Below are positions 1-64,000 of a stretch of DNA of 64,000 bases, piece after piece (within the stretch, counting starts at the first letter, position 1; each line of letters opens with the position of its first letter). Both the position numbers and the translations under genes were made by a program. A model generated the notes under the pieces. That model did no database searches and was not told the DNA's origin. It was given only the letters and a program-made list of their open reading frames with translations. Origin of the DNA: Vibrio hepatarius (lineage in GTDB: Bacteria > Pseudomonadota > Gammaproteobacteria > Enterobacterales > Vibrionaceae); the NCBI RefSeq assembly GCF_011806575.1, contig NZ_JAATOO010000025.1, positions 1 to 64,000 on the forward strand, given 5' to 3'.

Positions 1-723
<723 letters not shown>

Positions 724-942
724 AAAAAGTTTTTATTCATTTAATATAGCGAGTTATGCGATCTAACGTGTTGTTTTTCAATAGGTTAAATTAATTGTAT
801 TTTATTTTAACTGTTATTTATAAGTGACTGTTTATATGTGGAATTATTGTTATATAAGTTTTATTTATTCTCTGGGAAGTTAATTCTTATTGGCTTGTTT
901 GGTCTCGGGATGGATTAATAAATGTTGTAAGAAAAGGAAATA

Positions 943-985
943 ACTACTCAGAAACAGTTTCTAATAATTTCTAATGATGAGTAGT
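943..985. repeat. inverted repeat flanking a tandem repeat upstream of cbbA
   Basis: ACTACTCA (943-950) pairs with TGAGTAGT (978-985). The 27 bases between them contain two tandem copies of TTTCTAATRA (958-967 and 968-977). It lies about 87 bases upstream of the cbbA start, so it could be an operator. No T-run follows, so a terminator is unlikely. Confidence 0.4.
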
Positions 986-1071
986 CCATTTGGCGACAAA
1001 CAAAATAAGGTAAGAACAAAATATATATGCGTTCGAATTCAATTATTTTGTCTTAGAACAAGGAGATAACT

Positions 1072-2136
1072 ATGGCGTTAATTAGCCTTAGGCAATTGCT
1101 CGATCATGCAGCGGAATATAGTTATGGCGTGCCTGCATTTAATGTAAATAACATGGAGCAAGTTCATGCCATTATGCGTGCCGCTGAAACCTGTCACGCC
1201 CCGGTTATTTTGCAAGCATCTGCCGGAGCACGAAACTATGCAGGCAGTACATTTCTTCGTCATTTAATGTTGGCAGCAGTCGAGCAGTGGCCACAGATCC
1301 CGATTGTTGTTCACCAAGATCACGGTGCTTCACCAAGCGTATGTCTACAAGCGATTCAAAACGGATTTACGTCTGTGATGATGGACGGTTCGTTGCTCGA
1401 AGACATGAAAACACCTGCCTCTTATGAATACAACTGCGATGTCACGCGGAAAGTGGTTGAGATAGCCCATGCCGGAGGGGTTTCAGTGGAAGGTGAACTT
1501 GGTTGTCTTGGTTCACTCGAAAGTGGCACAGCGGGAGAAGAAGACGGTTCTGGCGCCGAAGGAGTACTGGACCGAGAGCAGTTGTTAACCGATCCCGAGC
1601 AGGCGGCGGAGTTCGTCTTACTAACAGGCGTTGACGCATTAGCGATCGCCATCGGTACTAGTCATGGAGCGTACAAATTTACTCGAGAGCCGACCGGAGA
1701 CATTCTTGCGATAGACAGGGTCAAAGCGATTCACGCGCGTATTCCCAATACACACCTTGTGATGCACGGCTCCTCCTCTGTGCCTCAAGACTGGCTCGCG
1801 ACGATCAATGAATTCGGTGGCGATATGGGACAAGCCTACGGCGTTCCCGTTGAAGAGATTGTCGAAGGGATTAAGCATGGCGTGAGGAAGGTGAATATTG
1901 ACACCGACCTGCGTATGGCGAGTACAGGAGCGGTCAGAAAGTACCTGTATGAAAATCGACAACAGTTTGATCCACGCAAATTTTTGCAAGCGGCTACGGA
2001 TGCAATGCAGGCTCTGTGTGTAGAGCGCTACGACGCTTTTGGCTGCACCGGTATGGCAGCGAAGATTACACCACTTAACCTTGAGTCAATGGCAGCACGT
2101 TACCAATCCGAAAAGCGAGCTACTGCGACAAGCTAA
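1072..2136 (+). CDS. cbbA: fructose-bisphosphate aldolase, class II (Calvin-cycle type)
   Basis: Zn-dependent aldolase of 354 residues that joins triose phosphates to fructose-1,6-bisphosphate and sedoheptulose-1,7-bisphosphate. HQDHGAS (residues 81-87) carries the catalytic Asp83 and Zn ligand His84. GTSHGAYKF (His198) and MHGSSS (His232) supply the other Zn ligands, and NIDTDLR (275-281) binds phosphate. The length and the AYGVPVEEI segment fit the CbbA/Fba branch found in Calvin-cycle operons. AAGGAGATAACT precedes the ATG. It is the first gene of the operon with prk, fbp and rpe. A separate housekeeping fba is expected elsewhere in a Vibrio genome (inference). Confidence 0.95.
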
Positions 2137-2149
2137 GGAGGTACCCATT

Positions 2150-3076
2150 ATGTCTATTAAACACCCAATTCTTGCGGTAACCGGATCTTCTGGAGCGGGT
2201 ACGTCAACAGTAAAAAATGCGATGGAACAGATTTTCCGCCGCAACCGCTATAAAGCGGTAATCATTGAAGGTGATAGTTATCATCGGTATGACCGTGCTG
2301 AGATGCGGGAACGCTTAGAGCATGCTCAGAAAGAGGGTAGCAACCTCAGCCACTTTGGGCCTGAAGGTAACCGTTTTGAAGAGCTCGAAAAAACGTTTAA
2401 AACCTATGGCGAAACAGGTACCGCTAAACATCGTTATTACATACACAACGAAGAAGAAGCCCACCAGTTCAACCAGAAGGTTGGTACGTTTACTCCGTGG
2501 GAACCGGTAGAGGAAGGCTCTGATCTGTTGTTTTACGAAGGACTGCATGGCGGTGTGGTAACAGAATCTTGCAATGTCGCGCGATATGTTGATTTGCTTA
2601 TTGGTGTTGTCCCGATCGTGAATCTGGAATGGATTCAAAAAATTCATCGCGACACGAGTGTGCGAGGATACAGCCGCGAAGCGGTAACAGACATCATACT
2701 GCGCCGTATGCATGACTATATACATTACATTACGCCACAATTTTCCTGCACTGATATTAATTTCCAACGCGTCCCGATGGTCGATACTTCCAACCCGTTT
2801 ATAGCCCGAGCGATTCCGACGTTGGATGAGAGCATGGTGGTGATCCGTTTTCGAGATCCTAAGAAAACGGGTGTCGACTTTCAGTACCTTTTAAACATGA
2901 TCCATGGCTCGTTTATGTCACGACGTAACAATATCGTTGTCCCCGGGGGGAAAATGGGGCTAGCGATGGAGCTTATTATGCAGCCACTAATAGAGGACTT
3001 AGTATTCAATGGTTCTAATCGAGTAAGCGTCGAACCGAGTCATCAGCGTTTCCCCAATAACGAACCAAGAATATGA
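2150..3076 (+). CDS. cbbP: phosphoribulokinase
   Basis: ATP-dependent kinase that makes ribulose-1,5-bisphosphate, the RuBisCO substrate. With RuBisCO it is the signature enzyme of the Calvin cycle. The protein is 308 residues, matching the bacterial PRK class (about 290). The P-loop GSSGAGTST lies at residues 12-20, and GDSYHRYDR (41-49) holds the catalytic Asp42. Further family segments are HFGPEGN, YEGLHGG and the [13 protein letters not shown] stretch. An open frame extends upstream to 2039, inside cbbA, but AAGGAGG at 2135-2141 sits correctly only for the ATG at 2150, and the protein then begins directly with the kinase fold. It follows cbbA by 13 bases. Confidence 0.96.
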
Positions 3077-3086
3077 GGAAATTGTT

Positions 3087-4121
3087 ATGAGAAAACGAAT
3101 GACTTTTACCCGGTTTATCATTGAAGAACAACGCCGTATTCCTGAGTCTACGGGTGAATTTACGTTGCTGTTAAATGCGATTGTTACTGCATGTAAAGAG
3201 ATTGCAGATGACGTGAATCGCGGTCAGTTGATCGATGTGCTCGGCAGCGCGGAGAGCGAAAATGTTCAAGGAGAGATGCAGAAGAAACTGGATGTCATCT
3301 CAAACGAGGTCATGTTGCGCTCGCTGGAGTGGTCAGGTCACTTAGCTGGGATGGTGTCTGAAGAAATGGAAGAGGTATACCAGATCCCAGGGCGATACCC
3401 AAAAGGAAAATATTTACTGGTATTTGACCCACTGGATGGCTCATCCAATACGGAGGTTAATGTTTCTATCGGAACGATCTTCTCTATTTTACGCTGTCCG
3501 GAAGGGGTGACTGAACCACAAGAGCAAGATTTTCTTCAACCCGGTGCGCGCCAGGTTTGCGCGGGCTATGTGCTTTATGGACCTGCGACGAATCTGGTCC
3601 TGACAGCCGGACATGGTGTAAATGGGTTTACGCTCGACCATGACGTAGGTGAGTTTATTCTGACCCACCCATCATTAACTATCGCTTCTAAAACCAGTGA
3701 GTTTGCCATCAACGCCTCTAACCATCGTCATTGGGATGCGACCATTAGGCGTTATATCGATGAACTGGTCGAAGGGGAAGCTGGCCCCAGAGGGCGTAAC
3801 TTCAATACTCGTTGGATCGCTTCCATGGTTGCAGAAGTGCATCGAATTTTGATTCGAGGAGGGGTGTTTCTCTACCCTGCTGACAGACGTGAAAATGTGA
3901 AAAACGGTCGCTTACGTCTTCTTTACGAAGTCAATCCGATGAGTTTTATCGTTGAGCAAGCTGGCGGTGCGGCCACAAACGGTCGCGAACGTTTGCTCTC
4001 TATTAAGCCTGAATCGTTACATCAACGCGTTCCGGTCATCCTTGGAGCGAAAGAGGAAGTCGAACGGGTAATGCGTTATTACCGTGAGATGGAAGTTGAA
4101 CTTACCACATCAGAAAAATAG
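3087..4121 (+). CDS. cbbF: fructose-1,6-bisphosphatase, class I
   Basis: Hydrolyses fructose-1,6-bisphosphate in the regenerative half of the Calvin cycle. It may also act on sedoheptulose bisphosphate, as CbbF proteins often do (family knowledge). The protein is 344 residues, normal for class I. Metal-binding signatures are SEEMEEV (from residue 91) and FDPLDGSSN (113-121). GVFLYPAD and the [17 protein letters not shown] segment complete the active site. TGAGGAAA, overlapping the prk stop, is the ribosome site. It lies 10 bases after prk and 10 before rpe. Confidence 0.95.
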
Positions 4122-4131
4122 GGAGAGAACA

Positions 4132-4827
4132 ATGAAACCATGGATAGCCCCTTCCATTTTGTCCGCAGATTTTGCCCGCTTGGGAGAGGAAGTGCGAAAC
4201 GTCATTGATGCAGGAGCGGATCTCATCCACTTCGATGTTATGGATAATCACTTTGTGCCTAATCTCACATTTGGTCCGGACGTTTGTCGCTCTTTGTATC
4301 TGCATCTACAAGAGTATGGAATTACAACGCCGTTAGATGTTCACCTTATGGTTGAACCGGTTGACCAGTTAGTTGAAAGCTTCGCTGAAGCTGGTGCGAA
4401 ATGGATTACGGTTCATCAGGAAGCCTGCCCACACCTTGACCGCACATTGCAACTGATTCAGAGCTGCGGCTGTAAAGCTGGTGTTGCGCTCAACCCCGCC
4501 ACGTCTCCCGAGACGATCAAGTATGTGATGGAGAAAGTGGATCTCGTTCTGGTTATGTCGGTCAACCCCGGTTTTGGTGGGCAAACGTTTATTGACTCTG
4601 CTTACGAGAAAATCGCGCAAATCAAACGAATGATCCAAGCATCAGGTAGAGACATCCGTTTAGAGGTGGATGGAGGGGTTAACGTCACAAATGTGGCTCG
4701 TTTGGCCAGCGCTGGTGCCGACTGTTTTGTTGCAGGCTCCGCCATTTTCAAAACACCTGATTATCGAGAGACATTAAGCGCATTTCGTGCGGCTATGGAC
4801 TCTGCCATTTACCAAATCACTGAGTGA
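4132..4827 (+). CDS. cbbE: ribulose-phosphate 3-epimerase
   Basis: Interconverts ribulose-5-phosphate and xylulose-5-phosphate, supplying the phosphoribulokinase substrate. The 231-residue TIM barrel has the standard marks: [14 protein letters not shown] at the N-terminus, [12 protein letters not shown] (metal-binding His/Asp), [14 protein letters not shown] and EVDGGV. The frame is open from 4084 inside fbp, but GGGAGAG just upstream selects the ATG at 4132. It is the last gene of the Calvin-cycle unit; a weak ACGCCA/TGGCGT hairpin (4832-4859) follows without a T-run. Confidence 0.95.
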
Positions 4828-5231
4828 GTCTACGCCAAAAGTATACGTAAGCGTGGCGTCCAGTTGGTTTAAATAACTGGAAGCTAAATAACCAATTGCA
4901 ACGTGAAAGTGGAAAGAAGTTAAGTACCCAGACATTGAAAAGCACCAAGGGCTTATCTCTATCCATATGAAAACAAATGAAATTAACATTTAATTAACGA
5001 TTGGCGTGCCCTTTGCATAACCTTACATAAATTAGGGAAAGTCGAGAAAGTGCCCCTCCTTTCAGTTCAGTGGATGTGTTTCAGTGAGTGGAATTAAACA
5101 TCAGGTTTGTTTGTGCCGCTGCCTTCAAAGCGAGACTGACCGAACTTCATAAGATGTGTGAATAACAATAAATACATTAGCTGGGATGCTGTGGACGTAG
5201 CGTAGGTAACAGGCAAACAAGGAGTACAAGA
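4828..5231. other. gap between the Calvin-cycle operon and the hox operon
   Basis: The 404 bases hold no credible gene. They contain an imperfect hairpin after rpe (4832-4859), a TTGGTT/AACCAA inverted repeat around 4865-4894, the sigma54-type promoter (5002-5017), and a leader of about 200 nt before hoxF. No intrinsic terminator is visible, so read-through from cbbE into hoxF remains possible. Confidence 0.6.
5002..5017 (+). promoter_or_regulatory. sigma54 (-24/-12) promoter of the hox operon
   Basis: TGGCGTGCCCTTTGCA has GG (5003-5004) and GC (5015-5016) separated by exactly 10 bases, with the consensus TGGC and TTTGCA contexts. This is a close match to the RpoN consensus. Transcription would start near 5028. 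The nearby hoxA gene encodes a GAFTGA-containing activator able to drive such promoters. Confidence 0.8.
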
Positions 5232-7073
5232 ATGAGCAATGACGTATCTTCAATTCTAAACCAATATCAACATCGCCGAGATCGGCTGCTTGATATGTTA
5301 TGGCAGGTTCAAAACCGAGACGGGTATATCTCACGACCAGCCACAGAAGCGTTAGCCGCAGGATTAAATCTATCTGTTTTGGATGTTCAGGAAACCCTGT
5401 CGTTTTACCACTTCTTCCACAGTCGTCCATCGGGTGAACATAAAATTTATCTTGCCGATACTGTGATCGCACGTATGAATGGATACGAAGCGGTCCGTGA
5501 AGCGTTGGAAGATGCGGTCGGTTGCCAATTTGGTCAGGTTTCAGTAGATGGTTGTTTTGGGCTTTTCGATACTCATTGTATTGGTTTGTCTGATCAAGAG
5601 CCTGCCATGCTGGTAGATGGTATTCCTTTTACACACCTTGATCCCGCTAAAGTTCGTCACGTTATTACAGCGTTAAAAAACGGCACTACGGCGCAAGCTC
5701 TAGCAAATCCACAACAGTTAGCGGAAGACTCGGTGGAGTACATTGACAACTTGGTGAAGACTCAGGTCTACCACGCGGGGCCAATTTTCTTCCAAGATGA
5801 TTTTGATATTAAAGCCGTTGTGACGGATATTCTTGCCAAACGCCCTGAAGAGGTGGTTTATGCGACCAGTGCTTCTAAGTTACGTGGGCGTGGTGGTGCC
5901 GGATTCTCTGCCGGTTTGAAATGGCAGTTATGTCGTGATGCGCCAGGCAAACAAAAATACCTGATATGCAATGCGGACGAAGGGGAGCCGGGCACTTATA
6001 AGGATCGCGTGATCATGACAAAGAGTCCGGAGCAGGTGTTTGCAGGTATGATCATTGCGGCGTATGCCATTGGAGCCAAAGAAGGCATTTTTTATCTTCG
6101 TTCAGAGTACGCTTATCTAGTTCCATACCTTGAAGCTAAATTGACCGACCTGAGAAGCCAGCAATTGTTAGGTGAGCAAATACAAGGTAGAACGGACTTC
6201 AGTTTTGATATCCGCATTCAACTGGGGGCTGGTGCTTACATATGTGGCGATGAGTCAGCACTGATCGAATCTTGTGAAGGGAAGCGAGGGACGCCCCGAG
6301 TTAAACCTCCGTTCCCCGTTCAGCAGGGATATCTCAGTCAACCCACTGCGGTGAACAACGTAGAAACATTTGCCACTGTCGCGCGCATTATGCAAAAAGG
6401 AGCGAAATGGTATGAAGCGATGGGAACCTCGACTTCGGCGGGTACGCGCTTAATCAGTGTGGCTGGGGATGTTAAAAAACCAGGTATCTACGAGATTGAA
6501 TGGGGTTCTACGCTCTCTGATGTATTGTCATTAGTGGGGGCTGAGAACGCCCACGCAGTGCAAATCAGTGGCCCTTCAGGAGAATGTGTATCGGTCTCTA
6601 AAGGGGCACAAAGGAAGTTTGATTACAGTGATTTGTCATGTAATGGCTCGGTCATGGTGTTTAACCAACAGCGGGATCTGCTGGCGATCGTACGCGATTT
6701 TATCCACTTCTTTATGGAAGAATCCTGTGGGATTTGTGTTCCTTGTCGCGCTGGCAATGTTGCACTCTACGACAAAATCAACCTGATTATGAACGGTCAT
6801 GCTGTTGAGCAGGATTTGGATGAAATCATAGCGTGGTCAAACATTATACGTAGTACCAGTCGTTGTGGCCTTGGTACGACTTCTTCGAAACCGATTCTAA
6901 CCACATTAAATCAATTCCCGGAAATCTATCAGAGCAAGCTGACTCAGCAACAAGGTCCTCTATTAGCATCGTTTGATCTCAATGCGGCGATGGAAGGGTT
7001 TGCTGTGGCATCCGAAGCTCTGATGCCGAAAACGACCAAAGCCGCTGCGGGTTCTCAGGAGGCAATCAAATGA
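5232..7073 (+). CDS. hoxF: NAD-reducing [NiFe]-hydrogenase, diaphorase subunit HoxF
   Basis: FMN- and NAD-binding subunit (613 residues) that passes electrons from the hydrogenase module to NAD+. The N-terminal 180 or so residues resemble NuoE but keep only Cys98, Cys108 and Cys116, not the usual four-Cys [2Fe-2S] pattern. The NuoF-like part has GRGGAGF (219-225, NADH site), the CNADEGEPGTYKDR segment (FMN) and ESCGICVPCR (Cys499, 502, 505) plus Cys545 for a [4Fe-4S] cluster. AAGGAGTACAAGA precedes the ATG. It is first in hoxFUYHWI and overlaps hoxU by 4 bases. Length and fusion order match group 3d soluble hydrogenases such as that of Cupriavidus necator. Confidence 0.95.
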   Translation: MSNDVSSILNQYQHRRDRLLDMLWQVQNRDGYISRPATEALAAGLNLSVLDVQETLSFYHFFHSRPSGEHKIYLADTVIARMNGYEAVREALEDAVGCQFGQVSVDGCFGLFDTHCIGLSDQEPAMLVDGIPFTHLDPAKVRHVITALKNGTTAQALANPQQLAEDSVEYIDNLVKTQVYHAGPIFFQDDFDIKAVVTDILAKRPEEVVYATSASKLRGRGGAGFSAGLKWQLCRDAPGKQKYLICNADEGEPGTYKDRVIMTKSPEQVFAGMIIAAYAIGAKEGIFYLRSEYAYLVPYLEAKLTDLRSQQLLGEQIQGRTDFSFDIRIQLGAGAYICGDESALIESCEGKRGTPRVKPPFPVQQGYLSQPTAVNNVETFATVARIMQKGAKWYEAMGTSTSAGTRLISVAGDVKKPGIYEIEWGSTLSDVLSLVGAENAHAVQISGPSGECVSVSKGAQRKFDYSDLSCNGSVMVFNQQRDLLAIVRDFIHFFMEESCGICVPCRAGNVALYDKINLIMNGHAVEQDLDEIIAWSNIIRSTSRCGLGTTSSKPILTTLNQFPEIYQSKLTQQQGPLLASFDLNAAMEGFAVASEALMPKTTKAAAGSQEAIK

Positions 7074-7774
7074 CAATCACATTAACCATTGATGGAAAGA
7101 CAGTAACTGCCGAAGAAGGGCAGGGTTTGATAGATGTTGCCAATGACGCAGGAGTCTACATCCCGTCTCTCTGCTATCAGAGAGGGAAACCTTGTCTTGG
7201 TACTTGTCGTGTCTGTACTTGCAAAGTGAATGGTAACCCGGTGGCGTCATGCACGATTCCAGTACAGGATGGCATGGTCGTGGAAGTTGAGGAACCTGAA
7301 GTACGAGACATGCGTAAAGCGCTGATTGAGTTGTTGTTCGTGGAAGGTAAGCACAATTGCCCAAGCTGCGAAAAAAGCGGTCGGTGTGATCTTCAAGCCG
7401 TAGGCTACGAAACAGGAATGATGGTCTCTCGATTCCCTTATCGTTTCCCTATCACCGAGAACGATTATTGCTCAGATAAAATCTGGTTAGAGCGAGACCG
7501 CTGTATATTTTGTCAGCGTTGTGTCGAGTTTATTCGCGATGAGGAGACAGGGCAAAAAATATTCAATATCAGTGAACGCGGCGCGAAAGCTCGGATAGAA
7601 ATCGATGTTGAGCTGGCGAATAAAATGAGTGATGAGCAGGCGAAAGCCGCCATGGACATTTGTCCGGTAGGTTGCATTCTGAAGAAAGCGGTGGGATTCG
7701 ACGCACCAATTGGCAAGCGTAAATACGAGATTGAAACCGTTCGTGAACGCGCATTAAGAGGAGAGCACAAATGA
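7070..7774 (+). CDS. hoxU: NAD-reducing hydrogenase subunit HoxU
   Basis: Iron-sulfur relay subunit (234 residues) of the diaphorase module, homologous to the N-terminus of NuoG. The [2Fe-2S] ligands are Cys35, 46, 49 and 61. HNCPSCEKSGRC (His95, Cys97, 100, 106) is the His/Cys cluster motif. CIFCQRC (145, 148, 151) with CPVGC (198, 202) holds a [4Fe-4S] cluster. The start overlaps the hoxF stop (ATGA) and the stop overlaps the hoxY start in the same way, so the genes look translationally coupled. Confidence 0.94.
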   Translation: MTITLTIDGKTVTAEEGQGLIDVANDAGVYIPSLCYQRGKPCLGTCRVCTCKVNGNPVASCTIPVQDGMVVEVEEPEVRDMRKALIELLFVEGKHNCPSCEKSGRCDLQAVGYETGMMVSRFPYRFPITENDYCSDKIWLERDRCIFCQRCVEFIRDEETGQKIFNISERGAKARIEIDVELANKMSDEQAKAAMDICPVGCILKKAVGFDAPIGKRKYEIETVRERALRGEHK

Positions 7775-8397
7775 GTACTAGTAATACCAATGTGATTTAC
7801 TCCCATGAGTTGCCTAAAACACCACTCGATGCGAAAACCATCGCGCTACGAGAAGATAAAATCAAAGTGGCCATGATTGGACTATGTGGCTGCTGGGGCT
7901 GCACTTTGTCTTTCCTCGATATGGATGAGCGCATCCTCGGTTTGCTGGATAAGGTCACGATTACCCGTTCATCCATCACGGATGTAAAGCGTATACCGGA
8001 ACGTTGTGTGATCGGGTTTGTCGAGGGAGGTGTTGCCAACGATGAGAATATTGAAACCTTAGAGCACTTTCGTGAGAACTGCGATATTTTGATATCAGTC
8101 GGTGCCTGCGCTGTATGGGGCGGTGTTCCGGCGATGCGCAACCAAGTCAGCTTAACGGAATGTTTAGACGAAGCTTATATATCTTCAACTACACGTCCGC
8201 CAGGTTCGGACAATGTCATTCCGCATATCGATGTTCCCCGTATAACAACCAAAGTATATCCCGCGCATCAAGTTGTGAAAATGGACTACTTCATACCGGG
8301 TTGTCCCCCTGATGGGGATGCCATTTTTAAAGTTTTGGATGATTTAGTGAATGGTCGCGAAATCGACTTGCCATCATCGATCAATCGGTATGATTAA
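7771..8397 (+). CDS. hoxY: NAD-reducing hydrogenase small subunit HoxY
   Basis: Small subunit (208 residues) of the [NiFe] module. It carries one proximal [4Fe-4S] cluster through Cys41 and Cys44 (GLCGCWGCTLSF), Cys113 (SVGACAVWGG) and Cys178 (PGCPPDGD). There is no Tat signal and no C-terminal anchor, consistent with a cytoplasmic enzyme. The short length and CGCWGC motif fit group 3d rather than membrane-bound hydrogenases. Four-base overlap with hoxU; 20 bases separate it from hoxH. Confidence 0.95.
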   Translation: MSTSNTNVIYSHELPKTPLDAKTIALREDKIKVAMIGLCGCWGCTLSFLDMDERILGLLDKVTITRSSITDVKRIPERCVIGFVEGGVANDENIETLEHFRENCDILISVGACAVWGGVPAMRNQVSLTECLDEAYISSTTRPPGSDNVIPHIDVPRITTKVYPAHQVVKMDYFIPGCPPDGDAIFKVLDDLVNGREIDLPSSINRYD

Positions 8398-8417
8398 CAA
8401 AATGGAAGGTGATTCTC

Positions 8418-9884
8418 ATGAGCAAAACATTGGTGATTGACCCCGTTACCCGTATAGAAGGGCACGGTAAGGTGACCCTCCAACTTGATGACAATAACAA
8501 CGTGGTGGATGCCAAACTGCAAGTTGTCGAGTTTAGGGGGTTTGAACGATTCATCCAAGGTCACCCCTATTGGGAAGCCCCAATGCTGCTTCAGCGCATC
8601 TGCGGCATTTGTTTTGTGAGCCACCATTTGTGTGGCGCGAAAGCACTCGATGATATGGTTGGCGTGGGGTTGAAAGACGGAATTCAAATGTTACCCACAC
8701 CGGAAAAAATGCGTCGTTTAGGGCATTACGCTCAGCAATTGCAATCGCATGTGACGGCCTATTTTTATCTGATCGCGCCTGAAATGGTGTTCGGAATTGA
8801 AGAGGCTCCGGAAAAACGTAATATCTTGGGGCTTGCTGAAGCAAATCCTGAGCTTGTCAAAAGAGTGATTGAGCTACGTCGCTGGGGGCAGGAACTTATT
8901 CAAGCAGTACTGGGTAAACGGATGCACGGTATCAGTTCTGTTCCGGGCGGAGTAAACAGCAATTTATCTGAAGAACAACGAGATTATTTTCTTAAGGGTG
9001 GCAAAGATACGCTTTCGATCGATCAAGTGATTGACTATGCGCAAGATGCTCTAAATCTTTTCTATGACTATCACGAGAAACATCAAGAAGAGATTGACGG
9101 CTTTGGTGTCGTGGAAGCACTGGATATGTGTCTTGTCGATGAAAACGGTGACGTTGACTACTATCACGGCACATTAAAAGTCATAGATAAAGATAAGAAT
9201 GTCGTTCTGGAAACGGATTATCACAACTACCTTGATCACTTCTCCGAAGCGACAGAGCCCTGGAGCTATATGAAATTTCCTTACCTTAAAGCGCTGGGTA
9301 GAGAAGCTGGCTCTGTACGGGTTGGGCCACTGGCAAGGGTGAACGTGACACGCCGATATCATACGCCGTTAGCTCAGAAGGCCCTCGAACGTTTCCATAA
9401 TTACACTCAGGGTAAAGCGAATAATATGACGTTGCATACCAACTGGGCGAGGGCGATCGAAATTCTTCATTCTGCAGAGCTGATTAAAGAACTGTTAAAC
9501 GATCCAGACCTACAAGGTGAGCAACTGATTATCACTCCTGAAAAAGGCGCTTGGACGGGAGAGGGAATCGGTGTGGTCGAAGCACCTCGTGGAACGCTAC
9601 TCCACCATTACCGTGCTGATGAAGCCGGTAATATGACGTTTGCCAACCTGATTGTCTCCACGACGCAAAATAACACGGTGATCAATCGTACCGTACAGGC
9701 AGTGGCACAGGACTGGATTTCAGGCAAAGCTGAAATTACCGAAGGCATGATGAATGCACTTGAAGTGGGGATTAGAGCTTACGACCCTTGTCTAAGTTGT
9801 GCAACTCACGCTATGGGACAAATGCCACTAAAAGTCTCGCTTATTGATAAATCAGGAAGGTTATTGGATGAAAAATACAGATAG
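8418..9884 (+). CDS. hoxH: NAD-reducing hydrogenase large subunit HoxH
   Basis: Catalytic subunit (488 residues) holding the NiFe(CN)2CO site. The first ligand pair is in RICGICFVSHH (Cys62, Cys65) and the second in DPCLSCATH (Cys458, Cys461, His464). After His464 there are 24 residues, the cleavable C-terminal extension that keeps the site open until Ni is inserted. A GTG at 8409 would add three residues, but GGAAGG (8404-8409) is spaced 8 bases from the ATG at 8418, which gives the usual MSKTLVIDPVTRIEG start. The 3' end overlaps hoxW by 17 bases. Confidence 0.96.
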   Translation: MSKTLVIDPVTRIEGHGKVTLQLDDNNNVVDAKLQVVEFRGFERFIQGHPYWEAPMLLQRICGICFVSHHLCGAKALDDMVGVGLKDGIQMLPTPEKMRRLGHYAQQLQSHVTAYFYLIAPEMVFGIEEAPEKRNILGLAEANPELVKRVIELRRWGQELIQAVLGKRMHGISSVPGGVNSNLSEEQRDYFLKGGKDTLSIDQVIDYAQDALNLFYDYHEKHQEEIDGFGVVEALDMCLVDENGDVDYYHGTLKVIDKDKNVVLETDYHNYLDHFSEATEPWSYMKFPYLKALGREAGSVRVGPLARVNVTRRYHTPLAQKALERFHNYTQGKANNMTLHTNWARAIEILHSAELIKELLNDPDLQGEQLIITPEKGAWTGEGIGVVEAPRGTLLHHYRADEAGNMTFANLIVSTTQNNTVINRTVQAVAQDWISGKAEITEGMMNALEVGIRAYDPCLSCATHAMGQMPLKVSLIDKSGRLLDEKYR

Positions 9885-10362
9885 TCCGATATCGCTGAAC
9901 TCGTTCGATCTGATATATGGAATAGGCAATGTTGGTCGGCAAGATGATGGTCTGGGGTGGGCTTTTATTGATGACATTGAGGCGCTTTCCGACCTAGATG
10001 CTACTTTAATACGCCACTATCAGCTCTTTTTTGAAGATGTGGATTTACTGCGGCGCCATAAAAGAGTGCTGTTTGTCGATGCTACAAAAGATTCTGGTAC
10101 GGAGAGTTTCTCCCTATCGAGAGTTAAGCCAAGACTCGATGATTCATTTACTTCGCATGCCATCACAGTTCAGACGATTTTAGCTTTATGCCATCAGGTG
10201 TATCAGGTGTATCCGGATGTCTGGTTGTTAGCCATAAAAGGTGATGAATGGGAGCTTAAACTCGGTCTGACTGATTGCTCACGGCAACGGTTAAATCACG
10301 CAGTCAATCAAGTCATGACCGCGGGGGTTTATCCTTGCAGTCCGGCATTGGCTCACATGTAG
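9868..10362 (+). CDS. hoxW: hydrogenase maturation peptidase HoxW (for HoxH)
   Basis: Endopeptidase of the HybD/HycI family (164 residues) that removes the HoxH C-terminal extension after Ni insertion. It shows GIGNVGRQDDGLGWAF (from residue 18) with the metal-sensing acidic residues, FVDA, and a later SHA segment. A TTG at 9844 gives a longer frame, but AGGAAGG (9854-9860) is placed correctly for the ATG at 9868. The start lies inside the end of hoxH. Position between hoxH and hoxI matches hoxFUYHWI operons. Confidence 0.9.
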   Translation: MKNTDSPISLNSFDLIYGIGNVGRQDDGLGWAFIDDIEALSDLDATLIRHYQLFFEDVDLLRRHKRVLFVDATKDSGTESFSLSRVKPRLDDSFTSHAITVQTILALCHQVYQVYPDVWLLAIKGDEWELKLGLTDCSRQRLNHAVNQVMTAGVYPCSPALAHM

Positions 10363-10391
10363 GTTTTATCAAAAAATCAAGGAGTGAAGGA

Positions 10392-10895
10392 ATGAACAAA
10401 CCCCAAGCAGAGCAAGTCGTGAAGCAGATACTCCAAGCGCCAATAGGCTCTTACATTGGAGAAGAGGGAGCACAAGTGCTCGCTCAGCGAGCGGCCAGAA
10501 TTGAGAAGTTGAAAGATGGTGAGTTTTTATATCGTCAGGGAGACGCAGCAAACAGCTTTTACATGGTCACCTCTGGACGACTTGGTTTGATCAGAGAGAA
10601 TCAGAAAACAGGTAAAGGTACATTATTACATGTACTGGAAGAGGGGGATTTGACTGGCGAGCTGAGCTTTATTGATGGTGAACCAAGAAGTCTGTCTGTA
10701 GAGGCGTTTGGCGATGCATCTGTGCTGTGTTTTGACCGACAGGATATCGAACCATTGATTGATGAGTATCCAAAAGTGATTTTCAACTTTATGCGGGCGG
10801 TTGTGAAGCGCGTCCATCATACGGTGTCAGCAATCGGTCAGCAGCAATCGGAACTGTCGCACTATATTGCCACAGGTGGTCGAGGTCGTTCGTAG
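10392..10895 (+). CDS. hoxI: HoxI, cyclic-nucleotide-binding-fold subunit of the soluble hydrogenase
   Basis: A 167-residue protein with a single cNMP-binding beta-barrel (segments LKDGEFLYRQGDAANSFYMV, LEEGDLTGELSFIDGEPRS) and no helix-turn-helix, so it is not a CRP-type regulator. In C. necator the equivalent last gene of hoxFUYHWI encodes HoxI, which binds the HoxFUYH enzyme and is reported to help NADPH activation; size and position match. GGAGTGAAGGA precedes the ATG at 10392, and the longer open frame from 10275 overlaps hoxW. An intrinsic terminator follows. Confidence 0.85.
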   Translation: MNKPQAEQVVKQILQAPIGSYIGEEGAQVLAQRAARIEKLKDGEFLYRQGDAANSFYMVTSGRLGLIRENQKTGKGTLLHVLEEGDLTGELSFIDGEPRSLSVEAFGDASVLCFDRQDIEPLIDEYPKVIFNFMRAVVKRVHHTVSAIGQQQSELSHYIATGGRGRS

Positions 10896-10954
10896 TCGAG
10901 TTGAGCAAAACCCACAGGTTACGCTAAGCTTCTGCGTCTTTTCAAATTAGCGAG

Positions 10955-10984
10955 AAAGGTCTAGCCAGTAGCTGGACCTTTTTT
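10955..10984 (+). terminator. rho-independent terminator of the hoxFUYHWI operon
   Basis: AAAGGTC (10955-10961) pairs with GACCTTT (10975-10981), with extra AGC/GCT pairing inside the loop. A run of six T follows at 10979-10984. It lies about 60 bases after hoxI. Confidence 0.85.
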
Positions 10985-11030
10985 CAACCCGTAGCATATA
11001 TACCTATGCCGTCCTTCCCCAACTGAACGC

Positions 11031-11064
11031 TATCTATCCAGTTTTAACTATAATTGGATAGATA
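11031..11064. repeat. perfect 10-base inverted repeat upstream of hypA, possible activator site
   Basis: TATCTATCCA (11031-11040) and TGGATAGATA (11055-11064) are exact complements around 14 bases. The repeat lies about 115-150 bases upstream of the sigma54-like promoter, the usual distance for an NtrC-family enhancer, and no T-run follows. A partial copy (CTATCCA) occurs near 4957-4963 upstream of hoxF. Confidence 0.45.
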
Positions 11065-11179
11065 CTTTCCAGTCACAGACGAAACGCTTGTCGGACAGAT
11101 ATTGAATTAACTCGTCATACAATTGTTAACTGTATGTTATGTAAAGGTTAGTAATTAACATGTTGTTTGTGCGTCTAAA

Positions 11180-11195
11180 TGGCATGTTCTTTGTA
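11180..11195 (+). promoter_or_regulatory. sigma54-like promoter of the hyp operon
   Basis: TGGCATGTTCTTTGTA has GG (11181-11182) and GT (11193-11194) 10 bases apart. It matches the hoxF promoter except that the -12 dinucleotide is GT instead of GC, so it may be weaker. The start site would be near 11206, giving a leader of about 80 nt before hypA. Confidence 0.55.
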
Positions 11196-11287
11196 CCAGT
11201 TACTGCTGAATTGCTGTCTTGTTATCGAATCAAATCCTTTAACGGCATCAAATAGTGACACTGCTGTTCTAACCAAAAGGTGTAATT

Positions 11288-11629
11288 ATGCATGAAATGT
11301 CCATTTGCGAGAGCATTATCCAGACGTTAGAACAGCATGCTCATGATCAAACATTTACGACAGTGAAAACCATTTGGCTGGAGATTGGTCAGTTATCTAG
11401 TGTTGAAATCGATGCGTTAACGTTTTGTTTTGACGTCGTTTCTAATGACACTATTGCCCAAGGTGCCAAACTAGTGATCGAACAAATTGATGGAAGTGCG
11501 TGGTGTGAGTCGTGTCAAAGGACTGTGCGAATAGATGCTCGGTATGCGCCTTGTGAGTTTTGCGGTTCTGTTGGTTTACCGATAACTGGCGGTGATGAAA
11601 TGCGAATTAGAGAAGTCGAGGTGAAATGA
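11288..11629 (+). CDS. hypA: hydrogenase nickel-incorporation protein HypA
   Basis: Ni-delivery chaperone (113 residues) acting with HypB. It has the MHEMSI N-terminus whose His2 binds Ni, and a zinc site formed by Cys73, 76, 89 and 92 (CESC and CEFC). AAAAGGTG precedes the ATG. It is the first gene of the maturation cluster behind the sigma54-like element, and its stop overlaps the hypB start (ATGA). Confidence 0.95.
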
Positions 11630-12537
11630 TGTGTACTGTATGTGGATGCTCCGAAGGTGATGTGGCAATTGAGAAGACAGTCGGCGAGGATACTCAGTCG
11701 TCATCTCCACATAAACATCATCACTCCCACCACGATGAGAAGCCGCATGATCATGGTTATGACATTCACTTTGGTCAAGGCCCGGCTGGTTCGCATGTAG
11801 CAGGGCTCAGTCAGTCGAGAATGGTACAAATTGAGCAAGATATTCTCGGGAAAAACAATCAATTTGCCGCGGCAAATCGACGTCTGTTCGCGCAGAAGAG
11901 CCAGTTTGTTCTTAACTTGGTCTCCAGCCCTGGTTCGGGAAAAACCAGTTTACTTACAGCAACGCTAGAGAATATCGCCTCTCTCATTCCTACGGCGGTT
12001 ATTGAAGGTGATCAGCAAACAACAAATGACGCAGAACGTATTCGCTCAACTGGCGTCAAAGCGGTTCAGGTGAATACTGGTAAAGGTTGTCACTTAGACG
12101 CGCACATGGTCGGTCATGCGTTGGAAACGCTCAAGCAACCGGATTACAGCGTACTCTTTATTGAAAACGTTGGGAATCTTGTTTGTCCAGCGGCTTTCGA
12201 TTTAGGCGAAGCACATAAAGTCACCATCCTTTCTATCACGGAAGGAGAGGATAAACCGCTCAAATACCCCGATATGTTTGCTGCCTCTGATCTCATATTG
12301 ATCAATAAGATTGATCTACTTCCGCACCTTAATTTTGATCTCGATGCATGTCTGCAGTGCATCAAGAAGGTCAACCCTAACGCGGACATTATCCAAGTAT
12401 CTGCAACGTCGGGAGCGGGTATGGATGGTTGGTTAGACTGGATTCACCAACGTAGGAATGCCCTATTAATGGCGCGTAAAGAAGTGCTCACTAAACAACT
12501 CGAGCAACTTGAGTATCAATTGCGATCGCAACATTGA
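11626..12537 (+). CDS. hypB: hydrogenase nickel-incorporation GTPase HypB
   Basis: GTPase (303 residues) that powers Ni insertion into the large subunit. The N-terminus has a CTVCGC metal site, then a His-rich stretch (about residues 26-47, HKHHHSHH and more) probably used for Ni storage. The GTPase domain shows the P-loop [17 protein letters not shown] and NKIDLL. Two ATG codons are adjacent (11626 and 11629); the first gives a four-base overlap with hypA. Confidence 0.95.
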
Positions 12538-12558
12538 TTTGGAAGGCGAGGGAGAGAC

Positions 12559-14052
12559 ATGGAGGAAATAAATCATACACGTGACAGTGAACATCATACG
12601 CGGACTGAGCGTCCTGTCGTGTTGTTGGTCGATGACGAGCGTCTGTCTTTGCAAGCACTCAAAAGAAATCTTAAGGATGAGTTTGCCATCATCACCGCAG
12701 AGAGTGTTGAGGAAGCGGAACAAGTATTAGTTGAAATGCCTGTGCAAGTCGTCTTGGCTGATCAAAGAATGCCGGATACCAGTGGAAGTGAGTTTCTTAC
12801 TCGGGTGAGAGAAAAATGGCCGGATGTTGTGCGTTTGATGATTTCTGCTTATACAGACCCGAGTGATCTCATTCAAAGTATCAATGAAGCGGGCATTTAT
12901 CAGTTTATTCCCAAGCCTTGGCAACCTGAACAGTTACTACTTTCAGTGAGAAATGCCTGCTGGCTTTATGCTCTGGAAAAAGAAAACTCACTATTAAATC
13001 TCGAGTTGCGTCGCTCACTCGATTCAGCCCATAAAGTCACACGTGAAAAGCGGCAGAAACTTAAACGACACCATAGTTTTGAACAAATTGTCTGTGCACC
13101 TGATAGCCCGATGATGGCAATTTTCGATCAGGTAGAACAAGTCGCCCCGTTTGATATCCCCGTTCTCATTACCGGAGAGTCCGGAACCGGCAAAGAGTTG
13201 ATTACGCGTTGCCTTCATTATGCAAGTCACCGTTCTGATCGCCCGTTTCTCACCGAAAACTGTGGGGCGATGCCAGTTCAATTGTTAGAAAGTGAGCTTT
13301 TTGGTCACACGAAAGGCGCATTTACTGGGGCGGCATCGGAACGTACTGGGTTACTTGAACAAGCGAATGGTGGCTCCGTGTTATTAGACGAGATAGGTGA
13401 TACGTCTTTGGAGTTCCAAGTCAAATTGCTGCGATTTTTGCAGGAAGGAGAGTTAAGACCTCTCGGAAGCAATCGCAGTAGGCATGTGAATGTACGTGTT
13501 ATTTCAGCGACCAATCGAAATCTTAAGAAAGATGTCAAAGAAGGGCGCTTTAGAGAAGACCTTTACTACCGACTCGCTGCGATGCCAATTCATATTCCGC
13601 CGTTAAGGGATAGGCCGATGGATATTGCGGTCATCGCAGACGCTGTGCTGCGTAGGACCATGAAAACATATAAGAAGTCGGTGAAAGGCTTTACGGAACA
13701 GGCAATAGAATGCATGACGGAGTACCACTGGCCCGGCAATGTACGTGAGCTAGAGAATGAAGTGAGACGTACGTTGGTATTAGCAAAAACTGACTATTTA
13801 GATGCGGACTTGTTATCTCCGCACGTTGTACAAGGCGACCGAAATATTGAATCAGATGAGCAGCCATCAGTAGGGATGGAAGGCAGTCTCAAAGACCGAG
13901 TTGAAATGCTGGAAGCGAAAATCTTACGTGAAACATTGATAAGGCTTAAATGGAACAAAAGTCAGGCGGCACTAGAGCTTGGATTGTCGCGGGTTGGTCT
14001 GAGAGCGAAGTTAGAAAGGTATGGTTTGGAGCCAAATAAACTCAGTAGTTAA
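12559..14052 (+). CDS. hoxA: HoxA-type sigma54-dependent response regulator
   Basis: NtrC-family activator of 497 residues. The receiver domain (about 20-135) has the acidic pair Asp25/26 and phospho-acceptor Asp68 (LADQRMP). The AAA+ domain has Walker A GESGTGKE (206-213), the sigma54-contacting loop GAFTGA (253-258) and GGSVLLDEIGD. A Fis-type helix-turn-helix ends the protein (SQAALELGLSRVGLRAKL). By position among hyp and hoxBC genes it corresponds to HoxA, the activator of hydrogenase genes. It sits between hypB and hypC, a different order from C. necator. In C. necator HoxA is active when unphosphorylated; whether that holds here cannot be read from sequence. Confidence 0.9.
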   Translation: MEEINHTRDSEHHTRTERPVVLLVDDERLSLQALKRNLKDEFAIITAESVEEAEQVLVEMPVQVVLADQRMPDTSGSEFLTRVREKWPDVVRLMISAYTDPSDLIQSINEAGIYQFIPKPWQPEQLLLSVRNACWLYALEKENSLLNLELRRSLDSAHKVTREKRQKLKRHHSFEQIVCAPDSPMMAIFDQVEQVAPFDIPVLITGESGTGKELITRCLHYASHRSDRPFLTENCGAMPVQLLESELFGHTKGAFTGAASERTGLLEQANGGSVLLDEIGDTSLEFQVKLLRFLQEGELRPLGSNRSRHVNVRVISATNRNLKKDVKEGRFREDLYYRLAAMPIHIPPLRDRPMDIAVIADAVLRRTMKTYKKSVKGFTEQAIECMTEYHWPGNVRELENEVRRTLVLAKTDYLDADLLSPHVVQGDRNIESDEQPSVGMEGSLKDRVEMLEAKILRETLIRLKWNKSQAALELGLSRVGLRAKLERYGLEPNKLSS

Positions 14053-14122
14053 TTGTTCATAGGTACATTGGCGGTTGTTGATATTCAGTGATCACTAGCG
14101 TGCATGTTAAGGAGAAATGAGT

Positions 14123-14395
14123 ATGTGTCTTGGAATTCCGGGGCAAATTGTCGCCATTGTGGATGAGCAAAATTGCGTCGCTACTGTTGATATATCAGGC
14201 GTCGAGCGCCCAGTAAATATTGCCTGCGTTGTCGATGATACTCACTCCTTAGCCAACTATATAGGCAGTTGGGTTTTGGTTCATGTGGGGTTCGCGATGA
14301 GCATCATTGATGAAATAGAAGCGCAGAAGACTTTGTCGCTGCTTGCGGAACTTGGTGAACTAGAACAAGAAATGAAGGTAATGCAGCAGAACTGA
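14123..14395 (+). CDS. hypC: hydrogenase maturation chaperone HypC
   Basis: Small chaperone (90 residues) that carries the Fe(CN)2CO unit with HypD and delivers it to the large subunit. The essential Cys must follow the initiator Met, giving MCLGIPGQ. An upstream ATG at 14117 would give MSMCLG, but AAGGAG (14109-14114) is 8 bases from the ATG at 14123 and only 2 from the first, so the second is chosen. It follows hoxA by 70 bases and precedes hypD by 19. Confidence 0.93.
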   Translation: MCLGIPGQIVAIVDEQNCVATVDISGVERPVNIACVVDDTHSLANYIGSWVLVHVGFAMSIIDEIEAQKTLSLLAELGELEQEMKVMQQN

Positions 14396-14414
14396 TTGCC
14401 TGTGGAGATGTGAT

Positions 14415-15569
14415 ATGAAGTATGTCGACGAGTTCCGTGACCCAGAAAAAGCCAAAGCGCTTATTGACGCTATACATGCCAAAGTGAGTGAGATCGAGCG
14501 CCGTGTCCTTGCTGAGGGAAGAACGTTTAAGCCTCTGCAGTTGATGGAGTTTTGTGGTGGCCACACTCATACCTTATTCAAATACGGTATCGAATCGTTG
14601 CTACCGGATGGAATAGAAATGGTGCATGGACCTGGATGTCCTGTGTGTGTCTTGCCGATGGGGCGAGTTGATGATTGTATAAACATTGCAAGTTTGCCAA
14701 ACGTCATATTGACCACCTTTGGGGATGCGATGCGCGTACCAGGCTCCAAAGGGAGCTTACTTGATGCCAAAACGGCAGGCTACGATATTCGCATGGTCTA
14801 CTCGCCATTAGATGCTCTGGCACTGGCCAAACAAAATCCAACACGTGAAGTGGTTTTCTTTGCACTTGGCTTTGAAACGACGATGCCTAGCACGGCATTG
14901 ACTGTCAAGCAGGCACAACGTGAAGGTATCACTAACTTTTCTCTGTTTTGTAATCACATAACGACCGCACCAACCATTGAGGCGGTATTGAATGAACCCG
15001 GTTTACATTTAGACGGTTTTCTCGCTCCCGGTCATGTCAGCATGGTACTTGGCACTGAGCCATTCCAGTTCATCGCTCGGGATTACGGTAAACCGATTGT
15101 TATTACTGGGTTTGAACCGCTTGATGTTCTCCAATCTCTGCTTATGACCGTAACGCAAATTGCTGAAGGTCGGTGTGAAGTGGAAAACCAATATAGCCGA
15201 GTTGTGCAGGACGCCGGAAATTATTCAGGGCTTGCTGCAATGGCAGATGTCTATCAAGCCTGCAATGTTACCGAGTTGAGAGGGCTAGGTGAAATTGGTG
15301 AAGCCGGTGTCAGAGTGAGTGATAAATACGCTCAGTGGGATGCAGAGCGCAAGTTTTCACTCGTGCATAAAAAGGTCATGGAACCAGAAGCTTGTCAGTG
15401 TGGAGAAGTCATCAAGGGATTAATAAAACCATGGCAGTGCAAGCTGTATGGAAAAAACTGTACACCGCAACATCCGATAGGCGCATTGATGGTTTCTTCA
15501 GAAGGAGCATGCGCGGCGTATTTCAATCATGGTTTTAGAGTTCCGGACGACAGTAGTGCAGTGAAGTGA
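14415..15569 (+). CDS. hypD: hydrogenase maturation protein HypD
   Basis: Iron-sulfur protein (384 residues) on which the Fe(CN)2CO group is assembled together with HypC. Conserved blocks are FCGGHTHT, GPGCPVCV, the ALGFETTMPSTA segment and CNHITTAP. The C-terminal Cys set (CQCGE, CKLYGKNC, EGACAAY) ligates the [4Fe-4S] cluster. All expected Cys motifs are present. Confidence 0.95.
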   Translation: MKYVDEFRDPEKAKALIDAIHAKVSEIERRVLAEGRTFKPLQLMEFCGGHTHTLFKYGIESLLPDGIEMVHGPGCPVCVLPMGRVDDCINIASLPNVILTTFGDAMRVPGSKGSLLDAKTAGYDIRMVYSPLDALALAKQNPTREVVFFALGFETTMPSTALTVKQAQREGITNFSLFCNHITTAPTIEAVLNEPGLHLDGFLAPGHVSMVLGTEPFQFIARDYGKPIVITGFEPLDVLQSLLMTVTQIAEGRCEVENQYSRVVQDAGNYSGLAAMADVYQACNVTELRGLGEIGEAGVRVSDKYAQWDAERKFSLVHKKVMEPEACQCGEVIKGLIKPWQCKLYGKNCTPQHPIGALMVSSEGACAAYFNHGFRVPDDSSAVK

Positions 15570-15605
15570 TATTCACTGACTGTCGAATAGGTATGTGAGG
15601 TAAAG

Positions 15606-16676
15606 ATGAAACAGGAACAAGGTTCAGTGGATGATACGCAGTTTTCAGACATGATCACGCTGTCTCATGGTAGTGGTGGTAAAGCGATGCGGGAGTTAGT
15701 GGAGCAAGAGATCGTTGCGGCTTTCGAAAATCCATTATTGACACCGCTGGAAGACCAAGCGCGTATTCCATTGAATTTGCTAACCGATTTTGGTGACAGG
15801 CTCGCGTTTACCACCGACTCTTTTGTTGTTGATCCTCTCTTTTTCCCCGGTGGAGACATTGGCTCCCTAGCGGTGAATGGAACGGTCAATGACTTGGCTA
15901 TGGGAGGCGCTCAACCTCTGTATCTGACCTGTGGCTTTATTATTGAGGAAGGCCTGTCTTTAGAAACCTTTCGCCAGATTGTTGCGAGTATGCGGCGAGC
16001 AGCAGATAAGGCCAACGTTGCGATTGTCAGCGGTGACACGAAAGTCGTGCATCGCGGTGCAGCAGATAAGATTTTTATTAATACCAGTGGCGTTGGCGTT
16101 ATCCCGCGCGATGTAGACATTAGGGCAAACCGTGCTGAACCCGGGGATGTGGTCATCGTTAATGGTTGGGTCGGAGATCACGGTGCGGCGATCGTGACGG
16201 CAAGAAATGAGCTGGACGTTAAAGCCTCAATTGCCTCTGATTGTCGTCCACTCACTCTGGAAGTACAGGCTCTACAGAAAGTGTGCCCGGATATCCACTG
16301 TTTGCGAGATGCGACAAGAGGTGGTTTGGTGACGGTGCTGAATGAATTTGCTCAAAGTAGCCAGGTGCGAGTTGTCCTTGAGCAGTCGTCCATTCCGGTT
16401 CGCCCAGAAGTGAGAGGGTTGTGTGAATTGCTTGGGTTTGACCCTTTGTATCTTGCTAACGAAGGAAAGTTTGTGGCGATTGTGCCAAAGGTTTACGCCA
16501 ACGACTGCTTAGCGGTACTTAAGCGCATAGAGGGTGCCGAGCATGCGGCAATCATCGGCAAAATTGAGGATGTTGATCAAAAACACCCCAAACCTGTAGT
16601 GACAATGAAAACCCCCTTTGGCAGTGAACGGATGCTCGATATGTTGATTGGTGACCAGCTTCCAAGGATTTGCTGA
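15606..16676 (+). CDS. hypE: hydrogenase maturation protein HypE
   Basis: ATP-dependent dehydratase (356 residues) that turns the carbamoyl group received from HypF into the cyanide ligand. It belongs to the PurM/AIR synthase fold: LSHGSGGKAM near the N-terminus, FTTDSFVVDPLFFPGGDIG, and GDTKVV. The protein ends in PRIC with Cys as the last residue, the thiocarboxamide carrier. AGGTAAAG lies upstream of the ATG. Confidence 0.95.
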   Translation: MKQEQGSVDDTQFSDMITLSHGSGGKAMRELVEQEIVAAFENPLLTPLEDQARIPLNLLTDFGDRLAFTTDSFVVDPLFFPGGDIGSLAVNGTVNDLAMGGAQPLYLTCGFIIEEGLSLETFRQIVASMRRAADKANVAIVSGDTKVVHRGAADKIFINTSGVGVIPRDVDIRANRAEPGDVVIVNGWVGDHGAAIVTARNELDVKASIASDCRPLTLEVQALQKVCPDIHCLRDATRGGLVTVLNEFAQSSQVRVVLEQSSIPVRPEVRGLCELLGFDPLYLANEGKFVAIVPKVYANDCLAVLKRIEGAEHAAIIGKIEDVDQKHPKPVVTMKTPFGSERMLDMLIGDQLPRIC

Positions 16677-16726
16677 GTGCAGGTTGGCTCAATCGACACA
16701 TTTATACTTAATGAGGAGTTATCACA

Positions 16727-17356
16727 ATGAAGTGGAATCTACTGACAATTAAAATAAGCGCGGTGTTTACCCTGCTTTTCTCGCAGCTGGCCCTCGCACA
16801 CGATGGTGCCGGTTATGTGCACAGCATTGTCTCGGGAGGGCTTCACCCTCTCACGGGATTAGACCATGCACTCGTAATGCTCGCCGTTGGTGGGTGGGCT
16901 GCTCAATTGGCTTTCCAGCAGCGCAATGCTAGCGTGCTCTGGAAAGTGCCAACGGCTTTTGTTTTAGCCATGACGGTTTCGGCATTTCTTGCAATGTCGG
17001 GTATCGGGATGACGCTCGATGTAGAGCTCGGTATTGGGCTCTCGGTGGTACTGATGGGACTCTTATTGACGGTAGGCCTTAACGTCAGTGTTGCATTCGG
17101 CGCCTTCATTGTTGCAGTCTTTGCTGTTTTTCATGGCCTCGCACACGGCGCAGAAATTCCTTTTGAAATGGGAGTGATCGGCTATAGCTTGGGCTTTGTA
17201 TTCGCAACTGCGTTATTGCATATCATTGGGATCATTCTATTTAGTCGTGTGCTACCAACGCAAGCTAAACAAAACAATGGTCGCTTTCTGCTACGTTGGA
17301 ATGCCGTCATTGGTATGGCGATATCGTTAAGTGGGATTTACTTACTCACAGCGTAA
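16727..17356 (+). CDS. hupE: HupE/UreJ family nickel transporter
   Basis: Inner-membrane protein (209 residues) likely importing or facilitating entry of Ni2+ for the hydrogenases. A signal-like segment (about residues 1-24) precedes HDGAGY. The family motif HPLTGLDHALVMLAVG follows, then about five further hydrophobic helices with HGLAHGAEIP. It lies between hypE and hypF with AATGAGGAG upstream of the ATG. Substrate is inferred from the family and the hyp context. Confidence 0.88.
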   Translation: MKWNLLTIKISAVFTLLFSQLALAHDGAGYVHSIVSGGLHPLTGLDHALVMLAVGGWAAQLAFQQRNASVLWKVPTAFVLAMTVSAFLAMSGIGMTLDVELGIGLSVVLMGLLLTVGLNVSVAFGAFIVAVFAVFHGLAHGAEIPFEMGVIGYSLGFVFATALLHIIGIILFSRVLPTQAKQNNGRFLLRWNAVIGMAISLSGIYLLTA

Positions 17357-17405
17357 GACAGTAAAGATGTGTGTCGTTAAGTGACATGACAAAAAAGGTG
17401 AGTTC

Positions 17406-19769
17406 TTGAAAGGTGAGCGTTTGCGAATTACTGGTGTTGTTCAAGGGGTGGGTTTTCGACCCACCGTTTGGCGCATCGCGACTGACTTGCAACTTAATGG
17501 TCAAGTGCTCAATGACGGTGAAGGGGTGCTGGTTGAACTTTGGAATAGTAAAACTAGCCACGATAGGTTTATTGTTGAACTTGGCCGTCAGTGCCCCCCA
17601 CTGGCCAATATAGACACCATTGACCGAGTTATCATCGAGCAGGAAAGTGCGCCTGTTGGGTTTAGCATCTCCGAGAGTCAGTCTAGCACCAAAGTCACCG
17701 CTGGGGTTCCGGCTGATGCGGCGATCTGTGCTGCTTGTGCCGAAGAAGTAGCAGACTCAAATCAGCGTCGTTACCGTTATCCCTTTACCAACTGCACCCA
17801 CTGTGGTCCTCGGCTCTCAATCATCAAATCCATGCCCTATGATCGTCCGTTAACGAGCATGGCGACCTTTCCGCTTTGCGATACCTGCCATGACGAATAC
17901 ACGAATCCTGCCGATCGGCGCTTTCATGCCCAACCCGTTGCGTGTGCAGAGTGTGGTCCGAGCGTGTGGTTATGTGATCAATCAGGGAATACCGTGTCGT
18001 TCGAAAACGGGGATGCTATTGAGGCGCTGGGTAAACGGATTCTTGATGGTCAGATCGCCGCGGTTAAAGGACTGGGTGGGTTTCATCTAGTATGTGACGC
18101 AACCAATAGCGGTACTGTTGAGACGTTAAGAGTGCGCAAATCTCGACCTGCTAAACCGTTTGCACTGATGATGGGCGAAATGAACATGGTTCGTCACTAT
18201 TGTCACGTTACATCGGATAGTGAGCGTTTATTGACAAGCAGTGCCGCGCCGATTGTTCTACTTCCCCAAAAGCCTCCAGCTCCAAATGAAACTGGTGTCT
18301 TGACGCAACTCAGTGAGCAAGTCGCTCCCAACTTGAACGAAATCGGCGTGATGTTACCAAATACCCCGCTGCATTTGATGTTGATGCAGTATGTTGGACG
18401 CCCGCTAGTTATGACTTCAGCCAATATCAGCGGAAACCCACAGTGCACAGACAATAGCCAGGCGTTGCACGATCTGACCGACATTGCGGATGTATGGCTG
18501 ATGCATGATCGCGATATTGTTACTCGTGTGGATGATTCAGTGGCTCGCCAAACTTGCTTAGGTACGCAGCTCATGCGCCGGGCAAGGGGATATGCTCCGC
18601 TACCTATCCCTGTTCCCGATGGATTTGAAGACATTGACAACGTGCTGGCGGTTGGTGGGCAGGTGAAAAATACATTCTGTATTCTAACTTCAAAAGGTGC
18701 GGTATTGAGTCAGTACATTGGAGACTTAGAAAGTCATCGTGTCTGGCAAGATTTTGTTGTAATGATTGAACACTATAAGGCTTTGTTTCAGTTCACGCCG
18801 AATACACTGGCTTATGACTCACACCCGGAATACATCGCCTCAAAATATGCAAATAGCCTAAGAGAGAATTTGACGCCCGATTCGACACCGCTCAACACCG
18901 TTTCAGTTCAACACCATCATGCACACATTGCCAGTTGTTTGGCTGAAAATCGAATTCCATTGCATCATCCCGCAGTGCTCGGTGTGGTGTTTGACGGGAT
19001 AGGTTATGGCGACGATGGTACGCTTTGGGGCGGAGAATTTATCAAGGCCGACTACGTTGGCTACTCTCGTTTAGCGCATTTAGACACCATTCCATTAGTT
19101 GGCGCTAAGCAGGCTGTTACCCAACCTTGGCGCAACCTGTTGGCTTGGCTGGACCGATGTTCTATTGACTTTACAAGTGATAACGATTGGCAAGCTGTAA
19201 AGCAGCTTAATCAGCAACCACTTCGAATAGTTAGGGACATGATTCGCAATCAACTGAATTGCCCACAAACCAGTTCAATTGGGCGTCTATTCGATGCTGT
19301 TGCTGCTGCTTTATCTCTCGTCCCAGAGTCGATCAGTTACGAAGGTGAAGCCGCGATGATGCTGGAAGCTTGTGCATTGCAAGATCCAGTTGGTGATGTG
19401 GCGTATCCGTTTGAATGGCGAAATGATAACGGCCTGATTCTGGATCCGAAACCGATGTGGAGAGCATTGATTGATGACCTACATTCCGGCACCAGTAAAG
19501 CTGAGATCGCAAATAGATTTCATATCGGACTAGCCCAAGCAGTGGTGACGACAGTAATCAAGCTTTCTGATTATTTTGACAAGCCTCCAAGCGTGGTGCT
19601 TAGCGGTGGTGTTTTCCAGAACAAACTCTTGCTTGAGTTGACTCATACGTTACTCACAACGCAAGGATTTACGGTTCTTACTCACCAGCACGTTCCAGCT
19701 AACGATGGGGGCTTGGCACTGGGGCAGGCTCTCATTGCTGCTGCCCAGACTTTAAAAAACGCTGACTAG
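17406..19769 (+). CDS. hypF: carbamoyltransferase HypF
   Basis: Makes the carbamoyl group used for cyanide ligands from carbamoyl phosphate and ATP, then passes it to HypE. At 787 residues it is slightly longer than the usual 750. Domains in order are acylphosphatase (GVVQGVGFRPTVW, residues 10-22), two zinc-finger pairs (CAAC, CTHCGPR, CDTC, CAECGPS), a YrdC-like domain, and a Kae1-like domain with HHHAHIASC and SGGVFQN. The only well-placed start is TTG at 17406, with AAGGTGAG 6 bases upstream. A perfect 14-base dyad (19765-19778) overlaps the stop codon. Confidence 0.94.
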   Translation: MKGERLRITGVVQGVGFRPTVWRIATDLQLNGQVLNDGEGVLVELWNSKTSHDRFIVELGRQCPPLANIDTIDRVIIEQESAPVGFSISESQSSTKVTAGVPADAAICAACAEEVADSNQRRYRYPFTNCTHCGPRLSIIKSMPYDRPLTSMATFPLCDTCHDEYTNPADRRFHAQPVACAECGPSVWLCDQSGNTVSFENGDAIEALGKRILDGQIAAVKGLGGFHLVCDATNSGTVETLRVRKSRPAKPFALMMGEMNMVRHYCHVTSDSERLLTSSAAPIVLLPQKPPAPNETGVLTQLSEQVAPNLNEIGVMLPNTPLHLMLMQYVGRPLVMTSANISGNPQCTDNSQALHDLTDIADVWLMHDRDIVTRVDDSVARQTCLGTQLMRRARGYAPLPIPVPDGFEDIDNVLAVGGQVKNTFCILTSKGAVLSQYIGDLESHRVWQDFVVMIEHYKALFQFTPNTLAYDSHPEYIASKYANSLRENLTPDSTPLNTVSVQHHHAHIASCLAENRIPLHHPAVLGVVFDGIGYGDDGTLWGGEFIKADYVGYSRLAHLDTIPLVGAKQAVTQPWRNLLAWLDRCSIDFTSDNDWQAVKQLNQQPLRIVRDMIRNQLNCPQTSSIGRLFDAVAAALSLVPESISYEGEAAMMLEACALQDPVGDVAYPFEWRNDNGLILDPKPMWRALIDDLHSGTSKAEIANRFHIGLAQAVVTTVIKLSDYFDKPPSVVLSGGVFQNKLLLELTHTLLTTQGFTVLTHQHVPANDGGLALGQALIAAAQTLKNAD

Positions 19770-19778
19770 CGAGCTAGT
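19765..19778. promoter_or_regulatory. perfect palindrome at the hypF/hoxB junction
   Basis: ACTAGC-GA-GCTAGT is a perfect inverted repeat covering the hypF stop codon. A TATACT hexamer at 19825-19830 could be the -10 of a separate hoxB promoter, with no good -35. It may be an operator for the sensor genes or chance. Confidence 0.3.
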
Positions 19779-19861
19779 ACATGTGGTTCTTTAGTGGGTT
19801 CAAAGGGCTAAGTGAATCGTAGACTATACTCAACTCAGGTAAATGGTTAAGGAGCCGTAGC

Positions 19862-20815
19862 ATGGCAAAAAAGGCAATGACTATTCTCTGGTTCCAGACC
19901 GGAAGCTGTGGTGGGGATACTATGGCGTTGCTGAATGCTGATCGTCCATCAGTCGCCAACCTATTAGAAACGTATCAATTGCACTTGCTGTGGCAGCCCT
20001 CACTTTCACTGTCTGTAGGAAGAGATCTGAACGACGTCATTGATGATGTGTTGAACGATAAACAAGCTCTGGATATTTTGTGCGTTGAAGGCAGTATCAT
20101 TACCGCACCTGACGGAACAGGGATGTTTGATCAATACCGTAAAAAAGCCAAAAAAGAGTGGGTGACACGTTTGGTCGATAAAGCGAGATATGTCGTTGCA
20201 GTGGGAACATGTGCTGCATTCGGAGGTGTCCATGCGGCACCACCCAACCCATCTGATTGTGTTGGTTTACAATTTACCAAGGAGAGCATCGGAGGGCTTT
20301 TGCCACCGGAGTGGCGTTCAGGAGCTGGCTTCCCGGTGATTAATATTGCAGGCTGTCCGGCGCATCCTAATACGATCACCAAAACTCTTGCAATGATTGC
20401 CAGCGGGATCATCCTTCAGCTTGACGAGCATCATCGTCCTCGAGAGTTTTTCAGCACTCTAGTCCATCAAGGTTGTACCAGAAACGAGTATCACGAATAT
20501 GACGTTGAGGAAGAAGAGCTCGGCTCAAATGGCTGTATGTATTTCAATCTAGGTTGTAAGGGGCCATACACCCAAGCTACTTGCAATACGGATCTTTGGA
20601 ATGGCAAAAGCAGTAAGACCCGAGCGGGTGTTCCTTGCTTTGGCTGTACTTCACCTCAGTTTCCCAGCGATGAAGACATGTTCCACACCGAAAAGCTGGG
20701 ACCTATTCCAGTAAAGTTGCCAGTCGGTGTCGAGCGAGCCAATTATATGGCGTATAAAAATTTAGCGAAAGCGGCCGCACCAACGCGCGTCAAAAATCGA
20801 AAAATGGAGCCCTGA
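19862..20815 (+). CDS. hoxB: H2-sensing (regulatory) hydrogenase small subunit HoxB/HupU
   Basis: Small subunit (317 residues) of a cytoplasmic [NiFe]-hydrogenase that detects H2 rather than supplying energy. It lacks a Tat signal and a membrane anchor. The first cluster motif reads TGSCGGDTMALL (Cys16, Asp19) with Asp where most small subunits have Cys, a feature I associate with the group 2 sensor/uptake branch. Later cluster ligands are in VGTCAAFGG, AGCPAHP, HQGCTRNEYHE, CMYFNLGCKGP and CFGCTSPQFP. AAGGAGCCGTAGC precedes the ATG; the stop overlaps the hoxC start (TGATG). Confidence 0.92.
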   Translation: MAKKAMTILWFQTGSCGGDTMALLNADRPSVANLLETYQLHLLWQPSLSLSVGRDLNDVIDDVLNDKQALDILCVEGSIITAPDGTGMFDQYRKKAKKEWVTRLVDKARYVVAVGTCAAFGGVHAAPPNPSDCVGLQFTKESIGGLLPPEWRSGAGFPVINIAGCPAHPNTITKTLAMIASGIILQLDEHHRPREFFSTLVHQGCTRNEYHEYDVEEEELGSNGCMYFNLGCKGPYTQATCNTDLWNGKSSKTRAGVPCFGCTSPQFPSDEDMFHTEKLGPIPVKLPVGVERANYMAYKNLAKAAAPTRVKNRKMEP

Positions 20816-22338
20816 TGGTTAGACGCACACTGAATATTGATCTCAACAGAGTTGAGGGTGACTTAGAACTAGAGTTGGACATTGAAGATAATGTGGTAGT
20901 CGATGCTAGGTGTGTAGGCGTGATGTATCGAGGGTTCGAGCAAATTATGATTGGCAGGACGCCTCGCGACGCGGCTGTGATCACCCCAAGAGTCTGTGGC
21001 ATTTGTAGTACGGCGCATCTTTATGCTGCCACGTTAGCGCTGGAGCAAATCTGGCAAACTCCGGTGCCCGATAACGCGATGCGCATTCGTAGTTTATGTC
21101 TGCTGACTGAAAGTGTGCAAAATGATATTCGCCAGTCTTTCCTTATGTTTTTAGTTGATTTCTGTCACCCGTCCTATCAGAAACATGCGCTATACGCGGA
21201 TGTTATGTCGAAGTTTGAGCCGTTCAAAGGAAGGCATCATTTAGAGGCATTGGCACATTCCCGAGACATTATCAGTGTTGTGGCTTTATTCGGCGGACAA
21301 TGGCCACATTCATCATACATTTTACCAGGAGGCGTGGTCAGTAAACCGACGATTCGCAAACTGATTGAAGCGAAAGATACGGTCAGTAATCTGATTCGTT
21401 GGTACGAACATAGCGTAACAGGATTGCCCCTCGACAGGTGGCTGACGCTGACTCACCGCAAAGAACTCTTTGAGCTGTTGGGTGGGCATGACGTTTTTCG
21501 CCACTCATCGGTGGGGTTATTTACTCGTTTTGCCAGAGAGTTGAACTTACACCAGTTGGGTGTCGGAGTGGAAAACATGCTCAGCTATGGTGCGATCTCA
21601 GATGCTGACTCGCCCCAAAACATGGTGTTCCAATCAGGGTACTATCGTGCAACAGATGGAGAAGTGCATAACTTTGACCAGAGCCTGATTAATGAGCACG
21701 TACGCCATTCTTGGTTTAAGCCCTATAAAAATGGGAAGCATCCATCTATTGGTGAGACGCTTCCCGATTTTCAGCCAGACAGCGACCGTTACACTTGGGC
21801 GAAAGCACCACGTTATGGAAATGATGTTGTACAAACGGGGCCGATGGCAGAACTTCTCATCGGTGGTGATGAGCTTATCCAATCGCTATTTCGCGAAGAG
21901 GGAGCGTCGACCTGGTTACGACAGTTTTCGCGCCTGCGTCGTATCGGGTTCAGCCTCTATCAAATGTTGCGCTTAATTGATGCGCTGATTGACAACGCCA
22001 CAGACGAACACTTTATCCCTCCCGATCCGCGATCAGAAATCGATGGTCAGGGTTTTGGCCTAGTTCAAGCCGCACGAGGTGGGTTAGGTCATTGGGTAAG
22101 TATCAAAGACGGTGTCGTCAATCGCTATCAGATCATTACACCCACCGCTTGGAACGCGTCCCCTAAAGATGCTCAGGGTCAGCATGGACATTGGGAACAA
22201 AGTTTACTTGGCTTACCTGTTGAGGATGACACCAAAGCGCCTTTATTAATTGGTCACATTATTCGGTCTCATGATCCATGTTTAGTGTGTACGGTTCATA
22301 TGCTGCCAGACCGGCGTAAGATTCACTTTGGTTTATGA
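20815..22338 (+). CDS. hoxC: H2-sensing (regulatory) hydrogenase large subunit HoxC/HupV
   Basis: Catalytic subunit (507 residues) of the H2 sensor. Ni ligands are in RVCGICSTAH (Cys61, Cys64) and SHDPCLVCTVH (Cys489, Cys492, His495). Only 12 residues follow His495, shorter than the 24-residue extension of HoxH. Regulatory hydrogenases are described as lacking a processed extension, yet a peptidase gene directly follows here. It overlaps hoxB by one base. Confidence 0.93.
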   Translation: MVRRTLNIDLNRVEGDLELELDIEDNVVVDARCVGVMYRGFEQIMIGRTPRDAAVITPRVCGICSTAHLYAATLALEQIWQTPVPDNAMRIRSLCLLTESVQNDIRQSFLMFLVDFCHPSYQKHALYADVMSKFEPFKGRHHLEALAHSRDIISVVALFGGQWPHSSYILPGGVVSKPTIRKLIEAKDTVSNLIRWYEHSVTGLPLDRWLTLTHRKELFELLGGHDVFRHSSVGLFTRFARELNLHQLGVGVENMLSYGAISDADSPQNMVFQSGYYRATDGEVHNFDQSLINEHVRHSWFKPYKNGKHPSIGETLPDFQPDSDRYTWAKAPRYGNDVVQTGPMAELLIGGDELIQSLFREEGASTWLRQFSRLRRIGFSLYQMLRLIDALIDNATDEHFIPPDPRSEIDGQGFGLVQAARGGLGHWVSIKDGVVNRYQIITPTAWNASPKDAQGQHGHWEQSLLGLPVEDDTKAPLLIGHIIRSHDPCLVCTVHMLPDRRKIHFGL

Positions 22339-22348
22339 GAGATACACT

Positions 22349-22822
22349 ATGTTGCATGTGCTCTGTTTTGGGAATCAATTACACGGTGATGATGGTATCG
22401 GACCAAGGATTGCGTCAAATTTGCTCGGTGAAACGTTACCCGCGCAGACGAAAGTATTTGATTGTGGTATTGCTGGTTTAAATGCGTTGCCTTTCTTCAC
22501 TGATTGCGACCATGTGCTCATGATTGATGCCTGTGATTTGGGAGATTCCGCCGGGAGTTGGCGATACATCGACGTTAATGAGCTAGCTCGCCAAGAGGTA
22601 AATACTGAAGATCATGGTGGTGGGTTAAGTTATTTGCTCAACGCCGTGCAAGCCATTATTGACCCATGCCCTGTGTTAGGGCTGATAGGTGTGCAGATAG
22701 AAAGTGTCAAAAGTTTTCATCCGGAGTTATCTCCCTGTGTTGAAAATGCAGTCGACACCGTAACAAAAGAGGTGCTTCGTGTAGCGCATTGTTGGCCGCA
22801 TGCAGTAAATGATCATGAATGA
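22349..22822 (+). CDS. hydrogenase maturation peptidase next to the H2 sensor
   Basis: HybD/HycI-family endopeptidase of 157 residues. It shows GNQLHGDDGIGPRI near the N-terminus (metal-binding acidic residue), MIDA and DHGGGLSYLL (conserved His), so it looks active. A TTG at 22328 inside hoxC would extend it, but GAGAGA fits the ATG at 22349. It overlaps the kinase gene by 14 bases. It is distinct from HoxW. It may process HoxC or another large subunit encoded elsewhere; the target is unknown. Confidence 0.85.
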   Translation: MLHVLCFGNQLHGDDGIGPRIASNLLGETLPAQTKVFDCGIAGLNALPFFTDCDHVLMIDACDLGDSAGSWRYIDVNELARQEVNTEDHGGGLSYLLNAVQAIIDPCPVLGLIGVQIESVKSFHPELSPCVENAVDTVTKEVLRVAHCWPHAVNDHE

Positions 22823-25001
22823 CACTCAGAACACGTTGAGCAATGGTGGGAGTATAGATCCCGAACAAGACGTGAAGCAATTGAAGCAAGAAATTGACGC
22901 GCTCTATGCAGCAGGTACAGCCAAAGAACAGCAACTGTTGGCGGTAACGAAAGCAATGGATGAAATGCTACTGGAAATCGAGTCCCAACGGAACGCGCTG
23001 AAAAAGAAAAACAAACAGCTTTTGGAATTGAATGCTTACATTCGTAGTATCAATGACACAATGGACAGCCTACTGATTGTTGCGGATCGAAATGGCGTAG
23101 TTACACAAATCAACCGCGTATTCTCAGAGCATCTAGGCTGGGACGAAGAAAGCTTAGGTACCTTGGATGTGGATGCGATAGTGCCAACAGATGCGCTGGA
23201 AAGTATGCGGAAAAAAGGGGTGAGTAACGCTGACAGCAATACCTCTAACCTTGTTCAGACCATTAACCGCCTCAGCCATTTAGAATTAGAAAGTCGGTTA
23301 TTTCGTAGTGATGGAACACTAACGGTTGCCATCTATTTAATTAAAGGAGAGCAGTTCTACAGTCACCAAGGGAAGTTACAGGGCGTACTGCTGACTGCCA
23401 CTGATATCTCGGAATTACGTCAACGCGAAATAGCGCTCCACAAAAGTGAAGAAGCGCTGCAACGTGCCAAACAAGAAGCGGAAGACGCTAACAGGGCCAA
23501 AGGTCAGTTTTTAGCGAACATGAGCCATGAAATCCGTACCCCGCTCAATGCCATCATCGGTTTTACTCGCCTCTGTTTGAGGGACAACCTAAATGCAGAG
23601 CAGAGAGACTATCTTTGTAAAGTGGACGTGGCTTCTCACGCATTAGCCCACTTAATCAGTGGTGTACTCGATCTGTCTAAGATTGAAGCCGGGAAACTGG
23701 AACTTGAACACACCTCTTTTAACTTAAAGCAAGTGGTTGATAATGTGAGTCATGTGCTCAACTTAGAAGCCGCTCAAAATCATATTGATTTTCGCGTCAA
23801 TATTGATCGTAACGTACCATCTTATTTGCTCGGAGATGCACTACGGCTGCAACAAGTGTTGATCAATTTAGTGGGTAATGCTGTGAAGTTTACTCATCGG
23901 GGTGAAGTTAGCCTTAATGTTGTTGCTAACCACCATTCGGATGAGACAGTTGATCTGACTTTTACTATTAACGATACCGGTATTGGCATGACAGCCGAAC
24001 AGCTATCGACTCTTTTTAACCATTACCAGCAAGTCGATATTGCCACAACGCGAAAATATGGAGGAACAGGGCTAGGACTAGTGATAAGCCAACAGATTGC
24101 GAAGCTGATGCAGGGTGATATTGAAATCGACAGTGAATTAGGCAAAGGAACTCAGTGTCGATTTACCGCTAGACTAGAAGTTGAGCATTGTCGTTATCCT
24201 AACGAAGCTACCTTACAGCGGGAAAAAGGGCTGGAGCCCAATCTAGCCTTACGGGGGAGAAATGTGTTAGCGGTTGATGATAACAACATGAACCTTGAAA
24301 TGATTTCCGCATTACTTGAAAGTTTTGGCATGGTCGTTAGTACCGCCCGAAGCGGCGAAGATGCGCTAGATAAAGTGTCTACGGAAAATTTTGATGTAAT
24401 CCTGATGGATATCAGAATGGAAGGCTTGGATGGGTTGGAAACAACCCGAAAACTGCGACGCCTACCGCATGGAAACGAGCTTTTCATCGTTGGGTTATCT
24501 GCAAATGCGACTATCGAAATACGCAAGCAGTGCCAAGTGGCAGGAATGAGTAGTTTTGTACCTAAGCCGATAGATCTAGCGCTCTTGACAAGTGTTTTGT
24601 CTAAAGGGCTGTCAGATAAGAAGGAACTCAAACTCCACACCAACCAGCAAGATACACATTCTGAAACTCGACTCTTTTCTCCAGACATCGCTATCTCACG
24701 TATGGGGGGAAACAAGCGTGTTTATCTAAAACTGTTGCAACAGTTTTTAACTGAACTTACCCATATCTCTGCTGCGATGAAACAAGTGGAAAATCAACCA
24801 GAACGAATGGCTGATTTGCTACATGATTTCGCTGGTACAAGTGCTACTGCGGGGGCAGATGCTTTGTCGCTATCGTGCAAAAACGCAGAGCAACAAGTAA
24901 GAAACCGCGAGGTTGGGACCACTTATAAACACGATATAGAAAGGCTCAAGGAAAGAACACTGATAAAAGTAGAAGCCTATCTGAAGAAGGAAGCCAATTA
25001 G
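22809..25001 (+). CDS. hoxJ: soluble hybrid sensor histidine kinase, HoxJ-like, with REC and HPt domains
   Basis: Kinase of 730 residues expected to read the HoxBC hydrogenase and control HoxA. In order: coiled coil (about 20-75), PAS domain (about 78-200), HisKA with MSHEIRTPLN (His240), HATPase (DALRLQQVLINLVGNAVKF, NDTGIGM, GGTGLGL), a receiver domain with Asp534 (LMDIRM), and a C-terminal HPt-like helix bundle with His672 (LLHDFAGTS). No membrane segment is visible. HoxJ of C. necator lacks the last two domains as far as I recall, so a His-Asp-His-Asp relay to HoxA is possible. An internal ATG at 22815 is an alternative start. The gene name rests on context. Confidence 0.85.
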   Translation: MIMNDTQNTLSNGGSIDPEQDVKQLKQEIDALYAAGTAKEQQLLAVTKAMDEMLLEIESQRNALKKKNKQLLELNAYIRSINDTMDSLLIVADRNGVVTQINRVFSEHLGWDEESLGTLDVDAIVPTDALESMRKKGVSNADSNTSNLVQTINRLSHLELESRLFRSDGTLTVAIYLIKGEQFYSHQGKLQGVLLTATDISELRQREIALHKSEEALQRAKQEAEDANRAKGQFLANMSHEIRTPLNAIIGFTRLCLRDNLNAEQRDYLCKVDVASHALAHLISGVLDLSKIEAGKLELEHTSFNLKQVVDNVSHVLNLEAAQNHIDFRVNIDRNVPSYLLGDALRLQQVLINLVGNAVKFTHRGEVSLNVVANHHSDETVDLTFTINDTGIGMTAEQLSTLFNHYQQVDIATTRKYGGTGLGLVISQQIAKLMQGDIEIDSELGKGTQCRFTARLEVEHCRYPNEATLQREKGLEPNLALRGRNVLAVDDNNMNLEMISALLESFGMVVSTARSGEDALDKVSTENFDVILMDIRMEGLDGLETTRKLRRLPHGNELFIVGLSANATIEIRKQCQVAGMSSFVPKPIDLALLTSVLSKGLSDKKELKLHTNQQDTHSETRLFSPDIAISRMGGNKRVYLKLLQQFLTELTHISAAMKQVENQPERMADLLHDFAGTSATAGADALSLSCKNAEQQVRNREVGTTYKHDIERLKERTLIKVEAYLKKEAN

Positions 25002-25147
25002 TATTTCGACTCGCGTATGCTAAGTTCATCCTACTTTCAAATAGTACTGCTCATGCCTTAGTGAGCATGGTGTTTTGACTACTTAGCAGTAAGTTTTATA
25101 ACTTTTGCTTTGTATGTGTTCAAATTAAATTAGATGTAACACAAATG

Positions 25148-25173
25148 AAAGAGGCGACCTAAGTCGCCTCTTT
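25148..25173. terminator. bidirectional terminator between the hydrogenase cluster and the aap operon
   Basis: AAAGAGGCGAC (25148-25158) and GTCGCCTCTTT (25163-25173) form an 11-base perfect stem around four bases. Short T-rich stretches follow on both strands. It separates the rightward hoxJ (ending 25001) from the leftward aapP (ending 25194). Confidence 0.75.
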
Positions 25174-25193
25174 GTTTCTGCGCCATGAATGTA

Positions 25194-25943
25194 TTAGTGG
25201 CTTAGGATTTGAGACAGGAAGTTTTGCGTACGGTCTGACTGCGGATTCTCAAAGAATTCAACAGGGTTGTTCTCTTCAATGATTTCACCCGCATCCATAA
25301 AGATGACTCGGTCAGCGACTTCTTTTGCGAAACCCATTTCGTGCGTTACACAAAGCATCGTCATACCTTCTTCCGCAAGCTCAACCATTACATCCAGTAC
25401 TTCGCGTACCATTTCAGGGTCGAGTGCAGAGGTTGGTTCATCGAACAGCATTACTTGCGGATTCATGCATAGAGAACGGGCGATTGCCACACGCTGCTGC
25501 TGACCACCAGAAAGCTGACCTGGGTATTTATCGGCCTGCTCTGGAATCTTTACTCGCGCTAGGTACTTCATCGCAATGGCTTCCGCTTCCTCTTTCGGCA
25601 TTTTCTTAACCCAAATTGGCGCCAATGTGCAGTTTTCTAACACAGTAAGATGAGGGAACAGGTTAAAGTGCTGGAAACACATACCCACTTCACGGCGAAC
25701 CGCTTCGATGTTTTTCAAATCTTCCGTCAGTTCGTTACCAGACACATAAATATGTCCTTTTTGGTGCTCTTCCAAACGGTTGATACAGCGGATCATAGTC
25801 GATTTACCGGAGCCAGAAGGGCCACAGATAACGATTTTCTCGCCTTTTTTCACGTTTAGGTTGATGTTCTTAAGTACGTGGAACTCACCGTACCACTTGT
25901 TCATATCCTGAATTTGGATCATGTAATCTTGCTGTTGCGTCAT
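25194..25943 (-). CDS. aapP: amino-acid ABC transporter ATP-binding protein (AapP type)
   Basis: ATPase (249 residues) of a polar/general L-amino-acid importer. Walker A is GPSGSGKST, the signature is LSGGQQQR, and Walker B is [12 protein letters not shown], followed by the switch His in CVTHEMGFA. It is the last gene of aapJQMP on the minus strand, 22 bases after aapM. Confidence 0.92.
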
Positions 25944-25965
25944 AATACGTCCTTGAGCTTTCTGA

Positions 25966-27063
25966 TTATCGTTTGTGACCGGTATGAAGTTTGTTTTCTA
26001 GCCAGATCGAATATCTCGACATGCCAAAACAAAATACCCAGAACACTAACGCGACAAATACATAACTTTCTGTAGCGAAACCTAACCATTCAGGGTCGGT
26101 GTTCGCGGCTTGACCGATACCCAGAACATCAAACATCCCGATGATGAGAACCAGACTGGTATCTTTAAACAAGCCAATAAAGGTGTTTACGATTGATGGA
26201 ATGGTAATTTTTAGCGCTTGAGGTAAAATGATTAACCCCATTTTCTTCCAGTAGCTCAAACCAAGCGCATCGGCTGCTTCGTATTGACCTTTTGGAATCG
26301 CTTGAAGACCACCACGTACCACTTCCGCCATGTAGGCTGAACTGAACATCACCACACCGATAAGGGCGCGAATCAGCTTGTCTGTCTCAGAACCTTCAGA
26401 AAGGAACAGAGGTAGCATTACCGATGCCATAAACAGCACGGTAATCAGTGGAACGCCACGCCAAACCTCGATGTAGACCGTACAAATACTTCGGATGATC
26501 GGCATATCTGAGCGTCGACCTAGGGCTAACGCTACACCGATTGGTAGCGACACTACGATACCGACAAGTGCGATGATCAGCGTAACAAGTAGGCCACCCC
26601 ATTTGTGAGTCTCGACAACTTCTAACCCAAACACGCCACCGTACAAAAGTGCGGCAATAATGAACGGGTATATGTTGACGAAGAACAGCCAAATCCATGT
26701 GCGTTTCGGCGTTTTTTCATACGCGAGTAACACAGTGAAGATAGCTAATGTGATGTAAAACAGGCGAGGGCGCCACAATTCTGCTTGTGGGTAAAAACCG
26801 TACATGAACTGCTCCCAGCGAACGCTGATGAACACCCAACACGCACCATCACGAGAACATGCGTCACGGGTTGTTCCAACCCAATCCGCTTTAAGAATCG
26901 CCCAGTCAAATACCGTCCAAACCAGTGAAATGGCAAAGTAGGCGATAATAACGGTAAGTACAGAGTTGACTGGACCGTTAAATAAGTTTTTACGTAACCA
27001 ACCTACGAAACCAACCGTGTTGCCTGGCGGTGGTAGATCAGGCTGAAATTGATGTATTTTCAT
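25966..27063 (-). CDS. aapM: amino-acid ABC transporter permease (AapM type)
   Basis: Inner-membrane permease of 365 residues. The N-terminal part has several hydrophobic helices and a long periplasmic loop; the C-terminal half is a HisM-type permease domain with the EAA-like loop ([22 protein letters not shown]). The long N-terminal extension is characteristic of AapM/BztC-type permeases. It starts 2 bases after aapQ ends and pairs with it. Confidence 0.9.
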
Positions 27064-27065
27064 GC

Positions 27066-28271
27066 TTATCTCTCCACCAGCGCAACTTTACGGTTGTATA
27101 GGTTCATTAACGCAGACGTCACCAAACTTAGCGTTAAGTAAACCGCCATTGTCATCGCAATAATTTCGATCGCCTGACCTGTCTGGTTAAGCGTGGTTCC
27201 CGCAAACACAGACACCAAATCTGGATAACCAATCGCCATTGCTAACGACGAGTTCTTCGTCAGGTTTAAGTACTGACTTGTTAATGGTGGAATGATGATA
27301 CGCAGAGCTTGAGGAATGATGACCAGTTTTAATGTTCTGGTGCGAGGCAAACCTAAAGACATTGCTGCTTCCGTTTGACCGTGGCTAACCGCATTAATAC
27401 CAGAACGAACAATCTCTGCGATAAACGAAGCGGTATAGATACTTAGTGCCAAAAGTAGCGCAGCAAGTTCAGGGATGATGCTGATACCGCCACGGAAGTT
27501 GAAGCCTTTAAGCTCTGGGTATTCCGCCGAGATTGGTGAACCCATAACGAAGTAAGCGATAGTTGGTAGTACCACCACCAAGCCCAAAACAATTCGACCC
27601 ATTGGCGTTTGTTGACCCGTCAGTCGCTGCTTGTTTTTAGCCCAAATATTGATTAGGACCGAAGCTACAATGCCGATCACGAACGTCGCAATGACCACTG
27701 AAGAGCCTTCGCCAAACACGGGCGCGGGGAAATACAATCCACGCACGTTCAAGAAGATGGCTTCACCTAAGCTCATACTCTGTCTTGCGGAAGGCAGTGC
27801 TTGCAGTACAGCAAAATACCAAAAGAAAATCTGTAAAAGAAGAGGGATGTTACGGAACGTTTCGATATAAACCGCGGCAAATCGACTGACCAACCAGTTC
27901 GACGATAGACGCGCAATACCGACAACAAAACCGATAACCGTTGCCAAAATGATGCCCAGAAACGAAACCAAAGCAGTGTTTAGCAGGCCGATAATAAACG
28001 TCCTACCATAAGAGTAGGTTTCATTGTATTCAATCAATGTAAGGCCAATCCCAAAGCCCGCTTCTTGATTGAGGAAACCAAAACCAGTAGCAATGCCACG
28101 GGCTTCCAAGTTATTTAGTGCATTGTTGACAATCGTGTAAAAGAAAAAGATCAGCGCAAGTATCGCAATAATCTGAAATACGGCTGAACGAAAGGTGGGA
28201 TTGTAAATTAGGCTCGCGCTTGAAGATGGCCCGTTAACCGGCTTCGACGCAGCAGTATCAGTAGGTTTCAT
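27066..28271 (-). CDS. aapQ: amino-acid ABC transporter permease (AapQ type)
   Basis: Inner-membrane permease of 401 residues with about eight hydrophobic segments. The EAA-type loop reads EIVRSGINAVSHGQTEAAMSLG, the contact site for the ATPase. The long form (about 400 residues) fits AapQ/BztB rather than the shorter HisQ type. GAGGTTGAAGCT precedes the ATG. It is second in the operon, after aapJ. Confidence 0.9.
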   Translation of the reverse strand: MKPTDTAASKPVNGPSSSASLIYNPTFRSAVFQIIAILALIFFFYTIVNNALNNLEARGIATGFGFLNQEAGFGIGLTLIEYNETYSYGRTFIIGLLNTALVSFLGIILATVIGFVVGIARLSSNWLVSRFAAVYIETFRNIPLLLQIFFWYFAVLQALPSARQSMSLGEAIFLNVRGLYFPAPVFGEGSSVVIATFVIGIVASVLINIWAKNKQRLTGQQTPMGRIVLGLVVVLPTIAYFVMGSPISAEYPELKGFNFRGGISIIPELAALLLALSIYTASFIAEIVRSGINAVSHGQTEAAMSLGLPRTRTLKLVIIPQALRIIIPPLTSQYLNLTKNSSLAMAIGYPDLVSVFAGTTLNQTGQAIEIIAMTMAVYLTLSLVTSALMNLYNRKVALVER

Positions 28272-28304
28272 ACAGCTTCAACCTCAAATCCATTTTTGTA
28301 AGTA

Positions 28305-28322
28305 GGGCGGCGAATACCGCCC
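28305..28322 (-). promoter_or_regulatory. intercistronic hairpin between aapJ and aapQ
   Basis: GGGCGG (28305-28310) and CCGCCC (28317-28322) form a strong stem in the 72-base gap after aapJ. No U-run follows on the minus strand. Such hairpins often protect the 3' end of the binding-protein message and reduce permease expression (inference). Confidence 0.5.
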
Positions 28323-28343
28323 CTTTTTGTAGGTATGTCTTGC

Positions 28344-29372
28344 TTAACGGATAGGTGGCGCGTACATAAAGCCGCCCGCGTTCCACAGTGCGTTAACACC
28401 ACGTGAAATCTCTAGCGGAGAGCCTGCACCAACCGTGCGCTCGAAGCTTTCACCGTAGTTACCCACTTGCTTGACAACTTGGTAGCCCCAATCATCACGG
28501 ATACCTAAACCTTTACCTTTAGGACCATCGACACCAAGGATGCGTTTGATGTTTGGATCGTCAGACTTAAGCATTTCGTCTGCATTTTTCGACGTAATGC
28601 CGTATTCTTCTGCGTTAATCATCGCGTTTAGTGTCCACTTAGCGATGTTGAACCATTGGTCGTCGCCTTGACGTACAACAGGGCCTAGCGGCTCTTTAGA
28701 GATGATTTCAGGAAGAACTTGTGCAGATTTCGGATCTTCTAGGTTTAAACGCAGTGCGTATAGACCTGATTGGTCAGTGGTAAGAACGTCACAACGACCC
28801 GCGTCGAAACCTTTAGATGTTTGCGCAGCTGTATCAAATACTACTGGCTTGTAAGACATGCCGTTGTTACGGAAGTAGTCTGCTAGGTTTAGCTCGGTTG
28901 TTGTACCTGACTGAACACATACTGAAGCGCCATCAAGTTCTTTTGCGCTTTTTAGGCCAAGGTCTTTCTTAACCATGAAGCCCTGACCATCGTAGTAGTT
29001 CACACCGACGAAGTTAAGGCCGAGAGCCGTATCGCGGTGCAGTGTCCAAGTCGTGTTACGAGATAGAACGTCGATCTCACCAGATTGCAGAGCAGTGAAA
29101 CGTTCTTTTGCGGTTAGAGGAACATATTTAACTTTAGTTTTGTCACCTAGTACAGCCGCTGCAAGCGCCTGACAGTATTCTACGTCGATGCCTTCCCATT
29201 CACCTTTTGAGTTAGGGTTTGAGAAACCTGGCAAACCAGTACTTACACCACAAGTTAGGTATCCTTGTTTAGTTACCTTATCAAGCGTGCTATCTGCTGC
29301 TGAAGCGTTCGTAGCCATAAAAGCAGTAGATGCAGCTACAACTGAAGCAAGGAGTGTTAGTTTATTTGTCAT
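28344..29372 (-). CDS. aapJ: periplasmic amino-acid-binding protein (AapJ type)
   Basis: Solute-binding protein (342 residues) that captures L-amino acids for AapQMP. The start at 29372 gives a classical signal peptide (MTNKLTLLASVVAASTAF... with ASA cleavage near residue 24). The longer open frame to 29450 would bury it behind 26 extra residues. AGGACGG lies upstream. The mature protein has the SBP family 3 pattern (GYLTCGVSTGLPGFS, GIDVEYCQALAAAV, LTAKERFTALQSGEIDVL). First gene of the operon. Confidence 0.9.
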   Translation of the reverse strand: MTNKLTLLASVVAASTAFMATNASAADSTLDKVTKQGYLTCGVSTGLPGFSNPNSKGEWEGIDVEYCQALAAAVLGDKTKVKYVPLTAKERFTALQSGEIDVLSRNTTWTLHRDTALGLNFVGVNYYDGQGFMVKKDLGLKSAKELDGASVCVQSGTTTELNLADYFRNNGMSYKPVVFDTAAQTSKGFDAGRCDVLTTDQSGLYALRLNLEDPKSAQVLPEIISKEPLGPVVRQGDDQWFNIAKWTLNAMINAEEYGITSKNADEMLKSDDPNIKRILGVDGPKGKGLGIRDDWGYQVVKQVGNYGESFERTVGAGSPLEISRGVNALWNAGGFMYAPPIR

Positions 29373-29821
29373 CTGTATCCGTCCTGTATGATCCATGTTA
29401 AACCAGGTAACACCTGATACAACAAATGAAAATATGTTGTGTTTCTTCATTATTGGTTGATTTTCGCTGTATACAAATCAACCGTTTATAAGCGTAGGAA
29501 AGGATCTGTGAATTCTCAAATGTATAATTTAAATAGAATTTTGATTGGACTCACAAACCCGATCTGCAATTAGAATGACGAAGTGTTAACGGAATGTAAA
29601 TAGTGCAAGGGTTCACATTACTGGTGCAACAGAATACACACGCTAAACCAATGTCTGAATACGAGTTTAAGAATTGTTGATAAGAATCATTTTAGTTTTT
29701 AATGCTAAAAATAGTTATAAATTCGGTGAATTATTTTATATGGAAGGCTGACCCATTTAAGTTGTTGCCCTATTTTTGGTAGTATCGTCCAATTAGTCAG
29801 TCGAATTATTCAAGGAATGAA
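29373..29821. other. divergent control region between aapJ and the CysG-like gene
   Basis: The 449 AT-rich bases hold no credible gene. Two perfect dyads lie upstream of aapJ: CAGGT-AAC-ACCTG (29404-29416) and GGTTGATTT/AAATCAACC around 11 bases (29455-29483). No convincing sigma70 promoter stands out for the rightward gene. AAGGAATGAA just before 29822 is its ribosome site. Confidence 0.5.
29455..29483. promoter_or_regulatory. candidate operator: 9-base inverted repeat upstream of aapJ
   Basis: GGTTGATTT (29455-29463) and AAATCAACC (29475-29483) are exact complements. The site lies about 85-110 bases upstream of aapJ, near the expected promoter. The regulator is unknown. Confidence 0.35.
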
Positions 29822-30757
29822 ATGCAGTATTTTCCACTGTTTTTGAATCTCAAAGGCAAACCTGTACTTGTTGTGGGTGGCGGTGAAGTTGCGTGCCGTA
29901 AAGTAGACACATTAGTTAGGGCAGGGGCGATGGTGACCATCGTATCACCGCAAATAGAAGACTACTTAAGAACGCTTGTAGATTCACAAGAGTGTATCTG
30001 GATCCAGAATTTCTATTCCAAGGAGTTGCTTGATGCGAAGTTCGTTCAAGTCTGGGCGACTACAGACAACCCTGAACTCAACCACCAAGTTCACCGAGAC
30101 GCAAAGCAACTTGGTATCTTGGTTAATGTGGTTGATGACCTACCGTACTGCGACTTCATTACCCCTTCGATTATCAACCGTGGACGTATTCAACTGGCGA
30201 TCTCAAGCGGTGGCGCCTCGCCAGTTTTGGTGAGAAATATTCGAGAGAAGCTTGAAGCTTCGCTACCGCATAACTTAGCCTTGCTTGCTGATTATGGTGC
30301 GTCTAAGCGTAATGATATCAAGCAGGCTTTACCGAGTGTTGATTCTCGGCGTAAGTTTTGGGAGAACTTCTTTGCTGACCCACGTAGTGATAAAGCAGAA
30401 ACTCGAGCAGAACTGGAAGCTTTGTATCAAGACACGTTGAAAAGTGGCGTCTCAGAGCAAGGAAGCATAACTTGGATTGATTTTGGCGACGATGTAGAAA
30501 TGTTGCCGATTAAAGCGCTGAGAATTATGCAGGAAGCGGAATTGGTGCTGTTCCCACAACAGTGTCCGTATGCATTTATTGATTTGACCAGGCGTGACGC
30601 AGAGAGAGGCGAATACGCTAGCGATAGCGAGCTTGCTGATAAACTGAGTGAAGCAAAGCAAAACAAACTGCGAATCGTGGTGTTTGTCCTGCCTAGTTCT
30701 GCGCAGTTTAACTTGCTTAAAAGCAACGACCTGCATATTAAACTTGGCAGTCAGTAG
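29822..30757 (+). CDS. precorrin-2 dehydrogenase/ferrochelatase (CysG N-domain) with a truncated methyltransferase-like tail
   Basis: A 311-residue protein. Residues 1 to about 205 match the CysG-B/Met8 part of siroheme synthase: LKGKPVLVVGGGEVACRKV (NAD-binding), ATTDNPELN, NVVDDLPYCDFITPS and the ISSGGASPVLVRNIREKLE segment. This part would oxidise precorrin-2 and insert Fe. The last 90 or so residues still resemble the start of the uroporphyrinogen methyltransferase domain (IKALRIMQEAELVLF, then LTRRDAERGEY), but the glycine-rich SAM loop is replaced and the protein stops there. Full CysG is about 460 residues. The methyltransferase would have to be a separate protein. A bidirectional terminator follows. 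Confidence 0.82.
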   Translation: MQYFPLFLNLKGKPVLVVGGGEVACRKVDTLVRAGAMVTIVSPQIEDYLRTLVDSQECIWIQNFYSKELLDAKFVQVWATTDNPELNHQVHRDAKQLGILVNVVDDLPYCDFITPSIINRGRIQLAISSGGASPVLVRNIREKLEASLPHNLALLADYGASKRNDIKQALPSVDSRRKFWENFFADPRSDKAETRAELEALYQDTLKSGVSEQGSITWIDFGDDVEMLPIKALRIMQEAELVLFPQQCPYAFIDLTRRDAERGEYASDSELADKLSEAKQNKLRIVVFVLPSSAQFNLLKSNDLHIKLGSQ

Positions 30758-30775
30758 ATTTCGTACCGAAAATGT

Positions 30776-30802
30776 AAAAAAACCGCCAAAAGGCGGTTTT
30801 TT
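30776..30802. terminator. bidirectional terminator between the CysG-like gene and yajQ
   Basis: AAAAAACCGCC (30777-30787) and GGCGGTTTTTT (30792-30802) form a stem with an AAAA loop and T-runs on both strands. It lies between convergent genes ending at 30757 and 30822. Confidence 0.9.
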
Positions 30803-30821
30803 CTATATAGCGTATAAGCGC

Positions 30822-31307
30822 TTAGTCGCGGAAGTTTTCGTACTGGAACGGCTGACCTAGCTCGGCCTCGCGGATCAGTGCAATTGTTGCTTGCAGATCA
30901 TCGCGTTTTTTACCTGTAACACGTACTTTTTCACCTTGGATAGATGCTTGCACTTTTAGCTTGGCATCTTTGATCGCTTTCACGACTTTCTTCGCCATTG
31001 GCGTATCAATACCTTGTTTGAACACAACAACTTGGTGCCACTTCTTACCTGTTGCTTCTTCAGGCTTTGCTTCCATCGCGTTAACGTCTACACCACGCTT
31101 TGACAGGTGAGAGCGCAAGATATCGCGCATTTGCTTGAGCTGGAAGTCGCCTTCAGCGTTCAATTTTACTGATTCATCTTTTTGCATCTCAAACGATGCT
31201 TCTACACCACGAAAATCAAAACGAGTAGACAGCTCACGAGAAGCGTTGTCTACTGCGTTACGCAGTTCAACAGTATCGATTTCAGATACGATATCAAAAG
31301 ATGGCAT
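30822..31307 (-). CDS. yajQ: YajQ family nucleotide-binding protein
   Basis: Cytoplasmic protein of 161 residues with the UPF0234 pattern ([11 protein letters not shown] at the start, [27 protein letters not shown], ending in PFQYENFRD). Members bind nucleotides and, in Xanthomonas, cyclic di-GMP; the role in Vibrio is unclear. AGAGGAAAC precedes the ATG. It follows the DAHP synthase gene by 21 bases on the same strand. Confidence 0.93.
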
Positions 31308-31328
31308 TATAGTTTCCTCTGATTGTAT

Positions 31329-32378
31329 TTATCGCGCTTTAACAGCAGCGGCCAACATGTCCAACATTTTAGCTGTGTCTTCCCAGCTCAGACAAGGGTC
31401 AGTGATCGATTGACCATAAGCTAGATTGTTGATGTCTGCCATAGACTGGTTGCCTTCAACAATAAAGCTCTCTGCCATGATGCCAGCCACTTGGTTTTTA
31501 CCTGATTTAATTTGCTCACAGATATCTTGAGCTACTTCTAGCTGCTTTCTGTGTTGTTTTTGACAGTTAGCGTGGCTGAAGTCGACAACTAGGCGTTGCG
31601 GCAAACCAAATTCTGCCAGTTGTTTACACGCGTTTTCGACTGACTCAGCATCAAAGTTTGGCCCTTTGTCGCCACCACGAAGGATCACGTGACCAAATGG
31701 GTTGCCGCTGGTGCGGTATACCGTCATACGTCCATTCTTGTCTGGAGAATAGAAGTAGTGAGAGGCTTTTGACGCGCGAATTGCATCGATTGCAATCTTA
31801 ATGTTGCCGTTCGTACCGTTTTTAAAACCAACAGGGCATGACAACGCAGACGCCATTTCACGGTGGATTTGAGACTCAGTAGTACGGGCACCAATCGCGC
31901 CCCATGAGATCAAGTCTGCGATGTACTGGCCGGTGATCATATCGAGAAACTCGGTCGCAGTGGCAAGGCCAAGTTTGTTAATGTCTAAAAGCAGTTTACG
32001 CGCCTTGTGAAGGCCTGCTTCAAGTGCGTAAGAACCGTCTAGGTTCGGGTCAGTAATTAGTCCTTTCCAACCTACAACCGTGCGTGGCTTTTCAAAGTAG
32101 GTACGCATAACGATGAATAATTCATCTTTATGAAGATCTTGCACATGCGCTAAACGCTCTGCGTAATCAAGTGCGGCATTGGTATCGTGTACTGAGCATG
32201 GACCTACAATCACAAGGAGACGCTCATCTTCTCCTATTAGAATTTTTTCAATCTGACGACGAGACTCAGCTATGCGTTCCGCGACATCGTCCGTAATAGG
32301 GTGGGCGCTTCCTAGCTCTGCCGGAGTTGGCATTGGACCCAAAGGTTGGGTTCTTAATTCATCGGTTTTGAGTGGCAT
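31329..32378 (-). CDS. aroH: 3-deoxy-7-phosphoheptulonate (DAHP) synthase, AroH type
   Basis: First enzyme of aromatic amino-acid synthesis, joining PEP and erythrose-4-phosphate (349 residues). Core motifs are GPCSVHD, RTYFEKPRT, GWKGLI, GARTTESQIHREMAS, PVGFKNGT and VDFSHANCQKQH. By my recollection of the three E. coli isozymes, many diagnostic stretches (TDELRT at the start, SRRQIEKIL, TATEFLDM, PDKNGRMT) agree best with tryptophan-sensitive AroH. Vibrio homologues are often labelled aroG. Start at 32378 rather than 32444, because family members begin near MPLKTDELRT. Confidence 0.88.
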   Translation of the reverse strand: MPLKTDELRTQPLGPMPTPAELGSAHPITDDVAERIAESRRQIEKILIGEDERLLVIVGPCSVHDTNAALDYAERLAHVQDLHKDELFIVMRTYFEKPRTVVGWKGLITDPNLDGSYALEAGLHKARKLLLDINKLGLATATEFLDMITGQYIADLISWGAIGARTTESQIHREMASALSCPVGFKNGTNGNIKIAIDAIRASKASHYFYSPDKNGRMTVYRTSGNPFGHVILRGGDKGPNFDAESVENACKQLAEFGLPQRLVVDFSHANCQKQHRKQLEVAQDICEQIKSGKNQVAGIMAESFIVEGNQSMADINNLAYGQSITDPCLSWEDTAKMLDMLAAAVKAR

Positions 32379-32587
32379 ACTGTAGCCTGTTCTTTTTATT
32401 GCGAAGCGATAAAGATAACGGAAACATTCAAAGGAATAAACCACTTATCGACATTCTTCATGTGGTTAAAGCGTAAAGTGAAAAACTATGCATTTTTATG
32501 GCTTAAAAATGTTATTTACTCTTGTGCTCGATTATATCAATGGGTATGTTTTGTATAACAATAAATAACGCTATGCACGGAGCAGTA

Positions 32588-33475
32588 ATGAGTCTAGAAA
32601 CTTCAAGTGGTTTGCATCCAGCACTTATTTTAGGAGAGTCACTTCCCGCGATTGATTCTGTAAGCGGTGATGCTCATCTTTTTGTATCCCTATCTGACAT
32701 GATTATGGAGCATGTCTTTTACCATCCTGAATTTGGTCGTATCTCAGAACAACTTGATAGCGTCGAATCGGCGTCGATTGCCGCTATTTTGGGTGAGGTT
32801 GCGCTAGAGGAACATTTTGTCTCGACACTGACTCAACAGATCCTGAGTAGCATTAAACCAGAGCACAAAGCGATTCGCGTCAGTTTAAGCAATGCTGAGA
32901 GCTATAGCTTCAGCTCGCTACTGGGTGGGAAAGTAGAAGAAGCTGAAATCAACCCCGCGTTAGGTTTGCGCGGCGTGTCTCGTTTTGCTTCTGAGCAGTT
33001 TAGCCATACTTTTGCCCTTGAGTGCAAGGTGATTAAAGCGTTGCAAGAGCAGGGCATTACGGTCGAAATCGTTGTACCCTTTGTTCGCGCTCTGTCAGAT
33101 GCGGCAAAAGTCATCGACCTGCTTGCGGAACAAGGTTTACCGCGTGGCTTGAACGGACTCAAAGTGTTTTACACCATTGACGTTCCGTCTGCGGCACTGT
33201 TGGCAGAAAGACTGTTGCATTACTTTGACGGTGTGGTGATTAATTTGGAAAACTTGGCGCAGTTTACGCTTGGTGTCGATCGCTTTAACGAAAAACTTAG
33301 CTATTTGTTTGACCCACAAAGTGAGGCAGTGCTTGACCTTATTATCATGACAACTAAAGCGGTTTCTGCGAGCAATAAAACGGTGCTTATCGCGAGCAGT
33401 GGCTTAGCGGACTACCCAAAAATTCAGGAATACATTGTTGAAAACCCACAAATTGAAACAGTAGTGACAATGTAA
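32588..33475 (+). CDS. PEP synthase C-terminal-domain protein, probably catalytically inactive
   Basis: A 295-residue protein. From about residue 120 it resembles the PEP-binding TIM barrel of phosphoenolpyruvate synthase (NPALGLRGVSRFASEQFSHTFALEC, then VEIVVPFVRALSDA and GLPRGLNGLKVFY). It has no ATP-grasp and no phospho-His domain. Key residues are changed: the metal-site motif IGSNDMTQ reads INLENLAQ, and the catalytic Cys of GICGQGPSD is replaced (IASSGLADYP). A regulatory or structural role is more likely than catalysis. GGAGCAGTA precedes the ATG at 32588. Not in an obvious operon. Confidence 0.75.
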   Translation: MSLETSSGLHPALILGESLPAIDSVSGDAHLFVSLSDMIMEHVFYHPEFGRISEQLDSVESASIAAILGEVALEEHFVSTLTQQILSSIKPEHKAIRVSLSNAESYSFSSLLGGKVEEAEINPALGLRGVSRFASEQFSHTFALECKVIKALQEQGITVEIVVPFVRALSDAAKVIDLLAEQGLPRGLNGLKVFYTIDVPSAALLAERLLHYFDGVVINLENLAQFTLGVDRFNEKLSYLFDPQSEAVLDLIIMTTKAVSASNKTVLIASSGLADYPKIQEYIVENPQIETVVTM

Positions 33476-33588
33476 CTTTTAGTTGGGGTAATCCTCACTG
33501 TTATTAAGGCTAATGTTAATAAAATGTTGACATTGGCCTTTGTTCGTTATGAACTGGGGTGGATAAAAACTACTAATCGGACCACCTT

Positions 33589-34068
33589 ATGCTCTCTCCC
33601 TTAACTAAAGCAAATCTCTATTTAAAGTCGTTTGGCTTTTTCAAAGTTCCTTTAATTTGGATTTGCAGGCCTAAAATTCTCAAACTGGATCGCAACAGTG
33701 TTGAGATTAAGATCCCTCTAAAACGAAAAACTAAGAACCACTTAAACAGCATGTATTTTGGTGTGCTTGCGGTTGGCGCAGATGTGGCTGGTGGCTTTAT
33801 GGCAATGAGTAAAGCTCAGGAGCGTGGCGAGAAGGTTTCGCTTGCGTTTAAAGCAGTAGAGGGGCAGTTCCTAAAGCGCCCTGAGGCCGATGTGCATTTT
33901 GTATGCGATGACGGCCCGCTGATTGACAAGATGTTAGACGAAACCTTTGAGACCGGAGAAAGGGTTAATCAAGCGGTTAAAATTACCGCCATTTGCCCGT
34001 CTCTGCATGGTAACGAACCGATGGCGGAATTTATGCTTACTCTTTCACTGAAGAAAATGGGTGGCTGA
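33589..34068 (+). CDS. DUF4442 hotdog-fold protein, possible thioesterase
   Basis: A 159-residue protein with the DUF4442/PaaI-like pattern: IPLKRKTKNHLNSMYFGVLAVGADVAGG corresponds to the hotdog helix, where NHLNSMYFG replaces the usual active-site segment. Related proteins hydrolyse acyl-CoA; substrate unknown. The 3' end overlaps the convergent gene at 34037 by 32 bases. Confidence 0.7.
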   Translation: MLSPLTKANLYLKSFGFFKVPLIWICRPKILKLDRNSVEIKIPLKRKTKNHLNSMYFGVLAVGADVAGGFMAMSKAQERGEKVSLAFKAVEGQFLKRPEADVHFVCDDGPLIDKMLDETFETGERVNQAVKITAICPSLHGNEPMAEFMLTLSLKKMGG

Positions 34069-35422
34069 TGTCATCCACTTCGATTTGTTCAACCGCGACG
34101 ATCTTGCTTCGGTTTAGTACTATCTTCCAGCGATAGTATTTCGGATTACCGTCGTGGTTGTTCTCCTTCGCAATCAAGTTGATAAGGTGGCGCTTTTCCA
34201 CCGATTCTCGACTGACTTGACCGTTATTTAAGGTGTACACCTTATTTGACCCTTTATCCATCAAACGCATCAACGGGCGCATGCTGACGAGCAAAGACTC
34301 GCGTGTTTCCTCATAACCACTCATAAATTTTGAGGTCGACATTTCCACCGCAGAGCGATAGTGGAGAATGTTCTCTTCTCTCTGTACGACTCGTTTTTTA
34401 CGGATTAACTTAATTCTGTCCGGAAGTTTTTCCAGCGATTTATAGTCGAGCCATTCGAGTTTCTGTCCGACGGCTTTTTTTGTGGTTGGGTCCAAATAGA
34501 GCTTTCGCCACTTTGGCCGACCTTTTCGAAGCCAACGCCACATCACATCGCGCAAGTCGTCTTTGAAGATTTCACGCAGCGCATAGACGAAAGACATTAA
34601 AACGATAAACGAGACGGTAATTTCGCCCCAGTAGTCACGTGCCAGAATCGCGGTGATGGTTACGAACACCATGACGAAACCAGTCGCACTGCCTTTTACC
34701 ATACGTTTCATGTTTTTGCCGAGCGACTGCGTTTTCTCCTGTAGTACAACAGGGTGTTCAATCAAGCGGCGCAGTAGGCGCATCTTGTTGCTAAGCCGCG
34801 TTACGTCGTCACGTACACTTTCCGAGTTGTAGTTGTTGAGCTTACGATGCGCAGCTTCTTTCTCAACGATTGCTAACAGGCTTTCTTTAATCGATTTGTA
34901 TTCGCCTTCACGTGGCATATGGGCAACTAAAGACATCAATCGCTGGCCTGTATACCAAGAGAGATAATTATCGATGTTGGCGTAGTAGCGCTTTAAACTT
35001 TCTTCGTAAGGAATACCACGACGGAGCTTTTTAAGGATATCGAGTGCCAAGTTGATGACTTCATCGACTTCATCAATCGTCACGGATTCTTTGTTGTTTT
35101 CGTTGAGTTGGCTGATAGCTTTATCCAGCGCGATGACGTACTGGTAAGCGAACAAACTCAAACTTACTCGGTATTGGGTAGAGGAGAGTCGGCCGCGTTT
35201 TGCTAGGCGGCTGTGAACCAAAGGTAGAAGCGTTTTGTCACTGTAATAAGCCCGTTTCTGAACCAGAGATTCGTAGTAAAACTCACTCTCTTTCAGAACA
35301 TCTGCAGAAAGACCTAACTCACCGGGAATGAAAAAGTACAAGTCGACAGTCGATTTCTTGGTTGAAGCCATCGCGTGAGATACTTTTAAGGTGATGCCGT
35401 CCTGCTTATCAACGGTGATCAA
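34037..35422 (-). CDS. conserved membrane protein of unknown function
   Basis: I do not recognise the family. With the TTG at 35422 the product has 461 residues. It has a soluble N-terminal part rich in charged helices, two adjacent transmembrane segments (about residues 255-300: GFVMVFVTITAILA and the ITVSFIVLMSFVYAL stretch), then a basic cytoplasmic C-terminal half. TTG is preferred because AGGAGC (35434-35429) lies 6 bases upstream; the ATG at 35371 has no ribosome site and the longest frame runs to 35485 without one. Convergent 32-base overlap with the DUF4442 gene; divergent from cvfB. Confidence 0.7.
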   Translation of the reverse strand: MITVDKQDGITLKVSHAMASTKKSTVDLYFFIPGELGLSADVLKESEFYYESLVQKRAYYSDKTLLPLVHSRLAKRGRLSSTQYRVSLSLFAYQYVIALDKAISQLNENNKESVTIDEVDEVINLALDILKKLRRGIPYEESLKRYYANIDNYLSWYTGQRLMSLVAHMPREGEYKSIKESLLAIVEKEAAHRKLNNYNSESVRDDVTRLSNKMRLLRRLIEHPVVLQEKTQSLGKNMKRMVKGSATGFVMVFVTITAILARDYWGEITVSFIVLMSFVYALREIFKDDLRDVMWRWLRKGRPKWRKLYLDPTTKKAVGQKLEWLDYKSLEKLPDRIKLIRKKRVVQREENILHYRSAVEMSTSKFMSGYEETRESLLVSMRPLMRLMDKGSNKVYTLNNGQVSRESVEKRHLINLIAKENNHDGNPKYYRWKIVLNRSKIVAVEQIEVDDISHPFSSVKE

Positions 35423-35476
35423 TGAAAAGCTCCTAAAAAAGTGTGAATAACTGGCGAAAGCATAACAGAGATTCGT

Positions 35477-35482
35477 TATAAT
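35477..35482 (+). promoter_or_regulatory. -10 element of the cvfB promoter
   Basis: TATAAT lies 30 bases upstream of the cvfB ATG, predicting a start near 35489. No strong -35 hexamer is visible 17 bases upstream. Confidence 0.45.
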
Positions 35483-35511
35483 CACCGCAAATTTAACAAG
35501 AGACAGTTTAA

Positions 35512-36345
35512 ATGATTAAAGTTGGTCAGATTAACCACTTAGAAGTAGTGAAAAAGGCAGATTTCGGCGTGTTTTTGGATGCTGGCGATTACGGTAGCGT
35601 GTTGTTACCTAACCGTTTTGTTCCTGAAGGCACTGAGGTAGGTAACACTATTGATGCATTTTTATACTTCGATTCTGATAGCCAGCTGGTCGCTACAACT
35701 GAAACGCCAATCGCACAAGTCGGCGAGTGGGGTCTAATGAAAATTGAAGGTGTGAATAGCACCGGTGCATTCGCTAACTGGGGCATCAAAGGCAAAGACC
35801 TATTGATTCCGTTTAGCGAGCAGCGTGCGCGCTTCACTGCTGGACAAAACGTATTGGTTTACGTCTACACAGACAAAGCGTCTGGACGTATTGTCGGTAC
35901 AACAAAATTCAACAAACTGTTGGATAAAACACCTGCGAACTACACCCGCAACCAACAGGTTTCTTTGATTATTGCTGAGCGCAGTGACTTAGGTTACAAA
36001 GCGATTGTTGAAGGTCAGCACTGGGGAATGATCTTCAAATCAGACGTGTTCGGTAAACTGTTCATTGGTAAGAAGCTCAAAGGTTACATCAAGAGCGTTC
36101 GTGACGACGGCAAGATTGATTTGTCACTGCAAAAGGTAGGCGTGGCGAAAATGGACGATTTGAGCGAGTCGATCCTTGAACTGTTGGAAAAGAAAGGTGG
36201 TTTCTTGCCATTGAATGACAAATCAAGCCCAGAGGCGATCTTTGCTGCGTTTCGTACCAGTAAGGGGACGTTTAAGAAGTCCATTGGCGGTCTGTACAAA
36301 CAAGGTAAGATCGTAATTGACCAAGACGGCATTCGACTGGCTTAA
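35512..36345 (+). CDS. cvfB: S1-domain RNA-binding protein CvfB family
   Basis: A 277-residue protein with tandem S1-like OB folds and a C-terminal winged helix. Seen are KVGQINHLEVVKKADFGVFLDAG, a second repeat around GEWGLMKIEGVNSTGAFANWG, and GYIKSVRDDGKIDLSLQ in the third S1 unit. The last 60 residues (ILELLEKKGGFLPLNDKSSPEAI) form the winged-helix end. CvfB affects virulence in Staphylococcus aureus; in Vibrio its job is unknown. Confidence 0.88.
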   Translation: MIKVGQINHLEVVKKADFGVFLDAGDYGSVLLPNRFVPEGTEVGNTIDAFLYFDSDSQLVATTETPIAQVGEWGLMKIEGVNSTGAFANWGIKGKDLLIPFSEQRARFTAGQNVLVYVYTDKASGRIVGTTKFNKLLDKTPANYTRNQQVSLIIAERSDLGYKAIVEGQHWGMIFKSDVFGKLFIGKKLKGYIKSVRDDGKIDLSLQKVGVAKMDDLSESILELLEKKGGFLPLNDKSSPEAIFAAFRTSKGTFKKSIGGLYKQGKIVIDQDGIRLA

Positions 36346-36389
36346 CACTGCTCTATCTTTGTGTGGGTTAACCAAGCGTTAACTCACAC

Positions 36390-36412
36390 AAAAAAAGCCC
36401 AAAGCGTTGGGC
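36390..36412 (-). terminator. rho-independent terminator of the small RNA (and of rsmF)
   Basis: On the minus strand GCCCAA pairs with TTGGGC (36412-36397), followed by seven T (complement of 36396-36390). It would end the small RNA and any read-through from rsmF. Confidence 0.85.
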
Positions 36413-36480
36413 GCTCTGGGCATAGGGGAAAGGGCTCTAAAAGAGCCTGCGCTAATTGTGTGAGCCTTTGTATGCTCAGT
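36390..36480 (-). ncRNA. sdsR: putative SdsR (RyeB/SraC) family small RNA
   Basis: Predicted 91-nt RNA on the minus strand. It has a GGCTCT/AGAGCC hairpin (36433-36447), a single-stranded CTTTCCCC, and an intrinsic terminator GCCCAA-CGCT-TTGGGC with seven T (36390-36412). The stretch TTAGCGCAGGCTCT, then AGAGCC and TTTCCC, closely resembles enterobacterial SdsR as I remember it. Upstream is CTAGACTTAG (36494-36485), a good sigmaS -10 (CTATACTT), placing the start at 36480. In E. coli sdsR lies a short distance downstream of rsmF (yebU), and here it lies directly downstream of rsmF. SdsR is a sigmaS-controlled, Hfq/ProQ-bound regulator of outer-membrane and mismatch-repair genes. Confidence 0.75.
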
Positions 36481-36487
36481 CTTTCTA

Positions 36488-36494
36488 AGTCTAG
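36488..36494 (-). promoter_or_regulatory. sigmaS-like -10 element of the small RNA
   Basis: CTAGACT followed by TAG on the minus strand matches the sigmaS extended -10 (CTATACTTA) with one change. It ends 7 bases before the proposed RNA start at 36480. Confidence 0.55.
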
Positions 36495-36550
36495 TGCATA
36501 CGTTACAATTAGCCAGAGCGCCTCAGAATTTCATACTGGGCTACTACCGT

Positions 36551-37975
36551 TTAGAATAGGTTTTTATCTCTTACCAGCTCTCTTGGCAGACCATTCTTAA
36601 TACGATTGCCTACCCATTTGCCTAATCCAATAACGTCACCACTCAGTTTGACGATCACTTCACCTTTACCCGATTGACCTTCAGGACGCACATCTCGTCC
36701 CATAAACCACTCACGGGCATCGTCAACACTTAGTGAAGCAGAAATCGCTTCTTCACCCGTCGCCAATGCTGTTGCTACCTGATGTTGCCAGCGATAGCCA
36801 TTTTTGTGCGCTTCAGCAATTTTGATCCCCATGCGAGAAAAACGGAACTCGCCCAACATAGGTTCAAGCGCATTAGGGAATAACCACACATCTTTATCTC
36901 GTAGCCACACACTCGCATCGTTTGGTAGCGAAATAGACAGTGTTTGCTCCAGTTGTTTTGCCACGTCGGCCTGAACTTTATGGCTAGCTTTCTCAAAAGG
37001 GAACTTACCCAAACGCTTTTTCACTTGCGGCGCTGGTGCTGAACCCACTTTACGAATACGCGCAACGAAGAAACCCTCGCAATCATAAACTTGCGGGAAA
37101 ATATGTAAGAAGCCTTCTTCCGTCAGTGCTTTTTCTGCGCCAGGGAATAGGTCGACAAGGCTTTCGAATTCCACTGCATCGCCAAAGCTCTGTTTTAGGT
37201 GATGACAGACCTGCTGGTTTTCCTCGATGCTGAGAGTGCAAGTTGAGTACACCATGGTGCCGCCAATCTTAAGCGCATGAAATGCACTCTCTATCAGGTC
37301 CTTCTGCGTGTCAGAAATCGAGATAACCGATTCTTTGCTCCAGTTTTTCATCGCGTCCGCATCTTTGCGCACGGTTCCTTCGCCCGAACACGGCGCATCG
37401 ATCAATACCGCCTCAAACTGTTCAGGTAGCCAACCGCCAAACACACGACCGTCGTAATTACTCAGAGAAGCATTGCGCACGCCACAGCGCTCGATGTTTG
37501 CATGAAGCACTTTGACTCGGCTTGCAGAAAATTCATTCGCTACCAACACACCATGATTTTCCATTTTCGCCGCGATTTGCGTGGTCTTTGAACCCGGAGC
37601 CGCCGCCATATCGAGAACGCTGTCAAACTGGTCTTCTTCCGTATTGAACAGCGCAGAAACGGGCATCATCGAACTCGCTTCTTGGATATAGAACAAGCCT
37701 GACATGTGCTCGGCTGTATTTCCTAGAGGAACAATCGTTTCATCCGCCTCGATCCAGAAACCTTCTTCGCACCAAGGTACAGGGCTTAATTGCCAGCCTT
37801 TTTCTTGAGCACGTTGAACGAACTGTTCGACAGAAATCTTAAGCGTGTTGACGCGAATACTCTTTCTTAGCGGACGCTGACATGCGGCAACAAAGTCTTC
37901 CATGTTGAGTTGCTTGGGAAGGATTGCTGCGATTTCATCAAGGAAAGCCTGAGGCAAATAAACGTTAGAGTGCAA
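36551..37975 (-). CDS. rsmF: 16S rRNA (cytosine-1407-C5)-methyltransferase RsmF
   Basis: SAM-dependent RNA m5C methyltransferase of 474 residues, normal for RsmF. The Rossmann core shows DMAAAPGSKTTQIA (SAM site), VLIDAPCSGEGT (Cys in motif IV) and YSTCTLSIEENQ (catalytic Cys in motif VI). The C-terminal part carries the PUA-like domain seen in YebU. It lies downstream of letAB on the same strand, as in E. coli. Confidence 0.95.
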   Translation of the reverse strand: MHSNVYLPQAFLDEIAAILPKQLNMEDFVAACQRPLRKSIRVNTLKISVEQFVQRAQEKGWQLSPVPWCEEGFWIEADETIVPLGNTAEHMSGLFYIQEASSMMPVSALFNTEEDQFDSVLDMAAAPGSKTTQIAAKMENHGVLVANEFSASRVKVLHANIERCGVRNASLSNYDGRVFGGWLPEQFEAVLIDAPCSGEGTVRKDADAMKNWSKESVISISDTQKDLIESAFHALKIGGTMVYSTCTLSIEENQQVCHHLKQSFGDAVEFESLVDLFPGAEKALTEEGFLHIFPQVYDCEGFFVARIRKVGSAPAPQVKKRLGKFPFEKASHKVQADVAKQLEQTLSISLPNDASVWLRDKDVWLFPNALEPMLGEFRFSRMGIKIAEAHKNGYRWQHQVATALATGEEAISASLSVDDAREWFMGRDVRPEGQSGKGEVIVKLSGDVIGLGKWVGNRIKNGLPRELVRDKNLF

Positions 37976-38025
37976 TGTTCTTTCTCTAGGAACGATAAAG
38001 GGGCACGGATTATACCGAATTAATA

Positions 38026-38053
38026 CAAAAAACGCAGCGAAGAGCTGCGTTTT
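38026..38053 (-). terminator. rho-independent terminator after letB
   Basis: AAAACGCAGC (38029-38038) and GCTGCGTTTT (38044-38053) form a stem; on the minus strand it is followed by TTTTTT (complement of 38032-38026). It ends the letAB unit before rsmF. Confidence 0.85.
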
Positions 38054-38073
38054 ATCGGTTTAAACGTGGTCAA

Positions 38074-40704
38074 TTAAGGTTTTGGGATCGCGGTACGCCA
38101 CTGTTTCCACTCTTGTTCTGCCGCTGGATAGAGGTAGAACGAGTGACCTTGCTTGGCAACAGGTGCCAGTTGTTTATCTTGTGGAGTAGCGAATGTAACG
38201 CCGCCGCGAATTAGGCTATCAACCGTGCCCGCTTTGATATCTGCGCCAGAAATACCAATGGAAACGTCCAAACCAGAAGTATTCCAGAACACACTATTTT
38301 GTCTGACTAAGTAGGCGTATTCAGGTTTGATGCTTATCGTAGTGACAACGCGGTCGGCAAACTGACCAAGTTCCACTGATGTAACGCGTCCTACTTCCAT
38401 CTCACGATAGAGCACAGGCGTGCCTTTGCTCACTGAGCCACGACTCTCGCTCTGTAGAGTAAAGGTCACGCTGTCGCTCACAGGCGCTTCGGCGTTCAAG
38501 GTAAACTGACTCGCAGGTTCACCTTTGCCCGGTGCTACATTGATCGATTGGCTAAGTAGGTTTTGAATATTCTTCACGCCACTTAAACCCACTTCAGCTT
38601 TCGCTATCCAGAAGTAGGAGTCTGCTTTGGCAATCTTATCAGCAAACTCTGGCAGGATACGCGCGGTGACTTCAACGTGTTCGCGTTTAAAGTCTGGAAC
38701 GATTAGAGTAACTTCACCCACCTGTACGCCGTTGTACTTGATTGCAGTTCCTTCAACGAGGGTATTTTCTCCGTCAAACGTCAGAGTGATGACTTGGCCA
38801 TATTTACGTGCCATCTTAAAGTTTTCGTACAATCGCCACTTGCCGTTAAGTTTGTTCTCGACGCCGGGTAGGGAATCAAACGCAATACCGCCTTGAACAA
38901 GTGTTTTAAGCGGCGCGGCGGTAACATTGATACCAGTGAGACTTGCGTCGACCTCAACTCCTGAGCGATTCCAGAACACGGTTTGGTCGGTGACTAAATA
39001 TTTGTACTGGTTTTCTATGCTTGCAGTAATAACTACGCCACCATCTACCAAGCTAAAATCTGAAATCGTACCAACTTGCAGGTTGCGATAGAGCAGTGGA
39101 CTCCCTTTACTGATAGGAGGCAACTGCGAGGCATACATGGTGAGCTTGGTCGAACCCGATAAATTGTATTTTGCTAACTCAGCTAGAGATTTGTTTTGGT
39201 ATAGCTTGTATTGCTTGAGCGTATCGTTTGTTCCTTCACTCACAAAGCTAATCGAGCCAGTCAGTAACTGTTTCGCTGGGGGTACATTAATGTTTAAACC
39301 AGACTCGGTCAGCTCGGCGCTGGCGCTACCGGTGACGAAAAAGCGGTTCTTGGATTTGATCAGGTGAGCGTAGTTGACGTCGATTAGGGTATCGATGCTG
39401 ACGTGATCATCGACAAGCTTCACTGCGTCAACCGAACCCACGGTGATGCCTTTGTATAGGATATTGGCGCCTTTATCGAGTCCAAAAGAGTTGTCAGCGA
39501 TAAGCTGTACCGAGATAGAGCGAGCTTGCTGGCGGTCGAAGTCATTCTGCCTAATCGCGTTAAAACTACGCGCGCGTTTGCCTTCTCCTGGCACTATCGT
39601 CAAGTAGTTGCCTTTGACTAAGTTAGATAAGTTGCGAACTTCCGACAATGACAGTTTGGCTTCTTCTAGGATAAATCGCGTACCCGAAGTCAGCATGTCG
39701 CTAAATGCGGGTTGAATAGCAGCGGAAGCGACGATGTTTTTGCGCTCATCACGCAGCTGTAGGTCAGTCACCTGACCAATTTCAATCCCACGGTACATGA
39801 TTGGTGCAGATGCGCTGAGGTTATTATCGTCCGGCAGCGTTACTTTGACTGCAATACCTCGGCCGGCCGTTTTTAGGTCAGGGTAGAGTCTAAATTCAGA
39901 GTGCTCGGCCACGGGTTCACCGCCATCTGGTGAGTCCACAGCAATTGCGCCGCCGATAAGAGAACTTAAGCTGTCTAAACGCACATCGACGCCATCAAAG
40001 CCGATGGTTGCACCCAGACCGCTCACATTCCAGAAGCGACTGTCGTCGGTGATGATATGACGGAACTCCTCGCGGATAGACGCCTGAATCAGCACGTTCT
40101 TAGCTTCTTCATCGAGCTGATAGCTATACACTTCACCGATTGGAATCTTACGATAGATGATTTGAGAGCCGATAGAGAGGCCGCCCAAGTCACGCGCTGT
40201 TAGTGTAATACTCAAGCCTTTTTGAGCAAGGATATCGGAAGGCGCACGTTCAAGTGCTTTGTACACCGTCTCTGCGTCGGTGTCTTCTTCACCCGGTGAG
40301 ATGGCAATGTAATTACCCGAGACTAACGCGTCTAATCCAGAGACACCGGACAAGCTAGCGGTCGGTTTTACCATCCAAAAACGTGTGCCTTTACCCAATA
40401 GTTTGGTCGCTTCTGGGTAAATATCTGCGTCAACGTAGATACTGCCCAAGTCTTCTGCAAGCTTGATATCACGTACCATACCGACTTCCAGACCTTGGTA
40501 CTGAATGGTGGTGCGGCCCGCGACTAAGCCTTGTGCATCCGAAAAGTAGATTTGTACTCTTTCTCCAGCATCTTGGATCGCTTTGAATACTAACCAGCCC
40601 GCTAGGACTAAAGTCAATATTGGCAATAACCACAAAGGAGATAAGCCACGAACGCTTTTTACATCTGGCGAGTATGACTTTTGCGAAGGAGTAGGGTTAC
40701 TCAT
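38074..40704 (-). CDS. letB: MCE-domain lipid-transport protein LetB (YebT)
   Basis: Periplasm-spanning tunnel protein of 876 residues, the same size as E. coli LetB (about 877). One N-terminal membrane helix (LWLLPILTLVLAGWLVF) is followed by about seven repeated MCE domains. Each is recognisable by a G-T-x-I-x-Y-x-G-x-x-V-G-x-V pattern (for example TTIQYQGLEVGMV, TAIKYNGVQVGEV). It forms a lipid conduit between the membranes with LetA. The gene overlaps letA by 8 bases. Confidence 0.93.
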   Translation of the reverse strand: MSNPTPSQKSYSPDVKSVRGLSPLWLLPILTLVLAGWLVFKAIQDAGERVQIYFSDAQGLVAGRTTIQYQGLEVGMVRDIKLAEDLGSIYVDADIYPEATKLLGKGTRFWMVKPTASLSGVSGLDALVSGNYIAISPGEEDTDAETVYKALERAPSDILAQKGLSITLTARDLGGLSIGSQIIYRKIPIGEVYSYQLDEEAKNVLIQASIREEFRHIITDDSRFWNVSGLGATIGFDGVDVRLDSLSSLIGGAIAVDSPDGGEPVAEHSEFRLYPDLKTAGRGIAVKVTLPDDNNLSASAPIMYRGIEIGQVTDLQLRDERKNIVASAAIQPAFSDMLTSGTRFILEEAKLSLSEVRNLSNLVKGNYLTIVPGEGKRARSFNAIRQNDFDRQQARSISVQLIADNSFGLDKGANILYKGITVGSVDAVKLVDDHVSIDTLIDVNYAHLIKSKNRFFVTGSASAELTESGLNINVPPAKQLLTGSISFVSEGTNDTLKQYKLYQNKSLAELAKYNLSGSTKLTMYASQLPPISKGSPLLYRNLQVGTISDFSLVDGGVVITASIENQYKYLVTDQTVFWNRSGVEVDASLTGINVTAAPLKTLVQGGIAFDSLPGVENKLNGKWRLYENFKMARKYGQVITLTFDGENTLVEGTAIKYNGVQVGEVTLIVPDFKREHVEVTARILPEFADKIAKADSYFWIAKAEVGLSGVKNIQNLLSQSINVAPGKGEPASQFTLNAEAPVSDSVTFTLQSESRGSVSKGTPVLYREMEVGRVTSVELGQFADRVVTTISIKPEYAYLVRQNSVFWNTSGLDVSIGISGADIKAGTVDSLIRGGVTFATPQDKQLAPVAKQGHSFYLYPAAEQEWKQWRTAIPKP

Positions 40705-41953
40705 TTAACGACTCTCTACTGTGTTCTGGGTTCTTATAATTGTCCCAAATTAGGCGTGGATCTATGCTTTCAGCGGCTAACATTGTGAAGACGACGACAA
40801 GGCCGAAAGCGACTGCACCGTAACCCGGTGTAAAATCAAGAATTTGCCCGCGGTCGAGCAAAGTCATCATGATCGAAATAACAAACAAGTCCATCATCGA
40901 CCAGCGGCCGACCCATTTGATAATAAAGTACATCATCATCCGCTGTCGGTGGAACACTCGTCGTTTAAATTTGATAGCGAGCAACAGGTAAGTTAAGCCC
41001 AAGATCTTGGCGATAGGCACGACAATACTCGCGACAAAGATGATGATAGCGATACCTGTCATGCCACTGTTTATTAAAGAGGCGACTCCCGAGAAAATGG
41101 TGTCTTCAAGACGTTGGCCATTGGTAATCAAAATCGAAATCGGCATCAAGTTGGCAGGAAAAATAGCGACTGATGCAGCAATTAGATAAGCCCAAGTTTT
41201 CTGAATCGACTGTGGTTTACGATGGTGAATCGGGTTTTTACAGCGTAGGCACGCATTACCTTCAGGTTGGGATAAGTGGCATGTGTGACAGTGTAGCTTT
41301 TTGACGCCAGCATTGAGTTGATTTTCGGGTAAATAGTTTTCCCAGTAGCGACGAACGCTGACTCGCGTTACCAACAGTACGGTGGAGAGCTGCAACAAGA
41401 GTAACCCGAATGCCCCAGAGCGGATGAAAATATCTGAGTAATCTTGGAGCTTAAAGCAAGAGATCGCTAAGCTGACCAAGAACACATCGATCATCACCCA
41501 CGCTTTTAAGTGCTGAATGGTCGCCAACGATAACTTTAACCACTTAAAAGAGCGGTATTTAAGTGCTAGGTGGGCGACGACCACAGACGAAGAGACTAAT
41601 AAGGGTGCGATTGAGCTACAAAAAACGATCAGTAGCGCGAGCAGCGGAAACCCTTCTTGAATTAGCGCCCAAATCCCTTCAGGTAGTGTTGCCGGGATCA
41701 TCACGCCAACAAGGCGAATGCTAATGAAGTCAAAAAAGTGCGAAGGGATAAATAGTAACAAACAGGTGATAGCGATAGCTAAGTTGCCTGACAAAGATGG
41801 ATTGCCACCGCGATAGAGCTGGGTACCGCATCGTGGACAATACGCGTTTTTGCCCTTTGCAATAGAAATGCTATCGACGGGTAACTCACAGCCTTGGCAT
41901 AAGCGAACGGTTGAAAGTGGTGAACGATGTGAGCAAGTAGGAGACTGGCTCAT
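40697..41953 (-). CDS. letA: PqiA/LetA family inner-membrane protein LetA (YebS)
   Basis: Inner-membrane partner of LetB, 418 residues. The N-terminus carries a zinc ribbon (CQGCELP and YCPRCGTQLYR); a second ribbon near the middle reads CHTCHLSQ and ACLRCKNPI. Two groups of four transmembrane helices follow the ribbons. It loads or drives lipids for LetB. First gene of the letA-letB unit. Confidence 0.93.
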   Translation of the reverse strand: MSQSPTCSHRSPLSTVRLCQGCELPVDSISIAKGKNAYCPRCGTQLYRGGNPSLSGNLAIAITCLLLFIPSHFFDFISIRLVGVMIPATLPEGIWALIQEGFPLLALLIVFCSSIAPLLVSSSVVVAHLALKYRSFKWLKLSLATIQHLKAWVMIDVFLVSLAISCFKLQDYSDIFIRSGAFGLLLLQLSTVLLVTRVSVRRYWENYLPENQLNAGVKKLHCHTCHLSQPEGNACLRCKNPIHHRKPQSIQKTWAYLIAASVAIFPANLMPISILITNGQRLEDTIFSGVASLINSGMTGIAIIIFVASIVVPIAKILGLTYLLLAIKFKRRVFHRQRMMMYFIIKWVGRWSMMDLFVISIMMTLLDRGQILDFTPGYGAVAFGLVVVFTMLAAESIDPRLIWDNYKNPEHSRESLNE

Positions 41954-41986
41954 CGCAAGCCTCCTACTAAGATCTGAGGGTAGGGA

Positions 41987-43783
41987 TTAGCTGTGCGACT
42001 GCACGCTACCGTATAGAGTTTGATATAAGCCTTGTTGTTCAACCAACTCTCCATGTGTACCCGCTTGCGTAACTTGTCCGTCTTCTAAAACATAGATTAT
42101 ATCCGCTTGTTTTACTGCGGAAAGCCTATGCGCGACGATCAGTGTGGTTCGTCCTTTGAGGAATTCCGTAAGCGCTTTGTGAAGAGCAGCTTCAGTCGCG
42201 GTATCTAGAGCAGACGTTGCTTCATCCAGTATGACAAATTTAGGGTCGCTCAGAATCATGCGTGCAATGGCGAGTCGTTGGCGTTGGCCTCCGGACAATC
42301 GAATACCACTGCGGCCTATTTGTGTATCTAGACCGTCATTCAACTGACTGATTACGTCTTGCAGTTGAGCAACTTCTAAAGCGTGCCAGAGTTTTAAATC
42401 GTCATACTGGGCACCAAGCGTGAGATTATGCCTCAAACTATCGTTAAATAGTATAGGTTGTTGTAATACAACGGCTATCTGGTCACGTATCACGTCATAG
42501 CTTATATCGTCGACTGTCTCACCATTGAAACGAATTGAACCTGAATTTGCGCGATATACGCCGATCAGGAGCTGAATTAGCGTCGATTTTCCGCCTCCGC
42601 TTGCACCAACCAATGCCACTTTTTTCCCTGCAGGAATGTGTAGACTTAAGTTGTTGAGCACTTGGTTTTCTTCGTTATATGAGAAGCAGACGTTGTCGAT
42701 TTGCACATCGACTTCTTGTTCGTCCTTAAATGGATTTACTTTGCTTGGCGGGCGGTGCTCTTCTTCTAACTCAAGCAGTAAGTTGATTCTGCCCAGCGCG
42801 GCTTTAGCGCTGTACCAAGAAAACTGAATACCCAATAGCTCCTGGACGGGCGTCAACATAAACCACAAGTAACCAAATACTGCGAAGATTTGGCCGATAG
42901 TTAAATCACTGAACAGCACCATCAGCATCGCCACCGCGCGGAATAACTCAAATCCTAGTAAGAACAGCAAGAAGGATACGCGGTTGACTGCTTCGGTCTG
43001 CCAAGCGTATTTGTCCGCGTCAACACGAATATCATTAGCTTGTCGCTTGAGTTGATCAAGAAACTCTTTCTCTCTATTTGCCGCACGAAGTTGATAAATG
43101 CCGTCGAGTGTTTCCACCAGCCGATTTTGAAATTTCTCGAACGATTGGTTTTCTTGCTTTTTCAAGTGTTTGACTTTGTTACCCAACTTACGTGAAAAGT
43201 AGATAACAATTGGGTTGACCAACAAGATGAACAAACCCAAGCGCCACTCTAGCCACAACAGAACGCCTGCGGTGCCGAGTACGGTCAACAAACTGATCAG
43301 AAAGCGGCTTAGGGTAGAGCCGATAAACTGGTCGATGGTTTCGACGTCAGTAATCAGATGAGCGTTAATGCTACCACTACCGCGCGTTTCGTATTGGCGA
43401 ATACTGATGCGCCCAAGCTTATCGATCATTTTGCTGCGCATCTGGTAGGTGATGGTTTTCGACACCAGCGTGAACTGTCGGTTCTGCAAGATGTTCAGCG
43501 CTTGGCTGACGCTGCGCATCAGTATCACCATTAATAGTGTCAGGAAGATGTAACCGGTCGGTGTCTGTAAAGAGGCAGGCAGTACTACATTCATCATTGC
43601 GATGCCTTCTGCCGGTTTGTTCAGCAGCACTTCATCGACCATCAAAGGCATGAGAAGTGGGATTGGGACACTGACCAAAGTGGCGATAATTGCAATCACA
43701 TTGGCCAAAACCAGTTTAGCTTTGTGTTTTTTTACTTGAGTTATCAACCAAGAACGGCTAATAGTGTTGGAAGAAGTATTCAT
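41987..43783 (-). CDS. ABC exporter, fused permease-ATPase (MsbA/MDR type)
   Basis: Half-transporter of 598 residues with six membrane helices and a C-terminal ATPase. Walker A is GASGGGKSTL, the signature is LSGGQRQRLAIARM, and Walker B is FVILDEATSALD with a downstream VAHRLS His. The HMT/MDR-like type exports lipids, peptides or drugs; the substrate is not readable. It stands upstream of letA on the same strand (33-base gap), and the divergent msrC follows. Confidence 0.85.
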   Translation of the reverse strand: MNTSSNTISRSWLITQVKKHKAKLVLANVIAIIATLVSVPIPLLMPLMVDEVLLNKPAEGIAMMNVVLPASLQTPTGYIFLTLLMVILMRSVSQALNILQNRQFTLVSKTITYQMRSKMIDKLGRISIRQYETRGSGSINAHLITDVETIDQFIGSTLSRFLISLLTVLGTAGVLLWLEWRLGLFILLVNPIVIYFSRKLGNKVKHLKKQENQSFEKFQNRLVETLDGIYQLRAANREKEFLDQLKRQANDIRVDADKYAWQTEAVNRVSFLLFLLGFELFRAVAMLMVLFSDLTIGQIFAVFGYLWFMLTPVQELLGIQFSWYSAKAALGRINLLLELEEEHRPPSKVNPFKDEQEVDVQIDNVCFSYNEENQVLNNLSLHIPAGKKVALVGASGGGKSTLIQLLIGVYRANSGSIRFNGETVDDISYDVIRDQIAVVLQQPILFNDSLRHNLTLGAQYDDLKLWHALEVAQLQDVISQLNDGLDTQIGRSGIRLSGGQRQRLAIARMILSDPKFVILDEATSALDTATEAALHKALTEFLKGRTTLIVAHRLSAVKQADIIYVLEDGQVTQAGTHGELVEQQGLYQTLYGSVQSHS

Positions 43784-43859
43784 TATAATGAGAATGCTTA
43801 CTATTTAATGGTTTATGACGATTGTACGTAAATTCATTAAGGAAGTCTCGAAATTCAAA

Positions 43860-44351
43860 ATGGAAAAAGCAGTAACTATGACATTTGAACAATACCAACG
43901 CTTAACAAAACAAGCTGTCGCACTACTAGAAGATGAAACGGACCTTATCGCAAACTTATCTAATCTTAGTGCGTTATTGAACATGGAGTTAGAGCAGCTC
44001 AACTGGGTTGGTTTTTATTTAATCAAAGAAGAACAACTGGTGTTAGGTCCTTTCCAAGGCAAACCAGCTTGTGTTCGTATTCCTGTTGGACGAGGTGTTT
44101 GTGGTACTGCTGTCGCGACAAATACTGTGCAACGCGTTTATGACGTTCATCAGTTTGAAGGCCATATTGCTTGTGATGCGGCAAGCAACTCAGAGATTGT
44201 TGTTCCATTTTCAATCAATGGTGAGGTTGCTGGTGTTTTAGACATCGACAGTCCAGAAGTGGGCAGATTCAGTGAGATAGATGAGCAGGGCATAACATTT
44301 TTGATGAATGAAGTAGAAAAGCTGCTTAATTCACACGCTATCAAGGCATAA
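43860..44351 (+). CDS. msrC: free methionine-(R)-sulfoxide reductase (GAF type, YebR)
   Basis: GAF-domain enzyme that reduces free methionine-R-sulfoxide. It has LNWVGFYLIKEEQLVLGPFQGKPACVRIPVGRGVCGTA with the two Cys that form the disulfide, and HIACDAASNSE with the third Cys. Length with this start is 163, close to E. coli YebR (165). The frame is open to 43815; the ATG at 43878 is another option, and neither has an ideal ribosome site, so the start is uncertain. It lies upstream of proQ, as in E. coli. Confidence 0.88.
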   Translation: MEKAVTMTFEQYQRLTKQAVALLEDETDLIANLSNLSALLNMELEQLNWVGFYLIKEEQLVLGPFQGKPACVRIPVGRGVCGTAVATNTVQRVYDVHQFEGHIACDAASNSEIVVPFSINGEVAGVLDIDSPEVGRFSEIDEQGITFLMNEVEKLLNSHAIKA

Positions 44352-44388
44352 ATTGCTTCTTCCCTGTGGTTTTTCCCTTGCAGGTCAC

Positions 44389-44394
44389 TATAAT
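44389..44394 (+). promoter_or_regulatory. -10 element of the proQ promoter
   Basis: A TATAAT hexamer lies 55 bases upstream of proQ. The -35 position (GTGGTT) is poor. The start would be near 44401. Confidence 0.45.
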
Positions 44395-44449
44395 ACCTGA
44401 AATATTTATCTTAATGCTCGCGGACAAGCCGCAATAACCAGGAATCCTC

Positions 44450-45079
44450 ATGGAAAACACTGAAAAGTTAAAAAACAGCAAAGAAGTTATCGCATATATT
44501 GCTGAATGTTTCCCTAAGTGCTTTACTTTAGAAGGTGAAGCAAAACCTCTTAAAATTGGTATTTTTCAAGATCTTGCAGATCGTCTAAGCGATGATCCAA
44601 AGGTAAGTAAAACCCAACTTCGTGCAGCGTTAAGACAGTACACTTCATCATGGCGCTACCTACACGGTGTTAAGCCTGGCGCAACTCGTGTAGACCTAGA
44701 CGGTAACCCAGCGGGTGAACTAGAAGAAGAACACGTAGAGCACGCGAAAACTGCATTGGCAGAAAGCAAAGCGAAAGTACAAGCTCGTCGTAAAGAGCAA
44801 GCTCAAAAAGCTCGCGAAGAAGGTAAAGCAAAGGCTAAACCGGCTGCTAAAAAGCCTCAAGCCCGTCGCCCACAGCAAAACAAAGCACCAAAAGCTGCTA
44901 AGCCAGTAGAAACTCGCGCTCTGAATGCTGACGAAATGATCGTTGGTAAAGAAGTGAACGTGAACATGGGCAAAGGCAACATGGCTGCGACTATCGTAGA
45001 AATCAATAAGGAAGATGTGCGAGTTCAACTGACTAACGGCCTGCAAATGGTTGTGAAAGCGGAGCACTTACGCGCATAA
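44450..45079 (+). CDS. proQ: RNA chaperone ProQ
   Basis: FinO-family RNA chaperone of 209 residues. The FinO domain occupies about residues 1-115 ([33 protein letters not shown]). A Lys/Ala-rich linker follows, and the C-terminal Tudor-like domain starts near [15 protein letters not shown]. ProQ binds structured small RNAs and message 3' ends. It precedes prc by 17 bases, as in E. coli. Confidence 0.95.
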
Positions 45080-45096
45080 AGGAGATACTCCTACGC

Positions 45097-47091
45097 ATGA
45101 AATGCCGTTCAAAATTGTCGCTGATTGCTGCTAGCCTATGGCTAGCAGCTTCTTCAGCTCACGCTCTTGAAGCAAAGACAAGTCTTGATGACTTACCGAC
45201 TCTAACCCCAGAAGCACAGCATGCGACAGCAAGTAAACGTGTCACGTCTTTCTTCAGAACCTCTCATTACAAACACTTCGTCTTAGATGATCAGTTGTCT
45301 CAAGCTATGTTCGAACGGTACGTCGAAATGCTTGATTACAGCCGTAACGTGTTTACTCAACAAGATATCGATTCATTCGCTAAATGGGCTGTTCAACTCG
45401 ATGATCAGCTAAAGTCTGGCAAGAACGATATTGCTTTTGATATTTACAACCTATCAATGAAACGCCGTTACGAGCGTTTCCAATACGCATTATCTTTGCT
45501 CGATAAAGAAATGACGTTCGATACGGACGAAAGTATTGAGCTAGACCGCAGTGAGGCCGCTTGGCCGAAAAACGACGCGGAACTGGATGAACTTTGGCGT
45601 AAACGAGTTAAGTACGATGCACTTAACTTGAAAATGACGGGCAAAGACTGGAAAGAAATCAAAGAGATCTTAGGTAAGCGCTACAACAATGCGTTGAAAC
45701 GTCTGAGCCAGGCGCGTAACGAAGATGCGTTCCAGCTCTACATGAACGCCTTTGCTCGCGAGATTGACCCGCATACCAGTTACTTGTCGCCAAGAAGTGC
45801 GGACCAATTCCAGACAGAAATGAATCTGTCACTAGAAGGGATCGGCGCAGTGCTTCAAATGACGGAAGACTACACAGTGATTCGTTCACTGGTTGCTGGT
45901 GGCCCTGCGTCTAAAAGTAAGCAGTTGTCTGAAGGCGACCGCATTATTGGCGTAGGTCAAGATGGTGAAGAGATCGTTGATGTGATTGGTTGGCGTTTAG
46001 ATGACGTTGTTCAGCTTATCAAAGGTCCGAAAGGAACAAAGGTTTACCTGCAAATCTTACCGGAAGGTAACGACAGTAAAGCAGAAGTGATCACCATTGT
46101 TCGTGACAAGATTCGTTTGGAAGACAGAGCGGTTAAGTCTGAGGTCATCGAGAAAGACGGCAAGAAGATCGGCGTTTTGGAAGTGCCTAGCTTCTACGTA
46201 GGACTAGCTCGCGATACAGATAAACTGATCACTGAACTTAAGCAAAAGGGTGTGGATGGCATTATTGTTGACTTGCGCAACAATGGTGGTGGTGCACTGA
46301 CCGAAGCGACGGCGTTGTCTGGTCTGTTTATAACCAGTGGCCCAGTGGTTCAGGTGCGTGACAGCTACGGCCGAGTGCGTGTTAATGCCGATACAGACGG
46401 TGAAATCAGTTACTCTGGTCCGCTAACTGTGTTGGTTAACCGTTACAGTGCTTCAGCATCTGAAATCTTTGCGGCAGCAATGCAAGATTACGGTCGCGGT
46501 ATCATCTTGGGTGAGAACTCATTTGGTAAAGGTACGGTTCAACAACACCGAGCGTTGAGCAAAATTTACGATTTGTTCGACAAACCTCTAGGTTATGTTC
46601 AGTACACCATCCAGAAGTTCTACCGAATCGATGGTGGAAGTACACAGAATAAAGGTGTGGCTCCGGACATCGCTTTCCCAACAGCGGTTGATCCAAGTGA
46701 AACGGGCGAGAGTGTTGAAGACAACGCACTGCCGTGGGATAGTATCGAACCTGCGAAATATGATGTGTTACAACGTAACAAAGAGTTGATTGCAAAACTG
46801 GATGCTAAACACCAAGCTCGCATCGCAAATGATTTGGAGTTCAAATTGATTGCTGATGATATCGAACGATACAAGGCAGAAAAAGATAACAACTTGCTGT
46901 CTTTGAACGAGAAAACACGTAAAGCTGAAAACGACAAAGCAGACCAAGAGCGTTTAGACCGTATTAATTTACGTCAAAAATCGCAGGGTGCGGCTGAGTT
47001 TAAGTCTTTGGATGATGTGCCAAAAGACTATGAGGCTCCGGATGTGTATCTTGATGAAGCCGTTGCTATCATGGTGGATATGATTCAATAA
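45097..47091 (+). CDS. prc: tail-specific (C-terminal processing) protease Prc
   Basis: Periplasmic serine protease of 664 residues (E. coli Prc about 680). A signal peptide (residues 1-23, ending SSAHA) precedes a helical domain, a PDZ domain (GIGAVLQMTEDYTVIRSLVAGGPA) and the S41 catalytic domain. The serine is in NRYSASASEIFAAAMQDYG, and the lysine in ENSFGKGTVQQ. It cleaves C-terminally tagged periplasmic proteins and peptidoglycan hydrolases. AAAGGAGATACTCCTACGC precedes the ATG. It shares an operon with proQ. Confidence 0.95.
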   Translation: MKCRSKLSLIAASLWLAASSAHALEAKTSLDDLPTLTPEAQHATASKRVTSFFRTSHYKHFVLDDQLSQAMFERYVEMLDYSRNVFTQQDIDSFAKWAVQLDDQLKSGKNDIAFDIYNLSMKRRYERFQYALSLLDKEMTFDTDESIELDRSEAAWPKNDAELDELWRKRVKYDALNLKMTGKDWKEIKEILGKRYNNALKRLSQARNEDAFQLYMNAFAREIDPHTSYLSPRSADQFQTEMNLSLEGIGAVLQMTEDYTVIRSLVAGGPASKSKQLSEGDRIIGVGQDGEEIVDVIGWRLDDVVQLIKGPKGTKVYLQILPEGNDSKAEVITIVRDKIRLEDRAVKSEVIEKDGKKIGVLEVPSFYVGLARDTDKLITELKQKGVDGIIVDLRNNGGGALTEATALSGLFITSGPVVQVRDSYGRVRVNADTDGEISYSGPLTVLVNRYSASASEIFAAAMQDYGRGIILGENSFGKGTVQQHRALSKIYDLFDKPLGYVQYTIQKFYRIDGGSTQNKGVAPDIAFPTAVDPSETGESVEDNALPWDSIEPAKYDVLQRNKELIAKLDAKHQARIANDLEFKLIADDIERYKAEKDNNLLSLNEKTRKAENDKADQERLDRINLRQKSQGAAEFKSLDDVPKDYEAPDVYLDEAVAIMVDMIQ

Positions 47092-47105
47092 TTACTGAGT
47101 CAGAC

Positions 47106-47136
47106 AAAAAGCGAGCTAAATTAGCTCGCTTTTTTT
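47106..47136 (+). terminator. rho-independent terminator after prc
   Basis: AAAGCGAGCTAA (47108-47119) pairs with TTAGCTCGCTTT (47121-47132), followed by T to 47136. It lies 15 bases after the prc stop. Confidence 0.92.
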
Positions 47137-47224
47137 ATGCCAATAATTAATGTGATTTAGATCGAAATTTTAGCCAAATCGTATGACAGTGCCTAAGCTT
47201 AGAAAAAAGAGTGAGGGGCATGTT

Positions 47225-47887
47225 ATGAGATGGATTGGATTAATTTGCATCATTTTTAGTATATCTGCGTCTAGTGAGCCGGTACGGGATAACTCGGATT
47301 TAACCCAATTCGACCAACCATTTCTGCTCGGGGATTGGTATTTGATTAACCCAAACCCAGAAGCGTCCCAAGAAAACTTTCTGGCGATAAAGCTCTCTTT
47401 AAATTCCAACTACAGTTTTAACATCGACATCCAGAAGAAAGACTATTCCGTTGACCACTGGGACGGTGAATACAACGCTAGCGACAATACGTTGATTTTG
47501 GGATTGAACACATCAGAGCCGCAAGTCTACCAATACTCTGCCAATCACCATCTGCTTAACCTCAATGGCGTCACCTTTACTAAAGCACTCTCCAATTCTC
47601 TCGCTGGATTTTGGTCAAGCCAACACTTAGCAGGTGATGACCTGATGGCGAGTGACGTCCACAAAATGGACCTCGTGTTGCAACCAGACTTTCTGTTTAC
47701 CTTCCGAGTCAGAAACCAAAATGGCGTAGAAGTGGTGCATAGTGGCGTTTATTACACCGAAGGCAACCAACTCGTGTTGATGTACGAAAACGGTGAGCAC
47801 GAAACGCGTTATACACTCAACCGAGATACGTTGACCTTAGGAGAAGAAGAAGGTGGTATGTACGCAGTACTAAATAGAATCCGCTAA
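47225..47887 (+). CDS. exported hypothetical protein
   Basis: I do not recognise this family. The 220-residue product starts MRWIGLICIIFSISASSEP, a short signal peptide. The rest is soluble and beta-rich with repeated W-G-x-Y/W-Y patterns (FLLGDWYLINP, HWDGEYN, AGFWSSQ, HSGVYYTE), suggesting a lipocalin-like or calycin barrel. GAGGGG lies upstream of the ATG at 47225; the longer frame to 47183 would hide the signal. It stands alone between prc and pepN. Confidence 0.65.
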   Translation: MRWIGLICIIFSISASSEPVRDNSDLTQFDQPFLLGDWYLINPNPEASQENFLAIKLSLNSNYSFNIDIQKKDYSVDHWDGEYNASDNTLILGLNTSEPQVYQYSANHHLLNLNGVTFTKALSNSLAGFWSSQHLAGDDLMASDVHKMDLVLQPDFLFTFRVRNQNGVEVVHSGVYYTEGNQLVLMYENGEHETRYTLNRDTLTLGEEEGGMYAVLNRIR

Positions 47888-48234
47888 CGTGTTATTACCC
47901 ACTAGATTGTTAAAGAGATTTTTGCTTGTTTAATAGTCAGATTGTTTGGTGTAGAGACAAGAATCAGAGAAAAAACGAGGTATTTGTTTTTAATGCCTCG
48001 TTTTTTTATTTGTGGAGTTGTAAGCTAGTAGCCAATTTTCGGGCTATTTTTCTAGTGGGCAAATTAAAACTGCCTAGCTGGAACAAGCAACCGCTCGATT
48101 CATACAGCATTAGTAAAACGAGCTCTTGGGTAACAGACAACACAGGAGCGTTTGTGCTTAAGCACACTATTAATGATGCTCAGGTTTGATGCATCGACGT
48201 GCATTACTCACCACTCAGTCAGAAGGATTTAGAC
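47888..48234. other. gap between the exported protein gene and pepN
   Basis: These 347 bases contain a terminator (47971-48007) and the pepN leader. A weak 87-codon frame (47926-48189) spans the terminator and has no ribosome site, so it is not called. No other structure was found. Confidence 0.55.
47971..48007 (+). terminator. rho-independent terminator upstream of pepN
   Basis: AAAACGAGG (47972-47980) pairs with CCTCGTTTT (47996-48004) across a 15-base loop, followed by T to 48007. It ends transcription of the exported-protein gene. Confidence 0.8.
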
Positions 48235-50841
48235 ATGGCTCAGACCCCTCAAGCCAAATATCGTAAAGATTATCAATCACCATCTCACACTATTACCGAT
48301 CTAGACTTAACTTTTGATCTGTTTGATAACGAGACCATCGTGACGGCAGTTTCACAAGTTAAGCAACTAAAAGACTCAACCACGCTACAGCTTGACGGAG
48401 AAAGTCTGAAGCTGCTTAGCGTAACAGTGAATGGTGAAGCTTGGACTCAATACCAAGAAGCCGAAGGTATGCTTGAACTCAACAACCTTCCGCAAGAGTT
48501 CGAACTGATAATCGTGACTGAAATTGATCCAGAAGCGAACACTGCACTGGAAGGTCTATACAAGTCGGGTGGTGCATTCTGTACTCAATGTGAAGCAGAA
48601 GGTTTCCGCCGCATTACTTACTATCTCGATCGCCCAGACGTTTTAGCAAAATACACCACCAAAGTGATCGCCGATAAAGCGGCGTACCCGTTTTTGCTAA
48701 GTAACGGTAACCGTATTGCACAAGGCGATCTTGAAGGTGGTCGTCACTGGGTTCAGTGGCAAGACCCGCACCCAAAACCCGCTTACCTATTTGCGCTAGT
48801 AGCCGGTGATTTCGATGTATTGCGTGACCACTATGTGACTAAATCTGGACGCAATGTTGAACTGGAAATTTTTGTCGATAAAGGGAACCTAGACCGCGCA
48901 CCGCATGCGATGACATCTCTGATTAACTCGATGAAGTGGGACGAAGAGCGTTTTGGCCTAGAGTATGACCTTGATATCTACATGATCGTTGCGGTTGATT
49001 TCTTCAACATGGGAGCGATGGAGAACAAAGGACTTAATATCTTTAACTCTAAGTTCGTTCTGGCCAACGAGAAAACAGCAACCGATACCGATTACTTAGG
49101 CATTGAAGCGGTTATCGGCCATGAGTACTTCCATAACTGGACGGGCAACCGAGTGACGTGTCGCGATTGGTTCCAGCTAAGCCTGAAAGAAGGTTTAACG
49201 GTATTCCGTGACCAAGAATTTTCTTCAGATCTTGGTTCGCGCCCAGTTAACCGAATCAATAATGTTCGCATTATTCGCGGTCCTCAATTTGCCGAAGATG
49301 CTAGCCCAATGTCACACCCAATTCGCCCAGAAAAAGTAATAGAAATGAATAACTTCTACACTTTGACTGTGTACGAAAAAGGGAGTGAAGTTATCCGCAT
49401 GATGCATACATTGCTCGGGGAAGAAGGCTTCCAAAAAGGCATGAAGTTGTACTTTGAGCGCCATGATGGAACGGCGGCAACCTGTGAAGACTTTGTCGCA
49501 GCAATGGAAGATGCAAGTGGCGTCGATCTAAAACAATTCCGTCTTTGGTACAGCCAATCAGGTACACCTACGGTGAAAGTCAGCAGTGAGTTTAATGCCG
49601 ACAAGCAAACTTACTCATTAACGGTAGAGCAATTAACCGAACCCACTCACGACCAAAAAGACAAACAACCACTGCATATTCCATTCGACGTTGAGTTATA
49701 TGCAGCAAATGGTGATGTGATTGAGTTACGCTGTAACGGAAGGGCAGTTGGTAATGTACTGGATGTGACCGAAGCGAAGCAAACCTTTGTGTTTGAAAAC
49801 GTTGCTGAACAGCCAATTCCATCGCTGCTGCGCGAGTTCTCTGCGCCAGTGGTACTGGAATACGACTACAGCGATGAAGAACTAGTGTTCCTAATGGTTC
49901 GCGCGCGGAATGAGTTCGCTCGTTGGGATGCCGGACAAATGCTACTGGCGAAATACATTCGCAGCAACGTAACACGCGTTCAAAGTGGGCAAGACGTTGA
50001 GTTGCCAGCCGCGGTTGTCGATGCTTTCCGTGGTGTATTGCTATCACAAGATCTTGAACCAGCGTTTATCGCAGAGATGCTGGCATTACCAAGCCACAAT
50101 GAAGTGTCTGGTTGGTACAAACAGGTGGATGTAGATTCGGTTGCTAGCGTATTGAAAGCGATCAAAGTTCAATTGGCGAACGAGTTAATCGACGAGTTTA
50201 GCGCGATTTACCATAGCTTAAAGCAAGATGTGTACACCATCGAGCACGCGGCAATTGGCCAACGTTCTCTACGTAATACCGCTCTGGCTTACCTTGCACA
50301 TACTGCATTGGGTAATGAGTTAGCAGAAAAACAGTATGCTGACGCAAACAACATGACAGACACCATTGCGGCGATGAGCGCTGCCAATAGTGCGCAGCTT
50401 GCGTGCCGTGAAGCATTGATGGCTAGCTACAGTGAACAGTGGAAACATGATGGCTTGGTGATGGATAAGTGGTTCGCGCTGCAAGGAACAAACCCAGCAG
50501 ATAACGTACTGCAAGTGATCAAAGCGACTATGGAACATGAGGCGTTCAGCCTCAAAAACCCAAACCGCACTCGCAGTTTGATTGGTTCATTCCTCAATAT
50601 GAACCCAGTGCGTTTTCACGCTAAGTCGGGTGAAGGTTACAAGTTCGCGGGTGAAATTCTACGCGAGCTCAACAGCAGCAACCCGCAAGTAGCGTCACGC
50701 TTAATAGACCCTCTACTTAAGTTCCGTAAGTACGATGAGGAGCGTCAAGCTCTAATCAGAGCCGAACTAGAAGTACTTAAGTCAATGGATAACCTGGCTA
50801 AAGACTTGTTCGAGAAAGTGACCAAAGCGCTCGAAGCTTAA
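48235..50841 (+). CDS. pepN: aminopeptidase N
   Basis: M1-family zinc aminopeptidase of 868 residues (E. coli PepN 870). The substrate-binding GAMEN motif is in MGAMENKGLNIF, and the zinc site is HEYFHNW with a downstream Glu in LKEGLTVFRDQEF. AGAAGGATTTAGAC fits the ATG at 48235; the longer frame from 48199 adds 12 residues that are not family-like. It acts in cytoplasmic peptide turnover. A terminator follows. Confidence 0.96.
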   Translation: MAQTPQAKYRKDYQSPSHTITDLDLTFDLFDNETIVTAVSQVKQLKDSTTLQLDGESLKLLSVTVNGEAWTQYQEAEGMLELNNLPQEFELIIVTEIDPEANTALEGLYKSGGAFCTQCEAEGFRRITYYLDRPDVLAKYTTKVIADKAAYPFLLSNGNRIAQGDLEGGRHWVQWQDPHPKPAYLFALVAGDFDVLRDHYVTKSGRNVELEIFVDKGNLDRAPHAMTSLINSMKWDEERFGLEYDLDIYMIVAVDFFNMGAMENKGLNIFNSKFVLANEKTATDTDYLGIEAVIGHEYFHNWTGNRVTCRDWFQLSLKEGLTVFRDQEFSSDLGSRPVNRINNVRIIRGPQFAEDASPMSHPIRPEKVIEMNNFYTLTVYEKGSEVIRMMHTLLGEEGFQKGMKLYFERHDGTAATCEDFVAAMEDASGVDLKQFRLWYSQSGTPTVKVSSEFNADKQTYSLTVEQLTEPTHDQKDKQPLHIPFDVELYAANGDVIELRCNGRAVGNVLDVTEAKQTFVFENVAEQPIPSLLREFSAPVVLEYDYSDEELVFLMVRARNEFARWDAGQMLLAKYIRSNVTRVQSGQDVELPAAVVDAFRGVLLSQDLEPAFIAEMLALPSHNEVSGWYKQVDVDSVASVLKAIKVQLANELIDEFSAIYHSLKQDVYTIEHAAIGQRSLRNTALAYLAHTALGNELAEKQYADANNMTDTIAAMSAANSAQLACREALMASYSEQWKHDGLVMDKWFALQGTNPADNVLQVIKATMEHEAFSLKNPNRTRSLIGSFLNMNPVRFHAKSGEGYKFAGEILRELNSSNPQVASRLIDPLLKFRKYDEERQALIRAELEVLKSMDNLAKDLFEKVTKALEA

Positions 50842-50854
50842 GTCGACAGAAATG

Positions 50855-50884
50855 AAAAATAGCACCTCAGGGTGCTATTTTTTT
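50855..50884 (+). terminator. rho-independent terminator after pepN
   Basis: AAAAATAGCACC (50855-50866) pairs with GGTGCTATTTTT (50871-50882), with T continuing to 50884. Confidence 0.92.
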
Positions 50885-51017
50885 ATCGGTAATCTGTGGT
50901 GAAATAGGTATCTGAAAGCAAATGACACGTACTTCAGCGGTTAATTTAAAGATAGCTGTGCATATATACAGTGGTTTTGTTATCTCGCTAAAAACGCTAC
51001 TTTTTTGAACAACTAGA

Positions 51018-51236
51018 ATGAATTATTACTATTTTTCGCTCAACATCTCATATCAAACTTTTCTTTCGCACTATAATGGTGCGGCTAGTAACGTTCTTGT
51101 GACTACCGACAATGGATTGCGCCTTCAATTGCCAGCATCCAGATTCAGACCTTTCTTGAGCCAAATTGGCGTAAAAGGCCGTTTTCGCTTAACAACTGAC
51201 CATAATAATAAGTTTATGAAGTTAGAAGTTCTGTGA
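51018..51236 (+). CDS. DUF2835 family small protein
   Basis: A 72-residue protein with the DUF2835 pattern: YYFSLNISYQTFLSHYNG, then LRLQLPASRFRPFLSQIGVKGRF and KFMKLEVL at the end. Members are conserved in marine gammaproteobacteria; the function is unknown. The length is normal for the family. It stands alone between pepN and the large NAD-GDH, with no ideal ribosome site. Confidence 0.7.
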   Translation: MNYYYFSLNISYQTFLSHYNGAASNVLVTTDNGLRLQLPASRFRPFLSQIGVKGRFRLTTDHNNKFMKLEVL

Positions 51237-51424
51237 GAAACTGATTTTATAGAAGTTTAAATAGAACCTTAGTCACATTATCAAACATTTCACCTCATAC
51301 CACTCCCAAAACAATTAACTATTTGTCAATAAAGCTTTTACAATAACCCTGCATTACCCGTGTTAAGCACTATGCTTACGACATCCCCTGCAAATACATA
51401 ATATTCTAATAGTGGAGTGTGAAT

Positions 51425-54400
51425 ATGACCGCGCGTGAAACATTGATGCCGGTTCTTCTTGAAAAAGTGTACAAGCTTATTCAAGACAAACTCGAGCTTG
51501 CTCATCAACCCTTAGTCACTCAACTTGCTCAGCATTTATTTAGCAATATCTCACAAGATGACTTAATCGAACGTAACGAATCTGACCTTTATGGCGCTGT
51601 TGTTAGCCTTTGGCACCACATCAGTGAAAAGGGTGCAGAGGATGTTTCTGTTCGAGTCTTTAACCCTACCGTTAGCCGTCAAGGCTGGCAGTCCACACAC
51701 ACTATTGTTGAAATCGTAGTTCCAGATGGTCCTTTCCTGGTTGACTCGATTAAGATGGCACTTAGTCGTTTGGACTTGGCATCTCACTTAATGCTCCATG
51801 GTCCAACCCAAATTGCTCGTTCTTCAACTGGTGATATCTCTAGCATTAACCAGGGTGAGGGCGCGTTACAGTCACTATTCCATATTGAAGTTGACCGCTT
51901 GAGCGACAAAGCTGCGATGAGTTCATTAAAAGAAGAACTGCTAAGCATTCTTAAAGATACTCGTCTAGTGGTACAAGATTGGCAGCCGATGGTTGAAAAA
52001 CTTGAAGTGGTAACCAATCAAGTAGAAGCACAACAAGGCAAAGTAGAAGTAGAACGTGATCGTTATGAAGAAACGATTAACTTCCTACGTTGGTTAGGCC
52101 AGCACAACTTTACCTTTATGGGCTACAAAGAATTCGACCTTGTTTCTGTCGATGGCGATACTGAACTTCGTCCGACCGAAGAAGCGGGTCTTGGTCTGTT
52201 CTCTGACCCATCTCGCGTACGTGCAGTTAAGTTGTCTGAGTTCCCAGACTCTGCACGTCTCGAAGCGAAGAAACCATTCCTATTGAATATGACCAAAGGC
52301 AACGTGCCTTCGCGTATTCACCGTCCGGCGTACACGGACTATGTCGGCATCAAGAAGTTTGATGCGAAAGGCAAAGTTATCGGTGAGCACCGTTTTACTG
52401 GTCTTTACACTTCTGCAGTGTACAACCAGAGTGTGGCAGGTATTCCACTGATTCGTGAAAAAGTGCAACGTATTCTGAAAGCGAGCGGCTACCGTGAAGG
52501 TTCGTACTCGTACAAAGCACTGCACAATATTTTAGAGAACTACCCGCGTGATGAACTGCTGCAAGCAAAAGAAGAAGAGTTGCTTGAAGTCGGTATGGGC
52601 GTGGTGCAAATGCAAGATCGCGATCTACTGCGTTTGTTTGTTCGTCGTGATCCTTACGGTCGTTTCTTCAGCTGCATGGTGTATGTGACTAAAGATCGTT
52701 ACAACACTGAATTGCGCCGTCAAACTCAACGCATTCTGAAGCAGTACTTTGGCTGCGATAAAGAAGTGGAGTTTACGACGTACTTCTCTGAAAGCCCGCT
52801 TGCAAGAACACACTATATTGTTCGTGTTGATAACAACAATATCGACGTAGACGTAAAAACGATTGAGCAAAATTTAATGGAAGCATCTTCAACTTGGGAT
52901 GATCGCCTATCTGACGCGATCGTAGCGAACTTTGGTGAAAGCAAAGGTCTGCCTTTCTCGAAAGAGTACATGCGCGCATTCCCACGTTCGTACAAAGAAG
53001 ATGTTATGCCGGGCTCTGCGGTTGATGACATTCAGCGTTTAGAAGCGTTGAGCGACGACAACAAACTAGGCATGCTGTTCTACCGCCCACAAGAGTTAGG
53101 CGCCGATTCAAAAGCCGTACGTTTGAAGCTTTACCATCGCGACGAGCCAATCCATCTATCTGACGTGATGCCAATGTTGGAAAACCTTGGTCTGCGCGTT
53201 ATCGGTGAGTCTCCTTACGAAGTACGCAAAGCAAATGGCCAAGTGTACTGGATCCTTGATTTCTCGATGTTACATAAGAGCGAGAAAACGGTGGATCTTC
53301 GTGAAGCTCGCGATCGTTTCCAACAAGCGTTTGCTGCGATTTGGGAAGGTGAGCTAGAAAGCGATGGTTTCAACCGATTGTTGCTTGGAGCTTCATTAAC
53401 TGGCCGTGAAATCTCGATTCTACGTGCGTACGCTCGTTACATGCGTCAGGTAGGTTTCCCATTCAGTCAACAATACATTGAAGATACGTTAAGCCACTAC
53501 CCAGATTTGGCGAAAGGCTTAGTCGATCTATTCGTGAAACGCTTTGATCCAAAATTCAAAGGTAGCGAAAAAGGTCAAAACGATCTTATCAAGAAGATTA
53601 CCGAGCAGTTGGACCACGTAGATAGCTTGGATGATGACCGTATCATTCGTCGCTACATGGAGATGATCACGGCGACGTTACGTACCAACTACTACCAGTT
53701 GGACGAGAACAAGCAGCCGAAACCTTGGTTATCTCTAAAGATGAAACCAAGTGACATACCGGAAATCCCACAACCTGTTCCTGCGTTTGAGATCTTCGTT
53801 TACGCACCAGATATCGAGGGTGTTCACCTTCGTGGCGGTAAAGTTGCACGTGGTGGCTTACGTTGGTCGGATCGTCAAGAAGACTTCCGTACCGAAGTTC
53901 TTGGTCTGGTGAAAGCGCAGCAAGTTAAGAACACGGTAATCGTTCCAGTGGGCGCGAAAGGTGGTTTCGTTTGTAAACGTCAGCACACAATGAATGGCCG
54001 CGACGAGATCTTCGCTGAAGGTCAACGTTGTTACAAACGCTTTATCCGCGCACTACTTGACGTGTCAGATAACATCATCGAAGGTGAAGTAGTACCACCT
54101 AAGAGTGTTGTTCGCCACGATGAAGACGATCCATATTTGGTTGTTGCAGCGGATAAAGGTACAGCGACATTCTCGGATCTTGCGAACTCAGTTTCAGCAG
54201 AATACAACTTCTGGCTTGGTGATGCGTTTGCGTCGGGTGGCTCAAATGGCTACGACCACAAAGCAATGGGTATCACTGCGAAAGGCGGTTGGGAATCAGT
54301 GAAACGTCACTTCCGTGAAATGGGCATTGACTGTCAAACCACAGATTTCACTGCGATTGGTGTGGGTGATATGGCGGGTGACGTATTTGGTAACGGTATG

Positions 54401-56266
54401 CTGCTTTCTAAGCACATTCGTTTGCAAGCTGCGTTTAACCACATGCACATCTTCATCGATCCAAACCCAGAGTCAGCTCCAAGCTGGGAAGAGCGTAATC
54501 GCTTGTTCAATCTTCCGCGTTCAAGCTGGGAAGATTACAACCCAGAACTCATTTCTAAGGGTGGTGGTGTATTCTCACGTCGTGCAAAATCGATCGAGTT
54601 GACACCTGAAATCCAAAAAATGATCGGTACTAAGAAAGCTTCGATGGCACCAAACGAGCTCATCAAGATGATCCTAAGCATGAAAGTGGATCTTCTATGG
54701 AACGGCGGTATCGGTACTTACGTGAAAGCATCAACTGAAACGCATACTGATGTTGGTGACCGTGCAAACGACGTACTACGTATCGATGGCCGTGACCTAC
54801 GCGCTAAAGTCGTCGGCGAAGGTGGTAACTTAGGTATGACTCAGTTAGGTCGTATTGAATACGCTCTTACTGGTGGCCGTGTTAACACTGACTTCGTTGA
54901 TAACGTTGGTGGTGTAGACTGCTCGGACAACGAAGTTAACATTAAGATCTTCCTAAATGGTCTTGTGGCGAATGGTGATCTCACGATCAAACAGCGCAAC
55001 CAAATCCTAGAGTCAATGGAAGACGAAGTGGGTGAGATTGTTCTCGATGACGCCTACTGCCAATCTGAGTCTATCTCAGTGACAGAGCAGCAGGGTACTT
55101 CGTTGGTGAAAGAACAAATTCGTTTCATCCATGCTCTGGAAAAATCTGGTCACTTAGACCGTGCACTGGAATACATTCCGGATGATGAAACTCTGCTTGA
55201 GCGTGAGAAACAAGGTCAAGCTTTGACACGCCCTGAGCTTTCAGTATTGATCGCTTACGCGAAAATGGTTCTGAAAGAAGATCTTGCACAAGCTGAGATC
55301 GCCGATGATAAATTCCACGCAGAACAGCTAGTTAAGTACTTCCCAACAGAGTTACGCCGTAACTACATGGACCAAATGGTTAACCATCCGCTGCGCGTTG
55401 AAATCATTGCAACAGCATTGGCAAACCAAATGGTTAACGAAATGGGTTGTAACTTTGTCACTCGTCTACAAGAAGAAACGGGCGCTTCAGTTGTTGATAT
55501 TGCAAACGCATATGCTGCAGCTCGTGAAATCTACGGACTAGGACAAGTGTTCGAAGAACTGCGTGAGTTAGACAACCAAGCGTCGACGCAAGCTCAGTAC
55601 GATATGATGTACTATGTTCGTCGTACACTACGTCGTCTGTCACGCTGGTTGCTACGTAATCGTACCGGTAAGCAATCTGTCAATGAACTGATTGCGCTAT
55701 ACCAAGCGGACGTTGCGACAATCAAAGCTGATCTAGACAACATGCTGGTTCCTGCAGAAGTAAAAGAGCATGACGAAATGGCGAAAGCTTGGATTGAGCA
55801 AGGTGTGACCGCTGAACTAGCGAATTACGTATCTCGTTTGTCTAGCCTATACTCAGTACTGGATATTTCCACAGTATCCCGTGAAACAGGCAAATCAGTT
55901 GAGAAAAGTGCAAAACTGTACTTCAACCTTGGCGATCGTTTGTCACTGCATTGGTTCTTGAAACAAATCAATAACCAAGCGGTAGACAACAACTGGCAAG
56001 CACTGGCTCGTGCTGCATTCCGTGAAGATCTCGATTGGCAACAACGCCAGTTAACTGGACAAGTGCTAAGTTGCGGTTGTACTTCTGAAGCGCTAGACGT
56101 AATGCAAGCGTTAGAAGACTGGGTGAACGCGAACGAAGTTTCACTTCAACGTTGGGAAAGCATCCTAAACGAGTTCAAAGTGGGTTCAGTTCACGAGTTT
56201 GCCAAGTTCTCCGTTGCATTGCGCGAACTAATGTTACTAAATCTGAATTGTTCAGCTATTGAGTAA
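51425..56266 (+). CDS. NAD-specific glutamate dehydrogenase, large (about 180 kDa) type
   Basis: Catabolic glutamate dehydrogenase (1613 residues) of the L-GDH family, converting glutamate to 2-oxoglutarate and ammonia with NAD+. The long N-terminal part (about 700 residues) carries ACT-like regulatory segments; the catalytic GDH domain includes GGLRWSDRQEDFRTEV, VPVGAKGGFV (catalytic Lys), the DMAGDVFGNGM stretch and GGNLGMTQLGR. A further C-terminal domain of about 350 residues follows. GGAG (51413-51416) fits the ATG at 51425; a GTG at 51419 is also in frame. A terminator follows. Confidence 0.95.
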   Translation: MTARETLMPVLLEKVYKLIQDKLELAHQPLVTQLAQHLFSNISQDDLIERNESDLYGAVVSLWHHISEKGAEDVSVRVFNPTVSRQGWQSTHTIVEIVVPDGPFLVDSIKMALSRLDLASHLMLHGPTQIARSSTGDISSINQGEGALQSLFHIEVDRLSDKAAMSSLKEELLSILKDTRLVVQDWQPMVEKLEVVTNQVEAQQGKVEVERDRYEETINFLRWLGQHNFTFMGYKEFDLVSVDGDTELRPTEEAGLGLFSDPSRVRAVKLSEFPDSARLEAKKPFLLNMTKGNVPSRIHRPAYTDYVGIKKFDAKGKVIGEHRFTGLYTSAVYNQSVAGIPLIREKVQRILKASGYREGSYSYKALHNILENYPRDELLQAKEEELLEVGMGVVQMQDRDLLRLFVRRDPYGRFFSCMVYVTKDRYNTELRRQTQRILKQYFGCDKEVEFTTYFSESPLARTHYIVRVDNNNIDVDVKTIEQNLMEASSTWDDRLSDAIVANFGESKGLPFSKEYMRAFPRSYKEDVMPGSAVDDIQRLEALSDDNKLGMLFYRPQELGADSKAVRLKLYHRDEPIHLSDVMPMLENLGLRVIGESPYEVRKANGQVYWILDFSMLHKSEKTVDLREARDRFQQAFAAIWEGELESDGFNRLLLGASLTGREISILRAYARYMRQVGFPFSQQYIEDTLSHYPDLAKGLVDLFVKRFDPKFKGSEKGQNDLIKKITEQLDHVDSLDDDRIIRRYMEMITATLRTNYYQLDENKQPKPWLSLKMKPSDIPEIPQPVPAFEIFVYAPDIEGVHLRGGKVARGGLRWSDRQEDFRTEVLGLVKAQQVKNTVIVPVGAKGGFVCKRQHTMNGRDEIFAEGQRCYKRFIRALLDVSDNIIEGEVVPPKSVVRHDEDDPYLVVAADKGTATFSDLANSVSAEYNFWLGDAFASGGSNGYDHKAMGITAKGGWESVKRHFREMGIDCQTTDFTAIGVGDMAGDVFGNGMLLSKHIRLQAAFNHMHIFIDPNPESAPSWEERNRLFNLPRSSWEDYNPELISKGGGVFSRRAKSIELTPEIQKMIGTKKASMAPNELIKMILSMKVDLLWNGGIGTYVKASTETHTDVGDRANDVLRIDGRDLRAKVVGEGGNLGMTQLGRIEYALTGGRVNTDFVDNVGGVDCSDNEVNIKIFLNGLVANGDLTIKQRNQILESMEDEVGEIVLDDAYCQSESISVTEQQGTSLVKEQIRFIHALEKSGHLDRALEYIPDDETLLEREKQGQALTRPELSVLIAYAKMVLKEDLAQAEIADDKFHAEQLVKYFPTELRRNYMDQMVNHPLRVEIIATALANQMVNEMGCNFVTRLQEETGASVVDIANAYAAAREIYGLGQVFEELRELDNQASTQAQYDMMYYVRRTLRRLSRWLLRNRTGKQSVNELIALYQADVATIKADLDNMLVPAEVKEHDEMAKAWIEQGVTAELANYVSRLSSLYSVLDISTVSRETGKSVEKSAKLYFNLGDRLSLHWFLKQINNQAVDNNWQALARAAFREDLDWQQRQLTGQVLSCGCTSEALDVMQALEDWVNANEVSLQRWESILNEFKVGSVHEFAKFSVALRELMLLNLNCSAIE

Positions 56267-56316
56267 TGATTACTCATAATTAATTGAATTATTCGGTAAA
56301 ACATTTGATAATACAG

Positions 56317-56340
56317 CCCCGTTTATAACGGGGTTTTTTT
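56317..56340 (+). terminator. rho-independent terminator after NAD-GDH
   Basis: CCCCGTT (56317-56323) pairs with AACGGGG (56327-56333), followed by seven T (56334-56340). It ends just before the pyrD ribosome site. Confidence 0.92.
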
Positions 56341-56354
56341 CTTTCGGAGGCACG

Positions 56355-57365
56355 ATGCTTTACCGTCTAGCCAGAACTGGCTTTTTTCAACTTGATGCCG
56401 AAAAGGCACATGATCTTGCAATTCAAAACTTCAAACGTTTCACCGGCACTCCTCTCGATCTTTTCTATCGTCAACAACTTCCAACTCGTCCAGTAGAATG
56501 CATGGGGCTTACATTCCGTAATCCAGTAGGACTTGCTGCGGGTTTAGATAAGAACGGTGAGTGTATTGAAGCTTTCGATGCAATGGGCTTTGGCTTTGTT
56601 GAAGTAGGTACGGTTACACCACGTCCTCAATCAGGCAATGACAAACCACGTCTTTTCCGCTTAGTAGAAGCAGAAGGGATCATCAACCGCATGGGTTTCA
56701 ATAACCTAGGTGTTGATAATCTAATTGAGAACGTTAAGAAAGCGAAGTTTGATTGCGTACTCGGTATTAATATTGGTAAGAACAAAGACACGCCAATCGA
56801 AAAGGGCGCGGAAGATTACCTGATCTGTATGGAAAAGGTTTACCAATACGCAGGCTACATCGCGGTAAACATTTCATCACCAAATACCCCGGGACTACGT
56901 TCACTACAATACGGTGAAGCATTGGATGAGCTGCTTGCAGAGCTGAAGCAGAAACAATCAGAGTTGGCGGCGAAGCACGATAAGTATGTACCGCTGGCAC
57001 TGAAGATCGCACCGGATCTTAGCGATGATGAGATCAAACAGATCTGTGAATCATTGATCAAAAATAACATTGACGGTGTTATCGCAACCAACACGACACT
57101 AGACCGTAGCATGGTTGACGGTATGAAGCATGCGAATGAAGCGGGTGGTCTAAGTGGTCGTCCGGTTCAATCAAGAAGTACTGAAGTGGTTCGCCAACTT
57201 CACGACCAACTTGGTGAACAGATTCCAGTTATCGGAGTAGGTGGTATTGATTCCTACGTGGCAGCAAAAGAGAAAATGATGGCTGGAGCCAAACTTGTAC
57301 AAGTTTACTCGGGTTTCATTTATCACGGTCCTGGCCTAGTGGCGAAGATCGTCAAAAACCTTTAA
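56355..57365 (+). CDS. pyrD: dihydroorotate dehydrogenase (quinone), class 2
   Basis: Membrane-associated flavoenzyme of pyrimidine synthesis (336 residues, the E. coli size) that oxidises dihydroorotate with quinone. An N-terminal amphipathic helix region precedes the FMN barrel. Seen are [36 protein letters not shown], the catalytic Ser in [15 protein letters not shown], and [19 protein letters not shown] precedes the ATG. A terminator follows. Confidence 0.96.
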
Positions 57366-57439
57366 GGTCTGACAATAAGTTATTGATTGTCGTGACATTG
57401 TCACGCGATGATGTTCTTAACTTTATAGCGTTTTATCGA

Positions 57440-57471
57440 GAGGAAATGAGTTTTCATTTCCTCTTTTTTTT
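57440..57471 (+). terminator. rho-independent terminator after pyrD
   Basis: GAGGAAATGA (57440-57449) pairs with TCATTTCCTC (57454-57463), followed by a T-run to 57471. Confidence 0.92.
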
Positions 57472-57560
57472 CGTTTACGAGCTTATAAAATTCAATCTAT
57501 TGCTTGGAAAGGTAATTAAGCGTTTTACCTAGAATCACAACTAATTAAGAGATTGGAATA

Positions 57561-58106
57561 ATGCTTAAACCCAGTGACAAATGGACTTGGTACTATGATG
57601 ACTCAGAAGGGCATTTAATGCTCGACTTGGGTGATGGCATGGTATTCAAGACAAACCTTCCTCGTAAACTCATTGTGGATTGTGCAATTGGCATTAACGA
57701 ATTCTCAGTTGATGATGCTGCTGCCTTTATGACTTATAAAGAACAGATTGCATATCTTGATTTATCGGAACCGCGCCAAGCTGAGCTGGCTCTATATTGT
57801 GTCGCAGCGAAGCGTTTCCACAAACCGGTTCAACCTAAGAGCTGGTTCTTTGATTCGCTATCTGATGGTTCAGTCCATGTTGAAGAGGGAGACTTCGTTC
57901 AGCTAAACAGTTCGAGCCACAGTGGTGTATTCATTATTTTAGAAGTTGGAGAGTGCGCAAGTTTGTGTGCTTCCGTCTCGCTGGAAGAGTTTGTGTTAAG
58001 CGGCTCGAAAACACTGGTATTTGGCCAGGCGATTAAAGTCATGCATGACCGTATGCTTCCAGTGAATCACCATTTCCAAGTCCAACCAATTGCTATGGTT
58101 GGCTAA
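57561..58106 (+). CDS. zapC: cell-division protein ZapC
   Basis: FtsZ-associated protein of 181 residues, normal for ZapC. The start MLKPSDKWTWYYDDSEGHLMLDLG and the later FDSLSDGSVHVEEGDFVQL are family-like. It stabilises FtsZ bundles at the Z ring. Position between pyrD and rlmKL is the usual gammaproteobacterial order. Its own terminator follows. Confidence 0.92.
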   Translation: MLKPSDKWTWYYDDSEGHLMLDLGDGMVFKTNLPRKLIVDCAIGINEFSVDDAAAFMTYKEQIAYLDLSEPRQAELALYCVAAKRFHKPVQPKSWFFDSLSDGSVHVEEGDFVQLNSSSHSGVFIILEVGECASLCASVSLEEFVLSGSKTLVFGQAIKVMHDRMLPVNHHFQVQPIAMVG

Positions 58107-58130
58107 GTTTCGTTCCTTTTTTCATTTCCC

Positions 58131-58155
58131 ATCGGCCTCATGGCCGATTTTTTTT
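58131..58155 (+). terminator. rho-independent terminator after zapC
   Basis: ATCGGCC (58131-58137) pairs with GGCCGAT (58142-58148), followed by T to 58155. Confidence 0.92.
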
Positions 58156-58275
58156 GCCCAAATTCAGGGTGCTTAACACTTATCTGAGCAACTTACTCCG
58201 ACTCAATTGTGAGAAGCGTGCAGTTTTCATCCATTAAACGCCTATTATTTTTCCACTTTTAACCCGGTTTGAGAG

Positions 58276-58377
58276 GGGGAATTCATCCATAATTCCCCAT
58301 TTAACCTAATTCTGTAATTTAATTTCACCAATTTTTGGTGTTGGTATAGACCAAAGCTGGTGTGAATAAGCATTCAC
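58276..58377. repeat. cluster of four small inverted repeats
   Basis: GGGGAATT/AATTCCCC with a 7-base loop, CACCAA/TTGGTG with a 3-base loop, TTGGT/ACCAA with a 4-base loop, and GTGAAT/ATTCAC with a 4-base loop occur in order. None is followed by a T-run. Confidence 0.45.
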
Positions 58378-58536
58378 TATCACCATAAGGACCATAAATT
58401 GGTAAAAAAGTAGCTGGCATAAGTGCAGATGTGAAAGTTAGCGACAGAAGGCGCTTTTAGGTGAATAAATGCTCAGTTAGACGGTGCGAGGAGTGAGAAA
58501 CCGTAATTGCGTTAACGAATTTGAACCAATGTCGGG

Positions 58537-58542
58537 TATAAT
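58537..58542 (+). promoter_or_regulatory. -10 element of the rlmKL promoter
   Basis: TATAAT lies 34 bases upstream of the ATG at 58577, with a start near 58549. The -35 is poor. Confidence 0.5.
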
Positions 58543-58576
58543 GCGGGGTCATTTTCTAAGAAATAAAAAGTTCACT

Positions 58577-60700
58577 ATGCATCAATATCTTGCGGTTACT
58601 TCCAATGGGCTGGAGAACCTGTTAGTTGAAGAACTAACAAAGCTAGGGATTACCAATGCTAAACCTGTTCAAGCAGGGGTCAGATTCAAGGCATCTAACG
58701 AGCAAATCTATCGTTGCTGTTTATGGAGCCGACTAGCTTCGCGTTTTGTGCGCATTCTTTCTGAGTTCACGTGTAACGATGATATGGATCTCTACCTGGC
58801 TGCATCTGCGGTGAATTGGGTGAATCAATTCCATAGCACGAAGAATTTTGTGGTTGACTTCAATGGTACAAACCGCGAAATCCGCAATAGCCAATATGGC
58901 GCCATGAAGGTAAAAGATGCGGTAGTGGACGCATTCAACAAAAAGAACTTGCCACGACCTTCGATCAGTAAAGATCGTGCTGATCTTCGCATCCATGTCC
59001 GCTTACATCGAGACAAAGCCATTCTTGGTATCGATATGGTTGGCGGTGGCTTGCACCAACGTGGCTATCGTCCAGAGTCGGGTAAAGCACCTCTACGTGA
59101 AACATTGGCTGCGGCTATCATTCTTCGTAGTGGCTGGGATGAGAGCAAACCTCTACTAGACCCTATGTGTGGGTCTGGTACTTTGCTTATTGAAGCGGCA
59201 ATGATGGCGGCGAACATGGCGCCAGGTGTTAATCGTAAGAAGTGGGGATTCGAGTCACTAGAAGACTTTGAACCAGAGCTATGGGCAGAGATTAAATCTG
59301 AAGCTGCGGTACAAGCAAGACGAGGCGTCAAAAAAGTTGACGCTAAGTTTTATGGCTTCGATAACGATGCTCGAGTCCTACAAACAGCTCGAGATAACGC
59401 CCGTCGGGCAGGTGTAGCAGATCTGATTGAATTTAAAGAGGCTGACGCTGCTAAGGTTGTTCGCCCTGCAGAGTTTATCAATGGTGTTATCGTATCAAAC
59501 CCACCTTACGGTGAGCGTTTGGGGACACATCCAGGGTTGATTGCTCTCTACACCGCATTTGGTGCTCAATTGAAAGCACAATTTGGCGGTTGCCAGGCGT
59601 CGATCTTCTCTAGTTCTGATGAGCTGCTAAGCTGTCTTCGTATGCGTGCGGACAAGCAATACAAGCTGAATAACGGCGCGCTACTGTGTCATCAGAAGAA
59701 TTATTCAATCAGCGATCGTCCAGTAGAGAATTCAGGTGACGCTGTCACAGAGTCAACGATCGCTCCAGACTTTTCAAACCGCCTGAAGAAGAATATCGCG
59801 AAGATCGGTAAATGGGCACGTAAAGAAAAACTGGACTGCTACCGTATCTACGACGCTGATTTGCCAGAATACAATGTGGCGATTGATGTCTATCTGGATC
59901 ATCTTGTGATTCAGGAATATGCAGCGCCAAAGAATATTCCAGAAGAGACAGCGAAGCGACGCTTAACGGATATTATTCGAGCAGCTATCCAAGTAACGGA
60001 CACAGACGCGAACAAGGTCGTGTTGAAAGTCCGTGAAAAGCAAAAAGGTCGCTCGCAGTACCAAAAGCTTTCGCAAGAATCAGAGACCATGACCGTTAAT
60101 GAATACGGCGTGAAGTTGATCGTAAACTTGCATGACTACTTGGATACTGGTTTGTTCCTTGACCATAAAATTACCCGCCGTAAGTTGGGCGAAATGGCAC
60201 AGGGCAAAGACTTTCTGAATCTATTCGCTTACACAGGTTCTGCGACGGTACACGCTGCTTGTGGTGGGGCTAAATCGACTACAACAGTTGATATGTCTAA
60301 AACCTACCTAGATTGGGCGAGAGAGAACATGAAGCTCAATGGGCTGGTAGGTCGTCAGCATCGTTTCGAGCAGGCTGACTGCTTGCAGTGGTTAGAAAAG
60401 TCGACTGCTCAGTTTGATCTTATTTTTATCGATCCGCCAACGTTCTCCAACTCGAAGCGCATGGAACAGAGCTTTGACGTTCAGCGCGACCATATCCAGC
60501 TAATGACTAACCTTAAGCGTCTGCTGCGTGCTGGTGGCACCATTGTATTCTCGAACAACAAACGTCACTTTAAGATGGACGAGGAGAAACTGGCAGAGCT
60601 TGGTTTGGAAGCGAAGAACATTTCACACCAAACGTTGCCAATGGATTTCTCGCGCAACAAACACATCCACAATTGCTGGATCGTGACTCATAAGGACTAA
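58577..60700 (+). CDS. rlmKL: 23S rRNA methyltransferase RlmKL (bifunctional m2G2445 / m7G2069)
   Basis: Fused rRNA methyltransferase of 707 residues (E. coli RlmL 702). A THUMP domain is followed by the RlmL unit ([28 protein letters not shown]) and the C-terminal RlmK unit ([33 protein letters not shown]). The open frame extends to 58484, but the family start [16 protein letters not shown] is at 58577. The next gene follows closely. Confidence 0.95.
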
Positions 60701-60710
60701 GTAGACTGAC

Positions 60711-60953
60711 GTGATCACTCTATACAGTACAGAAGGGTGCCATCTCTGCGAGATGGCCTTTGAACTTTGCCAGCAAGCTGGAGTCGGTAATCAAATAGAG
60801 ATTGTTGATATCGCTTTTGATGATGAGCTATTTTCTCGTTACGGCGTAACTATTCCGGTGCTGAATTTTCAAGGAAACGAGATTAATTGGCCCTTTGATT
60901 TACAAGAATTACAACATTGGTTAGATAGCAATGGCATTACTTACCATCAATAA
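60711..60953 (+). CDS. glutaredoxin-like protein (DUF836)
   Basis: An 80-residue thioredoxin-fold protein with the CHLC redox pair (YSTEGCHLCEMAFELC), a cis-Pro segment (VTIPVL) and family-like length. Start is GTG at 60711, 10 bases after rlmKL. It overlaps uup by 23 bases, so it is cotranscribed with rlmKL and uup. Substrate unknown. Confidence 0.85.
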   Translation: MITLYSTEGCHLCEMAFELCQQAGVGNQIEIVDIAFDDELFSRYGVTIPVLNFQGNEINWPFDLQELQHWLDSNGITYHQ

Positions 60954-62847
60954 CGGATTGCTGGCGTACGGTGATCACCCCTTATTAGACCACGCAGACT
61001 TTGCACTGCAAGAAAATGAGCGAGTTTGTTTGGTTGGCCGCAACGGTGCGGGTAAATCAACCCTGATGAAAGTGCTGGCTGGAGAAGTCCAGTTAGACGA
61101 CGGCAAACTGACAGTAACGCAAGATGTCGTGGTTTCTCGCTTAGAGCAAGACCCACCGCGTAACCAAGAAGGCACAGTATTTGATTACGTCGCTGGTGGT
61201 TTAGCTGAAATAGGACATCAACTTAAGATCTATCAAGATCAGCTCGATCTCATCGCAGTTGACCCTTCAGAGCAAAACATTAATAAACTTGCTCGCATTC
61301 AAGAGCAGTTAGAACACACAGGCGCATGGCGCTTTGAAGACCGTATTCAAAACGTACTTGCCGCTTTGAAGCTGGATGGCCATACCAAATTAACCGATCT
61401 GTCTGGTGGCTGGCAGCGTAAAGCGGCTCTGGCACGTGCTCTGGTGCGCGATCCAGACGTATTACTTCTCGACGAGCCAACTAACCACTTGGACGTCACC
61501 ACGATTGAGTGGCTAGAGACGTTCCTGAAGGATTTTCGTGGTTCTATTATCTTTATCTCGCACGACCGTACCTTTATCAAATCGATGGCGACACGCATTG
61601 TTGACCTTGATCGCGGTAAGCTTGCTTCTTTCCCTGGTAACTATGATAACTACCTAGTTGAAAAAGAAGAAATGTTACGCGTAGAAGAGATGCAGAACGC
61701 TGAGTTTGATAAAAAACTCGCTCAGGAAGAAGTATGGATTCGTCAAGGCATCAAAGCTCGTCGTACTCGCAATGAAGGTCGTGTTCGTGCGCTTAAAAAG
61801 CTCCGCGAAGAACGAATTAACCGCCGTGAAGTACAAGGCAAAGCGAATATCCAAATCGATGATGCGTCTCGCTCAGGTAAGATCGTTTTCGAAGCAGAAA
61901 ACATCAACTACAGCATTGATAATAAATCGATCGTTAAAGATTTCTCTTTCAATATTATGCGTGGTGATCGCATCGCGTTGATTGGTCCAAATGGCTGCGG
62001 TAAGAGTACGTTGCTTAAGTTGCTGCTTGACGAACTCAAGCCGAACTCAGGCAAGCTGCATTGCGGTACCAAGCTAGAAGTCGCGTACTTTGACCAATAT
62101 CGTGAAATCCTCGACCCAGAGAAATCAGTGATTGATAACCTCGCCGATGGTAAACAAGAGGTTATGGTGGGTGGACGTCAGCGTCATGCACTGAGTTACT
62201 TACAAGACTTCCTGTTTGCACCAAAACGCGCTCGTACACCAGTCAAAGCGTTGTCTGGCGGTGAAAAGAACCGCTTACTACTGGCTAGAATCTTCCTGAG
62301 ACCAAACAACTTGTTGGTGCTTGATGAACCAACCAACGATTTAGATATCGAAACTTTGGAACTTTTAGAAGATTTACTTGCCAACTATCAGGGTACCTTA
62401 TTACTGGTTAGTCACGATCGTGAGTTCGTTGATAATACAGTGACGACGAGCTGGATATTCGAAGGCGATGGTGTCATTGAAGAGTTTGTTGGCGGTTATC
62501 ATGATGCTCAGTACCAAAGAGCGCAGACTCATAAGTCTCGAGCGGTTGAAAAACCAGCAAAGTCGAGCGAGCAGGTTGAAGAAACTCCCAAAACTGCACC
62601 AGTTAAGGGTAAGTCTAAGAAGTTATCTTATAAACTGCTGCGTGAGTTAGAAGCACTGCCAGCAAAACTAGAAGAATTAGAAGCTGAGATTGAAAACTTG
62701 CAAGAGCAAGTGAACAACCCAGAGTTTTTCTCAAAACCAGTAGAACAGACACAACCGATTTTAGATAAGCTCGCTGCAACAGAGCAGGAGCTGGAAGTTG
62801 CTTTTGAGCGATGGGAAGAGCTCGAAGCAATGCAACAGGAAAGTTAA
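60931..62847 (+). CDS. uup: ABC-F ATPase Uup
   Basis: Cytoplasmic ABC-F protein of 638 residues with two ATPase cassettes. The first has GRNGAGKSTLMKVL, LSGGWQRK and LLLDEPTNHLD; the second has GPNGCGKSTLLKLL, LSGGEKNR and LVLDEPTNDLD. A charged ABC-F linker lies between, and a coiled-coil C-terminal domain (from about residue 565, LLRELEALPAKLEELEAEIENL) is the DNA/ribosome-binding tail. Related to Uup, which limits precise excision of transposons and acts on ribosomes. The start lies inside the preceding gene. Confidence 0.94.
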   Translation: MALLTINNGLLAYGDHPLLDHADFALQENERVCLVGRNGAGKSTLMKVLAGEVQLDDGKLTVTQDVVVSRLEQDPPRNQEGTVFDYVAGGLAEIGHQLKIYQDQLDLIAVDPSEQNINKLARIQEQLEHTGAWRFEDRIQNVLAALKLDGHTKLTDLSGGWQRKAALARALVRDPDVLLLDEPTNHLDVTTIEWLETFLKDFRGSIIFISHDRTFIKSMATRIVDLDRGKLASFPGNYDNYLVEKEEMLRVEEMQNAEFDKKLAQEEVWIRQGIKARRTRNEGRVRALKKLREERINRREVQGKANIQIDDASRSGKIVFEAENINYSIDNKSIVKDFSFNIMRGDRIALIGPNGCGKSTLLKLLLDELKPNSGKLHCGTKLEVAYFDQYREILDPEKSVIDNLADGKQEVMVGGRQRHALSYLQDFLFAPKRARTPVKALSGGEKNRLLLARIFLRPNNLLVLDEPTNDLDIETLELLEDLLANYQGTLLLVSHDREFVDNTVTTSWIFEGDGVIEEFVGGYHDAQYQRAQTHKSRAVEKPAKSSEQVEETPKTAPVKGKSKKLSYKLLRELEALPAKLEELEAEIENLQEQVNNPEFFSKPVEQTQPILDKLAATEQELEVAFERWEELEAMQQES

Positions 62848-62853
62848 CATCGA

Positions 62854-64000
62854 ATGAGTAGTAAGATTTTCAAAATTTCAATGGTTGCGGCGACAGTTGC
62901 CGCGTCATTCAGTGCAAACGCTGCACTATATAACGTATATAAGTATGATCCAGTGGATTCTAGCAGTCAGACCTTTGGTTCTGCGATTCAAGAGTCTAGT
63001 GCTGATTGTTGGGGTACAACTGATTGTTCAACAACCCATACATCAAATCACCAAATCGGCTACGAAGAGCAGAGATTCCTTCAGGGTTTTGAATATCGCA
63101 ATGAAGCGCCATTTTTGTTTGAGTACGGTTATGAGTTTTTAGAAGATGGGCGTGATGGTTTCGAAGACTACTGTAATCGTTATCTAGACTATGCTGACAC
63201 GCTTTGTGAAAAGTGGGCATACCGACAATACGACTCTGGATATGCTAAAGAAGTGGCTGGTGACTACGAAAATGTAACCGCGTACGTAGAAACGACACGA
63301 GATGGCACGTCTTCAAACAACACTGTCATTAATGCTCTCGATAGTTCTGCAGTGATCACTGGTAGTTATCAAGCCAGTGGTAGCGAGCGAACTCGAGGAT
63401 TCGTTAATGGTACTGACGTCCCCGTTCTCGGTGATCGAACTCAAGCATTTGCGACCGGTAACGGTTTGACTGTAGGTTCAGTTTCAACTCAATCCACTAA
63501 ATACAGCAGTGATTATACTTCAAAGGCTGCGGTTTGGGATGGTACAACTCTAACTTCAATTGAATGGGTCGGCGCGGAAGAATCAAGTCGTAGTATGCCT
63601 CAAGGCAGTGCACGTGATCTTGCATTCGTAGATACGAATGGTGATGATGCGGGTGATGTAGATTATGCCGTAGGTTACAATGCAAACTCTGATGAGATTC
63701 CAGTAGCGGCCGTATTTAATCTTAGTGATTTATCTGATGTCAAAACCAAGTTCGTTTCTAAATACTCCGATGATGAAAAATACCTAAACTCGTTGTTAAC
63801 TTCTGTTAACGACAAGGGCTTTGCGATTGGTACCGCTAAGTATCGTGAAGCAAATGACGGTGCTTACTCTAACAGTCTGTTTTATGTACCGGACGTAACG
63901 GCTTCATCGTTGAGCTCAAAGAGCTTCTCTGGTGACATCTTCTTTAAGAGTGCGAACGGTAAAGCTGGTGCAATCAATAACAACAATGAAGTTGTAGGTG
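62854..64000 (+). CDS. DUF3466 family exported protein (partial, cut by window end)
   Basis: I translated 382 codons from the ATG at 62854 to the window end. MSSKIFKISMVAATVAASFSANA is a clear signal peptide. The mature part begins ALYNVYKYDPVD and matches the DUF3466 proteins of Vibrio that follow uup. Repeated segments of the form T-x-A-A-V-W-D-G and D-x-N-x-x-x-x-V-G are seen, as in HAF-like repeats. Function unknown. It has no role in the hydrogenase block. Confidence 0.85.
   Translation, partial: MSSKIFKISMVAATVAASFSANAALYNVYKYDPVDSSSQTFGSAIQESSADCWGTTDCSTTHTSNHQIGYEEQRFLQGFEYRNEAPFLFEYGYEFLEDGRDGFEDYCNRYLDYADTLCEKWAYRQYDSGYAKEVAGDYENVTAYVETTRDGTSSNNTVINALDSSAVITGSYQASGSERTRGFVNGTDVPVLGDRTQAFATGNGLTVGSVSTQSTKYSSDYTSKAAVWDGTTLTSIEWVGAEESSRSMPQGSARDLAFVDTNGDDAGDVDYAVGYNANSDEIPVAAVFNLSDLSDVKTKFVSKYSDDEKYLNSLLTSVNDKGFAIGTAKYREANDGAYSNSLFYVPDVTASSLSSKSFSGDIFFKSANGKAGAINNNNEVVG

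Follow-up and report, generated by a model that had tools for sequence, protein, structure and literature searches.

In the 64-kb window (the whole stretch of DNA that was analysed, 64,000 nucleotides from Vibrio hepatarius), the gene of the 16S rRNA methyltransferase RsmF and a cvfB-like gene converge on a gap, in which a candidate small RNA gene, sdsR, lies on the same strand as rsmF. The features of the locus are the following, in the direction of sdsR transcription:

36551-37975, minus strand: rsmF, 16S rRNA methyltransferase, upstream neighbour (Pfam PF01189, PF21150, PF17125, PF13636)
36525-36535, minus strand: upstream element TATGAAATTCT, whose inferred function is that of a possible UP element or regulator site
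36513-36522: promoter-side arm of a 10-nt inverted repeat, exact match to its partner at 36410-36419
36509-36516, minus strand: conserved -35-like element CTGGCTAA, with CTNG at fixed spacing
36505-36513: promoter-side arm of a 9-nt inverted repeat, exact match to its partner at 36451-36459
36494-36488, minus strand: sigmaS-type -10 motif CTAGACT, by sequence (the Vibrio consensus here is TGtACTA.ACTT)
36390-36482, minus strand: sdsR, inferred transcript of about 92 nt (Rfam RF00111, fold z-score)
36455-36442, minus strand: conserved core and presumed seed TTAGCGCAGGCTCT (sequence, Vibrio alignment)
36447-36433, minus strand: core hairpin GGCTCT-loop-AGAGCC (fold, consensus structure)
36431-36425, minus strand: single-stranded TTTCCCC linker (sequence), with columns nearly invariant in Vibrio
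36421-36397 and 36396-36390, minus strand: intrinsic terminator, a 10-pair stem and a T tail of seven T, also returned by the terminator scan
35512-36345, plus strand: cvfB-like S1 RNA-binding protein gene, convergent neighbour (Pfam PF13509, PF17783)

The start of sdsR, near 36482, is deduced from the spacing to the -10 motif and holds within about 2 nt. A strong hairpin occupies 36353-36397, between cvfB and sdsR (z -7.4 for 36354-36394), with a run of A's after it on the plus strand. On the other side of the cvfB-like gene, and divergent from it, an open frame of 482 aa (34037-35485, minus strand) has no Pfam match at E 0.001.

Family assignment and distribution

SdsR is a small regulatory RNA of gut bacteria, produced once growth stops. 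The original prediction was that the locus encodes its Vibrio homologue, and it proposed a covariance search against Rfam. This search was run: RF00111 (SdsR_RyeB) covers 36389-36476 of the minus strand over the full model (1-100), with 39.6 bits versus a gathering score of 38, a margin of just 1.6 bits. It is the sole RNA family of Rfam at gathering level in the window, and it has one match genome-wide at E 0.001. A model built from Vibrio sequences gives three additional weak matches in the same genome, the best of them with 23.4 bits. The fold of 36389-36487 lies 4.5 sd under shuffles (z -4.5), none of 200 shuffles being equally stable. The AGAGCC and TTTCCC sequences, the hairpin layout, the terminator and the sigmaS-like -10 that had been put forward as SdsR features are all located on the minus strand.

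Membership in the SdsR family rests on the Rfam score, the structure, the covariation and the promoter layout common with E. coli sdsR; together with the conservation of the sequence, these data bear out the predicted homology. We are confident that the minus-strand element is the orthologue of SdsR (RyeB) in Vibrio, an RNA that would be transcribed with sigmaS, bind Hfq and repress mRNAs. Its identity is known biology and no new kind of element, since RyeB is already listed for V. parahaemolyticus and Rfam recognises the present copy.

At the level of the genus, RF00111 has matches in 118 of 148 genomes (108 above the cut-off); the corresponding figures are 112 of 121 (106 above) for the family and 124 of 247 (114 above) for the order, in genome draws which overlap. 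The 30 of 148 genus genomes in which RF00111 is unmatched (ten identified by elimination) and 6 from the family draw make up 36 Rfam-negative genomes, 14 of which the Vibrio model matches at E up to 0.05. The strongest of the 14, G045 (59.4 bits), is the same as locus L204, itself within the alignment of the model; the next strongest, G043 (37.3 bits), has kept the linker and the terminator and has a divergent core. In ten stretches from Rfam-negative genomes, the core is missing behind rsmF in all ten, as judged by eye and by pattern. A terminator-like hairpin, recognised by eye, persists behind rsmF in four of these ten (L243-L246), which are possible remnants of a lost sdsR; either loss or strong divergence fits.

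Promoter and transcript

The sigmaS-type promoter resembles that of E. coli sdsR by sequence, with the same -35/-10 layout: at the same offset, the -35 element reads CTGGCTAA in the window and CTGGAAAA in E. coli K-12. With the -10 motif picked independently of the -35 region, 50 of 121 Vibrio loci have CTNG exactly at position -22 relative to the C of that motif; the runner-up offset has 6. A bonus for a -35-like motif in the choice of the -10 gives 51 of 119, which is a partly circular count. Both sets derive from 128 Vibrio loci, 7 (bonus-free rule) or 9 (bonus rule) being dropped for want of an acceptable -10. Among 41 loci beyond the genus, two of which belong to one genome, 25 have CTNG and a matching -10 somewhere in the upstream stretch, versus 0.5% of shuffles under a nearly identical rule. 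Further upstream, 20 of 121 Vibrio loci carry an exact copy of TATGAAATTCT 41 bases ahead of the -10, and one carries it at a different offset; a pattern scan finds this element together with the core in 14 Vibrio records.

The same genome carries the genes of RpoS (464.7 bits) and Hfq (104.1 bits). E. coli SdsR is described as RpoS-dependent in an excerpt of PMC10954441. Similarly, the excerpted text of PMC4014581 places Salmonella SdsR under sigmaS control, and a table of that paper gives values of 3 and 4823, taken here as those without and with rpoS. Since the promoter is laid out as that of E. coli sdsR, SdsR depends on RpoS in enterobacteria and rpoS is present, the Vibrio sdsR promoter likely uses sigmaS.

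The conservation of the RNA was examined in an alignment of 60 Vibrio sequences, each representing one cluster of similar cores. In the core, TTAGCGCAGGCTCT, 12 of 14 columns are at least 90% identical, and the core, the linker and the outer terminator pairs are close to invariant. Changes on both sides which keep the pair are seen in 10 of the 14 consensus pairs overall; the terminator stem supplies 8 of these 10, that is 8 of its own 9 consensus pairs. The core hairpin is almost unvarying in Vibrio, which says little for or against its pairing.

The inferred leader upstream of the core is 26 nt long in the window copy. Among the 121 Vibrio loci, inferred leaders of 5-10 nt are seen in 15, of 19-27 nt in 71 and of 35-111 nt in 34, the remaining locus having an implausible value of -1; restricting the set to the 86 loci whose -10 motifs score best gives 13, 46 and 27 for the same classes. 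Since the leader is not conserved, targets that pair with the 5' end of the enterobacterial RNA are not necessarily targets in Vibrio. In seven loci (L004, L012, L029, L049, L051, L063, L066) the best -10 is very near the core, and the primary transcript would start about 5-7 nt ahead of the seed.

Inverted repeats and alternative readings

The 10- and 9-base inverted repeats which the original prediction had noticed between the promoter side and the RNA body are present, base for base, at the coordinates listed above. Shuffling the 134-nt region 3000 times with dinucleotides preserved yields a 10 bp repeat with arms at least 30 apart in 0.5% of cases, a 9 bp repeat with the same spacing in 2.1%, and two separate repeats of at least 9 bp in none, for repeats that were spotted post hoc. 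The neighbourhood holds two more inverted repeats, and on the promoter side the arms share bases with the conserved -35 element. The repeats were rejected as a conserved structure: their register differs among relatives.

Pairing between a promoter and its own RNA was also compared across loci. In the 66 of 71 Vibrio loci used for the own-RNA shuffle and longest-complement tests, a perfect complement of at least 10 is found in two (the window and L021), at different places, versus 0.34% of mixed pairs. Against its own RNA, the -35 segment does better than shuffled segments (mean z -0.83, 66 loci; upstream control +0.16); for the window's own segment z is -1.65. The tests across species and between sister pairs use a -10 chosen with the bonus for a -35-like motif. 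Compared with the RNAs of other species, promoters pair slightly better with their own (mean residual -0.96 kcal/mol over 79 non-redundant loci, reached in 0 of 5000 permutations), and for the window promoter ten other RNAs among the 79 pair better than its own. By segment (76 loci), the own-pair signal is found in the -35 segment (z -3.4) and at the core hairpin (z -3.0), with z -0.1 at the terminator; the overlapping segment from -51 to -21 gives z -1.8 (p 0.042), non-overlapping segments give p of at least 0.12, and the direct-similarity control gives z +2.3. Of 58 sister pairs, 44 are informative and split 28 versus 16 (p 0.03 uncorrected, one of 18 tests); in the same pairs, a control segment further upstream paired with the whole RNA gives p 0.02.

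The weak species-specific complementarity of the promoter with the seed hairpin is an open lead, and the excess of own pairs could be explained by template switching between nearby inverted repeats, by selection or by chance. It seems very unlikely that the -35 region, which becomes the rsmF 3' UTR on read-through, co-evolves with the seed hairpin in such a way that read-through SdsR hides its seed while the RNA from the sigmaS promoter does not. A related proposal, that the inverted repeats form a functional fold of an rsmF-sdsR read-through RNA which masks the seed or upsets the terminator, would account for the rarity of two such repeats in shuffles and for the better pairing of the -35 segment with its own RNA than that of shuffled segments or with the RNAs of other species. 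It sits poorly with the variation of the register across species, and with a signal located at the core hairpin and not at the terminator, where the 10-nt repeat of the window has its partner. Moreover, the window promoter is beaten by ten foreign RNAs and stands at only z -1.65 against shuffles, the sister-pair test is weak (p 0.03 as one of 18 tests, next to p 0.02 for a control segment), and the -35 element itself forms part of the repeat. We regard such a fold as very unlikely.

Two other readings dispense with a minus-strand small RNA. The conserved sequence could be a mere terminator region shared by rsmF and cvfB, as its location between convergent genes and the hairpin surviving behind rsmF in the four core-less Vibrio genomes might suggest; but a terminator needs neither the unpaired core nor the -35/-10 promoter, which are conserved too, and the Rfam match spans the full model, so that this reading is extremely improbable. 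The functional RNA could also be a plus-strand antisense RNA such as SraC/RyeA (RF00101), the antisense partner of SdsR in enterobacteria, made for example by read-through from cvfB. Indeed, the SraC_RyeA model gives 29.8 bits on the plus strand, under its curated gathering threshold of 37, and the consensus scan finds no plus-strand terminator between cvfB and sdsR, so that the cvfB mRNA might run antisense into sdsR; the same scan places a weak 5-pair plus-strand terminator inside sdsR (36461-36478). However, a sub-threshold SraC match on the plus strand is what is expected of two families that overlap in antisense, and both the T tail and the promoter indicate the minus strand. There is hardly any chance that the plus-strand RNA is the functional one, and an SdsR transcribed from the minus strand is the reading retained below.

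Gene order, proposed role and known systems

Of 71 Vibrio loci, 69 have rsmF upstream of sdsR in the same orientation and 58 have the cvfB-like gene converging on it, many of the stretches being short. In loci of six other families (f2, f6, f10, f16, f17 and f21), rsmF lies 17-226 bp upstream on the same strand. RsmF was not found at the loci of families f7, f25 and f27 of the order, and at the f11 locus LetB alone was found, without RsmF. In E. coli K-12, 1.4 kb separate the end of rsmF from sdsR, with yebV, yebW and pphA in between. Most loci of family f19 have yebY upstream, as in E. coli; locus L105 of this family is an exception, with rsmF upstream on the same strand. Given these six families and L105, the Vibrio gene order may be older than that of E. 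coli. The adjacency to rsmF, initially taken as a point of agreement with enterobacterial SdsR, holds within Vibrio but is not the E. coli arrangement: the letB-rsmF region is common to both, and the strand and the immediate neighbours differ.

By analogy with enterobacterial SdsR, from which sigmaS dependence, Hfq binding and mRNA repression are extended to Vibrio, sigmaS RNA polymerase would make SdsR from its own promoter as growth slows. Transcription would stop at the strong intrinsic terminator, giving an RNA of about 92 nt with a U tail that would load Hfq; the unpaired UUAGCGCA, the adjoining hairpin and the C-rich linker would then base-pair with target mRNAs, in most cases repressing them. 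In a target scan of mutS, tolC and zapG homologues, mutS and one tolC copy have no start codon upstream of the match. The other candidates (tolC, tolC and zapG), with starts guessed and accessibility ignored, rank 1, 7 and 11 of 47 when leader and core are used together; with the core alone they rank 19, 8 and 16, and with the linker 19, 23 and 28. These ranks support no target assignment.

Literature searches, mostly at the level of listings, returned no study of SdsR function in Vibrio. In excerpts of two V. cholerae papers, mention of SdsR is confined to reference lists. An excerpt of PMC6299092 gives a list of sRNAs, SdsR among them, and states that none had been reported in V. fischeri. 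RyeB svpa1713.1 appears among the entries for V. parahaemolyticus in PMC6601013; it belongs to the same genus and, by name, to the same family.

These results firmly place a well-studied stress RNA, SdsR, in Vibrio as well as in several other families of the order. The core, the hairpin, the terminator and the promoter are its constant parts, while the leader (from about 5 to more than 100 nt) and the gene neighbours are free to vary, which indicates the pairing region that should be tested first when looking for conserved targets.

The Vibrio RNA differs from the SdsR of E. coli and Salmonella in its 5' leader and in the sequence of its terminator stem, and the window is without a gathering-level match to SraC/RyeA. 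The E. coli gene lies beside yebY, on the opposite strand from rsmF, whereas Vibrio sdsR lies directly behind rsmF on the same strand. The Vibrio and enterobacterial RNAs (RF00111) are alike in the core UUAGCGCA, the GGCUC hairpin, the CCC linker and the terminator, and Vibrio sdsR shares with the E. coli gene the letB-rsmF neighbourhood and a promoter made of a CTNG -35 element and a CTAnnCT-type -10 at equal spacing.
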